Shown here: piece by piece, positions 1 to 64,000 of the stretch
How the letters are laid out: every line of letters starts with the position of its first letter
Numbering within the stretch: the first letter of the stretch is position 1
DNA from: Alistipes sp.
Lineage (GTDB): Bacteria; Bacteroidota; Bacteroidia; Bacteroidales; Rikenellaceae
Length of the DNA stretch: 64,000 nucleotides
Assembly: GCA_017517705.1 (NCBI GenBank)
Contig: JAFWYM010000027.1
Span: forward strand, 29,964-93,963
Direction of reading: 5' to 3'
Program-made: the position numbers and the translations under genes
Notes under the pieces: model-generated
Databases searched by the model: none
What the model was told of the DNA's origin: nothing
The model's input: the letters and a program-made list of their open reading frames with translations, nothing else

Positions 1-168
1 GCCGCCATTCTCCTGGTAGTTATCCTTAAGCTCGGGGTGGTACTTCTCGATCCATACAGCCAATGAGCGCTGCTCCACCTCCTCGAATGTCATCTTGGGC
101 TCCTTCACACAGGCAGCAGCGAGGAGGAGGATGCCCCAAAATAATATGCCTTTTAGTCTATATCTCAT
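1..168 (-). CDS. Lipoprotein, N-terminal 56 codons (runs off the left edge)
   Basis: Only the first 56 codons are in the window; the gene continues past base 1. The ATG at 166-168 opens a short hydrophobic signal ending in LAAAC, a lipobox, so the product should be a lipid-anchored envelope protein. The rest of the visible part is charged (KEPKMTFEEVEQR) and shows no domain. The start lies 18 bases after the stop of the FKBP lipoprotein gene on the same strand, so the two are probably cotranscribed. Bacteroidales often have two small lipoproteins of the FKBP or DUF4827 kind side by side, so a related role is possible, but that rests on position only. Confidence 0.7.
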   Translation of the reverse strand, partial: MRYRLKGILFWGILLLAAACVKEPKMTFEEVEQRSLAVWIEKYHPELKDNYQENGG

Positions 169-186
169 ACTCAATTTGTTACTCTG

Positions 187-801
187 TTACTCCACGTTCA
201 CGATGTCTACAAACCACACTACCGAGGACTTGCTTGGCACCTTGCCCACGTAGTGCTTGCCATACGCCGCCTCGTAGGTGAGGTATACCTCCACGCTGTC
301 GCCCTCGCGACAACCCTTGAGTGCTGTTTCGAGACCACCGAGGAGCTCATCGGCGCCTATCTTCACGCGCATAGGCTCCGTCGTCCACTCATACTCGGCG
401 TCGAGACCCATCTCCTCGAGCTTGGCCAGCGACTCTGCATCGTTTGTGGCGAACATGTTGGTTACGGTAGGTGCCGCATTGTTGAAGATGTATGCAGTAT
501 ATACAATCTCTATGGTCGAGCCCTTGCGCACCTCGTCCCAGCCATCGCGACCCTCGGCATAGTATGTGGCGATGTAGCGATATATGTTCATGCCCCAGCG
601 TGTGTAGAACTGTGGCTCGTCGTCGAGCGAGTTGCCTATGTCGTCCTCGACAATGAGGCGCGGCTGGTGTGAGCCTGTGAGGTATCGCTCGATACCCGTC
701 TGTTGCGATGTGAGCACGGTGTCGGTGTCGTTGGAGCAGCCTGAGGTAAGGAGCGCCACAACGACGACAGCGATGGTTGCTATGTTACGTATCAACTTCA
801 T
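187..801 (-). CDS. FKBP-type peptidyl-prolyl cis-trans isomerase lipoprotein
   Basis: A 204-residue protein. The start is placed at the ATG 799-801 (MKLIRN) because it opens a signal peptide with lipobox LTSGC; a longer open frame runs upstream but would bury that signal and cross the promoter. The C-terminal half reads like an FKBP fold: a strand with GSTIEIVYTAYIF, then ADELLGGLETALKGCREGD, then VEVYLTYEAAYGK and a final hydrophobic strand (VVWFVDIVNVE). The family catalyses prolyl isomerisation in secreted proteins. The sequence departs from classical FKBPs, so activity is not certain. It is probably cotranscribed with the downstream partial lipoprotein gene. Confidence 0.8.
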   Translation of the reverse strand: MKLIRNIATIAVVVVALLTSGCSNDTDTVLTSQQTGIERYLTGSHQPRLIVEDDIGNSLDDEPQFYTRWGMNIYRYIATYYAEGRDGWDEVRKGSTIEIVYTAYIFNNAAPTVTNMFATNDAESLAKLEEMGLDAEYEWTTEPMRVKIGADELLGGLETALKGCREGDSVEVYLTYEAAYGKHYVGKVPSKSSVVWFVDIVNVE

Positions 802-818
802 ACTATAGTATAATCGTG

Positions 819-826
819 CAAAGTTA
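819..826 (-). promoter_or_regulatory. -7 promoter box of the FKBP lipoprotein gene
   Basis: The minus strand reads TAACTTTG, a match to the Bacteroidota -7 consensus TAnnTTTG, 17 bases before the chosen ATG. No clear -33 box is seen. Confidence 0.6.
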
Positions 827-870
827 ATAATTATTTTGCCATGCTCCACCTTTTTTCGTAGAAAAAGTCA

Positions 871-1458
871 CTATAGTCGCTTTAGCGCTGCGCGTATGGC
901 ATCCTCGACACTGATGGTGGAACTCTCCTTGAATATCGCCGTTAGAGCCTTCTCGGATGCTGCCTTCTGGAATCCGAGCATTGCCAGGGCGGCCATAGCC
1001 TCATCGTAGGCGGCATTGTTGCGCTCCTTGGCTACAACAAGCTCGGCATTGCCTGCGAGTTCGAGCATCTTGCCCGAGAGCTCGACAATAATCTTCTGTG
1101 CAGTCTTGAGTCCCAAGCCCTTGACATTTTTTAGCAGTACGGCATTCTCGGTGGCTATGATATTCTGCAACTCGCGTGGCGAGTATGTCGAGAGAATCAT
1201 CCTCGCGGTGTTGCCACCTACGCCCGAGACGCTTATGAGCTGACGGAAGAGCTCGCGTTCGATCTTCGTGGAGAAGCCGAAGAGAGTCTGCTGATCCTCG
1301 CGCACGATGAAGTGTACGTAGAGTAATGCCTCTGACGAGTGCTCGATGTCGGAGTATGTCTTTAGCGATATGTTTATCATATATCCCACGCCCGCAGCCT
1401 CAATCACGGCGTATGTGGGTGTAGCCTCGGCAACCTTTCCTGTTATATATTCGTACAT
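871..1458 (-). CDS. ruvA: Holliday junction branch migration protein RuvA
   Basis: A 195-residue protein, normal length for RuvA, which binds four-way DNA junctions as a tetramer and loads the RuvB motor. The N-terminal OB fold begins MYEYITGKV and continues GVGYMINIS. A central helix-hairpin-helix region holds LISVSGVGGNTARMIL and NVKGLGLKTAQKIIVEL. The C-terminal third (YDEAMAALAMLGF to the end) is the RuvB-contacting UBA-like domain. No ruvB or ruvC lies beside it in the window. The ATG at 1456-1458 begins the conserved N-terminus directly. Confidence 0.96.
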   Translation of the reverse strand: MYEYITGKVAEATPTYAVIEAAGVGYMINISLKTYSDIEHSSEALLYVHFIVREDQQTLFGFSTKIERELFRQLISVSGVGGNTARMILSTYSPRELQNIIATENAVLLKNVKGLGLKTAQKIIVELSGKMLELAGNAELVVAKERNNAAYDEAMAALAMLGFQKAASEKALTAIFKESSTISVEDAIRAALKRL

Positions 1459-1518
1459 AGCAACACGCTGTTGGTTGAAAATAATTGCAAATTTTCTACA
1501 AAAGTAAATAAATTTTCG

Positions 1519-1526
1519 TACCTTTG
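1519..1526 (+). promoter_or_regulatory. -7 promoter box of the OmpH-like lipoprotein gene
   Basis: TACCTTTG matches TAnnTTTG, with TTTTC at 1492-1496 as a poor -33 box. The start codon follows 42 bases later, and the diverging ruvA starts at 1458. Confidence 0.65.
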
Positions 1527-1568
1527 TGTTTTGAATTGCGAAAATTAACTAAAACAAGGGATATTATT

Positions 1569-2246
1569 ATGAAAAGAACACTTTTGTTTGCCGTAGCTGC
1601 GGTGATGTGCGCTTGTGGTGGTGCTGACAATAAGAGTAAGGGTGAGGCTACTGTCAGCGACTCTACGGAGGTGCGTACTGTTGAGTGCGTTGCAAGTGGC
1701 GATGTGGTGTATGTTGACCTCGACTATATTATGATGTCGAGCAAGCTCTATGCTCAGGAGGGTAAGAGCCTTGAGGCTAAGGTTAAGAGCTTCGAGGAGA
1801 AGTCTATAACCACACAGGAGGGCTGGGCTAAGAAGGAGCAGAGCCTTGCTGCCGAGTACAACAAACTTCAGGCCGACGCTGCCAAGCTCGAGCAGGACTA
1901 CGCCAAGGGCTTGATCACGACGCTTAATGCGCAGCAGAAGCAGGAGGAGTTGCAGACTAAGGGTAACTCTATTCAGTCGCGAATGACGGCACTCCAGAAT
2001 ACGGTGCAGAGCGAGGGACAGAAGCTCCAGGAGGAGGAGCGCGCCTTGGGCGAGGAGCAGATGGTGCTCATGAATAAGTTCCAGGATCTCACACGTCGTG
2101 CTCTTGACGAGGTGAATGCCGACCACCGTTACAAGATGATTCTCAATGCTGTCTCTGTCGTAGACTCAGACCCCACGCTCAACATCTCGGATATCATCCT
2201 TAAGAAGGTTGACCAGATCTACGAGGCGGATAATAGCGCCGAGTAG
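1569..2246 (+). CDS. OmpH/Skp-like periplasmic chaperone, lipoprotein form
   Basis: A 225-residue protein starting at the ATG 1569-1571; an upstream in-frame start would extend into the promoter. The N-terminus is a signal with a weak lipobox (MCAC). After a short acidic linker comes VVYVDLDYIMMSSK, resembling the first strand of Skp/OmpH, then a long coiled coil rich in Glu, Lys and Gln (about residues 70-165), and a closing region with DPTLNISDIILKKV, similar to the Skp C-terminal strand. Family members hold unfolded outer-membrane proteins in the periplasm. Usual Skp is not lipid anchored, so this is a lipoprotein variant; the client is unknown. A strong terminator follows. Confidence 0.75.
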   Translation: MKRTLLFAVAAVMCACGGADNKSKGEATVSDSTEVRTVECVASGDVVYVDLDYIMMSSKLYAQEGKSLEAKVKSFEEKSITTQEGWAKKEQSLAAEYNKLQADAAKLEQDYAKGLITTLNAQQKQEELQTKGNSIQSRMTALQNTVQSEGQKLQEEERALGEEQMVLMNKFQDLTRRALDEVNADHRYKMILNAVSVVDSDPTLNISDIILKKVDQIYEADNSAE

Positions 2247-2274
2247 CGAATAATTATCGCCTACCTATAACTTT

Positions 2275-2307
2275 TGCCGATTTGCTCTTGCAAGTCGGCA
2301 TTTTTTT
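2275..2307 (+). terminator. Intrinsic terminator after the OmpH-like gene
   Basis: An 11-bp stem (TGCCGATTTGC with GCAAGTCGGCA, one G-T pair) with a TCTT loop, followed by seven T. It lies 28 bases past the stop codon and separates the gene from cdaA. Confidence 0.85.
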
Positions 2308-2348
2308 GACTAATTTCGCACCGGAATTTAAACCTTAGAGTCGCAGAT

Positions 2349-3149
2349 ATGGGATTCATACCTATTACCTTCGTAGATATCATAGATATCATCCTTGTAG
2401 CCTCGCTCCTTTATGGCCTCTTCCGCGCTATGAAGGGCACGAGCGCACCATATATCATGGTGGGTATATTTGTGATATACTTAGTATGGATTCTTGTCAA
2501 GACCTTCAACCTTGTTCTCTTCTCGAACATCCTCGGACAGCTGATATCTATAGGTATGCTTGCCATCCTTATCATCTTCCAGCCCGAGATACGCCACTTC
2601 CTGCAGGTCATAGGCCGTCAGCGTGAGCGCTTTGAGTGGCTGACGAAGATATTTAATCTGCGTAGCCGTAAGACCGAGGGCGATATAAACCTTGTGCCTA
2701 TTGTCACGGCGTGCCAGGAGATGGGCGAGCAGAAGGTCGGAGCACTCATCCTCATTAAGCAGTCTAATGACCTCGGCATCGTCGAGGAGAGTGGCATATC
2801 TATCGATGCTAAGGTGTCGACAGCGCTCCTGGAGAATATATTTTTCAAGAATGCACCCCTGCACGATGGCGCTGTTGTCATCAGTGGCGACCGCGTTGTC
2901 GCAGCCAAGTGTGTGCTCCCCTCGACACGTCAGGAGGTGCCTAAGTCGTACGGTATGCGTCATCGCGCAGCCTTGGGTATGAGTGAGGTGTCGGACGCTA
3001 TCATCATCGTTGTCTCGGAGGAGACGGGTGCCATATCGTTGGCTCATGACTCGGTCATCAAACGTAACGTTGATCCTCAGCGCTTGGCACAGTCGATACG
3101 TAAGTTGATGCATATCAACAACCAGCGCCGTGAGGAGAAGGCCGAGTAA
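2349..3149 (+). CDS. cdaA: Diadenylate cyclase CdaA (c-di-AMP synthase)
   Basis: A 266-residue membrane enzyme that joins two ATP to form cyclic di-AMP. Three hydrophobic helices fill about residues 9-82, ending in LIIFQPEIRHFL, the usual junction into the catalytic domain. The DAC (DisA_N) domain follows with both diagnostic motifs: DGAVVI (in LHDGAVVIS) and the RHR motif (in MRHRAALG). Length matches the family. In the many bacteria that use it, c-di-AMP controls potassium and osmotic balance; the TrkH potassium channel at 42.6 kb is a plausible but unproven target. The gene stands between a terminator and tRNA-Gln, so it is probably its own transcript. Confidence 0.95.
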   Translation: MGFIPITFVDIIDIILVASLLYGLFRAMKGTSAPYIMVGIFVIYLVWILVKTFNLVLFSNILGQLISIGMLAILIIFQPEIRHFLQVIGRQRERFEWLTKIFNLRSRKTEGDINLVPIVTACQEMGEQKVGALILIKQSNDLGIVEESGISIDAKVSTALLENIFFKNAPLHDGAVVISGDRVVAAKCVLPSTRQEVPKSYGMRHRAALGMSEVSDAIIIVVSEETGAISLAHDSVIKRNVDPQRLAQSIRKLMHINNQRREEKAE

Positions 3150-3177
3150 ATAATCGTAGATATTATACATCTAAAAT

Positions 3178-3208
3178 TTTGCTGTTTAAAAACTTTACAC
3201 TATCTTTG
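3178..3208 (+). promoter_or_regulatory. Promoter of tRNA-Gln
   Basis: TTTG at 3178-3181 and TATCTTTG at 3201-3208 with 19 bases between them, a full match to the Bacteroidota -33/-7 consensus, 21 bases before the mature tRNA. Confidence 0.85.
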
Positions 3209-3229
3209 CCGACGCTTACGAGCAACGAT

Positions 3230-3303
3230 TGAGCTATGGTGTAATGGTAACACAGCAGATTTTGGTTCTGTTATTCTGAGTTCGAATCTCGGTAGCTCAA
3301 CCA
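3230..3303 (+). tRNA. tRNA-Gln (anticodon UUG)
   Basis: A full cloverleaf. Acceptor arms TGAGCTA (3230-3236) and TAGCTCA (3293-3299) pair perfectly. The D arm is GTGT/ACAC, the anticodon stem GCAGA/TCTGT encloses loop TTTTGGT with anticodon TTG at 3262-3264, and the T arm CTGAG-TTCGAAT-CTCGG is intact. The discriminator base is A3300 and CCA (3301-3303) is encoded. A terminator follows. Confidence 0.97.
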
Positions 3304-3331
3304 TAGAAGCCTCCTTGTGGGGGTGGGTTTT

Positions 3332-3362
3332 TCGGCAGTGAAAATTTCACTGCCGATTTTGT
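3332..3362 (+). terminator. Intrinsic terminator after tRNA-Gln
   Basis: A near-perfect palindrome TCGGCAGTGAAA / TTTCACTGCCGA at 3332-3356, followed by TTTTGTTT. Confidence 0.85.
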
Positions 3363-3450
3363 TTATCTACAATGCGTTAGACTACTATAGTGTGAAATGG
3401 GGCTCAGTCGTAAATTCCGGTGGGGCATTAAAAAAGTTAAGCGAAAATAT

Positions 3451-3535
3451 GGGGAGTATGGGGAGTATGGGTAATGTGGGTAATAATACCCAACCTACTC
3501 AGTCTACTCACTCTACCCAATCACCCCAGTGAATT
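3451..3535. repeat. G-run array with 9-base period and C-rich arm
   Basis: G-runs begin at 3451, 3460, 3469 and 3478, exactly nine bases apart, in a GGGGAGTAT-type unit, which fits a G-quadruplex pattern (loops of 5-6). A C-rich stretch follows (TACCC, CTACTC, CTACCC, CACCCC) and could fold back. A second array of the same design lies at 22854-22883. Open frames across it encode low-complexity peptides and are not genes. Confidence 0.6.
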
Positions 3536-3597
3536 TAGGGAGGTTAGAGAGGTTAGAGAAATACCTAATAGCACTTTCCTTAAACTCTCTAAAAAGC

Positions 3598-3806
3598 CGT
3601 CATCGCGAAGAATTGCATCCGAAGGCTACACTGATACGCAACCACGCTCTATGCAATTCTGTGGCGATCTACCTTTGTTATCTCCCTCGCTGATGCGCAC
3701 CATCGCACTCCCTAACGAAGTATATTCAGCGGTAGATGCCCACGTTGGGGCATGGTAGCAATCAACTCTCTCCAACCACCACGGATGCCCCGCCTCGGCA
3801 TGACGA
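3598..3806 (+). repeat. MITE-like interspersed element, copy 1
   Basis: A ~208 bp element that begins CGTCATCGCG and ends GGCATGACG, so the six terminal bases CGTCAT/ATGACG are inverted repeats. Internal inverted repeats include GAATTGCAT (3610-3618) with ATGCAATTC (3651-3659). An inverted copy, alike over its whole length, is at 14076-14283, and a decayed relative is at 27284-27424. It has no coding capacity of its own; open frames across it differ between copies. Together with the G-run array it accounts for most of the 690-base gap between tRNA-Gln and the ohrR-like gene. Confidence 0.75.
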
Positions 3807-3996
3807 GTTGATTTATACTCCACCGACTATTAAGACTGAACCCTTTTACGGCTGAGTCTTTGGGTTTGGTCTAAAAATTTTGGATCGTACTATTTTTTTA
3901 TTTACCTTTGTTGTGCGCAATTAAATTTTGTACAATATTAATTATGTAGAGCATATACAGCCCGCGAGATAGAGAGGTGCTATAATACAAATTACG

Positions 3997-4422
3997 ATGA
4001 ACGATAAACTGAAACTCGAAAATCAACTATGCTTCCCGCTATATGCAGCGGCAAAGGAGGTGATGCGACGATATAGACCATTGCTCGACCCCTTTGGATT
4101 GACATATACACAGTATATTGCGATGATGGCGCTGTGGGAGCATAGGGCATTGACCATAACAGAGCTTGGTGCGATGCTCATGCTTGACTCGGGAACACTC
4201 ACCCCCATGCTTAAGAAGATGGAGGGCGATGGTCTTGTTGTTCGCCATCGCTCGGATGATGATGAGCGTAAGGTGATAGTATCGCTTACCGATAAGGGTG
4301 CCAAGCTTCATGATGACATTGGCATCGTGCCAGACTCGATGGGTGCATGTGTGAAGCTCGCGAGCGAGGAGGCAGCACAGCTCTATACGTTACTCTACAA
4401 ACTTATTAACACACTAAAATAG
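3997..4422 (+). CDS. ohrR: MarR-family peroxide-sensing regulator, OhrR-like
   Basis: A 141-residue MarR-family protein. The N-terminus LKLENQLCFPLYAAAKEV matches the OhrR subfamily, in which the N-terminal cysteine (here Cys12) is oxidised by organic hydroperoxides and releases DNA. The winged helix follows: LTITELGAMLMLDSGTLTPMLKKME and wing RSDDDERKVIVSLT. OhrR normally represses the peroxidase gene ohr, but no ohr is nearby; the two small genes behind it in the same run may be cotargets. The ATG at 3997 is followed at once by the conserved sequence. OhrR is favoured over a generic MarR call because of Cys12 and its context. Confidence 0.82.
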   Translation: MNDKLKLENQLCFPLYAAAKEVMRRYRPLLDPFGLTYTQYIAMMALWEHRALTITELGAMLMLDSGTLTPMLKKMEGDGLVVRHRSDDDERKVIVSLTDKGAKLHDDIGIVPDSMGACVKLASEEAAQLYTLLYKLINTLK

Positions 4423-4428
4423 ATTACT

Positions 4429-4611
4429 ATGGCACAGCACAAATGTTCAGAATGTCCCATAAGGGCGAAGTACGACAACAACCCCAAATCATTTGTAGGA
4501 CGTTTTTGGCGTTGGCATATAGGCTTTTGCCCGGGGTGGAAGGCATATTACGGATCGTTGTCGGAGCGCGAGCGTATGGATCTAAAAGCTAAATATAACC
4601 TTAAGAAGTAG
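4429..4611 (+). CDS. Conserved small Cys-containing protein, function unknown
   Basis: A 60-residue soluble protein starting six bases after the ohrR-like stop, so cotranscribed. It is basic and rich in Trp and Tyr, with a CSECPIRAKYD motif near the N-terminus and FCPGWKAYY in the centre; three cysteines could bind a metal or respond to redox, which would suit an OhrR operon, but that is inference. I recognise the general type from other Bacteroidales as an uncharacterised short protein and cannot name a function. Spacing, the ATG start and clean reading support a real gene. Confidence 0.7.
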   Translation: MAQHKCSECPIRAKYDNNPKSFVGRFWRWHIGFCPGWKAYYGSLSERERMDLKAKYNLKK

Positions 4612-4614
4612 TCC

Positions 4615-4887
4615 GTGAAGAGTCTATTTAAGCCTATTATGGAGCGTGTTAAGGTATTTCTTTCACGTCTCTCATTTCGTACGGGCGTAATCATTCTTGC
4701 GCTCTGCATACCATGCTATGTGCTCTCCTTTGCACAGATGCTGCTACCTATCTCGGCCGCGGCTAAGAGTGTACTTTGGTTTGTGCTTTTTGGTATGGCT
4801 AAGACCACACAATATGCCGGCTTGGCTATCATTGGCGTGGAGGGCTGGCGTCGCGTGAAGGGGTGGTTTAGGCGTAGGCGCGACTAA
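4615..4887 (+). CDS. Small membrane protein with two transmembrane helices
   Basis: A 90-residue protein starting at GTG 4615-4617, three bases after the previous stop; an alternative ATG at 4639 would shorten it by eight residues. Two hydrophobic helices are visible (GVIILALCIPCYVLSFAQMLL and, after a short loop, SVLWFVLFGMA plus TTQYAGLAIIGV), followed by a very basic tail (RRVKGWFRRRRD) that should lie in the cytoplasm. It resembles the short proteins annotated as transporter suffix domain proteins, but I am not sure of that. It is the third gene of the ohrR-like operon. Confidence 0.65.
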   Translation: MKSLFKPIMERVKVFLSRLSFRTGVIILALCIPCYVLSFAQMLLPISAAAKSVLWFVLFGMAKTTQYAGLAIIGVEGWRRVKGWFRRRRD

Positions 4888-4925
4888 GCCTACAACTACA
4901 TCTTTTTACCCCCCCCTAACAATTA

Positions 4926-4957
4926 GGGGATGACCAAATTACTTTTTAGTCACCCCC
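4926..4957. terminator. Hairpin between converging genes
   Basis: GGGGATGAC (4926-4934 region) pairs with GTCACCCCC (4949-4957) with one mismatch, around a loop containing CTTTTTA. It belongs to the recurrent GACTAAAAAGT hairpin type found at 27.5, 29.3 and 63.7 kb. It lies between the small membrane protein gene and the converging histone-like gene and could serve both. Confidence 0.6.
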
Positions 4958-4983
4958 TCTTATATCACATCTCGTCGGTAAGA

Positions 4984-5160
4984 TTATTTCTTAGCCTCCT
5001 CAACAGATACCTTGCGGAAATCCTTAAGAAGCTTAGAAAGCTCCAAAGCTGCCTTGCGAGCGCGTGTGCCGGCTGCCTTGTTGTTCTTCTCTACCTGCAA
5101 TGCTGCGTTAGTTGCAAATGCCTCATACTGTGCGGCGATGTTTTCTACTAAAGTCTTCAT
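4984..5160 (-). CDS. Histone H1-like small basic protein
   Basis: A 58-residue protein starting at the ATG 5158-5160; longer in-frame starts cross its promoter. It begins MKTLVENIAAQYEAF, is Lys/Ala-rich (EKNNKAAGTRARKAALEL) and ends in a basic amphipathic tail (KDFRKVSVEEAKK). This is the pattern of the short Bacteroidales proteins annotated as histone H1/Hc1-like, thought to bind DNA, although direct evidence for this group is limited. The strong promoter suggests high expression. Confidence 0.85.
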   Translation of the reverse strand: MKTLVENIAAQYEAFATNAALQVEKNNKAAGTRARKAALELSKLLKDFRKVSVEEAKK

Positions 5161-5193
5161 ATCAATAATTGTATTATAAGGTTTTTCGTTTTG

Positions 5194-5222
5194 CAAAGTT
5201 ATAAAATATTTTTGTTTTGCAA
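5194..5222 (-). promoter_or_regulatory. Promoter of the histone-like gene
   Basis: On the minus strand the -7 box TAACTTTG is at 5201-5194 and TTG at 5222-5220 is the -33 box, 18 bases apart. The leader is about 30 bases. Confidence 0.75.
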
Positions 5223-5350
5223 TAGTTTTTGAAAAAAAATCAACCATAAAGCCGTGATTTACCGATAAATCTGCATAAATAGCAGTCATGGCTGCATGTC
5301 TATCTATAAGTGTGGCAAATATGGCGATAAAAAATAACTATTATTTGGGA

Positions 5351-5381
5351 TTGCACGCTCACTACATATTTCGTACCTTTG
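5351..5381 (+). promoter_or_regulatory. Promoter of feoAB
   Basis: TTGC at 5351-5354 and TACCTTTG at 5374-5381, 19 bases apart, 28 bases before the ATG at 5410. No obvious Fur-box palindrome was recognised beside it. Confidence 0.75.
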
Positions 5382-5409
5382 TCGCCGTAATAATATTATA
5401 TAAGTATAA

Positions 5410-7773
5410 ATGCGCCTAAGTGAGTTAAAAACAGGAGATACGGCCACGGTTGTCAAGGTTCTTGGATATGGGGGCTTTCGTCGTCGTATTATGGAGATGG
5501 GCTTCGTGCGTGGTCAGGAGGTTAAGGTCATCCTCGATGCACCGCTTAAGGATCCCATCGAGTATCACATCATGGGCTACGATATATCGCTACGACGCAA
5601 GGAGGCAGAGATGATTGTCGTGATGACACGTGAGGAGGCTGAGGCCCTCACTGCCACCGAGGATGCTACGCTTATCGCGAGCGATGTTATGAGCTACGCC
5701 GTGGGAAGCAAGCATAAGCACATCAGCGTTGGTCTTGTGGGTAATCCCAACTCGGGTAAGACATCGCTCTTCAATACCCTCTGTGGTCGCAGCGAGCACG
5801 TAGGTAACTATAGCGGTGTTACGGTCGATGCCAAGCGTGGCACGCTGAAATATCGCGACTACACCATCGAGATTACCGATCTTCCCGGTACGTATGCTCT
5901 CTCGGCATACTCTCCGGAGGAGGTATACGTGCGTCGTCATATCGTAGACAACACCCCCGATGTTATTGTCAATACGGTCGTGGCGTCAAACCTCGAGCGT
6001 AACCTATACCTTACTACCGAGCTTATCGACATAAGCCCCAAGATGGTCATCGCGCTGAATATGTACGATGAGCTTGAGCGTAGTGGTGCTACGTTCGACC
6101 ACGAGGCTCTTAGTGAGATGATAGGTGTGCCGATGGTTCCCGTCGTGGCACCCTCGGGTGTAGGTATCGAGAGACTTCTGGATGCCGTCATTGCCGTACA
6201 CGAGAATAGCGATAGCCGCGTGCGACATATACATATCGGCTATGGTGCTGTCATCGAGGAGCACCTCGAGCCACTGAATAGCGATATGCGCCTGCATCGC
6301 GAGGAGCTTACGGCACACTTCCCTCCGCGCTACTACGCTTTGAAGCTCCTCGAGGGCGACAAGGAGGTAGTATCGCTACTTAAGACATCGCCCCACTATG
6401 CGAGGTGGGAGAAGATGGCCGAGCGTGCGCGTCTGGCTATCGAGGAGGCGCTCAATGAGGATATAGAGACGGCCCTCGCCGATCGTAAGTATGGCTTCAT
6501 CTCGGGTGCGCTGAAGGAGACATACACAGCCGCGGAGTATCGTCGCGACACGTGGAGCGATAAGCTCGATGCTCTTGTTACGCATCGTATATGGGGATTC
6601 CCGATATTCTTCGCCCTGATGTGGTTTATGTTCTACTGCACCTTTACGCTTGGTGCCTATCCGCAGGAGTGGATAGATATGGGCGTGGGGTGGCTCTACG
6701 ACACTGTACACGGAATGATGGAGGCGGGGCCTTTGAGGGATATGATTACCGACGGTGTCATTAGTGGCGTAGGTAGTGTCCTGGTGTTCCTGCCGAACAT
6801 TATGATACTCTACCTTTTCATCTCTTTCCTCGAGGACTCGGGCTATCTTGCACGTGCAGCCTTCATTATGGATAAGGTCATGCACCGCATGGGTGTCCAC
6901 GGCAAGTCGTTCATACCTATGGTTATGGGCTTCGGCTGCAATGTCCCTGCGGTTATGTCCTGTCGTACCATTGAGTGTCGCACGTCGCGCCTCATAACCA
7001 TCATGGTTGTGCCCTTTATGTCGTGCAGCGCGCGCCTACCTATATACATGATGATTGTGGGCACCTTCTTTGCCGATCACGCCGGCACGGTGCTCTTCCT
7101 CCTCTACCTCCTCGGCATAGCTATGGCCGTCATCACGGCCCGCCTTATGCGAAGGTTTATGTTTAGGGAGCAGGAGGCACCCTTCGTTATGGAACTCTCG
7201 CCCTACCGTATGCCTACAGCGATGACAACACTCCGACATATGTGGTCGAAGTGTGTTCAGTATCTGCGTAAGATGGGAGGATTGATACTTATCGCCTCTA
7301 TCGTTGTGTGGCTCTTAAGCTACTACCCACGCCCCACCCATGGCAATGATGATGCTAATGCTCCTGCCTACGAGTTGTCATATATGGGACATATAGGTCA
7401 GTTCTGCAACCCGATATTCGAGCCAATGGATATGGAGTGGCAGGCTACCGTTGCTCTTATCTCGGGAATCCCTGCTAAGGAGATTGTCGTGAGTACGATG
7501 AACGTACTCTATGCACAGCCTGGCGACGATGCACCGGCCAGTGACGATGAGCTATCGTCGGATGTCAGTGAGCGTATCGCGGGAAGCATGTCGACACCCA
7601 CAGCCGTGGCATTCCTAATCTTCGCCCTCCTCTACCTCCCCTGTATAGCCACCATTATGGCTATCGGCTCGGAGCTTAACTGGCGTTGGGCTGTAGGCTC
7701 GGCTATATACAATACCGCTATTGCGTGGATTATTGCGTGGATAGCCTTCCACTTAACTCAATGGATCGTGTAG
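5410..7773 (+). CDS. feoB: Ferrous iron transporter, FeoA-FeoB fusion
   Basis: A 787-residue inner-membrane Fe(II) transporter in which FeoA is fused to the N-terminus of FeoB. Residues 1-75 are the SH3-like FeoA domain (LSELKTGDTATVVKV, ending MIVV). The G domain follows with G1 GNPNSGKT (111-118), the switch region GVTVDAKRG, G3 DLPGTY (157-162) and G4 NMYDE. The membrane part begins near residue 395 with Gate repeats, including GFGCNVPAVMSCRTIE and the second gate GIPAKEIVV. Stand-alone FeoB is about 770 residues, so the G-domain spacer is compact. A Cys-rich partner gene follows after one base. It is normally induced by iron limitation. Confidence 0.96.
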   Translation: MRLSELKTGDTATVVKVLGYGGFRRRIMEMGFVRGQEVKVILDAPLKDPIEYHIMGYDISLRRKEAEMIVVMTREEAEALTATEDATLIASDVMSYAVGSKHKHISVGLVGNPNSGKTSLFNTLCGRSEHVGNYSGVTVDAKRGTLKYRDYTIEITDLPGTYALSAYSPEEVYVRRHIVDNTPDVIVNTVVASNLERNLYLTTELIDISPKMVIALNMYDELERSGATFDHEALSEMIGVPMVPVVAPSGVGIERLLDAVIAVHENSDSRVRHIHIGYGAVIEEHLEPLNSDMRLHREELTAHFPPRYYALKLLEGDKEVVSLLKTSPHYARWEKMAERARLAIEEALNEDIETALADRKYGFISGALKETYTAAEYRRDTWSDKLDALVTHRIWGFPIFFALMWFMFYCTFTLGAYPQEWIDMGVGWLYDTVHGMMEAGPLRDMITDGVISGVGSVLVFLPNIMILYLFISFLEDSGYLARAAFIMDKVMHRMGVHGKSFIPMVMGFGCNVPAVMSCRTIECRTSRLITIMVVPFMSCSARLPIYMMIVGTFFADHAGTVLFLLYLLGIAMAVITARLMRRFMFREQEAPFVMELSPYRMPTAMTTLRHMWSKCVQYLRKMGGLILIASIVVWLLSYYPRPTHGNDDANAPAYELSYMGHIGQFCNPIFEPMDMEWQATVALISGIPAKEIVVSTMNVLYAQPGDDAPASDDELSSDVSERIAGSMSTPTAVAFLIFALLYLPCIATIMAIGSELNWRWAVGSAIYNTAIAWIIAWIAFHLTQWIV

Positions 7774-7774
7774 T

Positions 7775-7915
7775 ATGAGTAGTCAGGAGTGGATAGTTCT
7801 TGCCGTAGCGGTTGTTGTCGCTATTGTCTTGGTGCGTAAGGTGTGGCGTTTCTTTACCTGCGGCCCCACAAGCTCATGTGATGGGTGTGGTAAGGATTGC
7901 CCCCACCGAAAGTAG
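7775..7915 (+). CDS. FeoB-associated Cys-rich membrane protein
   Basis: A 46-residue protein immediately after feoB (one base between stop and ATG). One transmembrane helix (IVLAVAVVVAIVLV) is followed by a basic stretch and a cysteine-rich tail CGPTSSCDGCGKDCPHRK with four Cys and one His. This is the layout of the FeoB-associated Cys-rich family, found next to feoB in many bacteria; a role in ferrous iron handling is presumed. Its last 62 bases overlap, on the opposite strand, the 3' end of the AraC regulator gene. Confidence 0.88.
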   Translation: MSSQEWIVLAVAVVVAIVLVRKVWRFFTCGPTSSCDGCGKDCPHRK

Positions 7916-8966
7916 ATAGTAAGAATATAAGGCTTACATTGACATTCTCTTTAACGCTACGCTGTATGGGTATTGTGGTTATATCCATAGCGTAGCGTTT
8001 AGCCAATAATACCATCGTCGCATCGTTGCGCCTCAAAAGGTCTGAGTAGTGTCGATACGCAACAGCCATTATGCCACTCAACGGCTTCTCTCTCTCTCTC
8101 GTCTGCCTGCGGTACTCGTTGGGTGTGATGCCCGTCATACGCTTAAATAGGCGTGTGAGGTGGTGGGCGTACTTAAAGCCGAGGTCAAGGGCTATCTGGT
8201 TTATTGTTAGGTTGCTACGCGATAGTTGAGACTTAATCTCGTTAAGGATAAATTGTTGGATGTACTCCTTGGCCGAGCATCCTGCCTGCTTGCGTACAAG
8301 GTCGCCCAAGTAGTTTGGCGATATGCCAAGTTCGTGGGCACACTCCGCTACAGAGGGCAGCTCTCGAATCTCTATGGCTTGTGATATGCGGTAGTTGAGG
8401 AGTGTGTTCAGACGTGGCACAACATTCTTATTCGACGTGATATTAAGCGAGGGCTGTCGCTCGGCATAACGCATACATATACTCAATAATACGGCGATGC
8501 CGGCAACAAGAATACGTCGAGAGTAGCGGTCTGCATCGTTGCGCAGTTCCTCTTTTATACTTAATATACAATTGTTTAATGTCGCAATCTGGCTCTCTGT
8601 GACATAAAGTGGCTGATAGAATTTATTATCGAAGAAGGAATACTCCGACATACGTTGTGCAAGGAGTGTATCCTCCAACAAGTCGGGGTGAAAGATAAGT
8701 ATCCACCCTCCGATTTGCAGTGATTCGTAATAGTAATTGTGGGTTATATGCCCCGGGGCGTAGAACTTCACGTGCCCCGATGTGCATACCACGGCATATA
8801 GGTTTAGCTTAGCCTCGGCTATATTGACCCTTCTGACCATTGATAGGTCGACAATGCTGACCATGTGGTTGGCTGTCTCGATGCCAAAATAGGTGTTGCA
8901 TTGCTCTATGGTGTCGATGTTGTTGTATTGTCTACGCTCTTTCATTGCCTCATCAAAATGTGACAT
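7854..8966 (-). CDS. AraC-family transcriptional regulator with extended C-terminus
   Basis: A 370-residue regulator starting at the ATG 8964-8966 (MSHFDEAM); a GTG nine bases upstream is less likely. The N-terminal 150 residues look like a cupin-type ligand or dimer domain (FYAPGHITHNYYYE, GWILIFHPDLL). The paired helix-turn-helix domain lies at about residues 205-290: SVAECAHELGISPNYLGDLVRK and LTINQIALDLGFKYAHHLTRLFKRMTGITPNEYR. Ordinary AraC proteins end here; this frame continues about 75 residues with no recognisable domain, and its last codons are antisense to the Cys-rich Feo gene. The extension may be real or the result of a lost stop. Targets are unknown. Confidence 0.85.
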   Translation of the reverse strand: MSHFDEAMKERRQYNNIDTIEQCNTYFGIETANHMVSIVDLSMVRRVNIAEAKLNLYAVVCTSGHVKFYAPGHITHNYYYESLQIGGWILIFHPDLLEDTLLAQRMSEYSFFDNKFYQPLYVTESQIATLNNCILSIKEELRNDADRYSRRILVAGIAVLLSICMRYAERQPSLNITSNKNVVPRLNTLLNYRISQAIEIRELPSVAECAHELGISPNYLGDLVRKQAGCSAKEYIQQFILNEIKSQLSRSNLTINQIALDLGFKYAHHLTRLFKRMTGITPNEYRRQTREREKPLSGIMAVAYRHYSDLLRRNDATMVLLAKRYAMDITTIPIQRSVKENVNVSLIFLLSTFGGGNPYHTHHMSLWGRR

Positions 8967-9054
8967 AATTACCACGCTCTTACGATATTATAGCCCATAT
9001 TGAATCTATAAGCGCGAATATCGGTAAAAATGGTTATAAATTCGGTAATTTGTC

Positions 9055-9087
9055 TATTGTCAGTATGTTGCCTAATATCTACTTTTG
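9055..9087 (+). promoter_or_regulatory. Promoter of the candidate small RNA
   Basis: TATTG at 9055-9059 as -33 box and TACTTTTG at 9080-9087 as -7 box, 20 bases apart, pointing away from the araC gene and predicting a start near 9094. Confidence 0.65.
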
Positions 9088-9093
9088 CAACTG

Positions 9094-9194
9094 AATTACT
9101 GCCGGTGCGTATTGTTCGGTCGATTGGTTGATGAGGCTTTCATTTGGGTAATTGTCGATCGAACTTAGGGGGAACGCACCGGCTTTTCTTTTTT
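9094..9194 (+). ncRNA. Candidate ~100-nt structured small RNA
   Basis: The RNA would be closed by a perfect 9-bp helix GCCGGTGCG (9101-9109) with CGCACCGGC (9175-9183), followed at once by TTTTCTTTTTT, a terminator tract. Inside, GTTCGGTCGAT (9114-9124) pairs with GTCGATCGAAC (9154-9164) over 11 bp with two G-T pairs, leaving a 29-base loop and an asymmetric purine-rich internal loop (TTAGGGGGAA). A matching promoter lies just upstream and there is no open frame. It lacks the GGAA/AGCAG core of SRP RNA and any tmRNA-like tag, and no riboswitch class is recognised. It occupies the gap between araC and the thioesterase gene. Confidence 0.6.
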
Positions 9195-9200
9195 ATAACA

Positions 9201-9572
9201 CTACAATTTAGATAGGAACTTCTCGCGGTTTACGACGTAACGCACGTGTTCGCCCGAGCCTATGAGCACATCGCCATCGTAGGCCTCGATCTTAAACGAT
9301 AGTTTACGTCCGTCTACCTCTACAAGCTCTGCTATGGCGCTTATCGTAGCGCCTATCTTTGAGGGCTTCAGGTGCGATGTAGATATCATCGAGCCCACTG
9401 TCGTGTCGCCCTCGTCGAGGTGGAGTGCCACGGCGAGCATCGCCGCATTCTCCATGAGTGCTATCATAGCAGGTGTAGCCAGCACGGCCATATCGCCCGA
9501 GCCTATGAACTCGGCAGTATTACCATCCGTGACACGCATCACGCTCTGGTGTTTTAATCCCTTTTCCAACAT
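9201..9572 (-). CDS. Hotdog-fold thioesterase family protein (FlK-like)
   Basis: A 123-residue single-domain hotdog protein, the size of the fluoroacetyl-CoA thioesterase (FlK-like) group. Visible landmarks are VLATPAMIALMENAAM (helix with the usual acidic catalytic position), GDTTVGSMISTSHLKPSKIG (the Thr/Ser and His area) and the closing strand GSGEHVRYVVNREKF. The family hydrolyses small acyl-CoA esters; the substrate here cannot be read from sequence. It is a single-gene transcript with its own promoter and the small RNA locus behind it. Confidence 0.85.
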   Translation of the reverse strand: MLEKGLKHQSVMRVTDGNTAEFIGSGDMAVLATPAMIALMENAAMLAVALHLDEGDTTVGSMISTSHLKPSKIGATISAIAELVEVDGRKLSFKIEAYDGDVLIGSGEHVRYVVNREKFLSKL

Positions 9573-9639
9573 ATATTTTTTGTCTATTCTATAAATTAGT
9601 AAATATCTTTTTTGTTGTCCACTAAGAACTTTTTCTTCA

Positions 9640-9669
9640 CAAAGTTAACAATAATTCTCAATAATACAA
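9640..9669 (-). promoter_or_regulatory. Promoter of the thioesterase gene
   Basis: On the minus strand the -7 box TAACTTTG is at 9647-9640 and the -33 TTG at 9669-9667, 19 bases apart. The leader is about 60 bases. Confidence 0.7.
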
Positions 9670-9723
9670 CGTATCTATATATGAAATAGTTGTCATTTGC
9701 GTAGATTTTATCAATCTTTATCG

Positions 9724-9731
9724 TATCTTTG
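9724..9731 (+). promoter_or_regulatory. -7 box four bases before a start codon
   Basis: TATCTTTG at 9724-9731 is followed by only four bases before the ATG at 9736, so the transcript should be leaderless or nearly so. A TTTG lies further up at 9696-9699, with 24 bases between, longer than usual. Confidence 0.65.
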
Positions 9732-9735
9732 TGTT

Positions 9736-10329
9736 ATGAAAGCGCGCAACCTGATACTCCTGCTCTTGTGCCTCGTAGTGCTCGACTGTGGAACCCTCCG
9801 AGCACAGCACTACCAGCGCGTGAGAGGTGTGCGCACAGCATATTGGAGTGTGGATAGTAGGGGAGACTCGGTGCTATATGTTACGCTTGTGCCGGTGAAC
9901 GTCTACCACCGCATGCGCGACCTTAAGAAGTATGAGCGCATGGTGCGTGCCGTGAAGAAGGTATATCCGTTGGCTGTGGAGGCGTCGAAGCGTATGGAGA
10001 ACCTCGACCAGGAGCTCGCCAAGTACGAGAAGCGTGGCGACCGTAAGGCCTATACCAAGGCTATCGAGGAGGCGCTTAAGCAGGAGATAGCGCCGATGCT
10101 ATGGAAGATGACGCGCTATGAGGGTAAGATACTTCTGAAGCTTATCGATCGCGAGACCAACTATACCGCCTTTGGCATCATCAAGGAGTTCCGCTCGGGC
10201 TTCACTGCAGGTTTCTATCAGGCTATAGCCAAGCTCTTTGGCAACGACCTTAAGTTGGAGTACGACCCCGACGGTGAGGATGCGATGCTCGAAGAGATTG
10301 TAATCTACCATAAGGCGGGATTACTGTGA
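9736..10329 (+). CDS. DUF4294 family exported protein
   Basis: A 197-residue protein. The start is set at the ATG 9736-9738 because the upstream TTG lies inside the promoter. A signal peptide (NLILLLLCLVVLDCGTLRAQ) is followed by a basic helical region (KKYERMVRAVKKVYPLAVEASKR, LDQELAKYEKRGDRKAYTK) and GKILLKLIDRETNYTAFGIIKEFRSGFTAGFYQ, typical of the DUF4294 family seen almost only in Bacteroidota. Its function is unknown; the export signal places it in the periplasm. The gene stands just upstream of dnaG with a separate promoter between them. Confidence 0.8.
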   Translation: MKARNLILLLLCLVVLDCGTLRAQHYQRVRGVRTAYWSVDSRGDSVLYVTLVPVNVYHRMRDLKKYERMVRAVKKVYPLAVEASKRMENLDQELAKYEKRGDRKAYTKAIEEALKQEIAPMLWKMTRYEGKILLKLIDRETNYTAFGIIKEFRSGFTAGFYQAIAKLFGNDLKLEYDPDGEDAMLEEIVIYHKAGLL

Positions 10330-10369
10330 AATATTATGGCTTATAAAGTATCAATGTAGCAATAAAGCG

Positions 10370-10399
10370 TTGCTCATACGCAAATCTTTTGTATCTTTG
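10370..10399 (+). promoter_or_regulatory. Promoter of dnaG
   Basis: TTG at 10370-10372 and TATCTTTG at 10392-10399, 19 bases apart. The ATG follows four bases later (10404), the same spacing as at 9724, again predicting a leaderless message. Confidence 0.7.
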
Positions 10400-10403
10400 T
10401 GGG

Positions 10404-12401
10404 ATGATTGATCGCGATACCATAGACCGAATATACGCAGCCGTCAATATCGTAGATATTGTTGGAGATTACGTCACACTCAAACGCAAGGGTGTGAACT
10501 ACGAGGCGTGCTGTCCCTTCCACAACGAGAAGACCCCCTCGTTCAAGGTATCTCCCGCACGTGGCATATACAAGTGCTTCGGTTGTGGTAAGAGTGGCAA
10601 TGCCATCAACTTCGTCATGGAGACCGAGAGTGCAACCTATCCCGAGGCTCTGCGCATCGTGGCCAAGCGCTACGGCATAGAGGTCAAGGAGGAGGCTATG
10701 ACCGACGAGGATATTGCGCGCAACAACAACCGCGAGAGTATGTTTGCGCTCAATGCGTGGGCTGCGGAGTACTTCCAGCGTTATATGTTCTCGGAGGATG
10801 AGGGTCGCAGCGTGGGTCTCGCGTACTTCTCGTCGTTGCGCGGCTTTAGCGATGCTACGATAAAGAAATTTGGCCTCGGCTTCTGCCCCTCGTCGGGTGT
10901 ACGTTTCTTGGAGGACTGTCGCGCTGCGGGGTATAAGGATGAGTACCTTGTCTCTACGGGCCTTGCCTTTCAGCGCGAGAGCGATGGCAAGTTGCGCGAT
11001 AGGTTTTATGACCGTGTGATGTTCCCGATACACAATGTTTCGGGTCGTGTTGTAGGCTTTGGTGGCCGCACGTTGCGCACGGATAAGAAGGTCGCGAAGT
11101 ACCAGAACTCGCCCGAGAGCGAGATATATAACAAGCGTCGCGAGTTGTACGGACTCTTCTTCGCAAAGAGGGCAATACAGCAGGAGGACTATGCCATCAT
11201 GGTCGAGGGCTATGCCGATGTTATCTCTATGCATCAGGCGGGTGTCGAGAATGTCGTGGCGTCGTCGGGCACGTCGCTCACGGAGGAGCAGGTGCGCCTC
11301 TTGAGCCGTTTCACGCGCAATATGACCCTTATGTTCGATGGTGATGCTGCGGGTGTTAAGGCGGCACTCCGAGGTGTAGATATCGTTCTGAAGGAGGATA
11401 TGAACGTGCGCATCGTTCTTCTCCCCGAGGAGCACGACCCCGACACGTTTGCACGTGAGCATAGCTCTGAGGAGCTACGCCAGTATATTACAGACAATGC
11501 TCAGGACTTCCTCGCCTTCAAGGCGCGATTGTTGCTGGGCGAGGCGACGAACGACCCTTTGCGACGCTCAGAGGCTATTGCCGATATGGTGCAGTCTATC
11601 GCCGTTATCCCCGACCAGATAAAACGCTCGGAGTATGTGCGCTACTGTGCCGAGATTATGAATGTCGACCAGCAGGTGCTGGCTGTGGCTGTGGCGCGTA
11701 AGCTCGATGGTGTGCGTGGTAATAACGAGGCGCAGGACTTCCTTCTACGCCAGCAACGTCGCGAGTATCAGACGGCTACGCCCGAGTCGCTATATGTTGC
11801 GCCTCCCAAGGAGCACCCCAGCGAGCCCGTGCGCATTACCGTGGGTACGACCATCGACACGTTAGAGCGCGAGTTGGCTAAGTATCTGCTGAAATATGGG
11901 CACTTGGATTTCGTTGTTGTGGAGGATAAGGATGAGTATACGTTCAATGTCGCGCGTTATATCTTCGACGAGCTGGATGCCGACGGCTTGCAACTACGCG
12001 AGGGGGTATATCGCAATATTGTCGAGCTCTATCGCACGGAGTGGGAGAGCCGTGGCGATGGCGTCGAGGTGCCCACACACCCCTTTGTCAACCATGCCGA
12101 CCACGCGGTGTCGAGTGTGAGCATCGACCTCCTCACCTCGGATGATAGCTACGTGATAAGTAAGATATGGGAGCAGAAGGATGTGCATATCGAGAGTGTT
12201 GAGGAGCAGCTATCCGAGGGTGTGCCAAAGGTTGTCATCCTCTTTAAGTGGCGTATGCTCGAGGGGCGCATGGCGGAGCTTAAGAAGCTTATCGACGTTG
12301 GCGATGATGAAGATGAGGCCTTTGCCGCCAACCTTGCACTATATACCAAGTATCAGGCGGCACGTGTGGCTATTGCCAAGACCGTGGGACGACTGATATA
12401 G
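10404..12401 (+). CDS. dnaG: DNA primase DnaG
   Basis: A 665-residue primase that lays RNA primers at the replication fork. The start is the ATG at 10404 (MIDRDTIDRI); a TTG 15 bases upstream lies in the promoter. The CHC2 zinc finger uses Cys37, His40, Cys58 and Cys61 (CCPFHNEKTPSF and KCFGCGKSG). The RNAP-like core contains YFSSLRGFSDATIKKFGLGF and GRVVGFGGRTL; the Toprim domain contains MVEGYADVISMHQAG and the acidic DGDAAG motif near residue 315. The last ~200 residues are the poorly conserved helicase-binding part. Length is within the usual range. Confidence 0.96.
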   Translation: MIDRDTIDRIYAAVNIVDIVGDYVTLKRKGVNYEACCPFHNEKTPSFKVSPARGIYKCFGCGKSGNAINFVMETESATYPEALRIVAKRYGIEVKEEAMTDEDIARNNNRESMFALNAWAAEYFQRYMFSEDEGRSVGLAYFSSLRGFSDATIKKFGLGFCPSSGVRFLEDCRAAGYKDEYLVSTGLAFQRESDGKLRDRFYDRVMFPIHNVSGRVVGFGGRTLRTDKKVAKYQNSPESEIYNKRRELYGLFFAKRAIQQEDYAIMVEGYADVISMHQAGVENVVASSGTSLTEEQVRLLSRFTRNMTLMFDGDAAGVKAALRGVDIVLKEDMNVRIVLLPEEHDPDTFAREHSSEELRQYITDNAQDFLAFKARLLLGEATNDPLRRSEAIADMVQSIAVIPDQIKRSEYVRYCAEIMNVDQQVLAVAVARKLDGVRGNNEAQDFLLRQQRREYQTATPESLYVAPPKEHPSEPVRITVGTTIDTLERELAKYLLKYGHLDFVVVEDKDEYTFNVARYIFDELDADGLQLREGVYRNIVELYRTEWESRGDGVEVPTHPFVNHADHAVSSVSIDLLTSDDSYVISKIWEQKDVHIESVEEQLSEGVPKVVILFKWRMLEGRMAELKKLIDVGDDEDEAFAANLALYTKYQAARVAIAKTVGRLI

Positions 12402-12411
12402 CGGATAAAAA

Positions 12412-12533
12412 GGGTGGGCCCCGGAGTGTCGACGTATCACTACGCCAACGGTGTGCAAACAGAAAATAAACTTAAAAGATGTGTAAAACATATCAAAGAT
12501 AAAAGAATTAGTTACCTTTATCCGGGTCCACCC
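12412..12533. other. Long-range inverted repeat between dnaG and smpB, possible structured RNA
   Basis: GGGTGGGCCCCGG (12412-12424) pairs with CCGGGTCCACCC (12522-12533) over about 12 bp with one bulge and one G-T pair, enclosing 97 AT-rich bases. On the minus strand the closing helix is followed at once by TTTTT (12411-12407), like the end of a small RNA; on the plus strand it lies just after the dnaG stop and its right arm is in the smpB leader, next to a second hairpin CCACC/GGTGG (12528-12546). No good promoter is visible for a minus-strand transcript, so the orientation is open. Confidence 0.4.
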
Positions 12534-12590
12534 ACTGTGATGGTGGCAAAACCTGTGCCGAAAGGGACAATGATGAAATAAGAGTAGATA

Positions 12591-13055
12591 ATGGCAGACT
12601 ACAAAAATATAAATATACGTAATAAGCGTGCGACGTTCGACTACGAGATATTGGAGGAGTACATCGCGGGTGTTGTCCTTGTAGGCACGGAGATTAAGTC
12701 CATACGCTTGGGTAAGGCTTCGCTCGTCGACTCGTACTGCTATTTCGAGCGCAACGAGTTATGGATACGTAATGTAAATATTGCCGAGTACACGTGGGGT
12801 ACGTGCAACAACCATGTCCCTAAGCGCGACCGTAAGCTGCTGCTCAATCGCAAGGAGCTTAACAAGCTGCAACGAGCACTTCAGGATAGGGGCCTCACGG
12901 TTGTGGGCCTGCGCCTCTTTCTCACCGAGCGAGGCCTTGCAAAGATTGCTGTGGGCTTGGCACGCGGACGTAAGTCGTTCGACAAGCGCGAGTATATCAA
13001 GGAGAACGATGCCAAGCGCGAGATGGACAAGGCGATGAAGAATAATAGACGATAG
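12591..13055 (+). CDS. smpB: SsrA-binding protein SmpB
   Basis: A 154-residue partner of tmRNA in rescue of stalled ribosomes. Conserved parts are [32 protein letters not shown], the LVDSYC stretch, [17 protein letters not shown] and the basic C-terminal tail ([18 protein letters not shown]). Length is typical. tsaB starts three bases after its stop codon, so the two are cotranscribed. The leader contains hairpins, and a TACCTTTA box at 12513-12520 (one mismatch to consensus) may be its promoter. Confidence 0.97.
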
Positions 13056-13057
13056 AT

Positions 13058-13768
13058 ATGGCACTTATACTTTCAATTGAGACCGGCACGGACGTATGCT
13101 CCGTAGCTTTGGCTAACGATGGTGAGCTTATGGCTCTTAGGGAGAGTGACGAGGGTCGCGACCATGCTAAGAAGGTTGCGCTCTTCGTCGACGAGCTCCT
13201 TCGCGAGACGGGTGTGCAGCCCGACGATCTCGATGCTATAGCCGTAGGCAAGGGCCCCGGCTCATATACAGGCCTGCGCATCGGCGTATCCTTTGCTAAG
13301 GGTATGTGCTATGCCCTGAATATACCGCTCATTGCCGTGGGGTCGCTCGATGCCCTCACGGAGGTTGCACGCGAGGACTACGATGCCGGCATCCTCGATA
13401 TCGAGGAGGATGAGTGGGCTGTGGCACGCCTCTGCCCCATGGTCGATGCCCGACGTATGGAGGTCTACGCCCAAGTCTTCGATAACGAGGGTAATCCCCT
13501 CTCGGATGTGTCGGCCGAGGTTATTACCGAGGAGAGCTTCGGCACGTGGCGTAAGGATGGCAAGCTCGTTATCTTTGGCAATGGCTCGTCGAAGTGTGTT
13601 ACAACCCTCCCCGATGCTATACATGTCGCTGTTGCGCCCTCGGCACGTGGCATCGTGCGCATTGCCGAGGAGGCATTCAACGCAGATAGATTTGAGGATA
13701 TAGCCTACTTCGAGCCCTTCTACCTTAAGGAGTTTTTGGTTATTCCTTCTAAGAAGAAGCTACTGTAA
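13058..13768 (+). CDS. tsaB: tRNA threonylcarbamoyladenosine biosynthesis protein TsaB
   Basis: A 236-residue ASKHA-fold protein that dimerises with TsaD to make the t6A37 base of ANN-decoding tRNAs. It starts MALILSIETGTDVCSVAL and contains HAKKVALFVDELL, DAIAVGKGPGSYTGLRIGVSFAKGM (the most conserved TsaB stretch) and CPMVDARRMEVYAQVFD. It ends with SKKKLL. It lies three bases after smpB and ends in a terminator. mtaB at 44.9 kb later modifies the same t6A base. Confidence 0.95.
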   Translation: MALILSIETGTDVCSVALANDGELMALRESDEGRDHAKKVALFVDELLRETGVQPDDLDAIAVGKGPGSYTGLRIGVSFAKGMCYALNIPLIAVGSLDALTEVAREDYDAGILDIEEDEWAVARLCPMVDARRMEVYAQVFDNEGNPLSDVSAEVITEESFGTWRKDGKLVIFGNGSSKCVTTLPDAIHVAVAPSARGIVRIAEEAFNADRFEDIAYFEPFYLKEFLVIPSKKKLL

Positions 13769-13908
13769 TTTCTTGTGATAAGCCGCAATCAGCGACATAT
13801 CCCTAAAAGTAGACTACCGCGGGCTGTACTATTTGTACTATCCCGTGGTAGTCTCTTTTGTGATGCGCCACATCTCACAACTTCTAACAAGAAATTTCTT
13901 GTGATAAG
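13767..13908 (+). repeat. Two copies of a 16-base direct repeat after tsaB
   Basis: AATTTCTTGTGATAAG occurs at 13767-13782, overlapping the tsaB stop codon, and again at 13893-13908. They flank the first terminator hairpin, which suggests a past duplication of the gene end; a related ACAAGAAATT occurs near 14010. Confidence 0.55.
13811..13859 (+). terminator. Intrinsic terminator of smpB-tsaB
   Basis: A 13-bp stem AGACTACCGCGGG (13811-13823) with CCCGTGGTAGTCT (13842-13854), an 18-base loop, then CTTTT. Confidence 0.85.
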
Positions 13909-13930
13909 GGGTCGATTGTGGCCCCTAACA

Positions 13931-14003
13931 AAAAATCCCGACAATGGGACGTACCTCCAAGTACTACCCATCGTCGGGATTTTTGCCGAGTGTAACACTC
14001 GGC
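13931..14003. terminator. Second, bidirectional hairpin pair after tsaB
   Basis: AAAAATCCCGACAATGGG (13931-13948) pairs with CCCATCGTCGGGATTTTT (13967-13984) with one mismatch, with A- and T-tracts on both sides so that it can act in either direction. GCCGAGTG/CACTCGGC (13985-14003) follows directly. Confidence 0.75.
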
Positions 14004-14075
14004 ACCCTTCTGACAAGAAATTGGAGCTTGCAACTCAGTATGTTGTGTTTTGTGGGGATGACTAAAAAGTAAATT

Positions 14076-14283
14076 CGTCATGCCGAGGCGGGGCATCTGT
14101 GACGGTGAGGAGTGTTGGTTGCTACCATGCCCCAACGTGGGCATCTACCGCTGAAAATACCTCGTTGCGGAGTGCTATGGTACGTATCAGCGTAGACCCC
14201 AAACAAAGGTAGATCGCCACAGAATTGCATAGAGCGTAGTTGCGTATCAGTGTAGCCGTCGGATGCAATTCTTCGCGATGACG
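14076..14283 (-). repeat. MITE-like interspersed element, copy 2 (inverted)
   Basis: The reverse complement of this segment matches 3598-3806 from end to end with scattered substitutions. Both copies share the CGTCAT/ATGACG ends, the AATTGCAT/ATGCAATT pair and the block CACGTTGGGGCATGGTAGCA. It accounts for the middle of the 645-base gap between tsaB and the BspA-like gene. Confidence 0.75.
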
Positions 14284-14349
14284 CGGGTATATAAAAGTAT
14301 ACCCGCAAAAACGGAGAGGGCTGTCGGGCGGGGAGGTAGCGGGTGGCAC

Positions 14350-14377
14350 AAAAAAGAGGCTGCGCAAATACGCAGCC
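14350..14377 (-). terminator. Terminator of the BspA-like lipoprotein gene
   Basis: On the minus strand GGCTGCG (14377-14371) pairs with CGCAGCC (14364-14358), followed by TCTTTTTT. It lies 37 bases past the stop codon at 14414. Confidence 0.8.
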
Positions 14378-14413
14378 CCAATTACTCACTACTCATTACT
14401 CATTGAGCATAGC

Positions 14414-17400
14414 TCAAAAGTTGTAGCCGACAATATAGGCTGCGTATGAGCGCCAGTTTGTCGCCTCCTTGTATGCCTCGGCAACCTCTGTAGGCACATA
14501 CATCTCCGTGCCGATTGTGTAGCCATTCTCTCCATAGAAGGCGTTTGCACCTAATGAGGGAACACTTGTCGCCTTGCAATAGAACTTTTGCAGGATGTTA
14601 CAGCAGTAGAAGGCTTGTTCACCTATAGATGATACCCTCTCGCCTATAGATACGCGCTCCAACTTAGAGCATTGCTGAAATGCTCTCATTCCAATCGTTG
14701 TGGTGTAATCGGGATCAATAACCGTTGGAATATCAATTGAGGTTATGTTGTCACAACCCCAGAATGCCTCACGTGCTATTGTTCTAACACTATTAGGTAT
14801 GGTTACGCTCTTCAAACTATCACAATTGTAGAATGTACCTTGTCCAATCTTTGTAACACCCTCTGGTATAACCAAGTCCTCAATCAAATTGCCATTTAGA
14901 TATATATTACATTGATTGTAGTACAATGGATGAGCATCTGATACCCAGTAGTTTGTGCTTGTAGAGTATGTAGAGTAATCTATGCCACAGTAGCTTGCAA
15001 GGTCGTTAATATATAGGTATTGGAGCTTAGGACAACTTTGAAAAGCATCATAACCAATACTCTTTATACTTGTGCCGTATGTTATAGATGTGAGATTATC
15101 ACAACCATCGAATGCTTTATTACCAATTGTTTCCACACCATTACCAATAGTTATTGTTTCAATGGTATCACAACCTAAAAATGCCTCTGCTCCAATTGAC
15201 GTAACGCTATCAGGAATATTGATTGAGATAAGTTTCTTACAAATGCAAAAAGCTTTTGCTCCTATACTGGTTACACTGCTACCAATTGACACCCTCTCAA
15301 GACGGTCACAACCATTGAAACTATAGGAGCCAATAGATGTTACACTATCGCCAATAGTAACAGTCTTAAGATAGTTGCAATCATGAAATATACCACCACC
15401 ACCACCGCTAGATATCGGCGGAATACCACAAGCACAATTAATATCTACTGTTACAAGTTTGTCGCAGTTATAGAATACTCGAGTACCTAACGATGTCACG
15501 GTATTAGGTATAGTAATCTCAGAGATATGTGACTGGTAAAATGCATCATTACCAATCTCCGTGACAGTCGCAGGGACACTGATAGTAGAAATAGTAGATG
15601 ACTTAAAAGCATTAGCTGGGATGCAAGTAACAGTAGCCGAGAATGTCATCTTGCCGAGGTTGGCCTCAACGTCGTACTCATTAGAGAGTAAGATGCCACC
15701 AAAACCTGTCGTTGCACCTAACTTGACGGGAGCTGCATCAGAAGTAGTATAGTAGATTATCTTCTCGTCAGTGGGAAGCTCAGGCTCCTCGGGGATTTCT
15801 GGATTTTCTGGATTTTCGGGGTCGACAGGAGTCTCGGGCTCCTGCTCGGGACTATCCTCGGTGCTGACATAGGTACACAGCTCGATATAGTCCGAGATAA
15901 CGCTATTCACCCCATCGCTAATGGTAAGAGCTGCGCTATAGGTAATATCGCCCGTGAATGCTCCCGGGTTAAGGAACTCGCCCGATGCCTGAATCGATAT
16001 TGTGCCACTCTTTTCATCAGCCTCGCAAGCGACGATAGGCATTCTGATAAGAGTCACGGCACGTGTAACCGTTTCAATAGCATTAATCGCGAGAAGTGTT
16101 TCGTAGTTCTCTGCAATGGTGGTCGCCATAGACTTCGGAGTAACCGAGAAGTCGAACTCGGCAAGAATAATACCATCAGCATAGCGTGTCACGGTAGCCT
16201 TGCCATCCGTATACTTAGGGATGTAGCTAATGTCACCGAGCAGCGCGAGGAGTGAATCAGCCACAAGGGGCACAACAAACTCAGTGCCATCGGCAAGAGT
16301 GAAGCTAACGCTCTCCTCACCTACGGTTACGTTAGCAAAGAAAGCATCGCCATTCACGCCGTCAGCGCCGTTAGCTCCGTCTTGGCCATCCTCACCCGTA
16401 GCCTTGCCGAGTTGTGTCCACGATGCGCCATTGTCGTATGATACATACCAATAGCCCTCCTCTATCTTAAGCTGAGGAGTAATACCATCAACGCCATCTT
16501 TGCCATCGGTGCCATTTGCGCCATCATTGCCATTTGTGCCATCAGCACCGTCAGCTCCATCTTGGCCATCCTTGCCATCCTCACCATCAGCACCGTTAGC
16601 GCCATCTTGGCCATCCTTACCATCAGTACCTACGGCCTTAATCTTGTTACCGTTGTCGTCAAGCAACCACTCGCCATCCAAAGTCCAATAGTAGATGCTG
16701 TCGCTATCCTGCTTAACACCAATAACGGGTGTGTAGCCATCTGCCCCGTCCTTGCCGTCAGCACCATTTGCACCATCCTTGCCGTCAGCACCATTTGCAC
16801 CATCCTTGCCATGGTAGATTTTAACGATGCCGCTCTTTGCAAATGCGATAGTGTAGCCCACCTCCTTGCCATCCGCGACAATGGGTGTTACACTCTCGAT
16901 ATAATCCTTCTCCTGAAGTGCTGCAATAATGGTCTGAATAGCATCGATATTGCTATTCATCTGGTTGCACAACTCCTGTAGCAGTTCGAAAGAGTACCAT
17001 GTAGGAATCTTAATCTCTGTACCATCCGTAAGTGTGAAGACGATGTAATCGGGATTTGATGTATCTACGCTCTGGAAGAACGAGTCGCCATCCTTGCCGT
17101 CAGCGCCGTTAGCTCCGTCTAGGCCATCCTCGCCCGTAGCCTTGCCAAGTTGTGTCCACGATGTGCCATTGTTGTATGATACATACCAATAGCCGTTTTC
17201 AATCTTTAATTGGGGTGTGATACCATCAGCTCCATCTTTACCATCAGAACCATTCGTGCCATCTTGGCCATCCTTGCCATCCTCACCATCAGCACCGTTA
17301 GCTCCATCTTGGCCATCCTTGCCATCCTCACCATCAGCACCGTTAGCGCCATCTTGACCATCCTTACCATCAGTGCCTACAGCCTTAATCTTATTACCGT

Positions 17401-17881
17401 TGTCGTCGAGCAGCCATGTGCCATCCAATGTCCAATAATAGATGCCGTCGCTATCCTGCTTAACACCAATAACGGGTGTGTAGCCATCTGCTCCATCCTT
17501 GCCGTTAGCACCATCCTTGCCGTCAGCACCATCCTGACCGTCAGCACCATCCTTGCCGTCAGTACCATTAGCACCATCCTTGCCATTGGTGCCATGATAG
17601 ATGGTTATAGGGTCATTTTCTGCAAATGTAATGGTGTAACCGATGGTGCTACCATCCTTCGTAACAGGCACGATGCTCGTAATGTAATCACCACCCTGCA
17701 TAGCATCAACAAGGCTTTGCAATGCCGAGATATTTGTATTCATCTCACGGCACAGCTCCTCAAGGGTTGAGATACGGCTCTCGTGGTCATCCAATTTACT
17801 CCACACCGCGGTATCGTCATAGGCACACGACGACAATACAAGCGCAACGATAAGGAGAATGTTCGTAAAAAGCTTTCTCAT
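14414..17881 (-). CDS. Giant surface lipoprotein with collagen-like repeats and BspA leucine-rich repeats
   Basis: A 1155-residue lipoprotein. The start is the ATG 17879-17881, which gives signal MRKLFTNILL and lipobox LSSC; an upstream in-frame start adds 11 polar residues. The order is: coiled coil with ELCREMNTNISALQSLV (about 43-62, DUF4988-like); Gly-X-Y collagen-like blocks (98-133, 169-221, 250-265) separated by small conserved units (YTPVIGVKQDSD, ITPQLKIENGYWYVSY); then the same set repeated (301-540), a clear internal duplication; a beta region (550-675); a Pro/Glu linker (678-704); and about fifteen LRR_5 (BspA) repeats (745-1140) of the type SITIPNSVTSIG. BspA repeats in related bacteria bind host or bacterial surfaces. 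It has its own promoter, a long folded leader and its own terminator. Confidence 0.88.
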   Translation of the reverse strand: MRKLFTNILLIVALVLSSCAYDDTAVWSKLDDHESRISTLEELCREMNTNISALQSLVDAMQGGDYITSIVPVTKDGSTIGYTITFAENDPITIYHGTNGKDGANGTDGKDGADGQDGADGKDGANGKDGADGYTPVIGVKQDSDGIYYWTLDGTWLLDDNGNKIKAVGTDGKDGQDGANGADGEDGKDGQDGANGADGEDGKDGQDGTNGSDGKDGADGITPQLKIENGYWYVSYNNGTSWTQLGKATGEDGLDGANGADGKDGDSFFQSVDTSNPDYIVFTLTDGTEIKIPTWYSFELLQELCNQMNSNIDAIQTIIAALQEKDYIESVTPIVADGKEVGYTIAFAKSGIVKIYHGKDGANGADGKDGANGADGKDGADGYTPVIGVKQDSDSIYYWTLDGEWLLDDNGNKIKAVGTDGKDGQDGANGADGEDGKDGQDGADGADGTNGNDGANGTDGKDGVDGITPQLKIEEGYWYVSYDNGASWTQLGKATGEDGQDGANGADGVNGDAFFANVTVGEESVSFTLADGTEFVVPLVADSLLALLGDISYIPKYTDGKATVTRYADGIILAEFDFSVTPKSMATTIAENYETLLAINAIETVTRAVTLIRMPIVACEADEKSGTISIQASGEFLNPGAFTGDITYSAALTISDGVNSVISDYIELCTYVSTEDSPEQEPETPVDPENPENPEIPEEPELPTDEKIIYYTTSDAAPVKLGATTGFGGILLSNEYDVEANLGKMTFSATVTCIPANAFKSSTISTISVPATVTEIGNDAFYQSHISEITIPNTVTSLGTRVFYNCDKLVTVDINCACGIPPISSGGGGGIFHDCNYLKTVTIGDSVTSIGSYSFNGCDRLERVSIGSSVTSIGAKAFCICKKLISINIPDSVTSIGAEAFLGCDTIETITIGNGVETIGNKAFDGCDNLTSITYGTSIKSIGYDAFQSCPKLQYLYINDLASYCGIDYSTYSTSTNYWVSDAHPLYYNQCNIYLNGNLIEDLVIPEGVTKIGQGTFYNCDSLKSVTIPNSVRTIAREAFWGCDNITSIDIPTVIDPDYTTTIGMRAFQQCSKLERVSIGERVSSIGEQAFYCCNILQKFYCKATSVPSLGANAFYGENGYTIGTEMYVPTEVAEAYKEATNWRSYAAYIVGYNF

Positions 17882-17942
17882 TGTTTGTGTTTGTTTGTTG
17901 TTATACCGTCTCAACTCCTATGGCGGTGGTAATATAAACAGA

Positions 17943-18025
17943 AAGTGTGGAGTCGATTTCCGTTTATTGAATAGAGGGTTGTGGAAAGACCCGAATGAAA
18001 ATAAACGATACAATGCCCCACACTT
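17943..18025 (-). other. Nested stem-loop in the leader of the BspA-like gene
   Basis: AAGTGTGG (17943-17950) pairs with CCACACTT (18018-18025), CGTTTATT (17961-17968) with AATAAACG (18000-18007), and GGGT with ACCC at the tip (about 17976-17991). The three nested helices form one long hairpin 60 bases before the start codon, inside the predicted transcript. No known riboswitch is recognised. Confidence 0.55.
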
Positions 18026-18160
18026 GGATAGTATGGGTATATGCACAGACCGTGCATAGCCGCATAGCTATACAAGAAATGAGTGTCATCCGTTTATCCC
18101 TTCATTCTGAAAACTTCCACATTTTCTATTCAGGACTGCGAAAAACACTTTCAATATGTC

Positions 18161-18213
18161 TGCTATCTCACGGATAGCACTACAAAATTAAGTATAATTT
18201 TCTAAACGAACAA
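18161..18213 (-). promoter_or_regulatory. Promoter of the BspA-like gene with hairpin at the start site
   Basis: On the minus strand TTG (18213-18211) and TAATTTTG (18190-18183) are 20 bases apart. The predicted start near 18177 falls in a hairpin, TGCTATC (18161-18167) with GATAGCA (18173-18179). The leader would be about 295 bases. Confidence 0.6.
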
Positions 18214-18245
18214 CACTCGCGGGGACATTGTTCTATGAGAAAACA

Positions 18246-18280
18246 AAAATCACCTTTGCTGTGATGCATAAGGTGATTTT
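18246..18280 (-). terminator. Terminator of the bamD-rpoZ-coaBC-recN run
   Basis: AAAATCACCTT (18246-18256) pairs with AAGGTGATTTT (18270-18280); reading on the minus strand it ends in TTTTTGTTT. It lies 33 bases past the recN stop. Confidence 0.85.
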
Positions 18281-18313
18281 CGTGTCTATTTATTTAGTCC
18301 CTGAAAGGAGATG

Positions 18314-19954
18314 CTACCCTAAGAGGATTTTTGCCTGTTTGCGGGCGGCCTCGGTGATGGCGCTGCCCGAGAGCATCTTGGCAATCTCGTCTACGCGCTC
18401 ACTCTTGCTCAGGCGACGTATGTTCGACAATCCCGCCTCCTTGTAGACCACAAAGTGCGTGCCCTGCTTCGAGGCTACCTGTGGCAGGTGGGTGATGTCG
18501 ATAATCTGCATCGAGTGCGACAGCTTAGCGATGATGTCGCCCATGGCATCGGCAATACGTCCCGACACGCCTGAGTCTATCTCGTCGAAGATGACCGTGG
18601 GAAGGGCTCTCTTCTCTGCAATCAACGCCTTAAGTGCCAGCATTATACGCGACAGCTCACCGCCCGAGGCTATGCGCTCCACGGCGGCGGGTTTCGTCGT
18701 GCGGTTGGCCGTAAACATATAGGCCACGCAGTCCATGCCAAGGGGTGTGAACTCCTCCGTGGCGTTTATCTCAACCATAAAGGTGGCATCCTCCATGCCG
18801 AGCTTGTGAAGCATATCGACGATGCTCTGCTCCATGAGCGGTGCTACGCTCTTGCGTGCCTCGCGCAGCCTCTCGGCTGTGGCGCGACACTCTGCCTCCT
18901 TAGCAGCAATGCGCTCCTTGAGCTCGCGAAGTGCCGTGTCGCTATTATCTATCGTAGCGAGCTGTGCCTCGAACACCGCGGCCTTATTCAGTAGGTCGTC
19001 ATACGACTCGGCACGATGTTTCATCTCCAAGGAGTATATCGTATTAAGCCTGTCGCTCAACATCTGCAACTTCTCGGGGTCGGCATCTATGCGCTCGGCC
19101 TCGTCGGCGGCCGTGGCGCTTATATCCTTGAGCTCCGCAACGACAGAGCGTAGGCGCCCAGCGAGGTCGTTGCCGGTAGGGTAGCGGTCGCCGAGGCTCT
19201 CGAGCTCGCGCTGCGAGCGCGTGAGTGTTGCCACAGCGCCTAACTCCTCGTCATCGAGGGTGTTACGTAGCGTTGTGAGCACCTCGCCTATGCGGTCGGC
19301 ACTCTCCAATGTAGCCAACAACTGCTCCGTCTCGGCCTGCTCTGCGGGCTTAAGCTTCGCAGCGCGCAGCTCCTCAACGGTGTAGCGTAGCCACTCCTCG
19401 TCGCGACGTGCCGCAGCCATCTCCGCCTCCATGTGTCGTAGCTCCGCGCGTAGGGCGCTCAGCTCGCCAAGGTGTGCCACATACTCCTCGCGGAGGTTAT
19501 GACTGCCCGCGAGGGTGTCGAGCGTCGTTATGCGAAACTCCTCGGACGACACCATGAGGTTTTGGTGCTGCGAGTGTATGTCTATAATGTGTGCTCCAAG
19601 CTCCTTGAGCGTAGCCAGCTGCACGGGCATGTCGCCAATAAACGAGCGGCTCTTGCCCGCAGGCGTTATCACACGACGTATGGTTATCTCCGCCTCGTAG
19701 TCAATGTCGTTATCCTCAAATAGTCTTTCCAGGCCTAAGCCCTCGATGTTGAACACAGCCTCGACGACGCAGTTGCGCGTGGTATCCTTCAGTGCCTGTC
19801 CCTCATTCTTGGCGCCGAGCAGTAGCCCTAGGGCGCCGAGCAGTATCGACTTACCGGCACCTGTCTCGCCCGTAATGATGTTGAGGTTCTCGTCCCACTC
19901 CACGCGGAGCGAGTCGATAAGGGCATAGTTCTCTATGGCGAGGCTCTTTAACAT
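18314..19954 (-). CDS. recN: DNA repair protein RecN
   Basis: A 546-residue SMC-like ATPase acting in double-strand-break repair. The N-terminal ATPase half begins MLKSLAIENYALIDSL with Walker A GETGAGKS near residue 30, and IIDIHSQHQNLMVSS. A long coiled coil fills the middle (about 150-350). The C-terminal half holds the signature ERIASGGELSRIMLALK, Walker B PTVIFDEIDSGVSG and the D-loop with ITHLPQVASK. The gene begins one base after the coaBC stop, so it is the last gene of that operon. Length is normal. Confidence 0.97.
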   Translation of the reverse strand: MLKSLAIENYALIDSLRVEWDENLNIITGETGAGKSILLGALGLLLGAKNEGQALKDTTRNCVVEAVFNIEGLGLERLFEDNDIDYEAEITIRRVITPAGKSRSFIGDMPVQLATLKELGAHIIDIHSQHQNLMVSSEEFRITTLDTLAGSHNLREEYVAHLGELSALRAELRHMEAEMAAARRDEEWLRYTVEELRAAKLKPAEQAETEQLLATLESADRIGEVLTTLRNTLDDEELGAVATLTRSQRELESLGDRYPTGNDLAGRLRSVVAELKDISATAADEAERIDADPEKLQMLSDRLNTIYSLEMKHRAESYDDLLNKAAVFEAQLATIDNSDTALRELKERIAAKEAECRATAERLREARKSVAPLMEQSIVDMLHKLGMEDATFMVEINATEEFTPLGMDCVAYMFTANRTTKPAAVERIASGGELSRIMLALKALIAEKRALPTVIFDEIDSGVSGRIADAMGDIIAKLSHSMQIIDITHLPQVASKQGTHFVVYKEAGLSNIRRLSKSERVDEIAKMLSGSAITEAARKQAKILLG

Positions 19955-19955
19955 C

Positions 19956-21149
19956 CTATTTGCGGTTTATGGTCTCTATCCTATCGATGATTATGGCTGC
20001 CACCTCGCGCTTCGACATCAGTGGGTGCTCCACACGCCCCTCACGATCTATGAGTGTCACCTTGTTGGTGTCGCCACGGAATCCTGCACCCTCGTCGCGT
20101 AGCGAGTTGAGCACGATGAAGTCGAGGTTCTTGCGCTCGAGCTTACCCTCGGCATTGGCCTCCTCGTTGTCCGTCTCGAGGGCGAAGCCCACCAACGTGC
20201 GTGCCCCTTTGTTCTGTCCCAACATCTTGGCTATATCCTTCGTGCGACATAGCTCTATCGTCATGTCGTCATCGCTCTTCTTTAGCTTGCTCGCAGCCAC
20301 GTGCTTGGGCGTGTAGTCGGCTACGGCGGCACACATCACAGCACCATCGGCCTCAGCCCAGCGCTCCACCGCAGCGTTGTACATATCCTCTGCCGTGAGG
20401 ACATCTACGCGCTCCACACCGCGAGGTGTGGGGAGTGTCGTGCGGCCGCTGATGAGCGATACACGCGCACCACGCTTAGCTAACTCCTCAGCTATGGCGT
20501 AGCCCATCTTTCCTGTCGAGTGATTGGTGATGTAACGCACGGGGTCTATAGGCTCGATTGTGGCACCTGCGGTGACAATGAAGTGCTTGCCACGGAGAGT
20601 GTTACGCTCAACAAATAATGCCTTCACCTGCTCTACGATATCCTCGGGCTCGGCCATGCGCCCCTTACCTATAAGGCCACTTGCGAGCTCTCCTGCTGCG
20701 GGCTCTATTATTGCCACGCCACGCTCGCGGAGTGTCGCGATGTTGCTCTGCGTGGTCACGTGGGCATACATGTCGAGATCCATGGCGGGAGCTATTGCCA
20801 CCTTCGAGCGTGCCGAGAGGTATGTCGTAAGCAGCAGGTTGTCCGCCACGCCCGTGACCATCTTGGCCATGGTGTTTGCCGTGGCAGGAGCTATGAGTAG
20901 GAGGTCGGCCCACTCGCCGAGCGATACGTGTGAGTTCCACTCGCCATTTTCGGGGTTGAAAAACTCGACAAGTATGGGGTGCTTCGAGAGTGTCGCCATT
21001 GTCAGAGGTGTTATGAACTGCTTGGCGAGGGGTGTCATCACCACCCTCACCTCGGCACCCTCCTTTACTAAAAGACGGCACAGCATAGCTGCCTTGTAGG
21101 CTGCTATGCTGCCGGTAATTCCGAGTATTATATGTTTTCCGTTGAGCAT
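19956..21149 (-). CDS. coaBC: Bifunctional phosphopantothenoylcysteine decarboxylase/synthetase CoaBC
   Basis: A 397-residue enzyme for two steps of coenzyme A synthesis: CoaB joins 4'-phosphopantothenate and cysteine using CTP, and CoaC decarboxylates the product with FMN. The N-terminal CoaC part begins GKHIILGITGSIAAYKAAML and includes LIAPATANTMAKMVTGVADNLL and APAMDLDMY. The CoaB part starts near residue 195 with FIVTAGATIEPIDPVRYITNHSTGKMG. It sits between rpoZ (about 42 bases away) and recN. In many Bacteroidota a DUF4835/PorD gene separates coaBC and recN; here it is absent. Confidence 0.97.
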   Translation of the reverse strand: MLNGKHIILGITGSIAAYKAAMLCRLLVKEGAEVRVVMTPLAKQFITPLTMATLSKHPILVEFFNPENGEWNSHVSLGEWADLLLIAPATANTMAKMVTGVADNLLLTTYLSARSKVAIAPAMDLDMYAHVTTQSNIATLRERGVAIIEPAAGELASGLIGKGRMAEPEDIVEQVKALFVERNTLRGKHFIVTAGATIEPIDPVRYITNHSTGKMGYAIAEELAKRGARVSLISGRTTLPTPRGVERVDVLTAEDMYNAAVERWAEADGAVMCAAVADYTPKHVAASKLKKSDDDMTIELCRTKDIAKMLGQNKGARTLVGFALETDNEEANAEGKLERKNLDFIVLNSLRDEGAGFRGDTNKVTLIDREGRVEHPLMSKREVAAIIIDRIETINRK

Positions 21150-21191
21150 ACTTTCTCGTTTATGCCTTTTTAGGCGTATGTTAGGCTGAGA

Positions 21192-21512
21192 CTATTTCTC
21201 TGCGCCGTGGCGGAAGTATATCTCGCCATCTAGGAACTCCTCTGTGGCGATGATTGCGGGCTTTGGCAGGCGCTCGTAGTAGCGTGAGATCTCGATCTGC
21301 TCACGGTTCTCGAAGGTCTCTTCTACCGAGTTATCCGAGGGTGCCGAGAAGTCCGCCAGCTTGCGGTTGAGCTCTGTTTTGAGCTCCGTAGCAATCTGGT
21401 TTGCGCGACGTGCGATGATGTTGATGCTCTCGTAGATGTTACCTGTGGGGGTGTCGATGTCTACGAGCTTACGTGTTACGGTGTTTCCGGGAACGTTCTT
21501 CTTAATCTCCAT
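21192..21512 (-). CDS. rpoZ: RNA polymerase omega subunit family protein
   Basis: A 106-residue protein with the omega/Rpb6 core TGNIYESINIIARRANQIATELKTEL at about residues 23-50, the part that clamps onto beta-prime. The rest (ENREQIEISRYYERLPKPAIIATEEFLDGEIYF) is typical of the longer Bacteroidota form. It lies between bamD and coaBC, as is usual for this phylum, and is probably cotranscribed with both. Confidence 0.88.
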   Translation of the reverse strand: MEIKKNVPGNTVTRKLVDIDTPTGNIYESINIIARRANQIATELKTELNRKLADFSAPSDNSVEETFENREQIEISRYYERLPKPAIIATEEFLDGEIYFRHGAEK

Positions 21513-21544
21513 AGTCTATATGATATTTTTAATTTTCTCTTATG

Positions 21545-22369
21545 CTATAGCGTTGAGCCGTCGGTCTTTCTGTTCTTGTCGATGAAGTCTCGAGCATCCT
21601 TTGCCATGCGCTCTACCTCTTTTATGTGCTTCGACTCGGGGTATATGTCGAGGAACGAGTAGTAGTGGTCGAGCATTGCGATGTAGCGGTCGAGCTGCTT
21701 GCTCTCCACCGAGTTTTCGGCGAGCTTGTATGCCGATACTGTTGTGTAGTATAGCATCTCTTCGCTGTAGGGCGATTCGGGGTACTTCTTCATGGCATTT
21801 TTGAACGCCACAATTGCCGACTTGTAACGACCTATCTTGTAGTACGTGTAGGCATTCTGATAGCTCTTTGTCATGAGCTTGAGTGTGAGCTTGTCGATCA
21901 TCTCCTGGAACTCGTCGATGTTCTCCGAGTCGGGGTATCGCGACATAAACTCGGTTATGGCGATTATCGCCTGCGTTGTCATTGTCTGGTCGCGCTCGGG
22001 GTCTGGCGACATGTAGTAGTGACATAGCGCATACATACCCTCGGCATCCTCAATAAAGGGGCTTCGTGCGAACTTACGCCTGTACTCGTCGAGGAGCATC
22101 GATGCCTCATCCCAGCGGTGCGTCTTGAACTTGCATCGTGCGTTGTAATATGTCAGCGAGTCTTCGCGTGGTGTACCCATGTATATGTGCCTGCACGCCT
22201 CGAAGAGTGTCGATGCCTTGTCCCACTTCTCCTCCTCGTATAGCTGCACTGCCTGGTTATACGCAAACTGCGGGTCTCCGGACTTTATGGCGTTGTTCAC
22301 CACGCTGCAGGCAGCCACAGTCATTGCTGCCACCACCACAACGATGATATATCCCAAACTACGTCTCAT
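21545..22369 (-). CDS. bamD: Outer membrane assembly lipoprotein BamD
   Basis: A 274-residue lipoprotein of the BAM complex, which inserts beta-barrel proteins. The start is the ATG 22367-22369; a TTG six bases upstream is less likely. The signal ends in lipobox VAAC. Five TPR-like repeats follow, e.g. FAYNQAVQLYEEEKWDKASTLFEACR, LTYYNARCKFKTHRWDEASMLLDEYRR and AYTYYKIGRYKSAIVAFKNAMKKYPESPYSEE. It is the first gene of the bamD-rpoZ-coaBC-recN run. Confidence 0.95.
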   Translation of the reverse strand: MRRSLGYIIVVVVAAMTVAACSVVNNAIKSGDPQFAYNQAVQLYEEEKWDKASTLFEACRHIYMGTPREDSLTYYNARCKFKTHRWDEASMLLDEYRRKFARSPFIEDAEGMYALCHYYMSPDPERDQTMTTQAIIAITEFMSRYPDSENIDEFQEMIDKLTLKLMTKSYQNAYTYYKIGRYKSAIVAFKNAMKKYPESPYSEEMLYYTTVSAYKLAENSVESKQLDRYIAMLDHYYSFLDIYPESKHIKEVERMAKDARDFIDKNRKTDGSTL

Positions 22370-22406
22370 ACTCAATCTGTTTCCTGCGCTTATGCGTATA
22401 AGCGCA

Positions 22407-22414
22407 CAAAGTTA
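22407..22414 (-). promoter_or_regulatory. -7 promoter box of bamD
   Basis: The minus strand reads TAACTTTG, 37 bases before the ATG. A TTCG about 20 bases further up is the best -33 candidate. Confidence 0.6.
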
Positions 22415-22489
22415 CACAATATTTTTCAAATAACGAACATTGTACCGAAAATATTATTCCAAATAGCCCCCGTGATTCTCTTTCGCTCT

Positions 22490-22678
22490 GTCATCCTGAG
22501 CGGAGCATCCCTCCCCCTGTCATCCTGAGCGGAACACCCCCCCTGTCATCCTGAGCGGAGCGTAAGCGTAGCCGAAGGATCTCTTCCAGATTCTTCACTT
22601 CGTTCAGAATGACATTGTGATGACATGGTAGCCCCACTTTGTCATCCTGAGCGGAGCGTTAGCGGAGTCGAAGGATCT
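22490..22678 (+). repeat. Cluster of GTCATCCTGAGC repeats
   Basis: GTCATCCTGAGC begins at 22490, 22519, 22545 and 22641. Two copies are full length, continuing GGAGCG..AGCG.AG.CGAAGGATCT (22545-22582 and 22641-22678). A diverged inverted partner AGATTCTTCACTTCGTTCAG with AATGAC (22589-22614) faces the third copy, so that pair can fold into one hairpin. Similar sequences are scattered between genes in many Bacteroidota; their origin is unclear. There is no gene in the 680 bases between bamD and the next lipoprotein. Confidence 0.7.
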
Positions 22679-22715
22679 GGTAGAGACGACGTGACGAAGA
22701 GGCGCATAATTTAGA

Positions 22716-22970
22716 GCGCAGCCATGGGGAGCCAGGGTAGAGTGTGGAGAAAGGGTAGAGCGCTAACAGATAACTACCCATACTCCCTATACTCCCCATA
22801 ACTAAAAGCGCAGCCATGGGGAGCCAGGGTAGAATGGGGAGCCAGGGTATATTGGGTAGAATGGGTAGAGTGGGTAGAGTGGGTAGAGCGCTAACAGATA
22901 ACTACCCATACTCCCCATACTCCCTATATTCCCTATACTCCCCACACTCCCCACACCCCCCAGAAACACT
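22716..22970 (+). repeat. Direct repeats and second G-run array with 9-base period
   Basis: A 26-base unit (GCGCAGCCATGGGGAGCCAG...) occurs at 22716-22741 and 22808-22833. A 35-base unit (GGGTAGAGCGCTAACAGATA...) occurs at 22753-22787 and 22881-22915, each able to fold through GGGTAG/CTACCC. G-runs begin at 22854, 22863, 22872 and 22881, nine bases apart, followed by a C-rich CCATACTCC-type stretch to about 22970. The design matches the array at 3451. Confidence 0.65.
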
Positions 22971-22991
22971 ACTCACTACTCACTACTCACT

Positions 22992-23026
22992 AAAAAAAGG
23001 CACCCGCCTCCGAAGAGACGAGTGCC
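22992..23026 (-). terminator. Terminator of the large surface lipoprotein gene
   Basis: On the minus strand GGCACTCG (23026-23019) pairs with CGGGTGCC (23006-22999), then seven T. It lies 22 bases past the stop codon. Confidence 0.85.
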
Positions 23027-23048
23027 AGTGAATATTGAATCAAATTAC

Positions 23049-26000
23049 TTAGTCGATGTAAGTAACCTTGATAGCAGAAATGTATGCACGATGGTCCTTG
23101 TCTGTACCAGTTGTAGTGAACTTAACCTCTGTAGCATCACCTGTCCAAGTACGTACACTACCCTCGGCAGAGAACTCACCACTATCCGGAGCTATATAGT
23201 ACATGTTGCTAGCAAATGTAATCTCCATAGACTTGATGGTCTTGCCATTTGCAGATACTGTCATAGTAGCACCATTCTGATAGAGACGTACAGCCTCACC
23301 TGATGTGTAGTATTTAGGTGCGTTTGAAGCCTTGCCCTGATCAAATGTTACAGTTACATTATCATCAATCTTTGCCTCTTTAACATCTGCAGCGTTAGCC
23401 CAACCAAAGCTCTTCATTGTAGCCTCAGCAGCAACCTCGGTACCGCCACCTACTGAAACACCACCCTGAGCAACAGTGATAACCTGCTCCAAAGCGCCAG
23501 CAGTAACAGTGATGTTACCATTGATAGTCTCTGTAGTAGTGTTCTCAGCAGCAGTGATGGTCAAAGCACCATCAGCATATGATGCAGTGAACTGTGCATT
23601 GTCAGAAGCAACAGTAATAGCGTCAGTCAAGTTGTAAGCCTCAACAGTGATAACCTGCTCACCAGCAGCTGATGTGAAAGTAGTAGCAGTCTTAGAGAAT
23701 GACCAGAAAGCAAGTGTACCAGGAGAAGTAAGACCCAAGAAGCGAGCCGAACCAGCCTGTGCCGAACCATTATATGCTGCACGTACAGCGCTGATTACGA
23801 TGTCATCGCCAAGCTTAGCGCCTGAAGCAGCCCAGTACTTGTTAGTAGCGCCATCCTCGCTGTAAAGACCATAAACATAGATAGTACCAGTCTCGTCAGT
23901 AAGGTCGAAGTTACCATATGAAGTGTTAGCAACACGTGTGATAGTACCCTTCAATGTGTAGAAAGTAGTTTCATCAACATCAGCTGCCAAGAACTCAGCA
24001 ACAGTTGTGTAAGTTGGCTCAACAACTGGAGCAGCCTCGGTAGTAGCAGTAACAACAGCAGCCTCAGAAACAGCGAACTTCTCCTCGTCAGCAGGAACAG
24101 CTACAACGTTGAATGTGTACTCAGTCTCGTACTCACCAGTGAATACATAGGTAGTACCCTCAACAAATACAGGCATCTCAGTGCCTACGGTGATACCATA
24201 CTTAGCAGCGTTCTCGATAGCAGTCCAAGTAAGAGTGATAACATTACCCTCAACAGCAGCCTCAACTACGGGCGTTGCAAGAACTGTAGGCTCAACAACA
24301 GCAGGTGCGTAAACGCTCCACTCGCCACCACCATTATCCCAAGTATTCTCAGTTACGGTGTAGAGGTTAGTGCCATCGGTAGGAACCTTAAGGTCAGCAG
24401 TCTGATTCCACTTGTTGTTCCAGTTGTTAGCAGCAGCACCAGGATTCATACGGCAGAAGATGATGTTCTCGAAGCCAGCAGGAACAGTAACAGCGTAGAT
24501 GTTAGTCTCACCCTCAACAAGAGTCATATCAACCCAAGTCTCGCCATTGCCGAAGAAGTAAGCAGCGAAACGAGCGCTGTCTACATTCCAGTTGGCGTTA
24601 GGCTGCAAGTAGAGGACAACCTCTGATGGAGCAACGGGCTCTACGTAGTTGTCGAAGAAGAGGTTACCCTCAACTACACCTGCAAGATCCTCAGTCTGTG
24701 TGCCAGCGCCATCGTTGAATACAACGTTAAGAGTCTTACCAGTAGCCTCAGCTGGGAGCTGGAATACATAGTAAGTAACGCCGTCGAGCTCCTCAGTCTC
24801 AGTAAGCTCGCGACCTGGCCAATCAACAGACTCAAGACCAAGATCCTCGCCATCGTTAGCCCAGATGTGAGCGTAAACCTTAGACCAATTAGCAAGATTG
24901 TTGAAGTAGAGCTTGTAAGTCTCAACATCCTCCTCAGCGCCAGACTTAACAGTTACAACAGCAGCCTCAGAAGCATTGAACTTCGTCTCGTCAGCGGGGA
25001 TAGCAACGATATTGAATGTGTACTCAGTGTTGTAGTCAGTAGCATTGAAAGTGTACTTGGGCTCCTCAACAATAGCGGGCATCTCAGTGCCAACAGTGAT
25101 TGAGTAAGCAGCAGCACCCTCGATAGCGTCCCACTCAAGGTTGATAACCTTACCCTCAACAACGGGCTCCTTAACTACGGGAGTTGCAAGGGTAGCAAGA
25201 CCGGTAGTAACCTTAACGGTAGTAGCTACAGAGGTGATGTCCTGGCCAACAGCTACAACAGTGAAAGAATACTCAGTGTTGTACTCAAGAGCCTCGTATG
25301 TGTAGGTATAAGTAGTCTCCTCGGTAGCCTCAATAATAGCGGGCATCTCACCCTCAGGAGTTACGGTGTATGATTCAGCACCCTCGACAGCTGCCCATGT
25401 AAGGGTAATGTTCAGACCATTAACAACAGCCTCAACCTCGGGAGTTGCAAGCGTAGCGCCAAACTCGATAGCACCCTCGTATACGTATACTGCGTGACGA
25501 GCATCCTCGTTAGCGTCATACTCGATAACGAGGTCAAGAGTGATATGGTACTCATTCTGCTTGTACTCAACAACCATGGTACCACCGATAACCTTAACGT
25601 CAACCAAAGCACGTGTAGTCTCGTTAGCCTGGAGGTTCTGAACGGTGAAGGTCAACTCAGCGCCCTCCTCAGCATCCTCAGCCAATACGTATGTACCAAC
25701 AGCGAGCTTATCGTTCTCAACAGCAGCGCCGTTAACAGTTACAAGGAAGTCGTTGTCACCCTTAACGATGAACTCATAGTCACCATTAGAGTTGAGCTTA
25801 CCAGCCTCCCAAGCAGTAACGTCAACATTGTCATCACCCCAACCACGGATGATCTCTTTCTCTGCGAAGTCGTCGTCGATCTCGATAACGATATTCTCCT
25901 GAACAGTAAGCAAGTCACCAATGATAGTGGTGAGGTGGTTACGCTCGATAGGAATCTGTGTGTTGAAGTCGTGCTCGTGGATCTTAGTGCCCTTAGAGCC

Positions 26001-26909
26001 ATCAGCTGCAGCCTCCCATACGGTCATTATGAAGTTTACGGGAGTCTGCTCATTCTTAGCAAAGAGGTAGTCAACGAAGAGAGTCTGGTTGGTGTCAAAC
26101 TTATCGTAACCCTCAGTGTAGGGAGCATTCTTGTCAACCTTGAAGCTGTATGCGGGAGCTACAGTCATAACATCGTTGAGATTGCCATTAACAGCGTTGA
26201 ATGAAGAGTATACCTCAGTGTCGTGGTATGCGATGTCTACGTATGCAGGCTTTGTGTAACCCTCGATGTAGCTAAGGTCGGTAGTGATAACACGCAACTT
26301 AGCGAAAGGACGTGTAAGCGTAAGAGTCTTAGTGAGGTTTGTGTTAACCAACACATTCTCCGTTACGAAGTAAGCATCGCGGTTATCGTTCATAGCATCC
26401 CAGTTGCCCTTCTCGTAAGTAGCGTCGGTGATAGCCGAGATGTTGCGGAGGTCTGCAGTGTTGTAGTAGAGATCCGCGATAGCGAGCTTGTCAGCAGGCT
26501 CAGTGAGCTCAGCGTTGCCCTCGCGTACGAAGTCTGCGAATACAACAAACTTGTAGGTACGGCCAGGAACAAGACGCAAAGCGAAGGTTGTGGGAGCATA
26601 CTTGTCCAAGCAGTTCACCAAACGCTCGCTGTAGATAGGCGTGCCTGTGCCATCCTCATTTTCTGCATACACCTCGAGGATGTAACGCAAGTCGAAATCA
26701 GCCCAATCTGCATCGGTCATAAAATCGATAGCACCATAGGCACTGTTACCGGTCTTTACTACCTCGTTAGCACGTGTGGTGCTAAGCTCGGGAGCATCAA
26801 CGGTAAGAACAACGTCAACGAGATCGCTATTGCTAACGGTCTCCACGCCATCATTCTGGCACGCTACAAAACATAGCGCCAAAGCCAAAATAGATAAAAG
26901 CTTTTTCAT
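23049..26909 (-). CDS. Large surface lipoprotein with DUF6562-like, FN3, starch-binding-like and BACON modules
   Basis: A 1286-residue lipoprotein (lipobox FVAC, Cys17). Modules by eye: DUF6562/fimbrillin-like region with RPFAKLRVITTDL (about 30-345); two beta modules (350-480); FN3 repeats at about 487-570, 574-655 and 877-957, all containing EYTFNVVAVPAD-like strands; a CBM26-like module 662-757 (YKLYFNNLANWSKVYAHIW, WPG, FNDGAGTQTEDL); a second carbohydrate-binding-like module 763-868 (LYLQPNANWNVDSARFAAYF); an OB-like domain 966-1060 (YTLKGTITRVANTSYGNFDL); BACON 1070-1150 (EQVITVAQGG); and a beta-rich C-terminus. The exposed Trp residues suggest glycan binding at the cell surface. No catalytic domain is seen. 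It is a single-gene transcript, and no SusC/SusD pair is nearby. Confidence 0.82.
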   Translation of the reverse strand: MKKLLSILALALCFVACQNDGVETVSNSDLVDVVLTVDAPELSTTRANEVVKTGNSAYGAIDFMTDADWADFDLRYILEVYAENEDGTGTPIYSERLVNCLDKYAPTTFALRLVPGRTYKFVVFADFVREGNAELTEPADKLAIADLYYNTADLRNISAITDATYEKGNWDAMNDNRDAYFVTENVLVNTNLTKTLTLTRPFAKLRVITTDLSYIEGYTKPAYVDIAYHDTEVYSSFNAVNGNLNDVMTVAPAYSFKVDKNAPYTEGYDKFDTNQTLFVDYLFAKNEQTPVNFIMTVWEAAADGSKGTKIHEHDFNTQIPIERNHLTTIIGDLLTVQENIVIEIDDDFAEKEIIRGWGDDNVDVTAWEAGKLNSNGDYEFIVKGDNDFLVTVNGAAVENDKLAVGTYVLAEDAEEGAELTFTVQNLQANETTRALVDVKVIGGTMVVEYKQNEYHITLDLVIEYDANEDARHAVYVYEGAIEFGATLATPEVEAVVNGLNITLTWAAVEGAESYTVTPEGEMPAIIEATEETTYTYTYEALEYNTEYSFTVVAVGQDITSVATTVKVTTGLATLATPVVKEPVVEGKVINLEWDAIEGAAAYSITVGTEMPAIVEEPKYTFNATDYNTEYTFNIVAIPADETKFNASEAAVVTVKSGAEEDVETYKLYFNNLANWSKVYAHIWANDGEDLGLESVDWPGRELTETEELDGVTYYVFQLPAEATGKTLNVVFNDGAGTQTEDLAGVVEGNLFFDNYVEPVAPSEVVLYLQPNANWNVDSARFAAYFFGNGETWVDMTLVEGETNIYAVTVPAGFENIIFCRMNPGAAANNWNNKWNQTADLKVPTDGTNLYTVTENTWDNGGGEWSVYAPAVVEPTVLATPVVEAAVEGNVITLTWTAIENAAKYGITVGTEMPVFVEGTTYVFTGEYETEYTFNVVAVPADEEKFAVSEAAVVTATTEAAPVVEPTYTTVAEFLAADVDETTFYTLKGTITRVANTSYGNFDLTDETGTIYVYGLYSEDGATNKYWAASGAKLGDDIVISAVRAAYNGSAQAGSARFLGLTSPGTLAFWSFSKTATTFTSAAGEQVITVEAYNLTDAITVASDNAQFTASYADGALTITAAENTTTETINGNITVTAGALEQVITVAQGGVSVGGGTEVAAEATMKSFGWANAADVKEAKIDDNVTVTFDQGKASNAPKYYTSGEAVRLYQNGATMTVSANGKTIKSMEITFASNMYYIAPDSGEFSAEGSVRTWTGDATEVKFTTTGTDKDHRAYISAIKVTYID

Positions 26910-27101
26910 TGTACTAAATGTTAAAAGTTAATAAAATTGTTAGTTAATATGTTGTTGTTTTTCTGTGTTTTATACAAAACTATAGTATGCACACAAGGCG
27001 GGCAGAGACCTTGCGATCCTACCAGCACTTTTTTCGTCAACATCTGTGGTGTTGTGGTCGACCATTGAATAACAGCCATTACCAACACGCCAAAATCACT
27101 A

Positions 27102-27133
27102 CAAATATAGGGATTATAATTCAAACCGCCAAA
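27102..27133 (-). promoter_or_regulatory. Promoter of the large surface lipoprotein gene
   Basis: On the minus strand TTTG (27133-27130) and TATATTTG (27109-27102) are 20 bases apart, a full consensus match, giving a leader of about 185 bases. A second -7-like box TAGTTTTG lies at 26982-26975 without a good -33 box. Confidence 0.7.
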
Positions 27134-27283
27134 TGTTTGACGTACATAATTACACTAAAGTGTAAAAGAACGTTGCAAGCTGAGCGTAAAGCGTTCAGAA
27201 CAGTCGAAAGCGCGAGCAGCGTGCATCGCAAGCCTAAAAGGGCTAAGTCGTAAAAGTCGGTGGGGAGTGTGGCGCATCGCCGT

Positions 27284-27424
27284 TGTCATGCTGAGCGTAG
27301 TTGAAGCATCTGGTTGTGTGCTGCGCGTCGGCAAGGAGGGTGCAAAGGTAGGTCGCGATAGAATCGGATAGCGCGAGGTTGTGTATCACAAGAGGAATGG
27401 GTATGCAATACTTCGCGACGACAT
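27284..27424 (-). repeat. Decayed relative of the MITE-like element
   Basis: This stretch keeps the order of copy 2 (GTCATGC, GCATCTG, AAAGGTAG.TCGC, TATGCAAT.CTTCGCGA.GAC) but is shorter and much diverged. It and the flanking sequence hold no credible gene; the frames on both strands across 27243-27536 are low quality. It lies in the 650-base gap between the surface lipoprotein and rplI genes. Confidence 0.5.
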
Positions 27425-27485
27425 CGTGATATTTGCGCCACCGCAAATTGCGACAGAGTATCTTGTAATTCAAGCTCTTAACGCA

Positions 27486-27516
27486 ACGGGGATGACTAAA
27501 AATTAGCCATCCCCGT
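27486..27516 (-). terminator. Terminator hairpin of the rpsF-rpsR-rplI operon
   Basis: ACGGGGATGACTAA pairs with TTAGCCATCCCCGT with one mismatch, 41 bases past the rplI stop. It belongs to the recurrent GACTAAAAA hairpin family. The T-tract is poor on the minus strand. Confidence 0.65.
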
Positions 27517-27556
27517 CGGATTATTTTGCGTCGCAATAGCGCGCTATGGTATATAC

Positions 27557-27994
27557 TTACTCAGCTACAACAGCAAACTTGATAGTAGCCTTAACCTCGC
27601 GGTGAAGCTTAGCTGTAGCCTCGAACTCGCCGAGAGTCTTTACAGAGTCAACAGTGATGTTCTTGCGATCAACCTCGATGCCCTTCTCCTGCAATGCTGC
27701 AGCAAGGTCGGCAGCGGTGATAGCACCGAAAATCTTCTCCTCCTCAGCCTTAGCTGTGAGTGTGAGGTGGAGGTTGTTGATAGTCTCAGCCAAAGCCTGA
27801 GCGTCAGCAAGAATCTTAGCATCCTTGTGAGCACGCTGGCGAAGGTTCTCAGCAAGTACCTTCTTTGCAGAAGCTGTTGCTGCCTTGGCGAAACCCTGAG
27901 GAATCAAGTAGTTGTTGGCATAGCCGGGACGTACGTTAACGATGTCGTTTGCGTAGCCCAAGTTCTCTACGTCTTTGATAAGAATTACTTCCAT
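27557..27994 (-). CDS. rplI: 50S ribosomal protein L9
   Basis: A 145-residue protein. The N-terminal RNA-binding domain begins MEVILIKDVENLGYANDIVNVRPGYANNYLIPQGFA, the L9 signature; a long connecting helix (about 40-80) leads to the C-terminal domain (KIFGAITAADLAAALQ ... ITVDSVKTLGEFEA). It is the third gene of rpsF-rpsR-rplI, the usual order in this phylum. Confidence 0.98.
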   Translation of the reverse strand: MEVILIKDVENLGYANDIVNVRPGYANNYLIPQGFAKAATASAKKVLAENLRQRAHKDAKILADAQALAETINNLHLTLTAKAEEEKIFGAITAADLAAALQEKGIEVDRKNITVDSVKTLGEFEATAKLHREVKATIKFAVVAE

Positions 27995-28012
27995 AGTCTC
28001 TCCTCCTCTTTA

Positions 28013-28294
28013 TTATTTCATACAATCGGTTACGAACGGAAGGATAGCCAAGTGACGAGCACGCTTAACAGCCTGAGCTACCTTCTTCTGGAACTTCTGC
28101 GAAGTACCCGTGAGACGACGGGGCAAAATCTTACCCTGCTCGTTGAGGAACTTCTTCAAGAACTCACCGTCCTTATAGTCTACATACTTGATACCGAGCT
28201 TCTTAAAGCGGCAGTACTTCTTCTTCTTAACATCTACCGATACGGGGTTGAGATAACGAATCTCAGATGCACCCTGCTGTGTGTTCTCTGCCAT
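28013..28294 (-). CDS. rpsR: 30S ribosomal protein S18
   Basis: A 93-residue protein with the S18 core [19 protein letters not shown] and the signature [34 protein letters not shown]. The N-terminal extension of about 25 residues is common in Bacteroidota. It lies three bases after rpsF and 18 bases before rplI. Confidence 0.98.
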
Positions 28295-28297
28295 AGT

Positions 28298-28645
28298 TTA
28301 CTCCTCCTGTGATTTGTTTGCAAGCTTAGCGCGACGCTTCTGAGAGTACTCAACAGCGAACTTGTCCTGCTTGAAAGTTAAGAAACGAATGATGCGCTCA
28401 TCGCGACGGTACTGTGTCTCGAGAGTGTTGATGATTGAGCCCTCACCGGTGAACTCTACGAGGAAGTAGAAGCCGGTAGTCTTCTTCTGAATAGGATATG
28501 CAAGCTTCTTCAAGCCCCAGTTCTCCATATTCACAATCTGACCGCCGTTCTCGGTGATTACGCCCTGGAATTTGTCAGCAACCTCCTTCACCTGTGCGTC
28601 TGAAAGGACGGGAGTGACAATGAAAACGGTTTCGTAATTGTTCAT
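28298..28645 (-). CDS. rpsF: 30S ribosomal protein S6
   Basis: A 115-residue protein beginning [22 protein letters not shown], with the S6 strand [23 protein letters not shown] and [14 protein letters not shown]. It binds 16S rRNA together with S18, encoded next. It is the first gene of the operon. Confidence 0.98.
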
Positions 28646-28684
28646 AACTGTTTAATTAATTAAAGTTTTGTGCATAAAGCGGTG

Positions 28685-28714
28685 CAAAGGTAGTAATAAT
28701 TTTCTAATTTGCAA
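28685..28714 (-). promoter_or_regulatory. Promoter of rpsF-rpsR-rplI
   Basis: On the minus strand TTG (28714-28712) and TACCTTTG (28692-28685), 19 bases apart, 39 bases before the ATG. Confidence 0.8.
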
Positions 28715-28755
28715 CACATATCACCCTTTTTTGTCGTAAAATGTGTGTGTTACTC

Positions 28756-29217
28756 TTAGTTGAAGAGCCAGATGTAGAAGTTGAGGTAGGTGGCAAGGCA
28801 TAGCCATGCGAGGTAGGGGAGCATCAGTAGCGATGCCATGCGGCTTACGCGCCACGTAAATATCGTGTAGCTCAGCACCGCAATGTCCAGAAGCAGGATG
28901 ATGGCAAGACCCGATATTGGCGACTGCATAAAGAAGAACATCGGGCTCCACAGGAAGTTGAGTGCCAGCTGTAAAAACCACAGCCCGCGAAAGCGGCGGT
29001 CGCCCAAGTCCCACAGGCGGCCGAGCGAGAGTCCCATACATATATATATTATTGACCACGCGATGGGGAATACGGCATTGGGTGGCGTTATGGCGGGCTT
29101 ATCGAGCGTGGGGTACCACTCTGCGAGGGCATCGCGCTGGAAGTACATGGCGGCAGCTCCTACCGCAAAGCATAGGAGTATGGGTAGAAAGTATTTCATA
29201 AAACGTCTCATAGGCAT
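28756..29217 (-). CDS. tspO: TspO/MBR-family membrane protein
   Basis: Translocator protein family (bacterial homologues of the mitochondrial benzodiazepine receptor), which bind tetrapyrroles. From the ATG at 29215-29217 it is 153 residues; starts at 29211 and 29199 are also possible. Five transmembrane helices are visible. Family signatures include WYPTLDKPAITPPNAVFPIAWSIIY, LALNFLWSPMFFF and the C-terminal YLAWLCLATYLNFYIWLFN. It is separated from the secG operon by a terminator; no clear promoter was found. Confidence 0.93.
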   Translation of the reverse strand: MPMRRFMKYFLPILLCFAVGAAAMYFQRDALAEWYPTLDKPAITPPNAVFPIAWSIIYICMGLSLGRLWDLGDRRFRGLWFLQLALNFLWSPMFFFMQSPISGLAIILLLDIAVLSYTIFTWRVSRMASLLMLPYLAWLCLATYLNFYIWLFN

Positions 29218-29270
29218 TGTGTTTATTGGTTGTATGCGACATCTTACAAATAGCGTTCCACCGTGATACA

Positions 29271-29308
29271 ACAAGGGGCTGACTAAAAAGTAACTTAGTC
29301 AGCCCTTG
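29271..29308 (-). terminator. Terminator hairpin of the secG operon
   Basis: CAAGGGGCTGACTAA (29272-29286) pairs with TTAGTCAGCCCTTG (29295-29308) with one bulged G. The 35 bases from 29271 are identical to 63694-63728. A second symmetrical block (GAATAAAAAG near 29322 and CTTTTTATTC near 29423) lies nearer the secG stop and also contains GATGTAGTTTTAGGC, the stem of the terminator at 50660. These account for the 29219-29460 spacer. Confidence 0.7.
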
Positions 29309-29460
29309 ATACTCAAGAGAGTGAATAAAAAGATGTAGTTTTAGGCCTGCGAAGCCCGAAAAAGCGGAGTTTACTTGGCGTAAATGAGCATTTTGAGGGC
29401 AAGCGTAACGACAAAATACACTTTTTATTCAGCCTCTTAAATGTTGTGTTCGTAGTTGCG

Positions 29461-29859
29461 TTACTCCGCAACCTCCTCTGTTGCAGCCTCCTCAACGGTA
29501 ACCTCGGCACCCTCGGCTGTAGCATCAGCCTCAACGGTGATGTCCTCCTCGCCTACGGTAAGCTCACCCTCGGTAACCTTTGTTGCGCTATCAACACCTG
29601 CGCTGATCTCGCTTGTGCCGATGATTTCTTTCTTGTCGGCCTTGGGAAGTGAGATGACTGACAAGAGGCTGAAGAATACGATGGCAGCCACCATTGCCCA
29701 AGTAAACTTCTCGAGGAAATCGGTGGTCTGGCGAACACCCATAGTCTGGTTTGCAGCGCCGAAGTTAGCAGCCATACCGCTCTTGGGGCTCTGTACCAAT
29801 ACTGCAAGTATAAGCAAGATACTTGCAATGACGATCATAATAATACTGAATGTATACAT
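29461..29859 (-). CDS. secG: Preprotein translocase subunit SecG
   Basis: A 132-residue inner-membrane protein of the SecYEG channel. Two transmembrane helices (SIIMIVIASILLILAVLVQ and AMVAAIVFFSLLSVISL) flank the conserved loop SPKSGMAANFGAANQTMG. The acidic Glu/Val/Thr-rich tail (about 80-132) is typical of the longer Bacteroidota SecG. It is the last gene of the operon that includes lptE and the sigma-54-type activator. Confidence 0.95.
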   Translation of the reverse strand: MYTFSIIMIVIASILLILAVLVQSPKSGMAANFGAANQTMGVRQTTDFLEKFTWAMVAAIVFFSLLSVISLPKADKKEIIGTSEISAGVDSATKVTEGELTVGEEDITVEADATAEGAEVTVEEAATEEVAE

Positions 29860-29886
29860 AAAGCTTATAAATTTAATTTTTTCTTA

Positions 29887-30351
29887 TCAGTTTCTATTCT
29901 TTTTATCTTCAAGTGTCGCAATAAGTCCTGCAAAGTAAATACTTTTTTCTGAATTTAGCAAACTTAATTTGCGATAAGTGTCGATTGCCTCGTCATATAG
30001 CCCCTGATTTGCATAAATCTCCGCTAATTCTTCGCTTACCATCTCCTCATCGAGACCATATTCCACTGCTGCGAGGTCGTCGGCAGCGCCCTCCTCGGCG
30101 ACGATGCGGTACTCCTGGCGCTTAAGGAAGCGCTCGATGAGGTCGTCGGGACTGAGGTATGTGAGTCGTGCGGCGTCAACAGCGCGTGGCGGGATGAGTG
30201 CTGTGGGGTGGAGCATAGCTATGAGCCTCGTAGCGGGGGTTAGTACCGCCTCGCCGCCACCCTTGCGGGCAAGGGCTATGTGGCCGGCACTCCACCAGGG
30301 GTAGCGCTCGATAAGAGACTCTATGTTTGTTGTTTCGACCCTCTGCTTCAT
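29887..30351 (-). CDS. Small TPR-like protein between lptE and secG
   Basis: A 154-residue protein starting at the ATG 30349-30351, four bases past the lptE stop; a much longer in-frame extension overlaps lptE and is rejected. The N-terminal half has PWWSAGHIALARKGGG; the C-terminal part has a tetratricopeptide-like repeat (ELAEIYANQGLYDEAIDTYRKLSLLNSEKSIYFAGLI). Bacteroidota commonly have such a protein here; its job is unknown, and a role linked to LptE or secretion is a guess from position. Confidence 0.8.
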   Translation of the reverse strand: MKQRVETTNIESLIERYPWWSAGHIALARKGGGEAVLTPATRLIAMLHPTALIPPRAVDAARLTYLSPDDLIERFLKRQEYRIVAEEGAADDLAAVEYGLDEEMVSEELAEIYANQGLYDEAIDTYRKLSLLNSEKSIYFAGLIATLEDKKNRN

Positions 30352-30355
30352 ACTA

Positions 30356-30886
30356 TTACCAGTTGCCGGCCGCAGCCATATATATGTCGTTGACAAGGGC
30401 GTCGACAATCTCCTCAATAAGTTGATCCTGAACGTCGACCAATAGCTGCGACGAGTCGTAGTCGGTATACGACGAGAAGGTCTTATTGTTGAACGATGTG
30501 GTCTGATCCACAGCATTCTGGAAGTTAACCTTCACGGTGATGGTGAGGCGGTTCATAAGGGCATAGTCGCCACTCGAGACAGATGCTGTGGTAGAGGTGT
30601 AGTTGGTAATCTCGCCCTCGAAGGCGAAGTCGCCACCCTCCTCGACCTGCTGTAGGCGTGTCTGACGCGAGAACTTCTCGCGAAGCGCCTCCGTGAGCAC
30701 GTTGCTAAGCGTGGGTGCCACCATAGGAGCGTTGTTAGGGAAGTAGGCCACGGAGAAGGTCTGTGCCTCAGGGGGTATAGAGCCGCCCGAGAGGTTATAG
30801 GTGACCTTATAACCACAGCCTGCACATATCATCGATAGCACGATGAGTGTGGCCATCCTCATAAGTATGTTTCTCATTCGCTTCAT
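30356..30886 (-). CDS. lptE: LPS assembly lipoprotein LptE
   Basis: A 176-residue outer-membrane lipoprotein that plugs the LptD channel for lipopolysaccharide export. A signal and lipobox CAGC are followed by GYKVTYNLSGGSIPPEAQTFSVAYFPNNA, the characteristic Bacteroidota LptE N-terminus, and LTEALREKFSRQTRLQQVEEGGDFAFEGEITNY. Five bases separate it from the upstream regulator gene and four from the next gene. Confidence 0.92.
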   Translation of the reverse strand: MKRMRNILMRMATLIVLSMICAGCGYKVTYNLSGGSIPPEAQTFSVAYFPNNAPMVAPTLSNVLTEALREKFSRQTRLQQVEEGGDFAFEGEITNYTSTTASVSSGDYALMNRLTITVKVNFQNAVDQTTSFNNKTFSSYTDYDSSQLLVDVQDQLIEEIVDALVNDIYMAAAGNW

Positions 30887-30891
30887 ATTCG

Positions 30892-32109
30892 CTATTTTGT
30901 GTTGTCGTTAATGCCTAACGCCTTCATCCTGCGATATAGTGTGCGCTCCGATATAAAGAGCTCGCGGGCAGCCTCCTTGCGGCTGTAGTTGTTGCGCTGC
31001 AGGGCTTGCAGTATCTGGTCGCGCTGTACATCCTCCTTTGTCAGCTCCGCAGCGGGGTTGTCGTCTACAACCTCAATGTCAGCATAGTCGTAGCTCTGTG
31101 GCAGGCTACGTGTGCGCTCTGGGAGCAGGCCGATGACATCGCTCGTCGTGGGCGTGGGATGTGGGGTGTGTACGTTGCCCGACATCGCCTCGGTCATCAT
31201 ACGCTTCAGGTCGTTGATGTCGTTGCGCATATCGAAGAGTATCTTGTAGAGTAGCTCGCGCTCCGTGGTAGCGTCGGCATAGCCCTCGTTGTGGTTCCCT
31301 ACGGTGCGTACCGAGTAGCCCTCGTCGGGGAGGTAGCGACGTAGTATCTCGGCCGTGATGTCGCGGCTCTGCTCGATGGCCGATATCTGCTCTGCTACGT
31401 TCTTGAGCTGGCGTATATTACCACGCCAGTGGTAGCTCTCCAGGAGTACGCGGGCAGCATCGTTGAGCGCCACGGCAGGCATCTTATACTGCACAGCCAC
31501 ATCGCTTGCAAACTTGCGGAAGAGCAGGTATATGTCGCCCTTGCGCTCGCGTAGTGGTGGTACGCTGATGGGCACGGTGTTGAGACGGTAGTATAGATCC
31601 TCGCGGAAGCGACCCTCGGCAATTGCCTGCATAAGGTTGTTATTCGTGGCAGCCACCACACGTACGTTGGTCTTTTGCACCTTAGCCGAACCTACACGCA
31701 TATATTCGCCCGTCTGAAGCACACGTAGGAGACGTACCTGTGTAGATATGGGTAGCTCGCCTACCTCGTCTAAGAAGATAGTGCCACCATCTGCCTCCTC
31801 GAAGTATCCCTTGCGGCTATCTATGGCGCCCGTGAACGAGCCCTTCTCGTGACCGAAGAGCTCCGAGTCGATGGTGCCCTCGGGTATAGCACCGCAGTTC
31901 ACTGCGATATATTTGTTGTGCTTACGTGCCGAGTAGGCGTGGATTATCTGCGGGAAGAACTCTTTACCCACGCCACTCTCACCTGTAACCAGCACCGATA
32001 AGTCTGTGGGGGCCACGCGCATAGCTACCTCTATGGCGTTGTTGAGTGCTTCGGTATTGCCAATAATACCGAAACGCTGCTTTACCGTAAGAAGTTCGTT
32101 TGCTGTCAT
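30892..32109 (-). CDS. Sigma-54-type AAA+ transcriptional activator without receiver domain
   Basis: A 405-residue regulator. The AAA+ domain starts almost at once (FGIIGNTEALNNAI) with Walker A GESGVGKE near residue 43, the GAFTGA-type loop as GSFTGAID, Walker B GGTIFLDEVGEL and the arginine-finger area RFREDLYYRLN. A C-terminal Fis-type helix-turn-helix ends the protein (NNYSRKEAARELFISERTLYRRMKALGI). There is no N-terminal receiver or GAF domain, so its control must come from elsewhere. Bacteroidota often carry this gene directly upstream of lptE. Confidence 0.93.
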   Translation of the reverse strand: MTANELLTVKQRFGIIGNTEALNNAIEVAMRVAPTDLSVLVTGESGVGKEFFPQIIHAYSARKHNKYIAVNCGAIPEGTIDSELFGHEKGSFTGAIDSRKGYFEEADGGTIFLDEVGELPISTQVRLLRVLQTGEYMRVGSAKVQKTNVRVVAATNNNLMQAIAEGRFREDLYYRLNTVPISVPPLRERKGDIYLLFRKFASDVAVQYKMPAVALNDAARVLLESYHWRGNIRQLKNVAEQISAIEQSRDITAEILRRYLPDEGYSVRTVGNHNEGYADATTERELLYKILFDMRNDINDLKRMMTEAMSGNVHTPHPTPTTSDVIGLLPERTRSLPQSYDYADIEVVDDNPAAELTKEDVQRDQILQALQRNNYSRKEAARELFISERTLYRRMKALGINDNTK

Positions 32110-32113
32110 TATG

Positions 32114-32884
32114 CTACTTGGTTACTTTGTTGCTATCTATCGTTATGCCGGCACCCGTCACTGCATCTACTGTCATCGTTGCCGTAGGTCTCTCGTTTGC
32201 TGTCGAATCCTTACTCTTCAGCCACTGCCAGCCACCCCATATTATGGCTGCGGCTATGGCTACGAGGAGGAGCATCACCATAAGCGAGGGGCGTCGACGG
32301 CGCTTGTTATCTCGGCGTTCCTCGCCACGCTTAGCGTTCTTACTCTTGTCGTACTTGAGACCGCGGAGGTAGGCGTCGGGCTTGCCTATGCGTAGTACGT
32401 CATCCTCCACCTTGGCACTGCGCTTTGCTGAACTCTGGCGTTCGCGCTGCGGTGCTCGTGTCGTTCTGTTGTGTGTGGGACGTGACGTCGCCGTGCGCTG
32501 TAGTCTCTGACGCTCGACGTCGAGCATCTCCACGGGGGGCTTTATGTTACCGCCAAATACCTGGGGCTCACGCTTATGCTTGAATTTTATGGTGTTATTC
32601 TCGCTCGCCACAAACTCGCCAAAGCCCTCTATCACGTAACTTTCGCCACGATTTATGGCGTGGTGTATGTCGAAGACCAGACGGTCTATCATGCCACTGG
32701 CCTCGAGCTCCTTCACGCCATAGGCTACGAGCAAAGAGCGTAGCACGCCATCGTCGCTGCGCATAAGATCCGAAAATAGGATTGCGCCCGATGGCTGCTT
32801 CACTATAAACATACCGAGCTTGGGCACAACAATACGCTTGTTATGCTTGAGATACTCTATCAGTATGTTGGTAATCAGTTCCAC
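32114..32884 (-). CDS. Membrane-anchored HU/CCDC81-domain protein
   Basis: A 256-residue protein. Residues 1-110 match the bacterial HU-CCDC81 pattern: LIEYLKHNKRIVVPKLGMFIVKQPSGAILFSDLM and RGESYVIEGFGEFV, a fold related to HU but not known to bind DNA. A basic linker rich in Arg leads to one transmembrane helix (LMVMLLLVAIAAAIIWGGWQWL, about 200-221) and a short outer tail. Related proteins end in a SPOR domain; here none is visible. First gene of the operon ending in secG. Confidence 0.82.
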   Translation of the reverse strand: MELITNILIEYLKHNKRIVVPKLGMFIVKQPSGAILFSDLMRSDDGVLRSLLVAYGVKELEASGMIDRLVFDIHHAINRGESYVIEGFGEFVASENNTIKFKHKREPQVFGGNIKPPVEMLDVERQRLQRTATSRPTHNRTTRAPQRERQSSAKRSAKVEDDVLRIGKPDAYLRGLKYDKSKNAKRGEERRDNKRRRRPSLMVMLLLVAIAAAIIWGGWQWLKSKDSTANERPTATMTVDAVTGAGITIDSNKVTK

Positions 32885-32914
32885 CGCGACGTTCCTAATT
32901 GGTTATATAACGTG

Positions 32915-32922
32915 CAAAGATA
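32915..32922 (-). promoter_or_regulatory. -7 promoter box of the HU-CCDC81 to secG operon
   Basis: The minus strand reads TATCTTTG, 30 bases before the ATG. No convincing -33 box is seen. Confidence 0.65.
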
Positions 32923-33075
32923 ATACTTTTTTTCTGAATATTAATTAGTCGTGAGCATTTAGTAATGATAAATTGGTCGCAATGGTAACAGCTAACCCAT
33001 ACCTACAATATGTGCTTGCTTCTAATCTGATAGTTTAGTATAGTGTCGTAGATATTATTTGCCCCTACTAAAGTC

Positions 33076-33107
33076 AACAAGGGCGGTCGTTAAAGACCAC
33101 CCTTGTT
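33076..33107 (-). terminator. Hairpin terminator of the small DNA-binding protein gene
   Basis: AACAAGGGCGGTC (33076-33088) pairs with GACCACCCTTGTT (33095-33107), with one mismatch, 24 bases past the stop codon. Confidence 0.7.
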
Positions 33108-33130
33108 ATCTTGTGCGTTTTGCGCCTATA

Positions 33131-33376
33131 TTATTTCTGCTCGTTCAAGATGCGCATCGCAGCGTCGAATATCGTAGTATCATCGAGCGTAACAACGCCA
33201 CCATCGGGGCCCTGCTCAATATGAATACCTACACCCTCCTTAGCCTCAAAGTGCTTGCCACCAAAGTAGTTGCGAACGGTGTCAACGTCGATACCCAACT
33301 CATCTGCTATGCGCTGCGAGCTGCCACTGGGCAACTTATCCTTGATGCGGCGCAATTCATTAAATGTGATAATCAT
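33131..33376 (-). CDS. Small helix-turn-helix DNA-binding protein
   Basis: An 81-residue protein starting at the ATG 33374-33376 (MIITFNELRRIKDKLP); an upstream in-frame ATG lies in AT-rich leader and is not favoured. A helix-turn-helix is clear at about residues 18-37: SGSSQRIADELGIDVDTVRNYFGGKHF. The C-terminal half has GVGIHIEQGPDGGVVTLDDTTIFDAAMRIL. Very similar short proteins are found across Bacteroidales; no target or function is known to me. It is a single gene with its own terminator. Confidence 0.85.
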   Translation of the reverse strand: MIITFNELRRIKDKLPSGSSQRIADELGIDVDTVRNYFGGKHFEAKEGVGIHIEQGPDGGVVTLDDTTIFDAAMRILNEQK

Positions 33377-33549
33377 AACTTTCCAAATATTAAGATTAAT
33401 ATTAATTTCGTTTCGCACTACTAAATTAATGCATTTTTTTTAATCTGCCAAATTATTGCGACTAATTTTTTAAAAATGTAATTATTTGACCACACCGCAG
33501 ATTATATATGGCACTATACCTATTTATATATACCATAACCGTAGAGCGA

Positions 33550-33586
33550 AACAAGGGGCTGCCGAATTATCCGGCAACCCCTCGTT
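33550..33586 (-). terminator. Terminator of ppdK
   Basis: AACAAGGGGCTGCCG (33550-33564) pairs with CGGCAACCCCTCGTT (33572-33586) over 15 positions with two mismatches, 18 bases past the ppdK stop. Confidence 0.8.
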
Positions 33587-33603
33587 GCAATAAGCTCATT
33601 CTA

Positions 33604-36333
33604 TTATTTCTCGTTAAGAGCGGCGTGTGCTGCAGCAAGACGTGCGATGGGCACGCGGAAGGGCGAGCAGCTCACGTAGTTCAGGCCTGCATAGTGGCAG
33701 AACTCTACAGATGAGGGCTCACCACCGTGCTCACCACAGATACCGCACTTGAGGTCGGGACGTGTGGTGCGACCTTTGAACACAGCCTCGCGGATAAGCT
33801 GGCCTACACCGTTGCGATCCAAAATCTTGAAGGGGTCATTCTTCAAGATGTTCTTCTCGAGGTATACGGGCAAGAACTTAGCGATATCGTCGCGTGAGAA
33901 GCCGAGGGTCATCTGCGTAAGGTCGTTAGTACCGAACGAGAAGAACTCTGCAACCTCAGCAATCTGGTTAGCTGTAACGGCGGCACGAGGAACCTCGATC
34001 ATAGTACCTACGAGGTAGTCGATGCGGTCGTTGCGCTCAGCGAATACAGCCTCGGCCGTCTTGTCGATGATGTTCTTCTGGTAGCGGAGCTCCTTATGGT
34101 TACCTACGAGCGGCACCATAATCTCAACCTTCACGGGTGTACCTGCAGCCTTCACGTTCATAGCGGCCTCGATGATGGCACGTGCCTGCATCTCTGTAAT
34201 CTCGGGGTATGTGTTACCGAGACGGCAACCGCGGTGACCAAGCATCGGGTTAACCTCGTGCAGAGCCTCGACCTTAGCAACAACCTTCTCGAAAGGTATG
34301 CCCATAGCCTCAGCCATATCTCTCTGATCCTTCTCGGTGTTAGGCGCGAACTCGTGCAAGGGGGGATCGAGCAGACGTACGATAACGGGATAGCCGTTCA
34401 TTACCTTGAAGAGACCCTCAAAGTCGCCACGCTGCATAGGCAACAACTTAGCAAGAGCTACACGGCGGCCAGCCTCGTCGTCCGAGAGGATCATCTCGCG
34501 GATAGCCTTGATACGGTCACCCTCGAAGAACATGTGCTCGGTACGGCAGAGACCGATACCCTGAGCACCAAAGGTAAAGGCCTGCTCGGCATCGCGAGGA
34601 GTATCAGCATTGGCGCGAACATTCATCTTAGAGTACTTGCCAGCAAGCTCCATGAGCTGACCGAAGTCGCCATCGAGGTTTGCAGCCTGTGTAGCCACCT
34701 GGCCGAGGTATACCTCACCCGTAGAACCATTCAACGAGATCCAGTCACCCTCCTTAATCTCATAGCCGTTAACCTTGATGGTGCGAGCCTTATAGTCGAT
34801 CTCGAGCTCACCGGCACCCGATACGCAGCACTTACCCATACCACGTGCCACAACGGCAGCGTGTGAGGTCATACCACCACGTGCGGTGAGGATACCTGCA
34901 GCATCCAACATACCCTTCAAGTCCTCGGGCGATGTCTCGATACGCACAAGGATAGCCTTCTGGCCAGTCTGGTTGAGTACCTTCTCGGCATCGTCAGCGA
35001 AGAATACCACGGGGCCTGTAGCGGCACCGGGCGATGCGGGAAGACCCTTAACGATAACCTTGGCATTCTTGATAGCCTTCTTATCGAATACGGGGTGGAG
35101 GAGCTCATCGAGCTTCTCGGGCTCGCAACGCAATACGGCGGTCTTCTCGTCGATAAGACCCTCGCGAAGCATATCCATGGCGATCTTCACCATCGCAGCA
35201 CCCGTACGCTTACCGTTGCGGCACTGCAACATCCAGAGCTTACCGTCCTGGATTGTGAACTCTATATCCTGCATATCTGTGAAGTACTCCTCGAGGTGCT
35301 TCTGTATGCCGTTAAGCTCGGCATATACCTCGGGCATAACCTCCTCCAACGAAGGGTACTTTGTCTTGCGCTCCTCCTCAGAGATGTTCTGAGCTGCAGC
35401 CCAACGCTTCGAGCCCTCGATGGTAATCTGCTGGGGTGTGCGGATACCTGCAACAACGTCCTCACCCTGAGCATTGATAAGATACTCACCGTTGAAGATG
35501 TTCTCACCGGTAGCGGCGTCACGCGAGAAGGCAACACCCGTTGCTGAGTTCTCACCCATATTACCGAATACCATTGCCTGTACCGATACGGCTGTACCCC
35601 AAGCCTCGGGGATGTTGTTGAGCTTACGGTAGAGGATTGCGCGCTCGTTCATCCATGAGCCGAATACTGCGCAGATAGCACCCCAGAGCTGCTCCCATGC
35701 GCTTGTGGGGAACTCCTTACCTGTCTGCTCCTTTACGGCCTTCTTGAAGGCTGCAACGAGCTCCTTGAGATCGTCGGTCGTGAGGTCGGTGTCGGCCTTC
35801 ACGCCACGCTTCTCCTTCTGTGCCTCGATGATAACCTCGAAGGGATCGTGATCCTCCTTAGATGCGGGCTTCATGTCGAGAACAACGTCGCCATACATCT
35901 GTACGAAACGACGGTATGAGTCCCAAGCGAAGCGGGGATTGCCAGAGAGCTTTGCGACAGCCTCCACAGCCTCGTCGTTCATACCGAGGTTGAGGATGGT
36001 ATCCATCATACCAGGCATCGACGCGCGAGCACCCGAACGTACCGATACCAAAAGGGGAAGGTTCGAATCGCCAAACTTACGACCTGTGAGGTTCTCGATA
36101 TTTCTGATAGCTGCCTCCACCTCAGGACGCAACAACTCGATAACACGCTCCTTACCCTCCTTGTAGTACTCCGAGCATACGTCGGTAGTGATGGTGAATC
36201 CCGGAGGTACCGGAATACCAATCAAGTTCATCTCGGCGAGGTTGGCACCCTTACCGCCAAGCAACTCTCGCATCTTGCCATTACCCTCAGCCTCCTTGTT
36301 GCCGAAGGTGTAGACACGTTTTACATCTGCCAT
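33604..36333 (-). CDS. ppdK: Pyruvate, phosphate dikinase
   Basis: A 909-residue enzyme that reversibly makes phosphoenolpyruvate from pyruvate, ATP and phosphate. The N-terminal ATP-grasp domain has [18 protein letters not shown] and [18 protein letters not shown]. The swivelling phosphohistidine domain has [21 protein letters not shown] with the catalytic His, at about residue 455. The TIM-barrel PEP/pyruvate domain has [40 protein letters not shown] and [16 protein letters not shown] near the C-terminus, with the catalytic Cys. Length is normal (about 880-910). In anaerobic gut bacteria it supports glycolysis or gluconeogenesis with PPi economy. Confidence 0.98.
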
Positions 36334-36416
36334 AATCTTCTGGTTTATAATTAGTTAATATGTTGATTTTCTTATTTATTTCGCCAATATTAACCTTTTG
36401 GTTGACTATTAGCATA

Positions 36417-36447
36417 CAAAAGTAAACAATTTTTTTCGAATATGCAA
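36417..36447 (-). promoter_or_regulatory. Promoter of ppdK
   Basis: On the minus strand TTG (36447-36445) and TACTTTTG (36424-36417), 20 bases apart, with an ~80-base AT-rich leader. Confidence 0.75.
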
Positions 36448-36554
36448 TTATTATGCGCGATTTATATACGCTAAAAGCGAGATTTCGTTGTAATTCGCCT
36501 CGCTCGTATGGCGCGATTTCTGCATGGTAGTAGAGGTGTTTAATATCGTTATTT

Positions 36555-37622
36555 ATGATTCGGAAGTTTAGAAATCTGTTAGTGGGTATTGTTGCCGTTG
36601 TGTCTACTACCCACGCCTCCATCGCCTGCACGGGCATATCGCTCACGGCGGCTGATGGTAGCTACATTCAGGCACGCACCATAGAGTGGGCTCGTGGAGC
36701 ACTTGAGAGTGAGTATGTTGTCATTCCTCGTGGCCAGAGGCTGCGTTCCTATACCCCCACAGGGATGAATGGCATAGAATTTACGGCACGACATGGTGTT
36801 GTGGGCCTGGCCGTTGTCGAGAAGGAGTTTATTGCAGAGGGCATCAATGAGGTGGGGCTATCTGCGGGGCTCTTCTTCTTTCCGCGCTATGGCGACTATG
36901 TGACGTACGATGCTGCAGATAATTCGAGGACGCTTGCCGACCTTCAGGTTGTGCAGTGGATGCTCACGCAGTTTGCGACGATCGACGAGGTTAAGGCTGC
37001 GGTGCGCGATGTCGCTATCGTGGGATTGGATAGGAGCGCCGTGGTACACTGGCGTATAGGCGAACCGTCGGGGCGTCAGGTGGTTATGGAGATCATAGGA
37101 GGTGTAGTACACTTCTACGAAAACAGCCTTGGCGTTATTACCAATGCTCCGGGCTTCGAGTGGCACATTGCCAACCTCTCGAACTATGTAAACCTACGTC
37201 CCGGTAGTGCCCCGAATCTCACTCTCGGTGGTGTGGCCATAGAGCCTCTGGGAGGTAGCTCCGCGATGCTCGGCCTCCCCGGTGACTTTACCCCTCCGTC
37301 ACGTTTCATACGTGCCGCCTTCTTTCGTGGCACAGCACCGCAGCGAGCCACGGGATTCGACACTGTCGTTCAGGCCTTTCACCTGCTCAATAACTTCGAC
37401 GTGCCCATAGCTATGGAGGCACCCGCAGAGCAACAACTACTGAGTGCTACGCAGTGGACATCGGTCATAGACCTTACGGCGCGTAGGGTATATTATAAGA
37501 CAATGTATAACAATGAGATACGAATGATTGATATGTCAACAATAGATTTTGCGAGGGCACGCTACGCCGCCTATCCGTTAGACGAAGTCGCGAAGCAGCC
37601 GATCAAGGAGATAAGGTTATAG
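36555..37622 (+). CDS. Choloylglycine hydrolase family enzyme (bile salt hydrolase or penicillin V acylase type)
   Basis: A 355-residue exported N-terminal-nucleophile hydrolase. The signal (LLVGIVAVVSTTHASIA) ends just before Cys25, which would become the free N-terminal catalytic residue of the mature enzyme: CTGISLTAADGSYIQARTIEW. Other family positions are present: Arg in QARTIEW, TNAPGFEWHIANLSNYVNL with the conserved Asn, and PGDFTPPSRFIRAAFF with Arg. Bacteroides bile salt hydrolases have this layout and are exported. Sequence alone does not separate bile-salt from penicillin V specificity. It runs toward the glycosyltransferase gene and overlaps its end by six bases. Confidence 0.87.
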   Translation: MIRKFRNLLVGIVAVVSTTHASIACTGISLTAADGSYIQARTIEWARGALESEYVVIPRGQRLRSYTPTGMNGIEFTARHGVVGLAVVEKEFIAEGINEVGLSAGLFFFPRYGDYVTYDAADNSRTLADLQVVQWMLTQFATIDEVKAAVRDVAIVGLDRSAVVHWRIGEPSGRQVVMEIIGGVVHFYENSLGVITNAPGFEWHIANLSNYVNLRPGSAPNLTLGGVAIEPLGGSSAMLGLPGDFTPPSRFIRAAFFRGTAPQRATGFDTVVQAFHLLNNFDVPIAMEAPAEQQLLSATQWTSVIDLTARRVYYKTMYNNEIRMIDMSTIDFARARYAAYPLDEVAKQPIKEIRL

Positions 37623-38753
37623 CTGAGCGTATAGCTCCTCAATTTTGTCGCACATTGCCTCCCACGTAAACCGACGGCGTTCCTCGACCATAGCCTCGGC
37701 AAAGCGTTGGAGGCGATCGCCTTCATATATGCGCTCTATGGCATCGCGCACGCCCTCCTTCGTAGGCTCACACACATATCCCACCTTGCCATCGGGCACT
37801 ATCTCCGCGAGACCACCTACACGTGTCACGATGACGGGCGTGGCAAAGTTGTAGCATATCTGCGTCACACCGCTCTGTGTAGCTGTCTTGTAGGGTAGCA
37901 CCACACACTCTGCTGCCGAGAAGTAATCCTTAACCTCGGCATCGGGAATGAAATGGTCATGGAGGATGACATCATCGTGTAGCCCTAAGCGCTCTATAAG
38001 TGCGATATATTTCTCACGTGAGGTGTAAAACTCCCCTGCGATGAGCAGCCTATGCCCCTCGCGGCGAAACTCTGCCCACGCCTCGAGCAGGGTGTCTAAG
38101 CCCTTATAGTCGCGTATGAGGCCGAAAAATAGCGTGTATTTAGTGTCGGCATTGAGACCTAAGCGGCGGCACGCCTCGCTGCGTTCAACACGTTCGCCAA
38201 AGTTGTCGAAGATGGGGTGTGGCGCAAAGAGTGCAGGTGCAGAGGTGTAGGCCTTAAGCTCGCTGTGTACCTGCTCCGACATATATATATAGCCATCTAC
38301 CGAGCGCAGAAAGTATCTGTTGCAGGGCTTGTCGATGATGTGGTGTTCGTGGGGTTCGACATTGTCTATCTGGCATATAACCTTCGTCGTGCCGTTGCCG
38401 CGTGCTATGTGTGCCACCGTGCCGAAGCAGGGCGCCATAAAAGGTGTCCAATACTTCATGAGCACGATGTCGGGCTTTAGGCGTCGTAGCTCTCTGCCTA
38501 CACGCCACCACGTAATGGGGTTTATGGTTGATAGCTTACGCTCGATACTCAGATCTTCGGGTGCAGGTGTATCTACCGTCTGGCTCTTGCCGGGGAAGAG
38601 AATCGAGGGGTACTGCAGTGTGAATGTCGTAATCCTCACCTCCGTACCGCGCTTGGTAAACTCGCGTGCCATGCTCTCCATTATCGAGGCCAATCCGCCG
38701 CGATAGGGGTGTGCCGGGCCTACGATGGCTATGCTCTTAACCCTCGGCTCCAT
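37617..38753 (-). CDS. Glycosyltransferase family 4 protein
   Basis: A 378-residue GT-B glycosyltransferase. The N-terminal domain begins IAIVGPAHPYRGGLASIMESMAREFTKRG; the C-terminal GT1/GT4 domain has KYTLFFGLIRDYKGLDTLLEAW, LLIAGEFY, VILHDHFIPDAEVKDYFSAAECVVLPYKTATQSGV with the E-x7-E-like acceptor region, and VTRVGGLAEIVPDGKVGYVCEP. Such enzymes add sugars to envelope glycans; donor and acceptor are unknown. It is the last gene of the operon that begins at 44.9 kb; four bases separate it from the acyl-ACP thioesterase. Confidence 0.93.
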   Translation of the reverse strand: MEPRVKSIAIVGPAHPYRGGLASIMESMAREFTKRGTEVRITTFTLQYPSILFPGKSQTVDTPAPEDLSIERKLSTINPITWWRVGRELRRLKPDIVLMKYWTPFMAPCFGTVAHIARGNGTTKVICQIDNVEPHEHHIIDKPCNRYFLRSVDGYIYMSEQVHSELKAYTSAPALFAPHPIFDNFGERVERSEACRRLGLNADTKYTLFFGLIRDYKGLDTLLEAWAEFRREGHRLLIAGEFYTSREKYIALIERLGLHDDVILHDHFIPDAEVKDYFSAAECVVLPYKTATQSGVTQICYNFATPVIVTRVGGLAEIVPDGKVGYVCEPTKEGVRDAIERIYEGDRLQRFAEAMVEERRRFTWEAMCDKIEELYAQL

Positions 38754-38757
38754 AGCT

Positions 38758-39480
38758 TTATAGTGTTATCTTAGCACGACAGAGAGTCTTTGCTCCGTCG
38801 CTCGAAATATCGAATTGCCAGATGTTACCCTCCTCAATGGCGCCTATGGTCAGCGTCTCGCCGTAGCGAGCCTCGGCGATGAAGTTGAGGTCTATGCGCA
38901 GACCATTGTTCTTCTCGATAATCTCTATGGGCAGAGCGTCGAAGATAAGGTCGACGTATCGCAACGTATTAACGTGGCGGTTGAAGTCTATGTCGCTATA
39001 TACCACAGGGCGTGATGTCATCGTCGTGGGCTCTATGCTACGCAGACGTGCCGGCATGGCTATGGGCGACGGCTCTGACACCATGGCGCGCTCATAGACA
39101 TCCTTAAGCGTGGACATATCCACCGCCTGGCGCGTCTCCATGTTTATCATACACCACTGCGATACGCCCTCGGCTAATATTTTATCGCCACGGCGCACGC
39201 GGAAGTTACGTGTCGAGCTCAGACGGTTGAACTCGTTGACCCACGTGTCGACCTCCACATCCTCATATTGGTGGGGCTGTTCGTACACCTCCACCGCTAA
39301 GCGCGAGAGCACCCACGTGAACGACTGGCCCTGTAGCACGTCGACACCAAAGCCCTTATTGTGTGCATCGGTGCCCGCTACGTTGAGCATGTAGTTTATT
39401 ATCGAAGCAACGGATGCTCGCAGTGTGAAGTCTACCTCTTGTGGTTCTACGCGGTGCGGATATGATGTTATCTCTGCCAT
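38758..39480 (-). CDS. Acyl-ACP thioesterase
   Basis: A 240-residue double-hotdog enzyme of the FatA/FatB type that releases fatty acids from acyl carrier protein. The N-terminal hotdog has SIINYMLNVAGTDAHNKGFGVDVLQGQSFTWVLSRL, and the C-terminal one has the plant-like motif DIDFNRHVNTLRYVDLIFD (about 163-180), containing the conserved Asn and His. Bacterial members are known mostly from gut anaerobes and control fatty acid release or chain length. Cotranscribed with the glycosyltransferase and the upstream lipoprotein. Confidence 0.92.
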   Translation of the reverse strand: MAEITSYPHRVEPQEVDFTLRASVASIINYMLNVAGTDAHNKGFGVDVLQGQSFTWVLSRLAVEVYEQPHQYEDVEVDTWVNEFNRLSSTRNFRVRRGDKILAEGVSQWCMINMETRQAVDMSTLKDVYERAMVSEPSPIAMPARLRSIEPTTMTSRPVVYSDIDFNRHVNTLRYVDLIFDALPIEIIEKNNGLRIDLNFIAEARYGETLTIGAIEEGNIWQFDISSDGAKTLCRAKITL

Positions 39481-39504
39481 AGTTGACTTATGTTTCGTTC
39501 GATA

Positions 39505-40962
39505 TTACTCTCTCACACAACGAATGGGTAGGGCGTTGGCACGCTGCATGGCGTGTGCCGGGTCAAAGCCATTCCATGTACGAGTGTTGGTGTTGAGGTT
39601 GAAATATAGCGCCGAAGCATTACCCTCGAGGGGTGTCGTCGTCCAATAATATCCCGACCAGGGCACCGGAAGCTCGAGGTTGGTGTTCATGTTGTCGAGA
39701 CGACCATCGATGTAGTTGCGGCGTCCTGCTGCGGTGAAGAAGTACTCCTGATTGGTGGTGGTATCCTTAAGCCACCATCCGTACATCGGCTGCGCCTCCT
39801 CCCAGCTCATCGCATCATCCTTCTCGGTGATGGTGAGGTTGGCATATATGGTGTTGTCGGGCACCCTCCATCCGTGGGGACAGGGGTCATTCTCGCTCTT
39901 CTTCTGGCTGCTCCATAGCGTGTTGTCGGTAGATGCAAAGAGCCAGTCGTAGCCATTCTCGGCACGTCCTGTTATTACGCTTAACGGATTGGCATTAGCC
40001 CAAGCTACAGTTCCTGTCTCGGCGGTAGATTCGACATAGTCGAGGTATAGAATGTCTCCATCGAGGTTATAGAGACGCGCATCCTCGTTATGTGCGAAGT
40101 TCCACGAGAAGGGGCCGGGGAGGGGTGTCTTACGTCCCCACTGATAGTAGAGGCCATACGAGGCGAGAATCTTAGACTCGTTGCCACTGCCGTCGTTGAG
40201 GCTTATGGCACCGAGATTCATCTCCATAAGCTCCTTACCTCCGAGCGTCGTGACATGCTCCTCAGGATTCTTGTCCGACACCCATACGTGCCATGTCCAT
40301 ATAAGTTCATCCTTGTCGTTATAGGCACCAAAGAGCGCATTGCCGGGGTAGAGGCTCAGCTCCGTCTCATCGTTGTCGCTCGTGTCGCCAATGAAGAACG
40401 ACACCTTGCCGTCGCGCATATCTATGTAGTTGATAAGACCGCGACGTGTCTCCCACAGCAGCTTCACGTAGCTTGTCTCGAGAGGCGTAGATGCTCCTCC
40501 AATGTAGGGGTTGAATTTATAGCGCGTCTTTGCCTGTGTTACGACGAAGCAGTTTGCAGGCTTATCCGAAAAGTCTATATCGGCATTCGGGAGTATGGCC
40601 ACAAAGATGGTCACCGTGCGTGTATTGCCTGTAGGGGTGTAGCCCTTGAGTACAAGGTCGCCCTCGGTTTCCTCGTTGTTATCGAAGGTCTTGGGTGCTG
40701 TTACAGTGATGATGCCCGTGTAGAGGTCGATGTTGTCTACACTCCACCCGTCGGGTATGCTTGTCGCCTCGATAGAGGTGATATTGCGCGTCTCAAACTC
40801 GGTGCTTCCCGTCTCGCCTGGCTGCGACACGAGGATGCTGTATGTGGGTACCACAAAGCTGTTGGTCTCCGTCTTGCTACATGCCCATAGCGATAGCCCG
40901 AGGCTAAGCACTATGGCCATCACGGCGCTATGAAATACTCTTCTCATATCTCTTTTAATCAT
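39505..40962 (-). CDS. Lipoprotein with FISUMP-like C-terminal domain
   Basis: A 485-residue lipoprotein (an ATG at 40945-40947 gives 480). The signal ends in lipobox LWAC. The middle region (about 30-130) looks like BACON or Ig-type beta domains (NITSIEATSIPDGWSVDNI, GDLVLKGYTPTGNTRTVTIFVAI). The C-terminal two thirds match the fibrobacter/Bacteroidota FISUMP type: SYGLYYQWGRKTPLPG, NDPCPHGWRVPDNTIYANL, GYYWTTTPLEGNASALYFN and the ending QRANALPIRCVRE. The function of this domain is unknown; it is a common exported module in the phylum. It is part of the trkH operon. Confidence 0.82.
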   Translation of the reverse strand: MIKRDMRRVFHSAVMAIVLSLGLSLWACSKTETNSFVVPTYSILVSQPGETGSTEFETRNITSIEATSIPDGWSVDNIDLYTGIITVTAPKTFDNNEETEGDLVLKGYTPTGNTRTVTIFVAILPNADIDFSDKPANCFVVTQAKTRYKFNPYIGGASTPLETSYVKLLWETRRGLINYIDMRDGKVSFFIGDTSDNDETELSLYPGNALFGAYNDKDELIWTWHVWVSDKNPEEHVTTLGGKELMEMNLGAISLNDGSGNESKILASYGLYYQWGRKTPLPGPFSWNFAHNEDARLYNLDGDILYLDYVESTAETGTVAWANANPLSVITGRAENGYDWLFASTDNTLWSSQKKSENDPCPHGWRVPDNTIYANLTITEKDDAMSWEEAQPMYGWWLKDTTTNQEYFFTAAGRRNYIDGRLDNMNTNLELPVPWSGYYWTTTPLEGNASALYFNLNTNTRTWNGFDPAHAMQRANALPIRCVRE

Positions 40963-40976
40963 CTTTTATTCCTTGA

Positions 40977-42596
40977 CTATAGGTCTAACTCCTTAAGTTC
41001 CACGACAACCTCGGGGTGACGCTCCATAAGCGTCGAGATGAGGATGTCGGCCTCCGAACGCTCGGCAAATGTTCCGACGGCAAAGTTCTCACCAATGCGC
41101 GATATACGCTTCTCGGGCGCTGAGGTAGTGATTGCAGCACGCATCTCCTGGCTGATGCTGTCACATTCGATAACCACGATATAGCGGCTACCTACGGGCG
41201 TAAGCTCAGCATCCGTGTCGTCGTCGCTCATAGCATCGAGGTTTACCATCACGCCCTCCTTCCAGCGACACACCTCGGGTTGTTTGAAGCCCTTCTCTTT
41301 GAGGAATAGCTGTGCCTCGTCGGCCTCGCTACGTGAGGCAAAGCCTCCGGCATAGTAGGCGTAGCTGCCATCCTCCTCTGCGATGTATAGTGGCTGCACG
41401 CCCTTGAAGAGGGTCATCGGCTGCTTATTGCGGAAGGTGCCAAGTAGTATGCGATATATCGTGCCTCGCTCGTATACCTTCAATTTGGGTAGGGGATTCG
41501 AGCTGTTGTAATAGTTCGTGCGACCTATCGTTATCGGGTTGTAGTCGATGAATAGGCGGCGCTCGATACTTATCGGCTTGAGTTTGTAGTCCACAATGTT
41601 AAGGCTGTCGCGGTGACTACGCAGTGAGTCGAGGGCCTCCCTGATCTCAAACTCCCTTGCCACGTCGATCTCGAAGTCGAGCAACGTGGGGCGTCCTATG
41701 GCGTAGTGCATAAGGGCATCCGAGGCGTGTATGCCATCGTTTGCTGAGCACTGCTGCTGCATATTGCTAAATTCGGCCGACGAGCTGTCTAAGAGATCGT
41801 AGCGTAGACGATGCTCCAAGACATAGCCATAGGCGTAGTACTTCGTGTCGAGGATGTGGTTCCAGCGTCTGTCGATCTCGCTATTTATGCTCTTGGCCTT
41901 GTTCTGCAACGTGTGGAACTGCACAAACAACTCCTCTGCCTCCTCCTCGGTAGTCGCAGCCTTATACTTGCCGGCGATAGACGTTAGCGTGTTGTACGTG
42001 TCAACATAGCTGTTTGCGAGGCTATCCATCGAGGCATCCTCCTCCTGCGCTGTGCGAAGCTCGGCATAGTCGGCCTCCGAGAGTAGCTCCGTGATGATGT
42101 CGTTACGCATAAGCTCACGGTAGCCCGCGGGCTCAATGACAACCTCCTCGCGGATAGTATCACTCTCAAGTCTCGCCTCTTCTATAGACTCACTATCGGC
42201 CGCCTCGGCATACATGTGCTCGAGGATGTACTGCTGCTCGATATTGTTTATGGCGGTAATCACATCGCCACGCTCCTGACGTATGTCGAATAGCATCTGC
42301 TCGAGTTCGATGATGTGGCTGGCGAACCTGTCTAATGCCTCGTTAACATTTATTGTGGTGTCCGCAACGAGCGAGTCGCGCTGAAAGCTAAACTCCTCGC
42401 GGGCAATATCTATGAGACCCTTTATCGAATCCTCACGCTCGATAAGGGCATCGTTCCGCCTCTTTAGTTCCATATATTCGCTATTCTCTTCGAGATCAAG
42501 AAAGCGGGGCTCTTGGCTGTCGGCTATGGCCGTTGCTGCGGCCGAGAGCACGAGGAGTGTCGCGATAAGTGAGTATATAAATCTCTTTGTTGTCAT
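40977..42596 (-). CDS. Exported protein with coiled coil and two SPOR-like repeats
   Basis: A 539-residue exported protein. A signal peptide (FIYSLIATLLVLSAAATAIA) is followed by long helical, acidic coiled-coil regions (about 35-300). The C-terminal part has two repeats like the peptidoglycan-binding SPOR domain: IYRILLGTFRNKQPMTLFKG to GGFASRSEADEAQLFLKEKGF, then RYIVVIECDSISQEM to AVGTFAERSEADILISTLM. It is probably a periplasmic, cell-wall-associated protein. It lies 13 bases after trkH and 14 before the FISUMP lipoprotein gene. Confidence 0.75.
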   Translation of the reverse strand: MTTKRFIYSLIATLLVLSAAATAIADSQEPRFLDLEENSEYMELKRRNDALIEREDSIKGLIDIAREEFSFQRDSLVADTTINVNEALDRFASHIIELEQMLFDIRQERGDVITAINNIEQQYILEHMYAEAADSESIEEARLESDTIREEVVIEPAGYRELMRNDIITELLSEADYAELRTAQEEDASMDSLANSYVDTYNTLTSIAGKYKAATTEEEAEELFVQFHTLQNKAKSINSEIDRRWNHILDTKYYAYGYVLEHRLRYDLLDSSSAEFSNMQQQCSANDGIHASDALMHYAIGRPTLLDFEIDVAREFEIREALDSLRSHRDSLNIVDYKLKPISIERRLFIDYNPITIGRTNYYNSSNPLPKLKVYERGTIYRILLGTFRNKQPMTLFKGVQPLYIAEEDGSYAYYAGGFASRSEADEAQLFLKEKGFKQPEVCRWKEGVMVNLDAMSDDDTDAELTPVGSRYIVVIECDSISQEMRAAITTSAPEKRISRIGENFAVGTFAERSEADILISTLMERHPEVVVELKELDL

Positions 42597-42609
42597 ATTT
42601 GAGTCTTTG

Positions 42610-44055
42610 TTATCTCCAAGAACGTATAAATAGTAGCTGTATGAAACCGAATATCTCGAGACGGCCTATGAGCATTAACACCGTGGAGGTGAACTTAAGT
42701 ACTGCAGGCAGCCCTGAGAAGTTCGACATCGAGCCCACCTCACCGAAGCCGGGGCCTACGTTACTGATGCACGCTATCGAGGCTGTAAAACCTGTCGTGA
42801 GGTCGCAACCAAAGAGTGCATATACGATGGTGCCGAGCAACACGAGGAGTATGTACGTTACGATGAACGTCATTACAAGGCTCTGGACGCTGTCGTCCCG
42901 CACCGTGCCATCTATCTTCGTGCGTATCACAGCATTGGGGTGTAGCTGTATCTTCATGCGGTTGCGTATGACCTTCGTGGCTATGAGCAACCTATCTACC
43001 TTCATACCTCCCGACGTTGAGCCTGCACATCCGCATATCACAGAGCAGAATACCAGCAACGCTATGGCCAGTGGCGTCCACGTGTTCGTGTCGGCCGTGG
43101 CATAGCCCGTTGTTGTTGTGAGGCTCACAACTTGGAACGATGCGTGGCGCAGAGCCTCTCCAATGGTCGGGTAGACGCCCTCGGCAACAAGGCTTATGGC
43201 TATCACCACTGCGATAACAACCATCATACCTATAAATGTGCGAACGACCTCCGAGCGGAAAATATTGTTTCTGCGCCCCGTGATTGTGGCGTAAAGGATG
43301 CCGAAGTGTATCGCCGAGAGGGTCATTGCCACCATCAAGATAGTCTCAATCCAGGGGCTATCCCAGAAGGCTGCCGAGGCATTCTTGGTGCTGAAGCCAC
43401 ATGTGCTGCACGACGACATAGCGTGCGTCACGGCATCGAACCACGTCATCCCCGAGTACTTCAGTGCGAGTGTCGTGGTGAGGGTGATGCCTGCGTATAC
43501 CATCGTGAGGATGCGGATGATAACCTTCGAGCGATAGTGGAAGTTATCCTTGGCGATGGAGCTCATCTCGACATTCGAAAGCATGTGCCTGCTCTTACCC
43601 ATCGACGGAAGGACAACGAGGGCAAACATCACTACGCCGATACCTCCAATCCATGATGACGAAGCACGCCAGAAAAGCAAGCCACGCGGAAGAAACTCTA
43701 TGTCGTTGAGGATGGATGCTCCCGTAGTAGTGAAACCTGAAACACTCTCAAACCAGGCATTTATGATGCTAAACTCACCGCCCCAGATGAGGTATGGGAA
43801 CATACCTACGATGCAGGCTACGAACCACGAGCCTACGACAATGGCGTATCCCTCCTTGGTGTTTATCTCGTCGACCTTATCCACGAAGATGAGCGGGAAG
43901 AAGCCGAGGAGCGCTGTGAGGAATGATGAGAGGAGCAAGGGGTAGTATGCCGAGTCGTAGTCGTTGAGCATCGACACTATTGCCGATGCCAACATGAACG
44001 ATGCTATGAATTGCAGCACCATTCCGATATAGCGTATGACTACGTGTACTCTCAT
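42610..44055 (-). CDS. trkH: Potassium uptake channel TrkH
   Basis: A 481-residue K+ channel subunit. The start is the ATG 44053-44055 (MRVHVVIRYIGMVLQ); upstream in-frame starts would overlap the preceding gene. It has the four pore repeats with selectivity filters GFTTTGASI, SSCSTCGFSTK, SLTTTTGYAT and CISNVGPGFGE, and the intramembrane loop GCAGSTSGGMKVDRLLI. TrkH usually needs the NAD/ATP-binding subunit TrkA, not encoded nearby; instead a HAMP-like membrane protein precedes it by ten bases. The start choice keeps the first helix intact. Confidence 0.95.
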   Translation of the reverse strand: MRVHVVIRYIGMVLQFIASFMLASAIVSMLNDYDSAYYPLLLSSFLTALLGFFPLIFVDKVDEINTKEGYAIVVGSWFVACIVGMFPYLIWGGEFSIINAWFESVSGFTTTGASILNDIEFLPRGLLFWRASSSWIGGIGVVMFALVVLPSMGKSRHMLSNVEMSSIAKDNFHYRSKVIIRILTMVYAGITLTTTLALKYSGMTWFDAVTHAMSSCSTCGFSTKNASAAFWDSPWIETILMVAMTLSAIHFGILYATITGRRNNIFRSEVVRTFIGMMVVIAVVIAISLVAEGVYPTIGEALRHASFQVVSLTTTTGYATADTNTWTPLAIALLVFCSVICGCAGSTSGGMKVDRLLIATKVIRNRMKIQLHPNAVIRTKIDGTVRDDSVQSLVMTFIVTYILLVLLGTIVYALFGCDLTTGFTASIACISNVGPGFGEVGSMSNFSGLPAVLKFTSTVLMLIGRLEIFGFIQLLFIRSWR

Positions 44056-44065
44056 GCTCGACTCA

Positions 44066-44890
44066 TTAACGTAGTTTGGATATGAGGTTTGCAATACGCT
44101 CGCGGAGAGTCTGTATCTCATCGCGACATGCGATATTCTCGTCAAACGGTATTCTATAGCGCAGATAGTCGCCCAGTGCGCGATTGATGCGCAGCACGGG
44201 TTTTACCAAGTAGTGGCGCAAGAAGAAGTAGAACATAAGCACCACGACAAACATCACTACAAGGGCGATGAACACGGGCACCACGGCGCGACGTGCTGTG
44301 TGGCTCAGGCGATTTACATCGGGGCCCAACGTGCTCTCCGAGCCGGTCATATACTTCGTGATTTGCTTCGATACGTTCACGTACTCCGGTTTGTAGCTGT
44401 TGACATACCAGCTATGGGGGGTAGCGTTCGATAGCGTATCGGCGGCTATGACACTGTGAACCTCTCCGTTGATGTACGACTTAGCCAAGGCGTTGATGCG
44501 GTTTGTGAACATCACAAGTGAGTCGGTGGCTGTCGGCGTCTCCGTATTGCTCATAATCATCTCGGCTCTCTCCACTGCAAAGGTGAGGTGCTTAATCGAG
44601 TTTTCGCACTCGCGGAAATGGGGTGCTATGTCGCTCAGCTTACCACCGATGACGGCCATGTTGATCATCGCGTCGTTCTGCTCATTGAGAGCAGCAATCA
44701 TATCGCTGGCGAGGTCTACATTCTGCTTACTTGCCAACAATATCTCTTCGGTGTCGTGGCTGACGCGCTCAAGCTCGAAGAGCGACATCGCTCCCGAGAA
44801 ACAGAGTATCAATATGATGCTCAAAAAGGCGAGTTGTATACGTCGCTTGATTGAACTTATGGTCAATAGCTTTTTCAGTCTCTCAAACAT
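44066..44890 (-). CDS. Membrane protein with periplasmic sensor-like region and HAMP-like end
   Basis: A 274-residue protein starting at the ATG 44888-44890 (MFERLKKLLT). The first transmembrane helix (IQLAFLSIILILCFSGAMSL) precedes a helical periplasmic region (about 35-190) resembling four-helix-bundle sensors; the second helix (VPVFIALVVMFVVVLMFYFFL) leads to RHYLVKPVLRINRALGDYLRY, a HAMP-like linker, and a short coiled coil. No kinase, cyclase or receiver domain follows, so it looks like a sensor input half without an output. As first gene of the trkH operon it could tune ion uptake or wall functions, but that is inference. Confidence 0.7.
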   Translation of the reverse strand: MFERLKKLLTISSIKRRIQLAFLSIILILCFSGAMSLFELERVSHDTEEILLASKQNVDLASDMIAALNEQNDAMINMAVIGGKLSDIAPHFRECENSIKHLTFAVERAEMIMSNTETPTATDSLVMFTNRINALAKSYINGEVHSVIAADTLSNATPHSWYVNSYKPEYVNVSKQITKYMTGSESTLGPDVNRLSHTARRAVVPVFIALVVMFVVVLMFYFFLRHYLVKPVLRINRALGDYLRYRIPFDENIACRDEIQTLRERIANLISKLR

Positions 44891-44916
44891 ACCTCGTTGA
44901 TGTAGTAAAATTCGGA

Positions 44917-44933
44917 CAAAAGTAATACTTTTG
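44917..44933. promoter_or_regulatory. Palindromic double -7 box at the head of the trkH operon
   Basis: CAAAAGTAATACTTTTG is a perfect 17-base palindrome. It holds a TACTTTTG -7 box on the minus strand (44924-44917), which serves the trkH operon, and another on the plus strand (44926-44933) that would read antisense into the mtaB 3' end. It could also be an operator. Confidence 0.55.
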
Positions 44934-44939
44934 TGTGAA

Positions 44940-46238
44940 TTATCCAACTATTTTCGAGCGAATGTTGCCATCCGAGTCAAACGAGTCGAGCAAGACGGTG
45001 CATATAGTGTTGATATAACGGCTGTCGTAGGGCGCAACAACACGTAGGTAGTTGTCGGTGTAGCCATACATCATACCATCGTGGTCGGTGCTTTCGAAAA
45101 GTACGGTGCGCTCGGTGCCTAAGTACCTCTCCGAGAAGGCTCTGTGTAGTCTGTCGCTCAGCTCCTCGAGGCGCGATACACGCTCTGTCGCGATGCTCGA
45201 CTGCACTTTGTCGGGCATTGTCACTGCAGGTGTTCCCGGACGCTCCGAGAATGGGAAGATATGTAGGAACGATGCTCCTACCTCCTCCAACAGATGATAT
45301 GTCTCCATAAATTCCTGCTCACCCTCGCCCGGAAAACCGACAATGACATCTACACCGAGGAAAGCATCGGGCATAAGGTCGCGAATCTTTGCTATGCGCT
45401 CACGATAGCGCTCCGCAGTGTAGCGACGACGCATCAATCCGAGGATGCGCGTAGAGCCGCTCTGCAGTGGAATATGGAAGTGAGGAACGAATTTAGGTGA
45501 CGAGGCGCAAAACTCTATTATCTCGTCAGTTATAAGGTTGGGCTCGATGCTCGATATACGGTAGCGCTCGATGCCCTGAACATCGTTTAACGCCCTCAGC
45601 AGGTCGATAAATTTCTCGCCCGTTGTGCGACCGAAGTCTCCGGTGTTTACGCCCGTGATTACGATCTCCTTTTGTCCCGCCGCAGCAATCTCCTCAGCCT
45701 CGCGGACGATGTCGGCAATAGGCATATTTCGGCTCGCGCCACGAGCGTAGTGAATAGTGCAGTAGGCACACTTGTAATCGCAGCCATCCTGCACCTTGAG
45801 AAAGGAGCGTGTGCGGTCGCCCGAAGAGTAGGCCGCAAAGAAGCGTGTGAGCTGCTCAACAGGGCAGCTATAGACCTCGGCGCGGTCGTGTTTCTGTAGT
45901 TCAATGACACGTTTATATAAATCGCCTTTATCGTTGTTGCCCAGCACAATATCTACGCCCTCAATCTCGGCAATAGCCTCTGGTTTAAGTTGTGCATAGC
46001 AGCCCGTTACTGCGATTATGGCATTGGGGTTTCGGCGGTGTATTTTGCGTATTATATTTCGGCACTTTTTATCGGCGTGCTCAGTGACCGAGCAGCTATT
46101 GATGACAGCCACGTCGGTAGCCTCCGAGGGCTCAACGCGATGATAGCCTCCGCGTTCAAATTCGCGGGCCAAGGTTGAGGATTCGGAGAAGTTCAACTTG
46201 CAGCCTAATGTGTGAAAACTAACCCTTTTTCCAGACAT
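44940..46238 (-). CDS. mtaB: tRNA t6A37 methylthiotransferase MtaB
   Basis: A 432-residue radical SAM enzyme that adds a methylthio group to t6A at position 37 of tRNA, giving ms2t6A. The N-terminal UPF0004 domain carries three cluster cysteines (LGCKLNFSES, INSCSVTEHADKKC, TGCYAQLKPE). The radical SAM CxxxCxxC is CDYKCAYC near residue 150, followed by ARGASRNMPI; TSDP-like and IPLQSGS.RILGLMRR motifs follow, and a TRAM domain closes the protein. It acts on the base made by the TsaB complex (tsaB at 13.1 kb). Confidence 0.95.
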   Translation of the reverse strand: MSGKRVSFHTLGCKLNFSESSTLAREFERGGYHRVEPSEATDVAVINSCSVTEHADKKCRNIIRKIHRRNPNAIIAVTGCYAQLKPEAIAEIEGVDIVLGNNDKGDLYKRVIELQKHDRAEVYSCPVEQLTRFFAAYSSGDRTRSFLKVQDGCDYKCAYCTIHYARGASRNMPIADIVREAEEIAAAGQKEIVITGVNTGDFGRTTGEKFIDLLRALNDVQGIERYRISSIEPNLITDEIIEFCASSPKFVPHFHIPLQSGSTRILGLMRRRYTAERYRERIAKIRDLMPDAFLGVDVIVGFPGEGEQEFMETYHLLEEVGASFLHIFPFSERPGTPAVTMPDKVQSSIATERVSRLEELSDRLHRAFSERYLGTERTVLFESTDHDGMMYGYTDNYLRVVAPYDSRYINTICTVLLDSFDSDGNIRSKIVG

Positions 46239-46328
46239 ATTTCTAAAATTTACAATTCTATTGTAACCCTCTGTTGTGAGGTGCTTTCGAGGGCGAAGTT
46301 ACAAAAAGTTATACGAAAGTGAAAAAAG

Positions 46329-46361
46329 TTTTCGTAGTATCGCAAAAAAAAAGTAAATTTG
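46329..46361 (+). promoter_or_regulatory. Promoter of the metal permease-LptF/G-fmt run
   Basis: TTTTC at 46329-46333 and TAAATTTG at 46354-46361, 20 bases apart, 19 bases before the ATG. Confidence 0.65.
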
Positions 46362-46380
46362 CACGTTTGTATATTGTACT

Positions 46381-47199
46381 ATGCTATCGTTGTTTGCCGA
46401 CATATTTGCGTATGATTTTCTTACGTATGCCTTCCTTGCTTGCATCCTTTCGGGTGTAACATGTGGCATAGTAGGTAGTTATGTCGTTGCGCGAAGGATG
46501 GTGTTCCTTAGTGGTGGCATCACTCATGCTTCGTTCGGTGGCTTGGGTATAGCACTCTATGCAGGCGTTAGCCCTACGCTTGGAGCTCTCAGCTTTGCCT
46601 CCATCGCCTCACTCGGCATAGAGTTTTCGTCGCGTCGCGGGCGTATAAGGGAGGACTCTGCCATAGGCATCATCTGGGCAATTGGTATGGCTACGGGAGC
46701 GCTATTTATGTCGTTGCGACCGGGCTATGCTACCGACCTCACGAGCTATCTCTTTGGTAACATCCTGCTTGTGGATGGTGGCGATGTGGTGTGGCTGGCA
46801 TTGCTTACGGTGGCAATTGTCGTTGGTGCCGTGGTGTGGTTGCGACGGGTAATGTTTGTTACGTTCGACGAAAACTACGCTAAGAGTCAGGGTGTTAATG
46901 CCGAGCGTGTGGCATATATCATGGCTGTGGTCGTTGCCATCACCATCGTACTTTCGATAAAGGTTATGGGTATCATTCTCCTGCTATCGCTACTAACGAT
47001 GCCCACGGTTATTGTCAATACGTTCACTAAAGACTACCGACGCATAGCCATATATTCGGCAGTTGTTGCTGTGGTGGGTAATGTCGCGGGCTTCGTCGTA
47101 AGCTACGAATACGACCTACCAACGGGTAGTTGTATAATATTTATCTTGGCTGCACTGCTTGTTGTGGTCAAACTATTAACCTTGAGAGGAAAGAGATGA
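46381..47199 (+). CDS. Metal ABC transporter permease (ZnuB/MntB type)
   Basis: A 272-residue inner-membrane permease of the zinc/manganese/iron ABC family. About eight hydrophobic helices are visible; signatures include FLSGGITHASFGGLGIALYAGVSP near the N-terminus, EDSAIGIIWAIGMATGALFMS, and VMGIILLLSLLTMPTVIVN. The partner ATPase and binding protein are not encoded nearby, so it is an orphan in this window. Its stop overlaps the start of the LptF/G gene (ATGA), showing cotranscription and likely translational coupling. Confidence 0.92.
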   Translation: MLSLFADIFAYDFLTYAFLACILSGVTCGIVGSYVVARRMVFLSGGITHASFGGLGIALYAGVSPTLGALSFASIASLGIEFSSRRGRIREDSAIGIIWAIGMATGALFMSLRPGYATDLTSYLFGNILLVDGGDVVWLALLTVAIVVGAVVWLRRVMFVTFDENYAKSQGVNAERVAYIMAVVVAITIVLSIKVMGIILLLSLLTMPTVIVNTFTKDYRRIAIYSAVVAVVGNVAGFVVSYEYDLPTGSCIIFILAALLVVVKLLTLRGKR

Positions 47200-48689
47200 A
47201 GAAGATACACAAATTAGTCCTCAAAGCCTATGTAGGCCCACTCTTGGCGATCTTTTGCATCGTACTCTTCGTGCTGATGCTTAACTTCGTGTGGCGATAT
47301 ATCGATGAGCTTACGGGCAAGGGTCTCGATGTGAATACTATCATCGAGTTGTTCGTATGTGGTACCATAAATATGGTGCCGTTGGGACTCCCGCTGGCGA
47401 TGTTGCTCTCGGCGATTATGACCATGGGTAACCTCGGTGAGAATTTCGAGCTTCTGGCTATGAAGTCGGCGGGTATGTCGCTCTTGCGCATCCTTAAGCC
47501 TATGCTTGTTGTCGTTGCAATGATAGCGGTGGGTAGCTTCTTTATCTCGAACAACCTCGTGCCGTATGCCAATAAGCGTATGTACGACATTCTTTTCGAC
47601 ATCCGAGAGCAGCGCCAAGAACTTAAGTTTCAGGATGGTATGTTCTTTAATGGCCTGCCCGATATGAGCATCCGCGTGGGGCACCAGAACGACAATACGG
47701 GGTTGCTTACCGACGTCATCATCTATGATACACGCTCCAATAGTGGCGATATGACCACGACGCTTGCCGACTCGGGTTATATACGTATGTCCGACGATAA
47801 GGCATACTTGTATGTCACGCTCTTCAATGGTCGCACCTATGAGCATACGCGCAGCTCGCAGTGGTACGACCGCAATACTATGCGTGAGCACGTCTTTTCG
47901 CGTCAGGATGGCACCTTCCCCATCGAGAAGGTTGCGATGCCCGAAGGCGATATGTCGAGGGAGTTTAGTGAGTCGCAGACGCGCAATATGGTGGAGCTTG
48001 AGGAGCTTATGGATTCGTTGCAGATAACCATCGACCGTGCAACGATGGATACCTACCAGCCACTATTGAAGCGACAGCTCTTTGCTCGCGACACGACGAT
48101 TGTCCCCAACGATAGCATACGTATCGATCGTTCGCAGTATCACGCCTTCAACTTCTACGACTCGATACCCAATATGTCGATGCGCGATAAGGCCGCCGTA
48201 TATGAGACTGCTGCACGCACAGCACGCTCGGCACAGGGCTCCTACAGCTTCGATGAACAGTCGTCGAAGGTGGCGCTCACGCAGTACTACCGTGCCGAGT
48301 CGGAGTGGCATCGTAAGCTGACGTTGCCCATATCTATCATCGTATTCTTTATGATCGGAGCACCACTCGGTGCCATCATTCGTAAGGGAGGTCTTGGTAC
48401 GCCTATCGTAATCTCGGTATTCTTCTTCGTGATATACTACGTCATCAGCCTCTCAGGCGAGAAGATGACCAAGGAGGGTACGTGGGATGCCATATATGGC
48501 ATGTGGTTGCCGGTATTTGTACTTACACCTGTTGCCATCTACCTCACATATAAGGCTACGAACGACACCTCGCTTCTGGACATGGATTGGTACGATGTGC
48601 GTATTCGCAAGATACGACGATACGTGTCGAAGCGTCTACCGAAGTGGATGAAGCGAAACAAAAAGAGTAAAACTAACACCAAGAGATAA
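47196..48689 (+). CDS. LPS export permease of the LptF/LptG family
   Basis: A 497-residue inner-membrane protein of the LptBFGC exporter. The start is the ATG 47196-47198 (MKKIHKLVLKAYVGPL), overlapping the permease stop; a longer in-frame version begins inside that gene and is rejected. Three N-terminal helices (FCIVLFVLMLNFVWRYIDELTGKG, VPLGLPLAMLLSAIMTMGNLGENFELLAMKSAGMS) precede a large periplasmic beta-jellyroll domain (about 140-370), then LTLPISIIVFFMIGAPLGAIIRKGGLGTPI and further helices. It is longer than E. coli LptF/G because of insertions in the periplasmic part. LptF and LptG cannot be told apart here; lptE is at 30.4 kb. Confidence 0.93.
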   Translation: MKKIHKLVLKAYVGPLLAIFCIVLFVLMLNFVWRYIDELTGKGLDVNTIIELFVCGTINMVPLGLPLAMLLSAIMTMGNLGENFELLAMKSAGMSLLRILKPMLVVVAMIAVGSFFISNNLVPYANKRMYDILFDIREQRQELKFQDGMFFNGLPDMSIRVGHQNDNTGLLTDVIIYDTRSNSGDMTTTLADSGYIRMSDDKAYLYVTLFNGRTYEHTRSSQWYDRNTMREHVFSRQDGTFPIEKVAMPEGDMSREFSESQTRNMVELEELMDSLQITIDRATMDTYQPLLKRQLFARDTTIVPNDSIRIDRSQYHAFNFYDSIPNMSMRDKAAVYETAARTARSAQGSYSFDEQSSKVALTQYYRAESEWHRKLTLPISIIVFFMIGAPLGAIIRKGGLGTPIVISVFFFVIYYVISLSGEKMTKEGTWDAIYGMWLPVFVLTPVAIYLTYKATNDTSLLDMDWYDVRIRKIRRYVSKRLPKWMKRNKKSKTNTKR

Positions 48690-49654
48690 TGAATGCTAAG
48701 GATCTAAGGATTGTCTTTATGGGTACGCCCGAGTTCGCTGCAACGTCGCTACGACGTCTTGTGGCCGAGGGCTACAATATAGTTGCGGTTGTCACGACGC
48801 CTGATAAGCCTGCGGGTCGTGGTCAGAAGATGCACCAGAGCGATGTCAAACTTGTGGCACAGGAGTTGGGCCTTCCGATCCTTCAGCCTGAGAAGTTGCG
48901 CGATGAGAATTTCCTAATGTCGTTGCGCGACCTCAATCCCGATCTCGGTATTGTCATTGCCTTTCGCATGCTTCCGGAGGTGGTGTGGGCCATGCCTAAG
49001 CTCGGCACGTTCAATCTACACGCCTCGCTGCTGCCCGAGTATCGCGGAGCAGCACCCATCAATTGGGCTATTATCAATGGCGATAAGTATACGGGAGTGA
49101 CTACGTTCCTCCTAAATCACGAGATTGATAAGGGCGCAATCATCGGTCAGCAAAGGGTGGATATTCTCCCCGAGGATAACATCGGCACGCTCTACGATAA
49201 ACTTATGCACGTAGGCTCCGATTTAGTGCTCACAACCGTCGAACACTTGGCCGCGGGGGATGTAACTCCTGTTGAGCAGATGCACGCTGACGAGTCTTTG
49301 TTACGCCCTGCACCGAAGATTTTCAAGGAGGATGGCCGCATTGATTGGCATCGCAGCGCGGAGGATATACACAACCTCGTCCGTGGCCTCTCGCCCTATC
49401 CTGCGGCGTGGTCACCCATATTTAAGGGTGGCCAGGAGTGTGGCTCAGTGAAGATATTTACTACGCGCATCGAGCATCGCACGATGGATGTAGCTCCCGG
49501 CACGGTATATACCGATGGACGTGCGGAGTTACGTGTTGCAGCCTCGGATGGTTGGGTCTATATCGACGAGTTACAGCTGGCGGGCAAGCGACGTATGACC
49601 ACGCGCGAGTTGTTGCTCGGCTGGCGTGATGCCTCGGAGGTTACATTTGAATAA
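48689..49654 (+). CDS. fmt: Methionyl-tRNA formyltransferase
   Basis: A 321-residue enzyme that formylates initiator Met-tRNA. The N-terminal domain begins LRIVFMGTPEFAATSLRRLV, with TTPDKPAGRGQKMHQSDVK, then the catalytic loop FNLHASLLPEYRGAAPINWAIINGD (Asn and His of the active site) and VTTFLLNHEIDKGAIIGQQ. The C-terminal oligonucleotide-binding-like domain begins near residue 205. The start overlaps the LptF/G stop by one base (TAATG). Confidence 0.97.
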   Translation: MNAKDLRIVFMGTPEFAATSLRRLVAEGYNIVAVVTTPDKPAGRGQKMHQSDVKLVAQELGLPILQPEKLRDENFLMSLRDLNPDLGIVIAFRMLPEVVWAMPKLGTFNLHASLLPEYRGAAPINWAIINGDKYTGVTTFLLNHEIDKGAIIGQQRVDILPEDNIGTLYDKLMHVGSDLVLTTVEHLAAGDVTPVEQMHADESLLRPAPKIFKEDGRIDWHRSAEDIHNLVRGLSPYPAAWSPIFKGGQECGSVKIFTTRIEHRTMDVAPGTVYTDGRAELRVAASDGWVYIDELQLAGKRRMTTRELLLGWRDASEVTFE

Positions 49655-49662
49655 GTTGTGAT

Positions 49663-50298
49663 ATGAAGCGACTAATCCTCACCCTTGCAGCGCTCTTTGT
49701 ATTCTTGTCGGCCACGGCCCAGGATGATGTGGCTGTGAAGGAGCGCTTTGCCCCTGCTGTGAAACTCAATGCTGCGTATGCTCTTGTTGGTATTATCAAT
49801 CCACAGGTGGAGTTTCGCTTTACGCCTCACTCGGCATTTCAAGCCGAGTTGGTATATTCTCCTTGGCAGTCGGTCAAGGGGCATCCGCTACACTTCGGTA
49901 TGTTCATCAACGAGTACCGCTACTACATCGCCCCGCGACATACCCGAGGATTGTATGTCGGTGCTAATGTGGGTATGATGGGCTTCAATATGTCGAGGCC
50001 AATGTTCGTCGATGGCGGTGTGAAGTTGCAGGATAGGTATTGCAAAGGCTATGGCTTTATGCTTGGTGGCGTTGTGGGCTACCAGTGGCAGTTTGCCGAG
50101 CGCTGGATGCTCGACGTGTTTGTCGGCTTCTCCTATATGTACACGATGTATAACGGCTACTCGATGGATGGCGTTATCGATATGCACCCCAACCGTCCCG
50201 CGTGGAAGGAGCCGGCATCACCTGACCCCTTCAACATCTCGGCGCAGTGGCTACCCAACAAGGCGGGCATATCGATAGGCTTCCTGCTGTGGAAATAG
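49663..50298 (+). CDS. DUF3575-type outer-membrane barrel protein
   Basis: A 211-residue exported protein with signal LILTLAALFVFLSATAQ, eight bases after fmt. Alternating hydrophobic strands (AVKLNAAYALVGIINPQVEFRF, FQAELVYSPWQS, FINEYRYYI, GLYVGANVGMMGFNM, GFMLGGVVGYQWQF, WMLDVFVGFSYMY, AGISIGFLLWK) and the closing aromatic residue suit a small outer-membrane beta barrel. The DUF3575 family, common in Bacteroidota, matches this pattern and is often found near fimbriae; no fimbrial genes are here. Its function is unknown. Confidence 0.83.
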   Translation: MKRLILTLAALFVFLSATAQDDVAVKERFAPAVKLNAAYALVGIINPQVEFRFTPHSAFQAELVYSPWQSVKGHPLHFGMFINEYRYYIAPRHTRGLYVGANVGMMGFNMSRPMFVDGGVKLQDRYCKGYGFMLGGVVGYQWQFAERWMLDVFVGFSYMYTMYNGYSMDGVIDMHPNRPAWKEPASPDPFNISAQWLPNKAGISIGFLLWK

Positions 50299-50332
50299 GT
50301 AGATAGATTTGTTAACCCAAAATTTATATGCT

Positions 50333-50632
50333 ATGAAAAAAGTACTTTTTATTCTTGCTCTTGGTGTGCTTCTTACATCGTGTAAGTTGATTGCCGAGAA
50401 CTTCTATTCGGTAGAGGATTGTGTTGAGTGGTACTGCGATAAGATGTACGATGCTGCTGCTGACAGAGATAGCGAGGCTTTCGCGTCGTTGTCACATGAT
50501 TTCCTCTCGTGGAGGGCTCTCCTCGAAGAATCGGATAAGATAGAAGCCGATGAGGCCTATCTCGAGTGGGGTGAAGACAATGAGGTTAAGGCCGAGATAA
50601 TCAACGACTATGCTTATGCATTAGACTTGTAG
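50333..50632 (+). CDS. Small lipoprotein, function unknown
   Basis: A 99-residue protein starting at the ATG 50333-50335; an upstream TTG start is not favoured. The signal ends in lipobox LLTSC. The mature part is acidic (EDCVEWYCDKMYDAAADRDSEAFASLSHDF, EWGEDNEVKAEIINDYAYAL) with one internal Cys. No domain is recognised. It is the last gene before a strong terminator and is probably cotranscribed with the DUF3575 gene. Confidence 0.75.
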   Translation: MKKVLFILALGVLLTSCKLIAENFYSVEDCVEWYCDKMYDAAADRDSEAFASLSHDFLSWRALLEESDKIEADEAYLEWGEDNEVKAEIINDYAYALDL

Positions 50633-50659
50633 ACGAGTGGCTTACTAACCGTAAGGAAG

Positions 50660-50701
50660 GATGTAGTTTTAGGCCTAAAAGCCATAAAACTACATCTTTT
50701 T
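50660..50701 (+). terminator. Intrinsic terminator of the permease-LptF/G-fmt operon
   Basis: GATGTAGTTTTAGGC (50660-50674) pairs with GCCATAAAACTACATC (50681-50696) with one bulged T, then five T. The same stem sequence recurs at 29.3 kb, and its TACATCTTTTTA end recurs at 4.9 kb. Confidence 0.85.
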
Positions 50702-50726
50702 ATTCACTCTTGTATGTGGTCATGAC

Positions 50727-51464
50727 TTAATATTGTGTGGTGTTGGTGTAGCCTCGGTAGCTGAAGCTAATCCTGCCATCCTTGTCGTATGTCATATATA
50801 CCTTGTCGATATGCTCTGTTGCTGAGTAGTTGTACTCTACATCAAGTTCTCCACCCACGATTCTTCCCTCGGTATATTCGATGCTCTTTACAACATCTAT
50901 CGAGAGGGTGTAGGTGTATTCTCGTTGCTCTACGATATATATATCACCGTCATACTTTACATCGAAGGCTCCTTTTTCTTTGTCGTAGCCATACTCCTCG
51001 ATACGTAGCTTGGCATCTACTTGTGAGTTGTCGTCGATTCTTGTGTTGATGGTGGCCGTCATCACACCTCCATCGCTTGTTATCGTGGTGCCTTGGCCGT
51101 TGACTCTCCATGTGCCACCCTCGGATAGCAGTAGGCCGTCTGTGGCTATGGTACGGTAATAATCTACGGTGCCATCAACGTAGCGATACCCCTCCATTAT
51201 AGTATTTGTCGTGGTGTCATACTCTACAACACTATTCTTTAATCTCTCGTCGAATATCTCCTCGCGTAATGCGGGGTCGGTGGTGAGGTAGAGGTCAATA
51301 ATAAATATCGACTCCAACATGTTGGATACTTTCATCAAATTCTCTTCCGTCCAATGCACGATGCCGTGTCCCACCTCTATTGGCTCGCGTTGCTCTCCAT
51401 TGCCCACCTTGCACGAGGTGAGGAGCAATAGCGTAGATATGCAAAAAAAGATTGTTCGCTTCAT
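50727..51464 (-). CDS. Lipoprotein, function unknown
   Basis: A 245-residue lipoprotein (lipobox LLTSC). After a helical start (EENLMKVSNMLESIFIIDLYLTTDPAL), the rest is predicted beta-rich, with strands such as TWRVNGQGTTITSDGGVMTATINTRIDD and YTYTLSIDVVKSIEY, ending KDGRISFSYRGYTNT. It could be a beta-sandwich or barrel-like envelope protein. I do not recognise a family. It is the last gene of a three-gene run with the two barrel-like proteins upstream; seven bases separate it from the next one. Confidence 0.75.
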   Translation of the reverse strand: MKRTIFFCISTLLLLTSCKVGNGEQREPIEVGHGIVHWTEENLMKVSNMLESIFIIDLYLTTDPALREEIFDERLKNSVVEYDTTTNTIMEGYRYVDGTVDYYRTIATDGLLLSEGGTWRVNGQGTTITSDGGVMTATINTRIDDNSQVDAKLRIEEYGYDKEKGAFDVKYDGDIYIVEQREYTYTLSIDVVKSIEYTEGRIVGGELDVEYNYSATEHIDKVYMTYDKDGRISFSYRGYTNTTQY

Positions 51465-51470
51465 AGCATC

Positions 51471-52190
51471 CTAATTTTTGGAGTTAAACCTTATTCCTAT
51501 GCCTCCGCGCACGGAGCCTCCAATGCCGGCACCCACCTCCACGAAGCCGTAGCACTTGCGGCCAACGCTGAGGCCTACAAAGACGGCATCGAACATGGGT
51601 GTTAACCCTCCGTTGGCACGCTCGATGTGCGCCATAAGACCGAGGCTAAGCGAGGAGTACATCTCGACAATGTCGCGGCGTAGCCATGCTATTTGTGCAT
51701 CGAGCATCAAGGCGATGTTGTGTGCATTGTTGTCGTAGAGTCTCTTGCCCGTGATGGTGTCGTATGTATACTGCCATACACCTGCATACGTACCCTTTGC
51801 TCCGAGCCAGAATCCGGGCTTTATGCAGTAGCTATATTGTAGACTTAGCGTCGAAAGCTGACGTCGTGGACTGGTGCTATGGCGTCGGTGCTCGATAGCG
51901 GACGGGTAGTCGAAGTGCAGTGCACAGTCGCATGCCATGCCAATGTTGTCGAGCATAAATTCTGAGAAGAGCCCCGGAGCACCATAACCAAGACGTATAT
52001 TGTGCCTATGACGTATCTCCTTGATATTCTTGCTCTTACGCACGGGCATTATGTCGTAGCTGTCGGCTGTCGTCATAAATCCCGATATGCGGTCATATAT
52101 AAGCTCGTCGCTTATGACCTCCTGTGCAACGAGAGGTGTAGTGCATAGCATTGCTACTACAGCCACGATATATCTTAACTTCCTTGCCAT
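51471..52190 (-). CDS. Outer-membrane-type beta protein, paralogue of the next gene
   Basis: A 239-residue exported protein with signal LRYIVAVVAMLCTTPLVAQ. It shares its ending with the adjacent protein: SVGRKCYGFVEVGAGIGGSVRGGIGIRFNSK here and AVGRKCFGFVEIGYGSRGVINAGFGVRINNK there, so the pair arose by duplication. The beta strands with alternating residues (LSLQYSYCIKPGFWLGAKGTYAGVWQY) and the closing aromatic/Gly pattern point to an outer-membrane barrel. Its function is unknown. Confidence 0.75.
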   Translation of the reverse strand: MARKLRYIVAVVAMLCTTPLVAQEVISDELIYDRISGFMTTADSYDIMPVRKSKNIKEIRHRHNIRLGYGAPGLFSEFMLDNIGMACDCALHFDYPSAIEHRRHSTSPRRQLSTLSLQYSYCIKPGFWLGAKGTYAGVWQYTYDTITGKRLYDNNAHNIALMLDAQIAWLRRDIVEMYSSLSLGLMAHIERANGGLTPMFDAVFVGLSVGRKCYGFVEVGAGIGGSVRGGIGIRFNSKN

Positions 52191-52192
52191 AA

Positions 52193-52912
52193 CTATCTTA
52201 CCTTATTGTTGATACGTACTCCAAAGCCTGCATTTATAACTCCTCGTGAGCCATAGCCGATCTCCACGAAGCCGAAACACTTGCGTCCCACTGCCACACC
52301 CAAGGGTTTGAGGTCGAAGGCGCAATAAACCTCATGCATAAGTTCTCGACCATCAAAGAAACGCTCCCATAAGTTCACGCCAACGCCAATGCCGACGCTT
52401 GAGTATAGCTGCACTATGCCGCGACGATACCACGCCATGCGAACAAGGGGCATTATGCTTATGTTGTCGTCGTGTACTGTCATCACACGCTCATGCGTGT
52501 AACTATCAAATAGGTTGCATAGGCCTGCCATGTATGTAGCACTTGCGCCTACGCTCAGCCACTCGTTCACCCAATAGCCATAGTCGAGTGTTAGCGTGTA
52601 GTGGTGTGATGGGCCTTCGTACGTGGGCCTATCGAGACTCTCGCCGTGGTAGCTTACATCGTAACCTTGTGCAACGCTACCATCCCATGTAGTACCCCCG
52701 AATGATGTGGCGATGCGTAGCTCATGAGTGTGGGGTAGTAGTGGCTTAGTGTGCGATTGTGTAAACCGTGAATGTTTCGAGGCGGGCGTGAAGCGTACCT
52801 CATACGTACCCAGCGAATCACGGAACTTGTACGTATACTGTGCCAATGCCTCGGTTGTTACCCCGACCGCAAATATCATAAGCACTAAAAATTTTATTAG
52901 GATATCTCTCAT
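52193..52912 (-). CDS. Outer-membrane-type beta protein, first of the paralogous pair
   Basis: A 239-residue exported protein starting at the ATG 52910-52912 (MRDILIKFLVLMIF); an upstream in-frame start lies across the promoter and is rejected. The signal is IKFLVLMIFAVGVTTEALAQ. Strands such as HYTLTLDYGYWVNEWLSVGASATYMAGL and the shared C-terminal GRKCFGFVEIG segment match the downstream gene, two bases away. It is probably a small outer-membrane barrel; its role is unknown. Confidence 0.75.
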   Translation of the reverse strand: MRDILIKFLVLMIFAVGVTTEALAQYTYKFRDSLGTYEVRFTPASKHSRFTQSHTKPLLPHTHELRIATSFGGTTWDGSVAQGYDVSYHGESLDRPTYEGPSHHYTLTLDYGYWVNEWLSVGASATYMAGLCNLFDSYTHERVMTVHDDNISIMPLVRMAWYRRGIVQLYSSVGIGVGVNLWERFFDGRELMHEVYCAFDLKPLGVAVGRKCFGFVEIGYGSRGVINAGFGVRINNKVR

Positions 52913-52936
52913 CGCTTTAAGTGTTGTTTCTTTTTG

Positions 52937-52969
52937 CAAAGTTAAGCTATTATACCTCTTTACGCCAAA
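52937..52969 (-). promoter_or_regulatory. Promoter of the barrel-protein pair
   Basis: On the minus strand TTTG (52969-52966) and TAACTTTG (52944-52937), 21 bases apart, 24 bases before the ATG. Confidence 0.65.
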
Positions 52970-53126
52970 TTTTTTAGCCACTTTTATTTCAGCGTTCCTT
53001 TTGTAATGTGCATAAAATCAATCGGTTACAAACGTTAATTTTGTTAATTTTTCATATTGCTGATAATCAATGAGTTACGCGCGTTGAATCATGTGTTGTA
53101 TAATTGGTTGATTGATAGGTTGTTAC

Positions 53127-53166
53127 AAAAAAAGTAAGTAACGCCATAATTGACGTTACTTACTTT
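53127..53166 (-). terminator. Terminator of the pyrimidine operon
   Basis: AAAGTAAGTAACG (53131-53143) pairs with CGTTACTTACTTT (53154-53166); on the minus strand the stem runs into a continuous T-tract. It lies 21 bases past the pyrB stop. Confidence 0.9.
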
Positions 53167-53187
53167 GAACAATACGATGGTTATCTG

Positions 53188-54255
53188 CTACTTTGCCTCC
53201 CACTCGCAATATACGCATCGCACGATATCCTCCGAGCGCTCGAAGCGTGGGCGTACAGGCTCGAGATTGGAGATACACAGCGGGTTGGGACACTTGCATC
53301 CCATATCCACTCCTCCGTGGTCAAACGTACGCGTGACGTCATCCTGCCACTCGAGGAGTTTTAGGATAAGTGCCATGCGTACAAACTTGCCATTCTCCAC
53401 CTGACGGAAGTAGGCAGCACGCGGATCGTTGTCTACATCTATGGCTATCTCGTTAACACGGGGTAGGGGGTGTAGCACAGCCATACGCTCCTTCGCACCA
53501 CGCATCTTCGCGGCATCGAGCACGAAGCAATCCTTCACGCGCTCGTACTCCTCGAGATCGGTGAAGCGCTCCTGCTGTACGCGCGTCATATAGAGGATGT
53601 CCACATTGCCAATAACGCTCTCGATGTCCGATGCCTCGCGATACTCTACACCATAGCGGTCGCATACATCGCGTTTGATGTAGTCGGGGAGTGCCAACTC
53701 GGGAGGCGAGATAAGCACAAACTTGGTATTCTCGTAGCGTGTCATCGCCTTGATGAGCGAGTGTACCGTGCGGCCATACTTCAGGTCGCCAACAAGACCT
53801 ATCGTGAGGTTGTTGAGCGTGCCGAGCTCGCGTTTGATGGTGAGCAGGTCGGTCATCGTCTGTGTGGGGTGGCTGTGTGAGCCATCGCCTGCATTGATGA
53901 TGGGTGTGCGTGACACCTCCGTTGCGGCGAGTGGTGCTCCCTCGACCTTATGTCGCATGGCGATGATGTCGGCAAAGCAGTTGATGACCCTTACGGTGTC
54001 TTGCACGGTCTCGCCCTTCGATACCGACGAGCTCTTGGCATCGGCAAAACCTATTACGTTACCGCCAAGCTCCATCATTGCCGACGTGAAGCTCAGGCGC
54101 GTGCGTGTGCTCGGCTCGTAGAACAACGTGGCGAGCTTCTTGCCACGACACACCTCGCTATACTTCGCGCGGTTAGCAATGATATCCTCGGCTAAGGCTA
54201 TAATCTCGGCAATCTCGCTCACCGAGAGGTCTGTGGGGTCTATCAAGTGCTTCAT
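53188..54255 (-). CDS. pyrB: Aspartate carbamoyltransferase PyrB with a PyrI-like zinc tail
   Basis: A 355-residue enzyme joining carbamoyl phosphate and aspartate, the first committed pyrimidine step. The catalytic subunit occupies residues 1-306: carbamoyl-phosphate loop [12 protein letters not shown] (45-56), HPTQ (129-132), MTRVQQERF and HPLPRV. The extra 49 residues carry [17 protein letters not shown] and CVYCE; Cys322, 327, 347 and 350 repeat the CxxxxC...CxxC zinc pattern of the regulatory subunit PyrI. The PyrI nucleotide-binding domain is missing, so allosteric control by CTP/ATP is unlikely in the normal way. It is the last gene of the operon, 22 bases before the terminator. Confidence 0.96.
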
Positions 54256-54276
54256 CTTCGTTTTCCTGTGTTATTA

Positions 54277-54906
54277 TTACTTAATCCAGCTCTCATCCGA
54301 AGGGTTGCTTCTGAACTTAAGGATGCGCTCCTTGTCCTCGGCCTTGATGTAACCCTCCTCGGCAGCAACCTCTACGAGAGCATCCAAGTTCGAGAGCGAG
54401 TAGTTCTTGGCCTCGGCAGCAGCCAAGCGATCCAAGCCCTTCTGCATGCCGTAGGTGAAGATGCTCACGATACCCAATACCTCAGCACCGGCATTGCGCA
54501 AAGCCTCCACTACCTCGATGCAGCTGCCGGCAGTAGAGATGAGATCCTCGACAACGACAACCTTCTGTCCCTTCTCCAGCTTACCCTCAATCTGGTTACC
54601 ACGGCCGTGGTCCTTAGAGCCTGAGCGTACATAACCCATAGGGAGGTTGAGGATTGTCGCTGTGATGGCTGCATGGGCGATGCCCGCGGTCGATGTACCC
54701 ATCAGCACCTCTACCTCGGGGTAGTGCTTGCGTATAAGCTCGGCAAGACCCTCCTCCACGTGGTTGCGCACCTCGGGAGCGGTGAGTGTCAGGCGGTTAT
54801 CGCAGTATATAGGGCTCTTGATGCCACTTGCCCATGTGAAGGGCTGCTCGGGGCGGAGGAATACTGCGCCAATCGAGAGTAGGTCTTTTGCTATCTTCTT
54901 TTCCAT
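54277..54906 (-). CDS. pyrE: Orotate phosphoribosyltransferase PyrE
   Basis: A 209-residue enzyme converting orotate and PRPP to OMP. Conserved parts are [17 protein letters not shown] near the N-terminus, and the PRPP motif [28 protein letters not shown] (about 118-145). The glycine-rich [12 protein letters not shown] loop precedes it. It lies between pyrF and pyrB, 28 bases after pyrF and 21 before pyrB. Confidence 0.97.
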
Positions 54907-54934
54907 AATATTCTATGTTTTTGTCGGTTAATAA

Positions 54935-55636
54935 TTACTCTGCAAACTCCTTCATGCAACGCTCGTATGCTGCTACGGGGTCGTCGGCAGCAGTGATGGG
55001 GCGGCCTACGACGATGAAGTCGGAGCCTATCTCCTTAGCACGCTCGGGTGTTGTCACACGCACCTGGTCGCCCACGTCGCCATCGGCAAAGCGAACACCG
55101 GGTGTTACGGTCATAAACTCCTTGCCACATGCATCCTTTACCATCGCAGCCTCCAGGGGCGAGCATACCACACCATCGAGGCCTGCAAGCTTGGCATTCT
55201 CGGCATACTTAACGATGGTGTCGTTAATAGATGCACCGATGAGCAACTCCTTCTGCATGCGCTCCTCCGATGTGGATGTCAGCTGTGTCACGGCGATAAG
55301 CAAGGGGCGTGTGCCATCCTCGCGTGTAAGTCCCTCGATGGCTGCACGCATCATATCCACGGTGCCCGCAGCGTGTACGTTGGTCATGTCGACATCCAAA
55401 TTGCGGAGTACCGACATGGCCTTCTTCACTGTATTGGGAATATCGTGTAGCTTAAGGTCGAGGAAGATGCGGTGGCCTCGCGCCTTGATGGTGCGCACAA
55501 TCTCGGGGCCCTCGGCATAGAAGAGCTCCATGCCTATCTTCACAAAGGGCTTGCGGCCGGTGAACTTATCGAGGAAGTTCAAGGTCTGCTCCTTGCTGCT
55601 AAAGTCGCAAGCAATAATCACATCACGCTTACTCAT
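54935..55636 (-). CDS. pyrF: Orotidine 5'-phosphate decarboxylase PyrF (short type 1 form)
   Basis: A 233-residue TIM-barrel enzyme that removes CO2 from OMP to give UMP. The active-site signature is [19 protein letters not shown] with the Asp-Lys-x-x-Asp pattern, near residue 60; [16 protein letters not shown] and [22 protein letters not shown] follow. Length and motifs fit the short form used by E. coli and B. subtilis; many Bacteroidales use the longer (about 270-residue) form, a difference that fits a transferred operon. Confidence 0.95.
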
Positions 55637-55663
55637 AATATCTATCTCTTTAAATTTGTTGTT

Positions 55664-56584
55664 CTACTTCACTATACCAATGATGTCGCTAAGGCGCTCT
55701 ATGCCCAAGCGCTCCATCTCCTTGGGTAGTGCCTCGATAATCTCCTTCGAGGCGTAAGGGTTCTTGAGGTTGGCAGCGCCCACCTGTACGGCAGTAGCTC
55801 CTGCCATCATCATCTCGATAACATCCGATGCTGTGCTCACGCCACCGCAGCCCATAACCGGAATACTACAAGCGTTAGCCACCTGATATACCATGCGTAC
55901 AGCCACGGGGAATATGGCATCGCCCGAGAATCCACCCATCTTATTCGCGATGACGGGTCGGCGACGCATGGTGTCGATACGCATGCCCAGAAGTGTGTTT
56001 ATAAGGCATATACCATCAGCGCCAGCCTCCTCGCATGCACGTGCTATGGCTACGATGTCCGTCACGTTGGGGCTGAGCTTAATATATACGGGTTTCGTAG
56101 TCACGGCCTTAACCCTGCGCGTGACCTCCGCGGCAGCCTCGGGTTGTGTACCGAAGCTCATGCCTCCGTTGTGCACATTGGGGCACGAGACGTTGACCTC
56201 AATAATCTCAACCTGCTCCTCCTTGTCGATCTTTGCGCAGCACTCCTCGTACTCATCGAGCGAGAAGCCGCTAATGTTGGCAACGATAGGGTTATGGAAT
56301 ATCTTACGCAGTGCGGGAAGCTCCTCCGCAATAACCTTGTCAATGCCCGGGTTTTGTAGGCCTACAGAGTTGATAAGGCCTGCCGTACACTCCGCAATGC
56401 GAGGTGTAGGATTACCAAAGCGAGCATCGCGCGTAGTACCCTTTATGGATATTGCACCCAAGCAGTCCAAGTCGTAGAACTCCGCGAACTCGCGACCGAA
56501 GCCGAAGGTGCCCGATGCCGGTATTATGGGGTTGTGGAGCTTCACGCCTGAAAGCTCAACCGTAGTGTCAAAGTTTTTTACCAT
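55664..56584 (-). CDS. pyrD: Dihydroorotate dehydrogenase B, catalytic subunit PyrD
   Basis: A 306-residue FMN enzyme oxidising dihydroorotate to orotate. N-terminal VELSGVKLHNPIIPASGTFGFGREF, active-site loop IIEVNVSCPNVHNGGMSFGTQ with the catalytic Cys, KLSPNVTDIVAIARACEEAGADGICLINTLLGM, and VYQVANACSIPVMGCGGVSTASDVIEMMMAGATAVQVG. This is the class 1B type, which pairs with the PyrK subunit and NAD. It overlaps the end of pyrK by seven bases. Confidence 0.97.
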   Translation of the reverse strand: MVKNFDTTVELSGVKLHNPIIPASGTFGFGREFAEFYDLDCLGAISIKGTTRDARFGNPTPRIAECTAGLINSVGLQNPGIDKVIAEELPALRKIFHNPIVANISGFSLDEYEECCAKIDKEEQVEIIEVNVSCPNVHNGGMSFGTQPEAAAEVTRRVKAVTTKPVYIKLSPNVTDIVAIARACEEAGADGICLINTLLGMRIDTMRRRPVIANKMGGFSGDAIFPVAVRMVYQVANACSIPVMGCGGVSTASDVIEMMMAGATAVQVGAANLKNPYASKEIIEALPKEMERLGIERLSDIIGIVK

Positions 56585-57318
56585 ATAATCTCGTCGCGTT
56601 TAAGTACCGGTCCCTCCTTGCATATACGTTTATAGCCACCCTTCGTCTTGCACGTGCAGCCCATACATCCGCCAAAGCCGCAGCCCATGCGCTCCTCGAA
56701 GCTGAACTCTCCGTCTACATCCGTAGCACTATATAGTGCCTTAAACATAGGCAGTGGGCCACAAGTATATAGGTAGTCGTACTCGATGCCCGCCTCGCGG
56801 ATAGCATCCGTGACAAAACCTTTGATGCCCATCGAGCCATCAGCTGTCGAGCAGTATACATCCACGCCCAAGGCCTTAAATTCTTCGGTGTAGAAGACCT
56901 CATCTTTGGTGTTGAAGCCTACAACCACCGTAGGGCGCTTACCCTCTGCAAGAAGCCTCTTGCAGAGGTTGTACATCGGAGGCACGCCCACGCCACCACC
57001 CACCAGCAGCGGGCGCTTCGCGTCGTTGTCCGTCGAGAAGCCATTACCCAAGCCTGTGAGTATGTCCAACTTGGTGCCCGCCTCCATCTGGCACATCTGC
57101 TCGGTGCCACGACCCACCACCTTATAGATGATGGTGATGGTCGTAGCATCGTAGTCGGCAACAGATATGGGGCGGCGCAAGAACTTACCCTCAAGCTCGA
57201 TGTTGATGAACTGCCCCGAGCGTGTGATATACTGGGTGTCACCCTCAAGCACCATGCGGTAGACCGTCGTGGTGAGAGGCTCGTTGCTTAGAACCGTATA
57301 TATTCCCTTCTTATACAT
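56578..57318 (-). CDS. pyrK: Dihydroorotate dehydrogenase B, electron transfer subunit PyrK
   Basis: A 246-residue FAD/[2Fe-2S] subunit that passes electrons from PyrD to NAD+. The start is the ATG 57316-57318, sharing one base with the carB stop (TAATG); a longer open frame runs into carB. Motifs: FRRPISVADYD-like stretch (KFLRRPISVADYD), GTKLDILTGLGNGF, PLLVGGGVGVPPMYNLC for FAD/NAD binding, and the cluster cysteines CGFGGCMGCTCKTKGGYKRIC at the C-terminus. Length is typical. Confidence 0.96.
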   Translation of the reverse strand: MYKKGIYTVLSNEPLTTTVYRMVLEGDTQYITRSGQFINIELEGKFLRRPISVADYDATTITIIYKVVGRGTEQMCQMEAGTKLDILTGLGNGFSTDNDAKRPLLVGGGVGVPPMYNLCKRLLAEGKRPTVVVGFNTKDEVFYTEEFKALGVDVYCSTADGSMGIKGFVTDAIREAGIEYDYLYTCGPLPMFKALYSATDVDGEFSFEERMGCGFGGCMGCTCKTKGGYKRICKEGPVLKRDEIIW

Positions 57319-60300
57319 TATTCGGCATCGATTGTCGATACGCCCAGCGTGATCTCCTCCAAGACGTCGAGCAGTACGCTTACGGTCTCCAAGGCGGTGA
57401 AGATTGTCACGTTGTTCTCCACGGCACAACGACGGATGTCGTAGCCATCGAGACGTGCGCTGTGCTGGTTGATATCGATGGTGTTAATAACATAGTTTAC
57501 GTGGCCCTTGCGTATAGACTCGAAAATCTCGGTTGAGCCCTCGCTGAGCTTCTTGAGCATGCGTGTGCGTATGCCGTTTTCGCGCAGATACTTTGCCGTG
57601 CCACCCGTAGCCTCGATGTTGAAGCCGAGCTCGTAGAAGCGACGTATGAGAGGCAGAGCGCGTGGCTTGTCGGCATCGGCGATAGAGACGAAGATGGTAC
57701 CATAGTTGGCAATGGTCATGCCCGACGACTGCAACGACTTGTAGAGTGCGCGACGTAGCGATGTGTCGTAGCCGATAGCCTCACCCGTAGACTTCATCTC
57801 GGGCGAGAGGTATGAGTCTACACCTCGAATCTTGGCAAACGAGAATGCCGGAGTCTTAACATACCAGCGCTTCTTCTCATCGGCGATAATCTTATCCACA
57901 CCCTGCTCCTTCAACGACTTGCCGAGCATCACGTTGGTAGCAATCTTCGGCATGGGCATACCCGTAGCCTTCGAGAGGAAGGGCACGGTACGCGACGAGC
58001 GGGGATTTACCTCGATGACGTAGACCTTATCTTGGTCGTCGGCGATAAACTGTATGTTATAGAGGCCGACGATGCCTATCTCCTTACCCAAGCGTATCGT
58101 ATAGTCGACGATCGTATCCTTCACCTTTTGGCTTACGCTGAAGGTGGGGTAGACACTTATCGAGTCGCCCGAGTGGATACCTGTGCGCTCGACATGCTCC
58201 ATGATGCCGGGGATGAATACGTCCTTGCCATCGCAGATAGCATCGACCTCCAGCTCCTTACCCATGATATACTTGTCGACCAAGACGGGCTGATCCTCGT
58301 TGAGCTCCACGGCAGTCTTGAGGTAGTGGCGTAGTGCCTCCTCGTTCGACACAATCTGCATGGCGCGACCACCCAACACGTAACTGGGGCGTACCAACAC
58401 GGGGTAGCCGATACGCTCGGCAGCGGCAACACCGCGCTCGATGTCGGTGATAGCCTCAGCATCGGGCTGAGGTATGCCTACGCGGCGCATGATTGCCTCG
58501 AAGCACTTTCTATCCTCCGCATTGTTGATAGCCTCGATGCCCGTACCGATAATCTCGACACCAAGGTCTGCCAAGGGCTTGGCAAGGTTGATTGCTGTCT
58601 GGCCACCAAGTGATACAACCACACCTGTGGGCTTCTCCAACTCGATGACGTTCATCACATCCTCCACCGTCAGCGGCTCGAAGTAGAGCTTGTCGCTGAT
58701 AGAGTAGTCCGTAGATACGGTCTCGGGGTTGTTGTTGATGATGATAGCCTCGTAGCCCGCTTCGCGTATTGCCCAAATGGCGTGTACCGTAGAGTAGTCG
58801 AACTCCACACCCTGGCCGATACGTATGGGGCCCGAGCCGAGAACTACAATCTTCTTATTGTTCGATACGATTGACTCGTTCTCCTCTTCGTACGTAGAGT
58901 AGAGGTATGGTACCTCAGAGTCGAACTCCGCAGCACACGTGTCGATCATCTTATATACGGGGAAGATGTTGTTCTGCTTACGGAAGAGGAACACCTCGCT
59001 CTCGGTCATGCCCCAGAGCTTAGCAATGTACTTGTCACTGAAGCCCAGACGCTTAGCATCATACAATACCTCGGCGTTGCGAACACCTTCCTTCACTACC
59101 TGCTCCATCTCGACGATGTTCTTAAGCTTCTCCAGGAAGAAGAGGTCTATCTTCGTGTTGTCGTAGACGTGCAAGAGGTCTACACCGCGGCGTATAAGCT
59201 CTGCGATGGCATAGATGCGGTCATCCGTACCCTTGCGTATATATGCCAGGATACCCTCCACCGACATCGTGTCGAACTTCTTGTGATATATGTGACATAC
59301 GCCTGTCTCCAATGAGCGCACGGCCTTCAAGAGACCCTCCTCGAAGGTGCGACCTACAGACATTACCTCGCCCGTAGCCTTCATCTGTGTGCCGAGCTCG
59401 TTCGAGGCATCGCTAAACTTATCGAAGGGGAAGCGTGCCACCTTCGTTACGATGTAGTCCAACGAGGGCTCGAAGCTCGCAGGGGTATTTGCTATACGAA
59501 TCTCGTCGAGGGTCATGCCCACAGCCACCTTCGCCGTAACGCGAGCGATAGGGTAGCCACTGGCCTTAGAGGCAAGAGCCGATGAGCGGCTTACGCGGGG
59601 GTTAACCTCGATGATATAGTATTTGAATGACAAGGGATCGAGGGCAAACTGAACGTTGCAACCACCCTCAATCTTCAGGGCACGGATGAGCTTTAGGGCA
59701 CTTGTGCGGAGCATCGAATACTCCTTGTGTGCCAGCGTCTGGCTCGGTGCCACAACTATAGAGTCACCCGTGTGGATACCTACGGGGTCGACATTCTCCA
59801 TCGAGCAGATAGCCAGCGCCGTGTCGTTCTTGTCGCGCATAACCTCGAACTCGATCTCCTTGTAACCCTTGATGCTCTTCTCGACAAGCACCTGGTGTAT
59901 TGGCGAGAGGGCAAGGGCATTACGCATAACATCGCGCAACTCATCCTCGTTGTCAGCAAAGCCACCACCCGTGCCACCAAGCGTGAAGGCAGGACGAAGA
60001 ACTACGGGGTAGCCTATCACCTTCGCAGCCTCGACACCCTCCTCGATAGAGTTGGTGATGCGCGAGGGGATGACGGGCTCGCCGATACGCAAGCACAACT
60101 CCTTGAAGAGCTCTCTATCCTCAGCCTCCTCGATAGAGGTGAACGACGTACCGAGAATCTCCACGCCGCACTCCTCCAAGATGCCCTTCTTCGCAAGTTG
60201 CACAGCGAGGTTAAGACCTGTCTGGCCACCGAGGCCCGGAACGATAGCATCGGGACGCTCGTAGCGTATAATCTTAGCCACATACTCCAGCGTGAGGGGC

Positions 60301-60500
60301 TCCATATATACCTTGTCGGCAATATGCGTGTCGGTCATGATAGTAGCAGGGTTGGAGTTGACGAGTATCACCTGATAGCCCTCCTCCTTAAGTGCAAGGC
60401 AGGCCTGCGTACCTGCATAGTCGAACTCGGCAGCCTGACCAATGACAATAGGGCCTGAGCCGATGACCATTATTTTCTTTATATCTGTTCTCTTAGGCAT
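57318..60500 (-). CDS. carB: Carbamoyl phosphate synthase large subunit CarB
   Basis: A 1060-residue synthase that makes carbamoyl phosphate from bicarbonate, ammonia and two ATP. It contains two homologous ATP-grasp halves: the first starts [27 protein letters not shown] with [14 protein letters not shown], and the second at about residue 550 with [24 protein letters not shown] and [18 protein letters not shown]. The C-terminal MGS-like allosteric domain (about 930-1060) has [25 protein letters not shown]. The core looks complete. It overlaps carA by eight bases and pyrK by one, so all are translationally linked. Confidence 0.98.
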
Positions 60501-61581
60501 TTTTCTCCTCCTCCATCAGTTTAATGAATTTATCGAATAGATATGTATCCATCGCCTCGGGCGTACAATCGGGCTGGTACTGCACAGAGAACACCTTGTC
60601 CTCCTGTGACTCAATGCCGGCAATCGTGCCGTCGAGCAGGTTGCGATGCGTAACCGTAAGCTTAGTGCCGGCAAGCGACTCCTCATTTACCACGAAGCTG
60701 TGGTTCTGCGATACGATCTCCATCTTGCCATTCTCCAAGCACTTCACGGGGTGGTTGGCACCGTGGTGGCCGAACTTGAGCTTGTCGTTCTTCGCTCCGT
60801 ATGCCATAGCGATAATCTGGTGACCGAGGTCTACACCAAATATGGGCAGCTTGCCACATAGAGCCTTGATAGCCTCGCCTACGACCATAACATCGGCGGG
60901 GTCACCAGGGCCGTTCGAGACGAAGATGCCATCGGGGTTGAAGGCCATAATCTCCTCGGGCGTAGAGTTGAAGGGTACGATGGTTACGTTGCAACCCTTG
61001 GCGTTGAGCTGACGTATGAAGCTATACTTAATACCGCAGTCGATGGCTACGACATCCCATGTGTGGTTGGGTGTGCGTGAGAACCAACGCTTCTTGCAGC
61101 TTACGCTCTCCACCTGGTTGTGGCGAGGTGTGGTGCTCTTGATGAGTGCCATAGCCTCGTCGTGACTCATGTCGATGTCGACGATGGCGGCACGCTGCGA
61201 GCCCTCATTGCGCAGAATACGAGTGATCATACGAGTGTCCACGTCGCTGATGCCGGGGATGTCGAGCTCCTCGAAGGTCTCGTCGATGGTCTTGGTGTAG
61301 CGGAAGTTGCTCGGTGCCTCGCAGCGCTCACGAACAACCATGCCTCCCATCGTGGGGAACTTACTCTCGTAGTCCTCGTCCATAAATCCGTAGTTACCCA
61401 TAAGCGGGTAAGTCATCACGACGATCTGATCGGTGTACGTCGGGTCGGAAACAATCTCCTGGTATCCCACCATCGAAGTGTTGAATACCAACTCACATAC
61501 GGCATTGCGCGATGAGCCAAAGCCATATCCGGGAAACTCCTTACCGTTCTCGAGTACAAGTTTCTTTGTAAAAGGTTTCAT
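60493..61581 (-). CDS. carA: Carbamoyl phosphate synthase small subunit CarA, glutaminase triad replaced
   Basis: A 362-residue small subunit. The N-terminal CarA domain has [17 protein letters not shown] and [18 protein letters not shown]. The C-terminal class-I amidotransferase domain keeps the fold landmarks [23 protein letters not shown] and QNHSFVV, but the nucleophile motif GxCLGHQ reads FGVDLGHQ: Asp251 replaces the catalytic Cys (Cys269 in E. coli). The His and Glu positions (E. coli HPE 353-355) read QPD, with Gln336 and Asp338. All three catalytic residues are therefore changed, so glutamine hydrolysis is not expected and ammonia is the likely nitrogen source. The frame is clean; this is not a frameshift artefact. 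Confidence 0.95.
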
Positions 61582-61614
61582 CTATTAAGTATTAAACTGT
61601 TATATTGTTTTGAT

Positions 61615-62877
61615 TTATCTCTCGTATACAACCTCACCACGGTGTATGGTCATCGCCACCTCGCCCTGCAACTCGCGACCGACGAACATTGATACCTTAC
61701 CCATAGAGTAGAACTTGTCGCTATCTACATGCCACTCTTTCGTGGTGTCCAAGAGTACAATGTCAGCTCTGTCGCCCACATTTATACCACCCGCAATGCG
61801 GAACACCTCTCTCGGGCGTATGCTCATAAGCTCCACAAGACGCTCCAGTGTGATGATGCCCTTCTCGACTATGTGCGTATTCATCGCCGCAAAGGCCGTT
61901 TCAAGACCTACGATGCCCATGGCGCTATCCTTCAATCCCTTAGACTTCTCCTCGATGCTGTGTGGCGCATGGTCTGTGGCAATCATATCGATGGTGCCAT
62001 CCTTGATGCCCTCGATAAGTGCAGCCCTATCTTCTGCCGAGCGTAGCGGTGGGTTCATCTTCCAGCGGGCATCCTCCTCCAAGTCCATATCTGTGAATAT
62101 TAGGTAGTGGGGGCCCGTCTCGCACGTAACCTTCACACCACGAGCCTTAGCCTGGCGTACAAGCTCCACGGTCTCCTTCGTAGATATGTGGCATACGTGG
62201 TAACGACATCCCGTGCGCTCGGCAATCTCGATGTCGCGCTTAACCTGTCCCCACTCGCTCTCCGAGCATATACCCTTATGACCATTTTTCGCAGCATACT
62301 CGCCATCGTGGATATAGCCACCCTTGAGTAGCTCCTCTACCTCGCAATGTGCAGCTATGAGGGCGTCGTGCTTCGCAGCCTCGGTCATCGCCCTCTCCAT
62401 CATGCCGTCAACCTGCACGCCACTGCCATCGTCCGAGAAGGCGGCTACGCCATCTTTCAGCGAGGCGATGTCTACAAGCTCCTCGCCCTTGCGACCTATG
62501 GTAATGGCGGCGTATGGCAGTACCTCGATCTTGGCATCGCGGTCGATAATATCCTGCTGCGCCTTGAGGTTTTCCACAGTGTCGGGCACGGGGTTGAGGT
62601 TGGGCATCGAACATACCGTGGTGTAGCCACCATGTGCTGCTGCCATCGTGCCCGTGGCGATGCGCTCCTTGTAGCCATAGCCTGGCTCACGAAGGTGTAC
62701 GTGTACATCGACGAACGATGGTGCCACAATGAGACCTTCGGCCGAAATAACTCTGTCATCAGCCGCAGGCTCAATGTTGCTACTGCGCTCCACGATTCTG
62801 CCTTCAGCAATTGCAATATCCTCTTTTCCAACACCTACGATGGTGCCACCCTTGATAATAATTCTGTTGTAACCCAT
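61615..62877 (-). CDS. pyrC: Dihydroorotase PyrC
   Basis: A 420-residue zinc amidohydrolase cyclising carbamoyl aspartate to dihydroorotate, first gene of the operon. Metal site DVHVHLREPGYGYKE, then GTMAAAHGGYTTVCSMPN, the His motifs ALIAAHCEVEEL and YHVCHISTKETVELV, and ATDHAPHSIEEKSKG. It is a class I type enzyme. The attenuator hairpin ends 4 bases before its ATG, so little room remains for a ribosome site in a terminated transcript. Confidence 0.97.
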   Translation of the reverse strand: MGYNRIIIKGGTIVGVGKEDIAIAEGRIVERSSNIEPAADDRVISAEGLIVAPSFVDVHVHLREPGYGYKERIATGTMAAAHGGYTTVCSMPNLNPVPDTVENLKAQQDIIDRDAKIEVLPYAAITIGRKGEELVDIASLKDGVAAFSDDGSGVQVDGMMERAMTEAAKHDALIAAHCEVEELLKGGYIHDGEYAAKNGHKGICSESEWGQVKRDIEIAERTGCRYHVCHISTKETVELVRQAKARGVKVTCETGPHYLIFTDMDLEEDARWKMNPPLRSAEDRAALIEGIKDGTIDMIATDHAPHSIEEKSKGLKDSAMGIVGLETAFAAMNTHIVEKGIITLERLVELMSIRPREVFRIAGGINVGDRADIVLLDTTKEWHVDSDKFYSMGKVSMFVGRELQGEVAMTIHRGEVVYER

Positions 62878-62881
62878 ATAT

Positions 62882-62907
62882 AAAAAAACAGCGACTCAAA
62901 GAGTCGC
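62882..62907 (-). terminator. Attenuator hairpin of the pyrimidine operon leader
   Basis: On the minus strand GCGACTC (62907-62901) and GAGTCGC (62897-62891) form a 7-bp GC-rich stem with a TTT loop, followed by TG and seven T (62888-62882), ending just before the pyrC ATG. It is a complete intrinsic terminator placed inside the leader. Confidence 0.85.
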
Positions 62908-62912
62908 CAATA

Positions 62913-63026
62913 TCAATTAAAAACAGTTGTTCCCAAATAGTTAAAACGTCGACAATTGCCCGCTGACTGCTTACCTCGCAGTCTCGCTGTTGGCTGGTTA
63001 TTTGTCGCTCGCTTCATTGTATCCAT
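62913..63026 (-). CDS. Putative pyr operon leader peptide (37 codons)
   Basis: An open frame from the ATG at 63024-63026 to the TGA at 62913-62915, starting MDTMKRATNNQPTARLRG and ending FNYLGTTVFN. The stop lies six bases before the attenuator stem, so a ribosome that reaches it would cover the stem's 5' arm and prevent termination. Just before the stop the RNA has a run of five U (GUUUUUAAU), where RNA polymerase could pause when UTP is low, and further up a pause-type hairpin GACTGC/GCAGTC (about 62966-62984). A second in-frame ATG lies at 63015-63017. The layout copies E. coli pyrL-pyrBI; the peptide sequence itself is unrelated. Confidence 0.6.
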   Translation of the reverse strand: MDTMKRATNNQPTARLRGKQSAGNCRRFNYLGTTVFN

Positions 63027-63035
63027 AAATTTGTG

Positions 63036-63066
63036 CAAAGGTAAGTATTTTTTGCAAATCGTGCAA
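63036..63066 (-). promoter_or_regulatory. Promoter of the pyrimidine operon
   Basis: On the minus strand TTG (63066-63064) and TACCTTTG (63043-63036) are 20 bases apart, predicting a transcript that starts within a few bases of the leader-peptide ATG and a leader of about 150 bases before pyrC. Confidence 0.8.
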
Positions 63067-63170
63067 TATTTACGTTTGCTAATTTCTCGCTTTGCTATAA
63101 ATTTTTTTATCTTCGTGGAGTTGTGGGGATAAAATCTCGGACAATGACCCTCCTTGCAGAATAATTGTAG

Positions 63171-63178
63171 TATATTTG
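63171..63178 (+). promoter_or_regulatory. -7 promoter box of the DedA-like gene
   Basis: TATATTTG matches TAnnTTTG, 26 bases before the ATG at 63205. No good -33 box is at the usual distance. Confidence 0.6.
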
Positions 63179-63204
63179 CGAGGTATAAGCAGAGTGTTAT
63201 TTCG

Positions 63205-63648
63205 ATGGAAGGACTTCTTGAATTTGGTTACGTGGGGCTTTTTTTAGGCTCATTGCTCGCAGCTACGATATTTCCGTTTAGCTCCGATGTGTTGCTCCTC
63301 GGCATGCTCATTGCCGGTGGCGACCCTGTGATCACGGTTGTCGTTGCTACACTCGGAAACTGGACGGGCGGACTCATAGGCTACGGTATGGGCTACCTCG
63401 GTAAGCTCGAATGGCTGGAGCGCTGGTTTAAAGTTAAGCACGAGACCATCGTAAAACATCGTGCTAAGGCGGAGCGTTGGGGCCCGCTCTTGGCACTCCT
63501 TACGTGGACACCCTTCGTGGGCGACATCTTTGCTATCGTCCTCGGCTTCTATAAGGTGCGCTTCATCCCCTCGGCACTTTGGATGTTTGTCGGCAAGTGT
63601 GGCCGCTATATCTTTTGGGCTATAGGACACTTTTACTTTACAAATTAG
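63205..63648 (+). CDS. DedA/YqaA-like (VTT domain) inner-membrane protein
   Basis: A 147-residue membrane protein starting at the ATG 63205-63207; an upstream in-frame TTG lies before the promoter box. About four hydrophobic segments are visible. The pattern EFGYVGLFLGSLLAATIFPFSSDVLLLGMLIAGGDP, then TLGNWTGGLIGYGMGYLGKLEW, then WGPLLALLTWTPFVGDIFAIVLGFYKVRF, is that of the small YqaA group in the DedA/VTT superfamily, with the G-x-W/R-P-F type loop as TPFVGD. The superfamily is linked to lipid transport across membranes; the role of YqaA is unclear. Its own terminator follows. Confidence 0.87.
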   Translation: MEGLLEFGYVGLFLGSLLAATIFPFSSDVLLLGMLIAGGDPVITVVVATLGNWTGGLIGYGMGYLGKLEWLERWFKVKHETIVKHRAKAERWGPLLALLTWTPFVGDIFAIVLGFYKVRFIPSALWMFVGKCGRYIFWAIGHFYFTN

Positions 63649-63696
63649 TAGTGAGGAGTGAGTAACCTATTAATTCCTCACACCTCATTTGAAACA

Positions 63697-63730
63697 AGGG
63701 GCTGACTAAAAAGTAACTTAGTCAGCCCCT
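63697..63730 (+). terminator. Terminator of the DedA-like gene
   Basis: AGGGGCTGACTAA (63697-63709) pairs perfectly with TTAGTCAGCCCCT (63718-63730). The 35 bases 63694-63728 are identical to the hairpin at 29271-29305. Confidence 0.75.
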
Positions 63731-63739
63731 GATATGAAG

Positions 63740-64000
63740 TGACCCCAAAAGTTTGGACAAAAAACTTTTGGGGTTTCATTATGCGCAAAACACACGATTA
63801 TGTAGCATTACTCAAATATATGAGGATGCTCGAAGACGGTTACTCGGTCAAATCAATTGCTAAAAATTATGGTATTGGAGCAAATAGGTTAAGTTATCTT
63901 TGGCATTTCTACCAAGAACAAGGTACTACAGTTCTGCATCGCAAGAAAAATATTCGCGCCGATGGAGCATTAAAGCAACACATTCTATCTGATATTGAGA
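63740..64000 (+). mobile_element. Left end of an IS3-like insertion sequence
   Basis: The end TGACCCCAAAAGTTTGGACA (63740-63759) looks like an IS3-family terminal repeat. It is followed by a strong hairpin CCCCAAAAGTTT / AAACTTTTGGGG (63743-63773) that would sequester the orfA start region in read-through transcripts, and then an orfA-like frame. The stretch is more AT-rich than the neighbouring genes, as expected for incoming DNA. The right end is outside the window, so the whole element cannot be checked. Confidence 0.8.
63781..64000 (+). CDS. IS3-family transposase OrfA, N-terminal 73 codons (runs off the right edge)
   Basis: The frame opens at the ATG 63781-63783 and is still open at base 64000. 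The product starts MRKTHDYVALLKYMRMLEDG and contains a helix-turn-helix of the IS3 OrfA kind: YSVKSIAKNYGIGANRLSYLWHFYQEQG (about 21-48). In IS3 elements OrfA binds the terminal repeats and a programmed frameshift joins it to the DDE transposase OrfB; neither the shift site nor OrfB is in the window. Confidence 0.8.
   Translation, partial: MRKTHDYVALLKYMRMLEDGYSVKSIAKNYGIGANRLSYLWHFYQEQGTTVLHRKKNIRADGALKQHILSDIE

Follow-up and report, generated by a model that had tools for sequence, protein, structure and literature searches.

The eight-gene pyr operon at the right end of the window (the whole 64 kb stretch of Alistipes DNA analysed here) is probably controlled by a translation-coupled transcription attenuator that works like that of E. 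coli pyrBI, with UTP as the signal. The two parts of this reading differ in strength: attenuation by a translated leader is very likely, and, given such attenuation, UTP is likely to be the signal. Comparison of sequences supports the ORF, the position of its stop codon, the terminator and the U-rich stretch, and shows neither a conserved structure that would compete with the terminator nor a PyrR over the cut-off; from these we infer translation, termination, pausing and the UTP signal. Read along the minus strand, the leader has a promoter and a short ORF with a U5 run near its stop codon; a hairpin and seven U come next, and after them pyrC. The positions are as follows:

63036..63066, minus strand: promoter, TTG at 63066-63064 plus TACCTTTG at 63043-63036, box class TAnnTTTG, read from the sequence
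ATG 63026 to TGA 62915-62913, minus strand: leader ORF, long form, 37 codons, read from the sequence
62913..63017, minus strand: 34-codon leader ORF beginning at the conserved ATG, MKRATNNQPTARLRGKQSAGNCRRFNYLGTTVFN, from comparison with relatives
62919..62923, minus strand: U5 run, 9-10 nt ahead of the terminator stem, a predicted UTP-sensitive pause site of RNA polymerase
62913..62915, minus strand: leader stop codon TGA, 3-4 nt ahead of the stem, read from the sequence
62882..62909, minus strand: intrinsic terminator, 8-9 bp stem, 3-nt loop, seven U

The TTG at 63066-63064 is presumably the -33 promoter element, and a TAnnTTTG box lies upstream in the leaders of most relatives. With a spacing rule borrowed from PMC9723704, a passage of which places the promoter box at -12 to -5 in a flavobacterium, the transcription start is predicted at 63031, reading AAUUUAUGG; the first ATG would then lie at +6 and the second at +15. 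The first-pass annotation had described a promoter, a 37-codon frame with its ATG at 63026, a U5 run, a hairpin and a U7 tract, and all of them are found where it had placed them. The start that it assigned to the frame probably does not hold, however: the ATG kept among relatives is the second one of the window frame, and the true start is probably 63017, nine bases downstream of ATG 63026. The hairpin at 62909-62889 reads TGGCGACTC TTT GAGTCGCTG, with 9 pairs if the outer T-G is counted, and folds in isolation with 8 pairs at -11.9 kcal/mol. The stop codon does lie upstream of it, as had been claimed, but at 3-4 nt before the first pair instead of six bases. The U7 tract at 62888-62882 is followed by ATAT and the pyrC ATG at 62877, which agrees with the four bases given earlier for this gap. 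A simple consensus terminator scan by itself stays at chance level here (2 found, compared to a mean of 1.8 in shuffles), so the significance of the leader rests on its conservation.

In the proposed mechanism, transcription would begin near 63031, and a ribosome would initiate the leader ORF at 63017. As long as UTP is abundant, the polymerase would clear the U-rich end of the ORF undelayed while the ribosome lags; the hairpin would form, and transcription would stop in the U7 tract just ahead of pyrC. When UTP is low, the polymerase would pause in the U run, and the ribosome would catch up and occupy the region of the stop codon. There its footprint would extend over the 5' arm of the hairpin, leaving the terminator unfolded, and all eight genes would be transcribed. 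With only 3-4 nt between stop and stem, the geometry fits coupling data from E. coli: a passage of PMC4824070 reports that terminator efficiency fell from ~90% to <10% with coupled translation when the stop was moved to 5 bp from the terminator, and an excerpt of PMC5021804 states that tight coupling across pyrL is needed to prevent the terminator.

The genes that such a leader would control are eight closely packed minus-strand genes in the order pyrC-carA-carB-pyrK-pyrD-pyrF-pyrE-pyrB. NCBIfam supports all eight, in agreement with the eight-gene operon proposed earlier; seven exceed a curated cut-off, and pyrK falls below its own:

61615..62877, minus strand: pyrC, dihydroorotase, first gene of the operon (TIGR00857, over cut-off)
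60493..61581, minus strand: carA, carbamoyl-phosphate synthase small subunit (TIGR01368, over cut-off)
57318..60500, minus strand: carB, carbamoyl-phosphate synthase large subunit (TIGR01369, over cut-off)
56578..57318, minus strand: pyrK, dihydroorotate dehydrogenase electron transfer subunit (NF000799, E 1e-72, under the curated cut-off, matched on a stretch five codons longer than these coordinates)
55664..56584, minus strand: pyrD, dihydroorotate dehydrogenase (NF005574, over cut-off)
54935..55636, minus strand: pyrF, OMP decarboxylase (NF001273, over cut-off)
54277..54906, minus strand: pyrE, orotate phosphoribosyltransferase (TIGR00336, over cut-off)
53188..54255, minus strand: pyrB, aspartate carbamoyltransferase fused to the PyrI zinc-binding domain (TIGR00670, over cut-off)

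In the window PyrB (53188-54255), Pfam places PyrI_C at residues 320-353 as a C-terminal fusion and gives no match to the PyrI allosteric domain; nucleotide feedback on this enzyme may be absent. Among named records ranked by pyrC, the first comes from a roe-deer MAG of Alistipes sp. (PyrC 94% identical); the 29 that follow carry the labels Alistipes sp. or Rikenellaceae too, and ruminant guts are the source of most of them. Based on these labels, we take the order to be Bacteroidales; the terms order and phylum in the counts below follow kinship labels attached to the genomes.

Conservation was scored in the same genus, in leaders near named MAGs and in a sister genus; other genera of the family have a diverged pyrC (31-36% identity). 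A pyrC match was present in 70 same-genus genomes, 67 of which gave scored leaders (G008, G018 and G052 were unscored). Together with 17 leaders near named MAGs, these make up a set of 84 distinct pyrC leaders out of 91 extracted, after six Firmicutes-labelled loci (L101-L103, L105-L107) and one divergent pyrC (L069) had been left out; L045, L070 and L108-L110 were also dropped, and so was any leader identical to another over its last 150 nt. Under a strict criterion (a terminator within 75 nt, and an ATG ORF of at least 20 codons after the promoter box that ends no more than 12 nt from the stem start), the script found a terminator in 78 of the 84 leaders, and 73 of these 78 carry an ORF with its stop at the stem, where dinucleotide shuffles lead one to expect 9.5. 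The sister genus shows the arrangement in 20/20 leaders. A kept hairpin with a lost frame, which the first-pass annotation had named as evidence against its reading, is thus not what these two genera present. The commonest distance from stop to stem is 4 nt (29 leaders), and in some clades the ORF ends inside the stem. Under a looser criterion (ATG start, ORF allowed to run through the terminator, dinucleotide shuffles), in which only the six Firmicutes-labelled loci were left out, 63 of 85 genus-set leaders were scorable and 60 of the 63 carry the ORF (18.4 expected), as do 20/20 in the sister genus (7.2 expected); these two-genus counts, like the order-level ones below, are rough, some stems having been picked inside the ORF with large negative stop-to-stem values.

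The other 11 of the 84 leaders were read one by one. In L029, L030, L034, L035 and L051, frame and terminator are present by eye and were missed by the script, and L040, L055 and L060 have, by eye, a GTG-start frame ending in or after the stem. These three and L039 seem to form a GTG-start group, in which the stop of L055 and L060 apparently lies in the terminator loop. In the close relatives L003 and L096 the stop is gone and the frame passes through the terminator, which may be a true change or an assembly error. L032, of the same genus, has no leader. Acquisition of leader and pyrC from Firmicutes was also considered and dropped because the six Firmicutes-labelled pyrC loci, with the labels Oscillospiraceae, Clostridia, Clostridiales and Peptococcaceae, show no recognisable version of the leader; one of them (L103) has a terminator and lacks the TAnnTTTG box.

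The pattern of codon changes also favours the annotated frame. Among 45 pairs with at least 72% identity, taken from 30 leaders trimmed to 34 codons and thus non-independent, codons with a single change are synonymous in 157 of 336 cases in the annotated frame (157 synonymous, 179 not), compared to 80 of 384 (80/304) and 90 of 326 (90/236) in the shifted frames. Changes by codon position number 230, 325 and 376, the third being highest. More changes fall on the second position than on the first, an uncommon pattern in a protein under selection, and selection on the leader peptide is therefore weak at best. The leader peptides vary widely between clades of the same genus, and only in the close clade is a C-terminus, ITVFN, partly kept. 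What is kept in the compared sequences is the frame, the stop position, the terminator and the U-rich stretch, and not the peptide or the upstream RNA folds.

The U-rich stretch is the feature that points to UTP. In the two genera, 72 of 101 leaders have a 10-mer with at least 7 T ahead of the stem, compared to 17.0 in shuffles that keep base composition only (mononucleotide), and so do 20 of 36 representatives after clustering at 62% identity (5.8 shuffled); the mean maxima of A, C and G 10-mers fall below those of the shuffles. These counts, too, are rough because some stems were picked inside the ORF. In the 73 leaders, the T peak lies 4-11 nt ahead of the stop. Since the U-rich stretch persists while the peptide varies, the nucleotide sequence rather than the peptide is, on balance, the likelier sensor, which suggests UTP. 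On the other hand, non-leader control terminators before pyrB also have T-rich 10-mers (16/39, compared to 6.5 in shuffles of the same kind), so the U signal is partly general and only part of it is specific. In other families the excess before pyrB is small (6/20 leaders, compared to 3.9 shuffled), and the UTP step of the argument therefore depends on two genera, that of the window and its sister.

These same data leave some room for a translation-coupled attenuator that senses another signal, such as nascent-peptide arrest or overall translation capacity, with a ribosome held at the stop keeping the terminator open. The in-frame synonymous excess, the partly kept ITVFN C-terminus of the close clade, the small U-rich excess in other families and the presence of some in control terminators are consistent with it; however, the peptides diverge between clades of the genus while the U-rich stretch persists, and the target is the first pyr gene, be it pyrC or pyrB. 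We regard this explanation as unlikely, and UTP as the better candidate.

A second UTP sensor is possible in the close clade, by start-site slippage at AAUUUA. According to a passage of PMC6245113, UTP-dependent slippage near the start occurs at E. coli pyrBI, codBA, upp and carAB. Among 33 close relatives, 24 have AATTT after the promoter box; the counts are 13/63 for the whole genus set, 5/20 for the sister genus and 0/20 for the order set, so that the motif is largely limited to the close clade. Within the window, it follows 5 of 56 TAnnTTTG boxes, the pyr promoter included.

Classical amino-acid attenuation, in which a shortage of one amino acid holds the ribosome at the corresponding codons so that an antiterminator can form, would also make use of a short ORF plus terminator. 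Arginine is found at positions 23 and 24 in 25/30 and 20/30 close leaders, respectively, and carbamoyl phosphate is, in an excerpt of PMC6245113, common to arginine synthesis. However, clusters of four of one residue in eight occur in at most 3 of 93 leaders for any residue, although the test passes 4 of 6 typed-in His leaders as a positive control; there is no competing conserved structure, and the stop abuts the terminator. Amino-acid sensing was rejected for want of a common codon cluster and is very improbable.

Equally improbable is a riboswitch, or an RNA-binding protein of the PyrR type, that acts on a folded leader in which the ORF is incidental. The window leader alone does fold elaborately (-41.6 kcal/mol), but its z of -1.8 is unremarkable, 11 of 200 shuffles being as good, and the fold is not kept in relatives. 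RNAalifold over 31 close leaders gave the terminator as the only conserved structure, with one stem position paired in 31/31 leaders (G-C 16, A-U 10, G-U 5), and no conserved aptamer fold or antiterminator hairpin beyond it. An Rfam scan of the leader returned zero matches at the gathering score or at E 10, the PyrR-binding element included. As for the protein, one model (NF003549) was searched: PyrR exceeds its cut-off in 0/81 genus genomes, where weak matches occur in 60 (best 33 bits, cut-off 138), and in 0/198 order genomes. The same model is over cut-off in 71/118 genomes of the phylum, among which are 25/28 of the same class outside the order, several with pyrR adjoining pyrB. The earlier failure to recognise a pyrR gene or a PyrR-binding loop is thereby borne out, and both the folded element and PyrR control were rejected as explanations for the window leader.

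That a chance ORF precedes a plain terminator that merely lowers constitutive expression is hardly credible: the terminator scan alone is at chance level and short ORFs are common (with an ATG start, the looser criterion finds one in ~30% of shuffles), but conservation far exceeds the shuffles in two genera and is accompanied by the in-frame synonymous excess.

The arrangement in the window resembles E. coli pyrBI and its leader frame pyrL in having a promoter, a leader ORF, a U-rich stretch and an intrinsic terminator just before the first pyr gene, and in its predicted first bases, AAUUUA here and AAUUUG there, the latter being what we take to be the E. coli pyrBI transcription start. The pyrBI-like spatial arrangement proposed earlier is borne out only in part: the pyrL frame continues across its terminator to a stop 3 nt ahead of pyrB (the passage through the terminator is also described in PMC4824070), whereas the Alistipes leader stops 3-4 nt before the stem. 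Since it stops there, the leader ORF is described as working like a pyrL and is not classed as one. Moreover, the U-rich stretch is nearer the stem than in E. coli (median -15, compared to -28), the leaders have no evident sequence similarity by eye, the operon has eight genes instead of two, and the promoter is of the Bacteroidota type.

Other known systems share single features with this leader. In E. coli pyrE, the frame of the preceding gene rph closes immediately ahead of the attenuator; a stop codon before the stem would be common to both, but in E. coli the frame is a full upstream gene and not a dedicated leader ORF. In the PyrR-dependent attenuators of Bacillus, pyr genes are attenuated in response to pyrimidines through a protein-bound RNA fold and not a translating ribosome; the Alistipes leader differs in lacking an Rfam match, and the order sample in lacking PyrR over the cut-off. 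The his-type attenuators also have a short ORF before a terminator, and such ORFs precede hisG in this genus as well; the Alistipes pyr leader differs from them in having neither a codon run nor a conserved competing hairpin, and in a stop that adjoins the terminator.

A 2010 survey was aware of demonstrated leader-peptide systems only in Proteobacteria and Actinobacteria, the ermC leader excepted (PMC2965389). For Flavobacterium psychrophilum, a passage of PMC9723704 sees "strong clues" that amino-acid operons are attenuated by means of leader peptides, and one on B. thetaiotaomicron describes sORFs in long 5' UTRs as reminiscent of leader peptides (PMC7366714). The first-pass annotation knew of no example of pyr attenuation in Bacteroidota, and none is described among the matches listed in open-licence PMC papers; the same matches describe no means by which Bacteroidota without PyrR match pyrimidine synthesis to demand.

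Beyond the two genera, 195 genomes of other families of the order had a pyrB match, and 108 upstream regions were taken. A terminator is present in 59 of them and a suitably spaced promoter with a terminator in 24; the pair is missing from the other 84, so the arrangement is recurrent and not universal. Many terminators that precede pyrB seem to belong to an upstream gene. A leader frame is found in 20 of the 24 regions, 19 with ATG, where 6.3 are expected for ATG under the looser criterion, a rough count as stated above. With two doubtful loci (L197, L206) excluded, 18 sound pyrB leaders from 13 other families are left, and in 7 of these 18 the frame passes through the terminator, as in E. 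coli pyrL. The pyrB leader loci include L120, L123, L125, L127, L130, L134, L135, L138, L171, L176, L188, L204, L207 and L221.

A bolder reading, less likely than not, is that Bacteroidales, lacking PyrR, arrived at the pyrBI strategy independently of E. coli and more than once, with a leader frame that either ends ahead of the stem or continues across it, and that control in the window's clade may act twice, by slippage at AAUUUA and by pausing in the U run. If this is true, ribosome and polymerase would be tightly coupled in Bacteroidota. A UTP attenuator that works only if a ribosome follows closely behind the polymerase could serve as a natural reporter of how tightly transcription and translation are coupled in this major phylum of the gut, and would be an instance of one regulatory logic that arose with unrelated sequence in distant bacteria.

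Ribosome-mediated attenuation also looks plausible in this lineage from its his leader ORFs. Of 41 genus genomes, 8 gave a hisG match, the window's own genome not among them, and by eye a His-rich leader ORF followed by a terminator precedes it at 7 of the 8 loci, the eighth being mis-sited. The seven (L246, L247, L249-L253), with His-rich runs such as IHHYHH, are apparent his attenuators.

Within the 64 kb window, the combination of promoter box, leader ORF, terminator and long gene occurs in two places, the pyr leader and ~3670-3997. In the latter region (3670-4419), a promoter-like box, a short ORF and a terminator are followed by a MarR-family regulator gene. The match at 3670-3997 was judged to be due to chance because a further TTTACCTTTG box lies between its terminator and the gene, nearer to the gene. 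Next to the pyr operon, the divergent neighbour at 63154-63648 resembles a VTT-domain membrane protein, presumably DedA-like, just under the Pfam cut-off, and the ORF that leaves the window end at 63739-64000 looks, by eye, like a helix-turn-helix transposase fragment.
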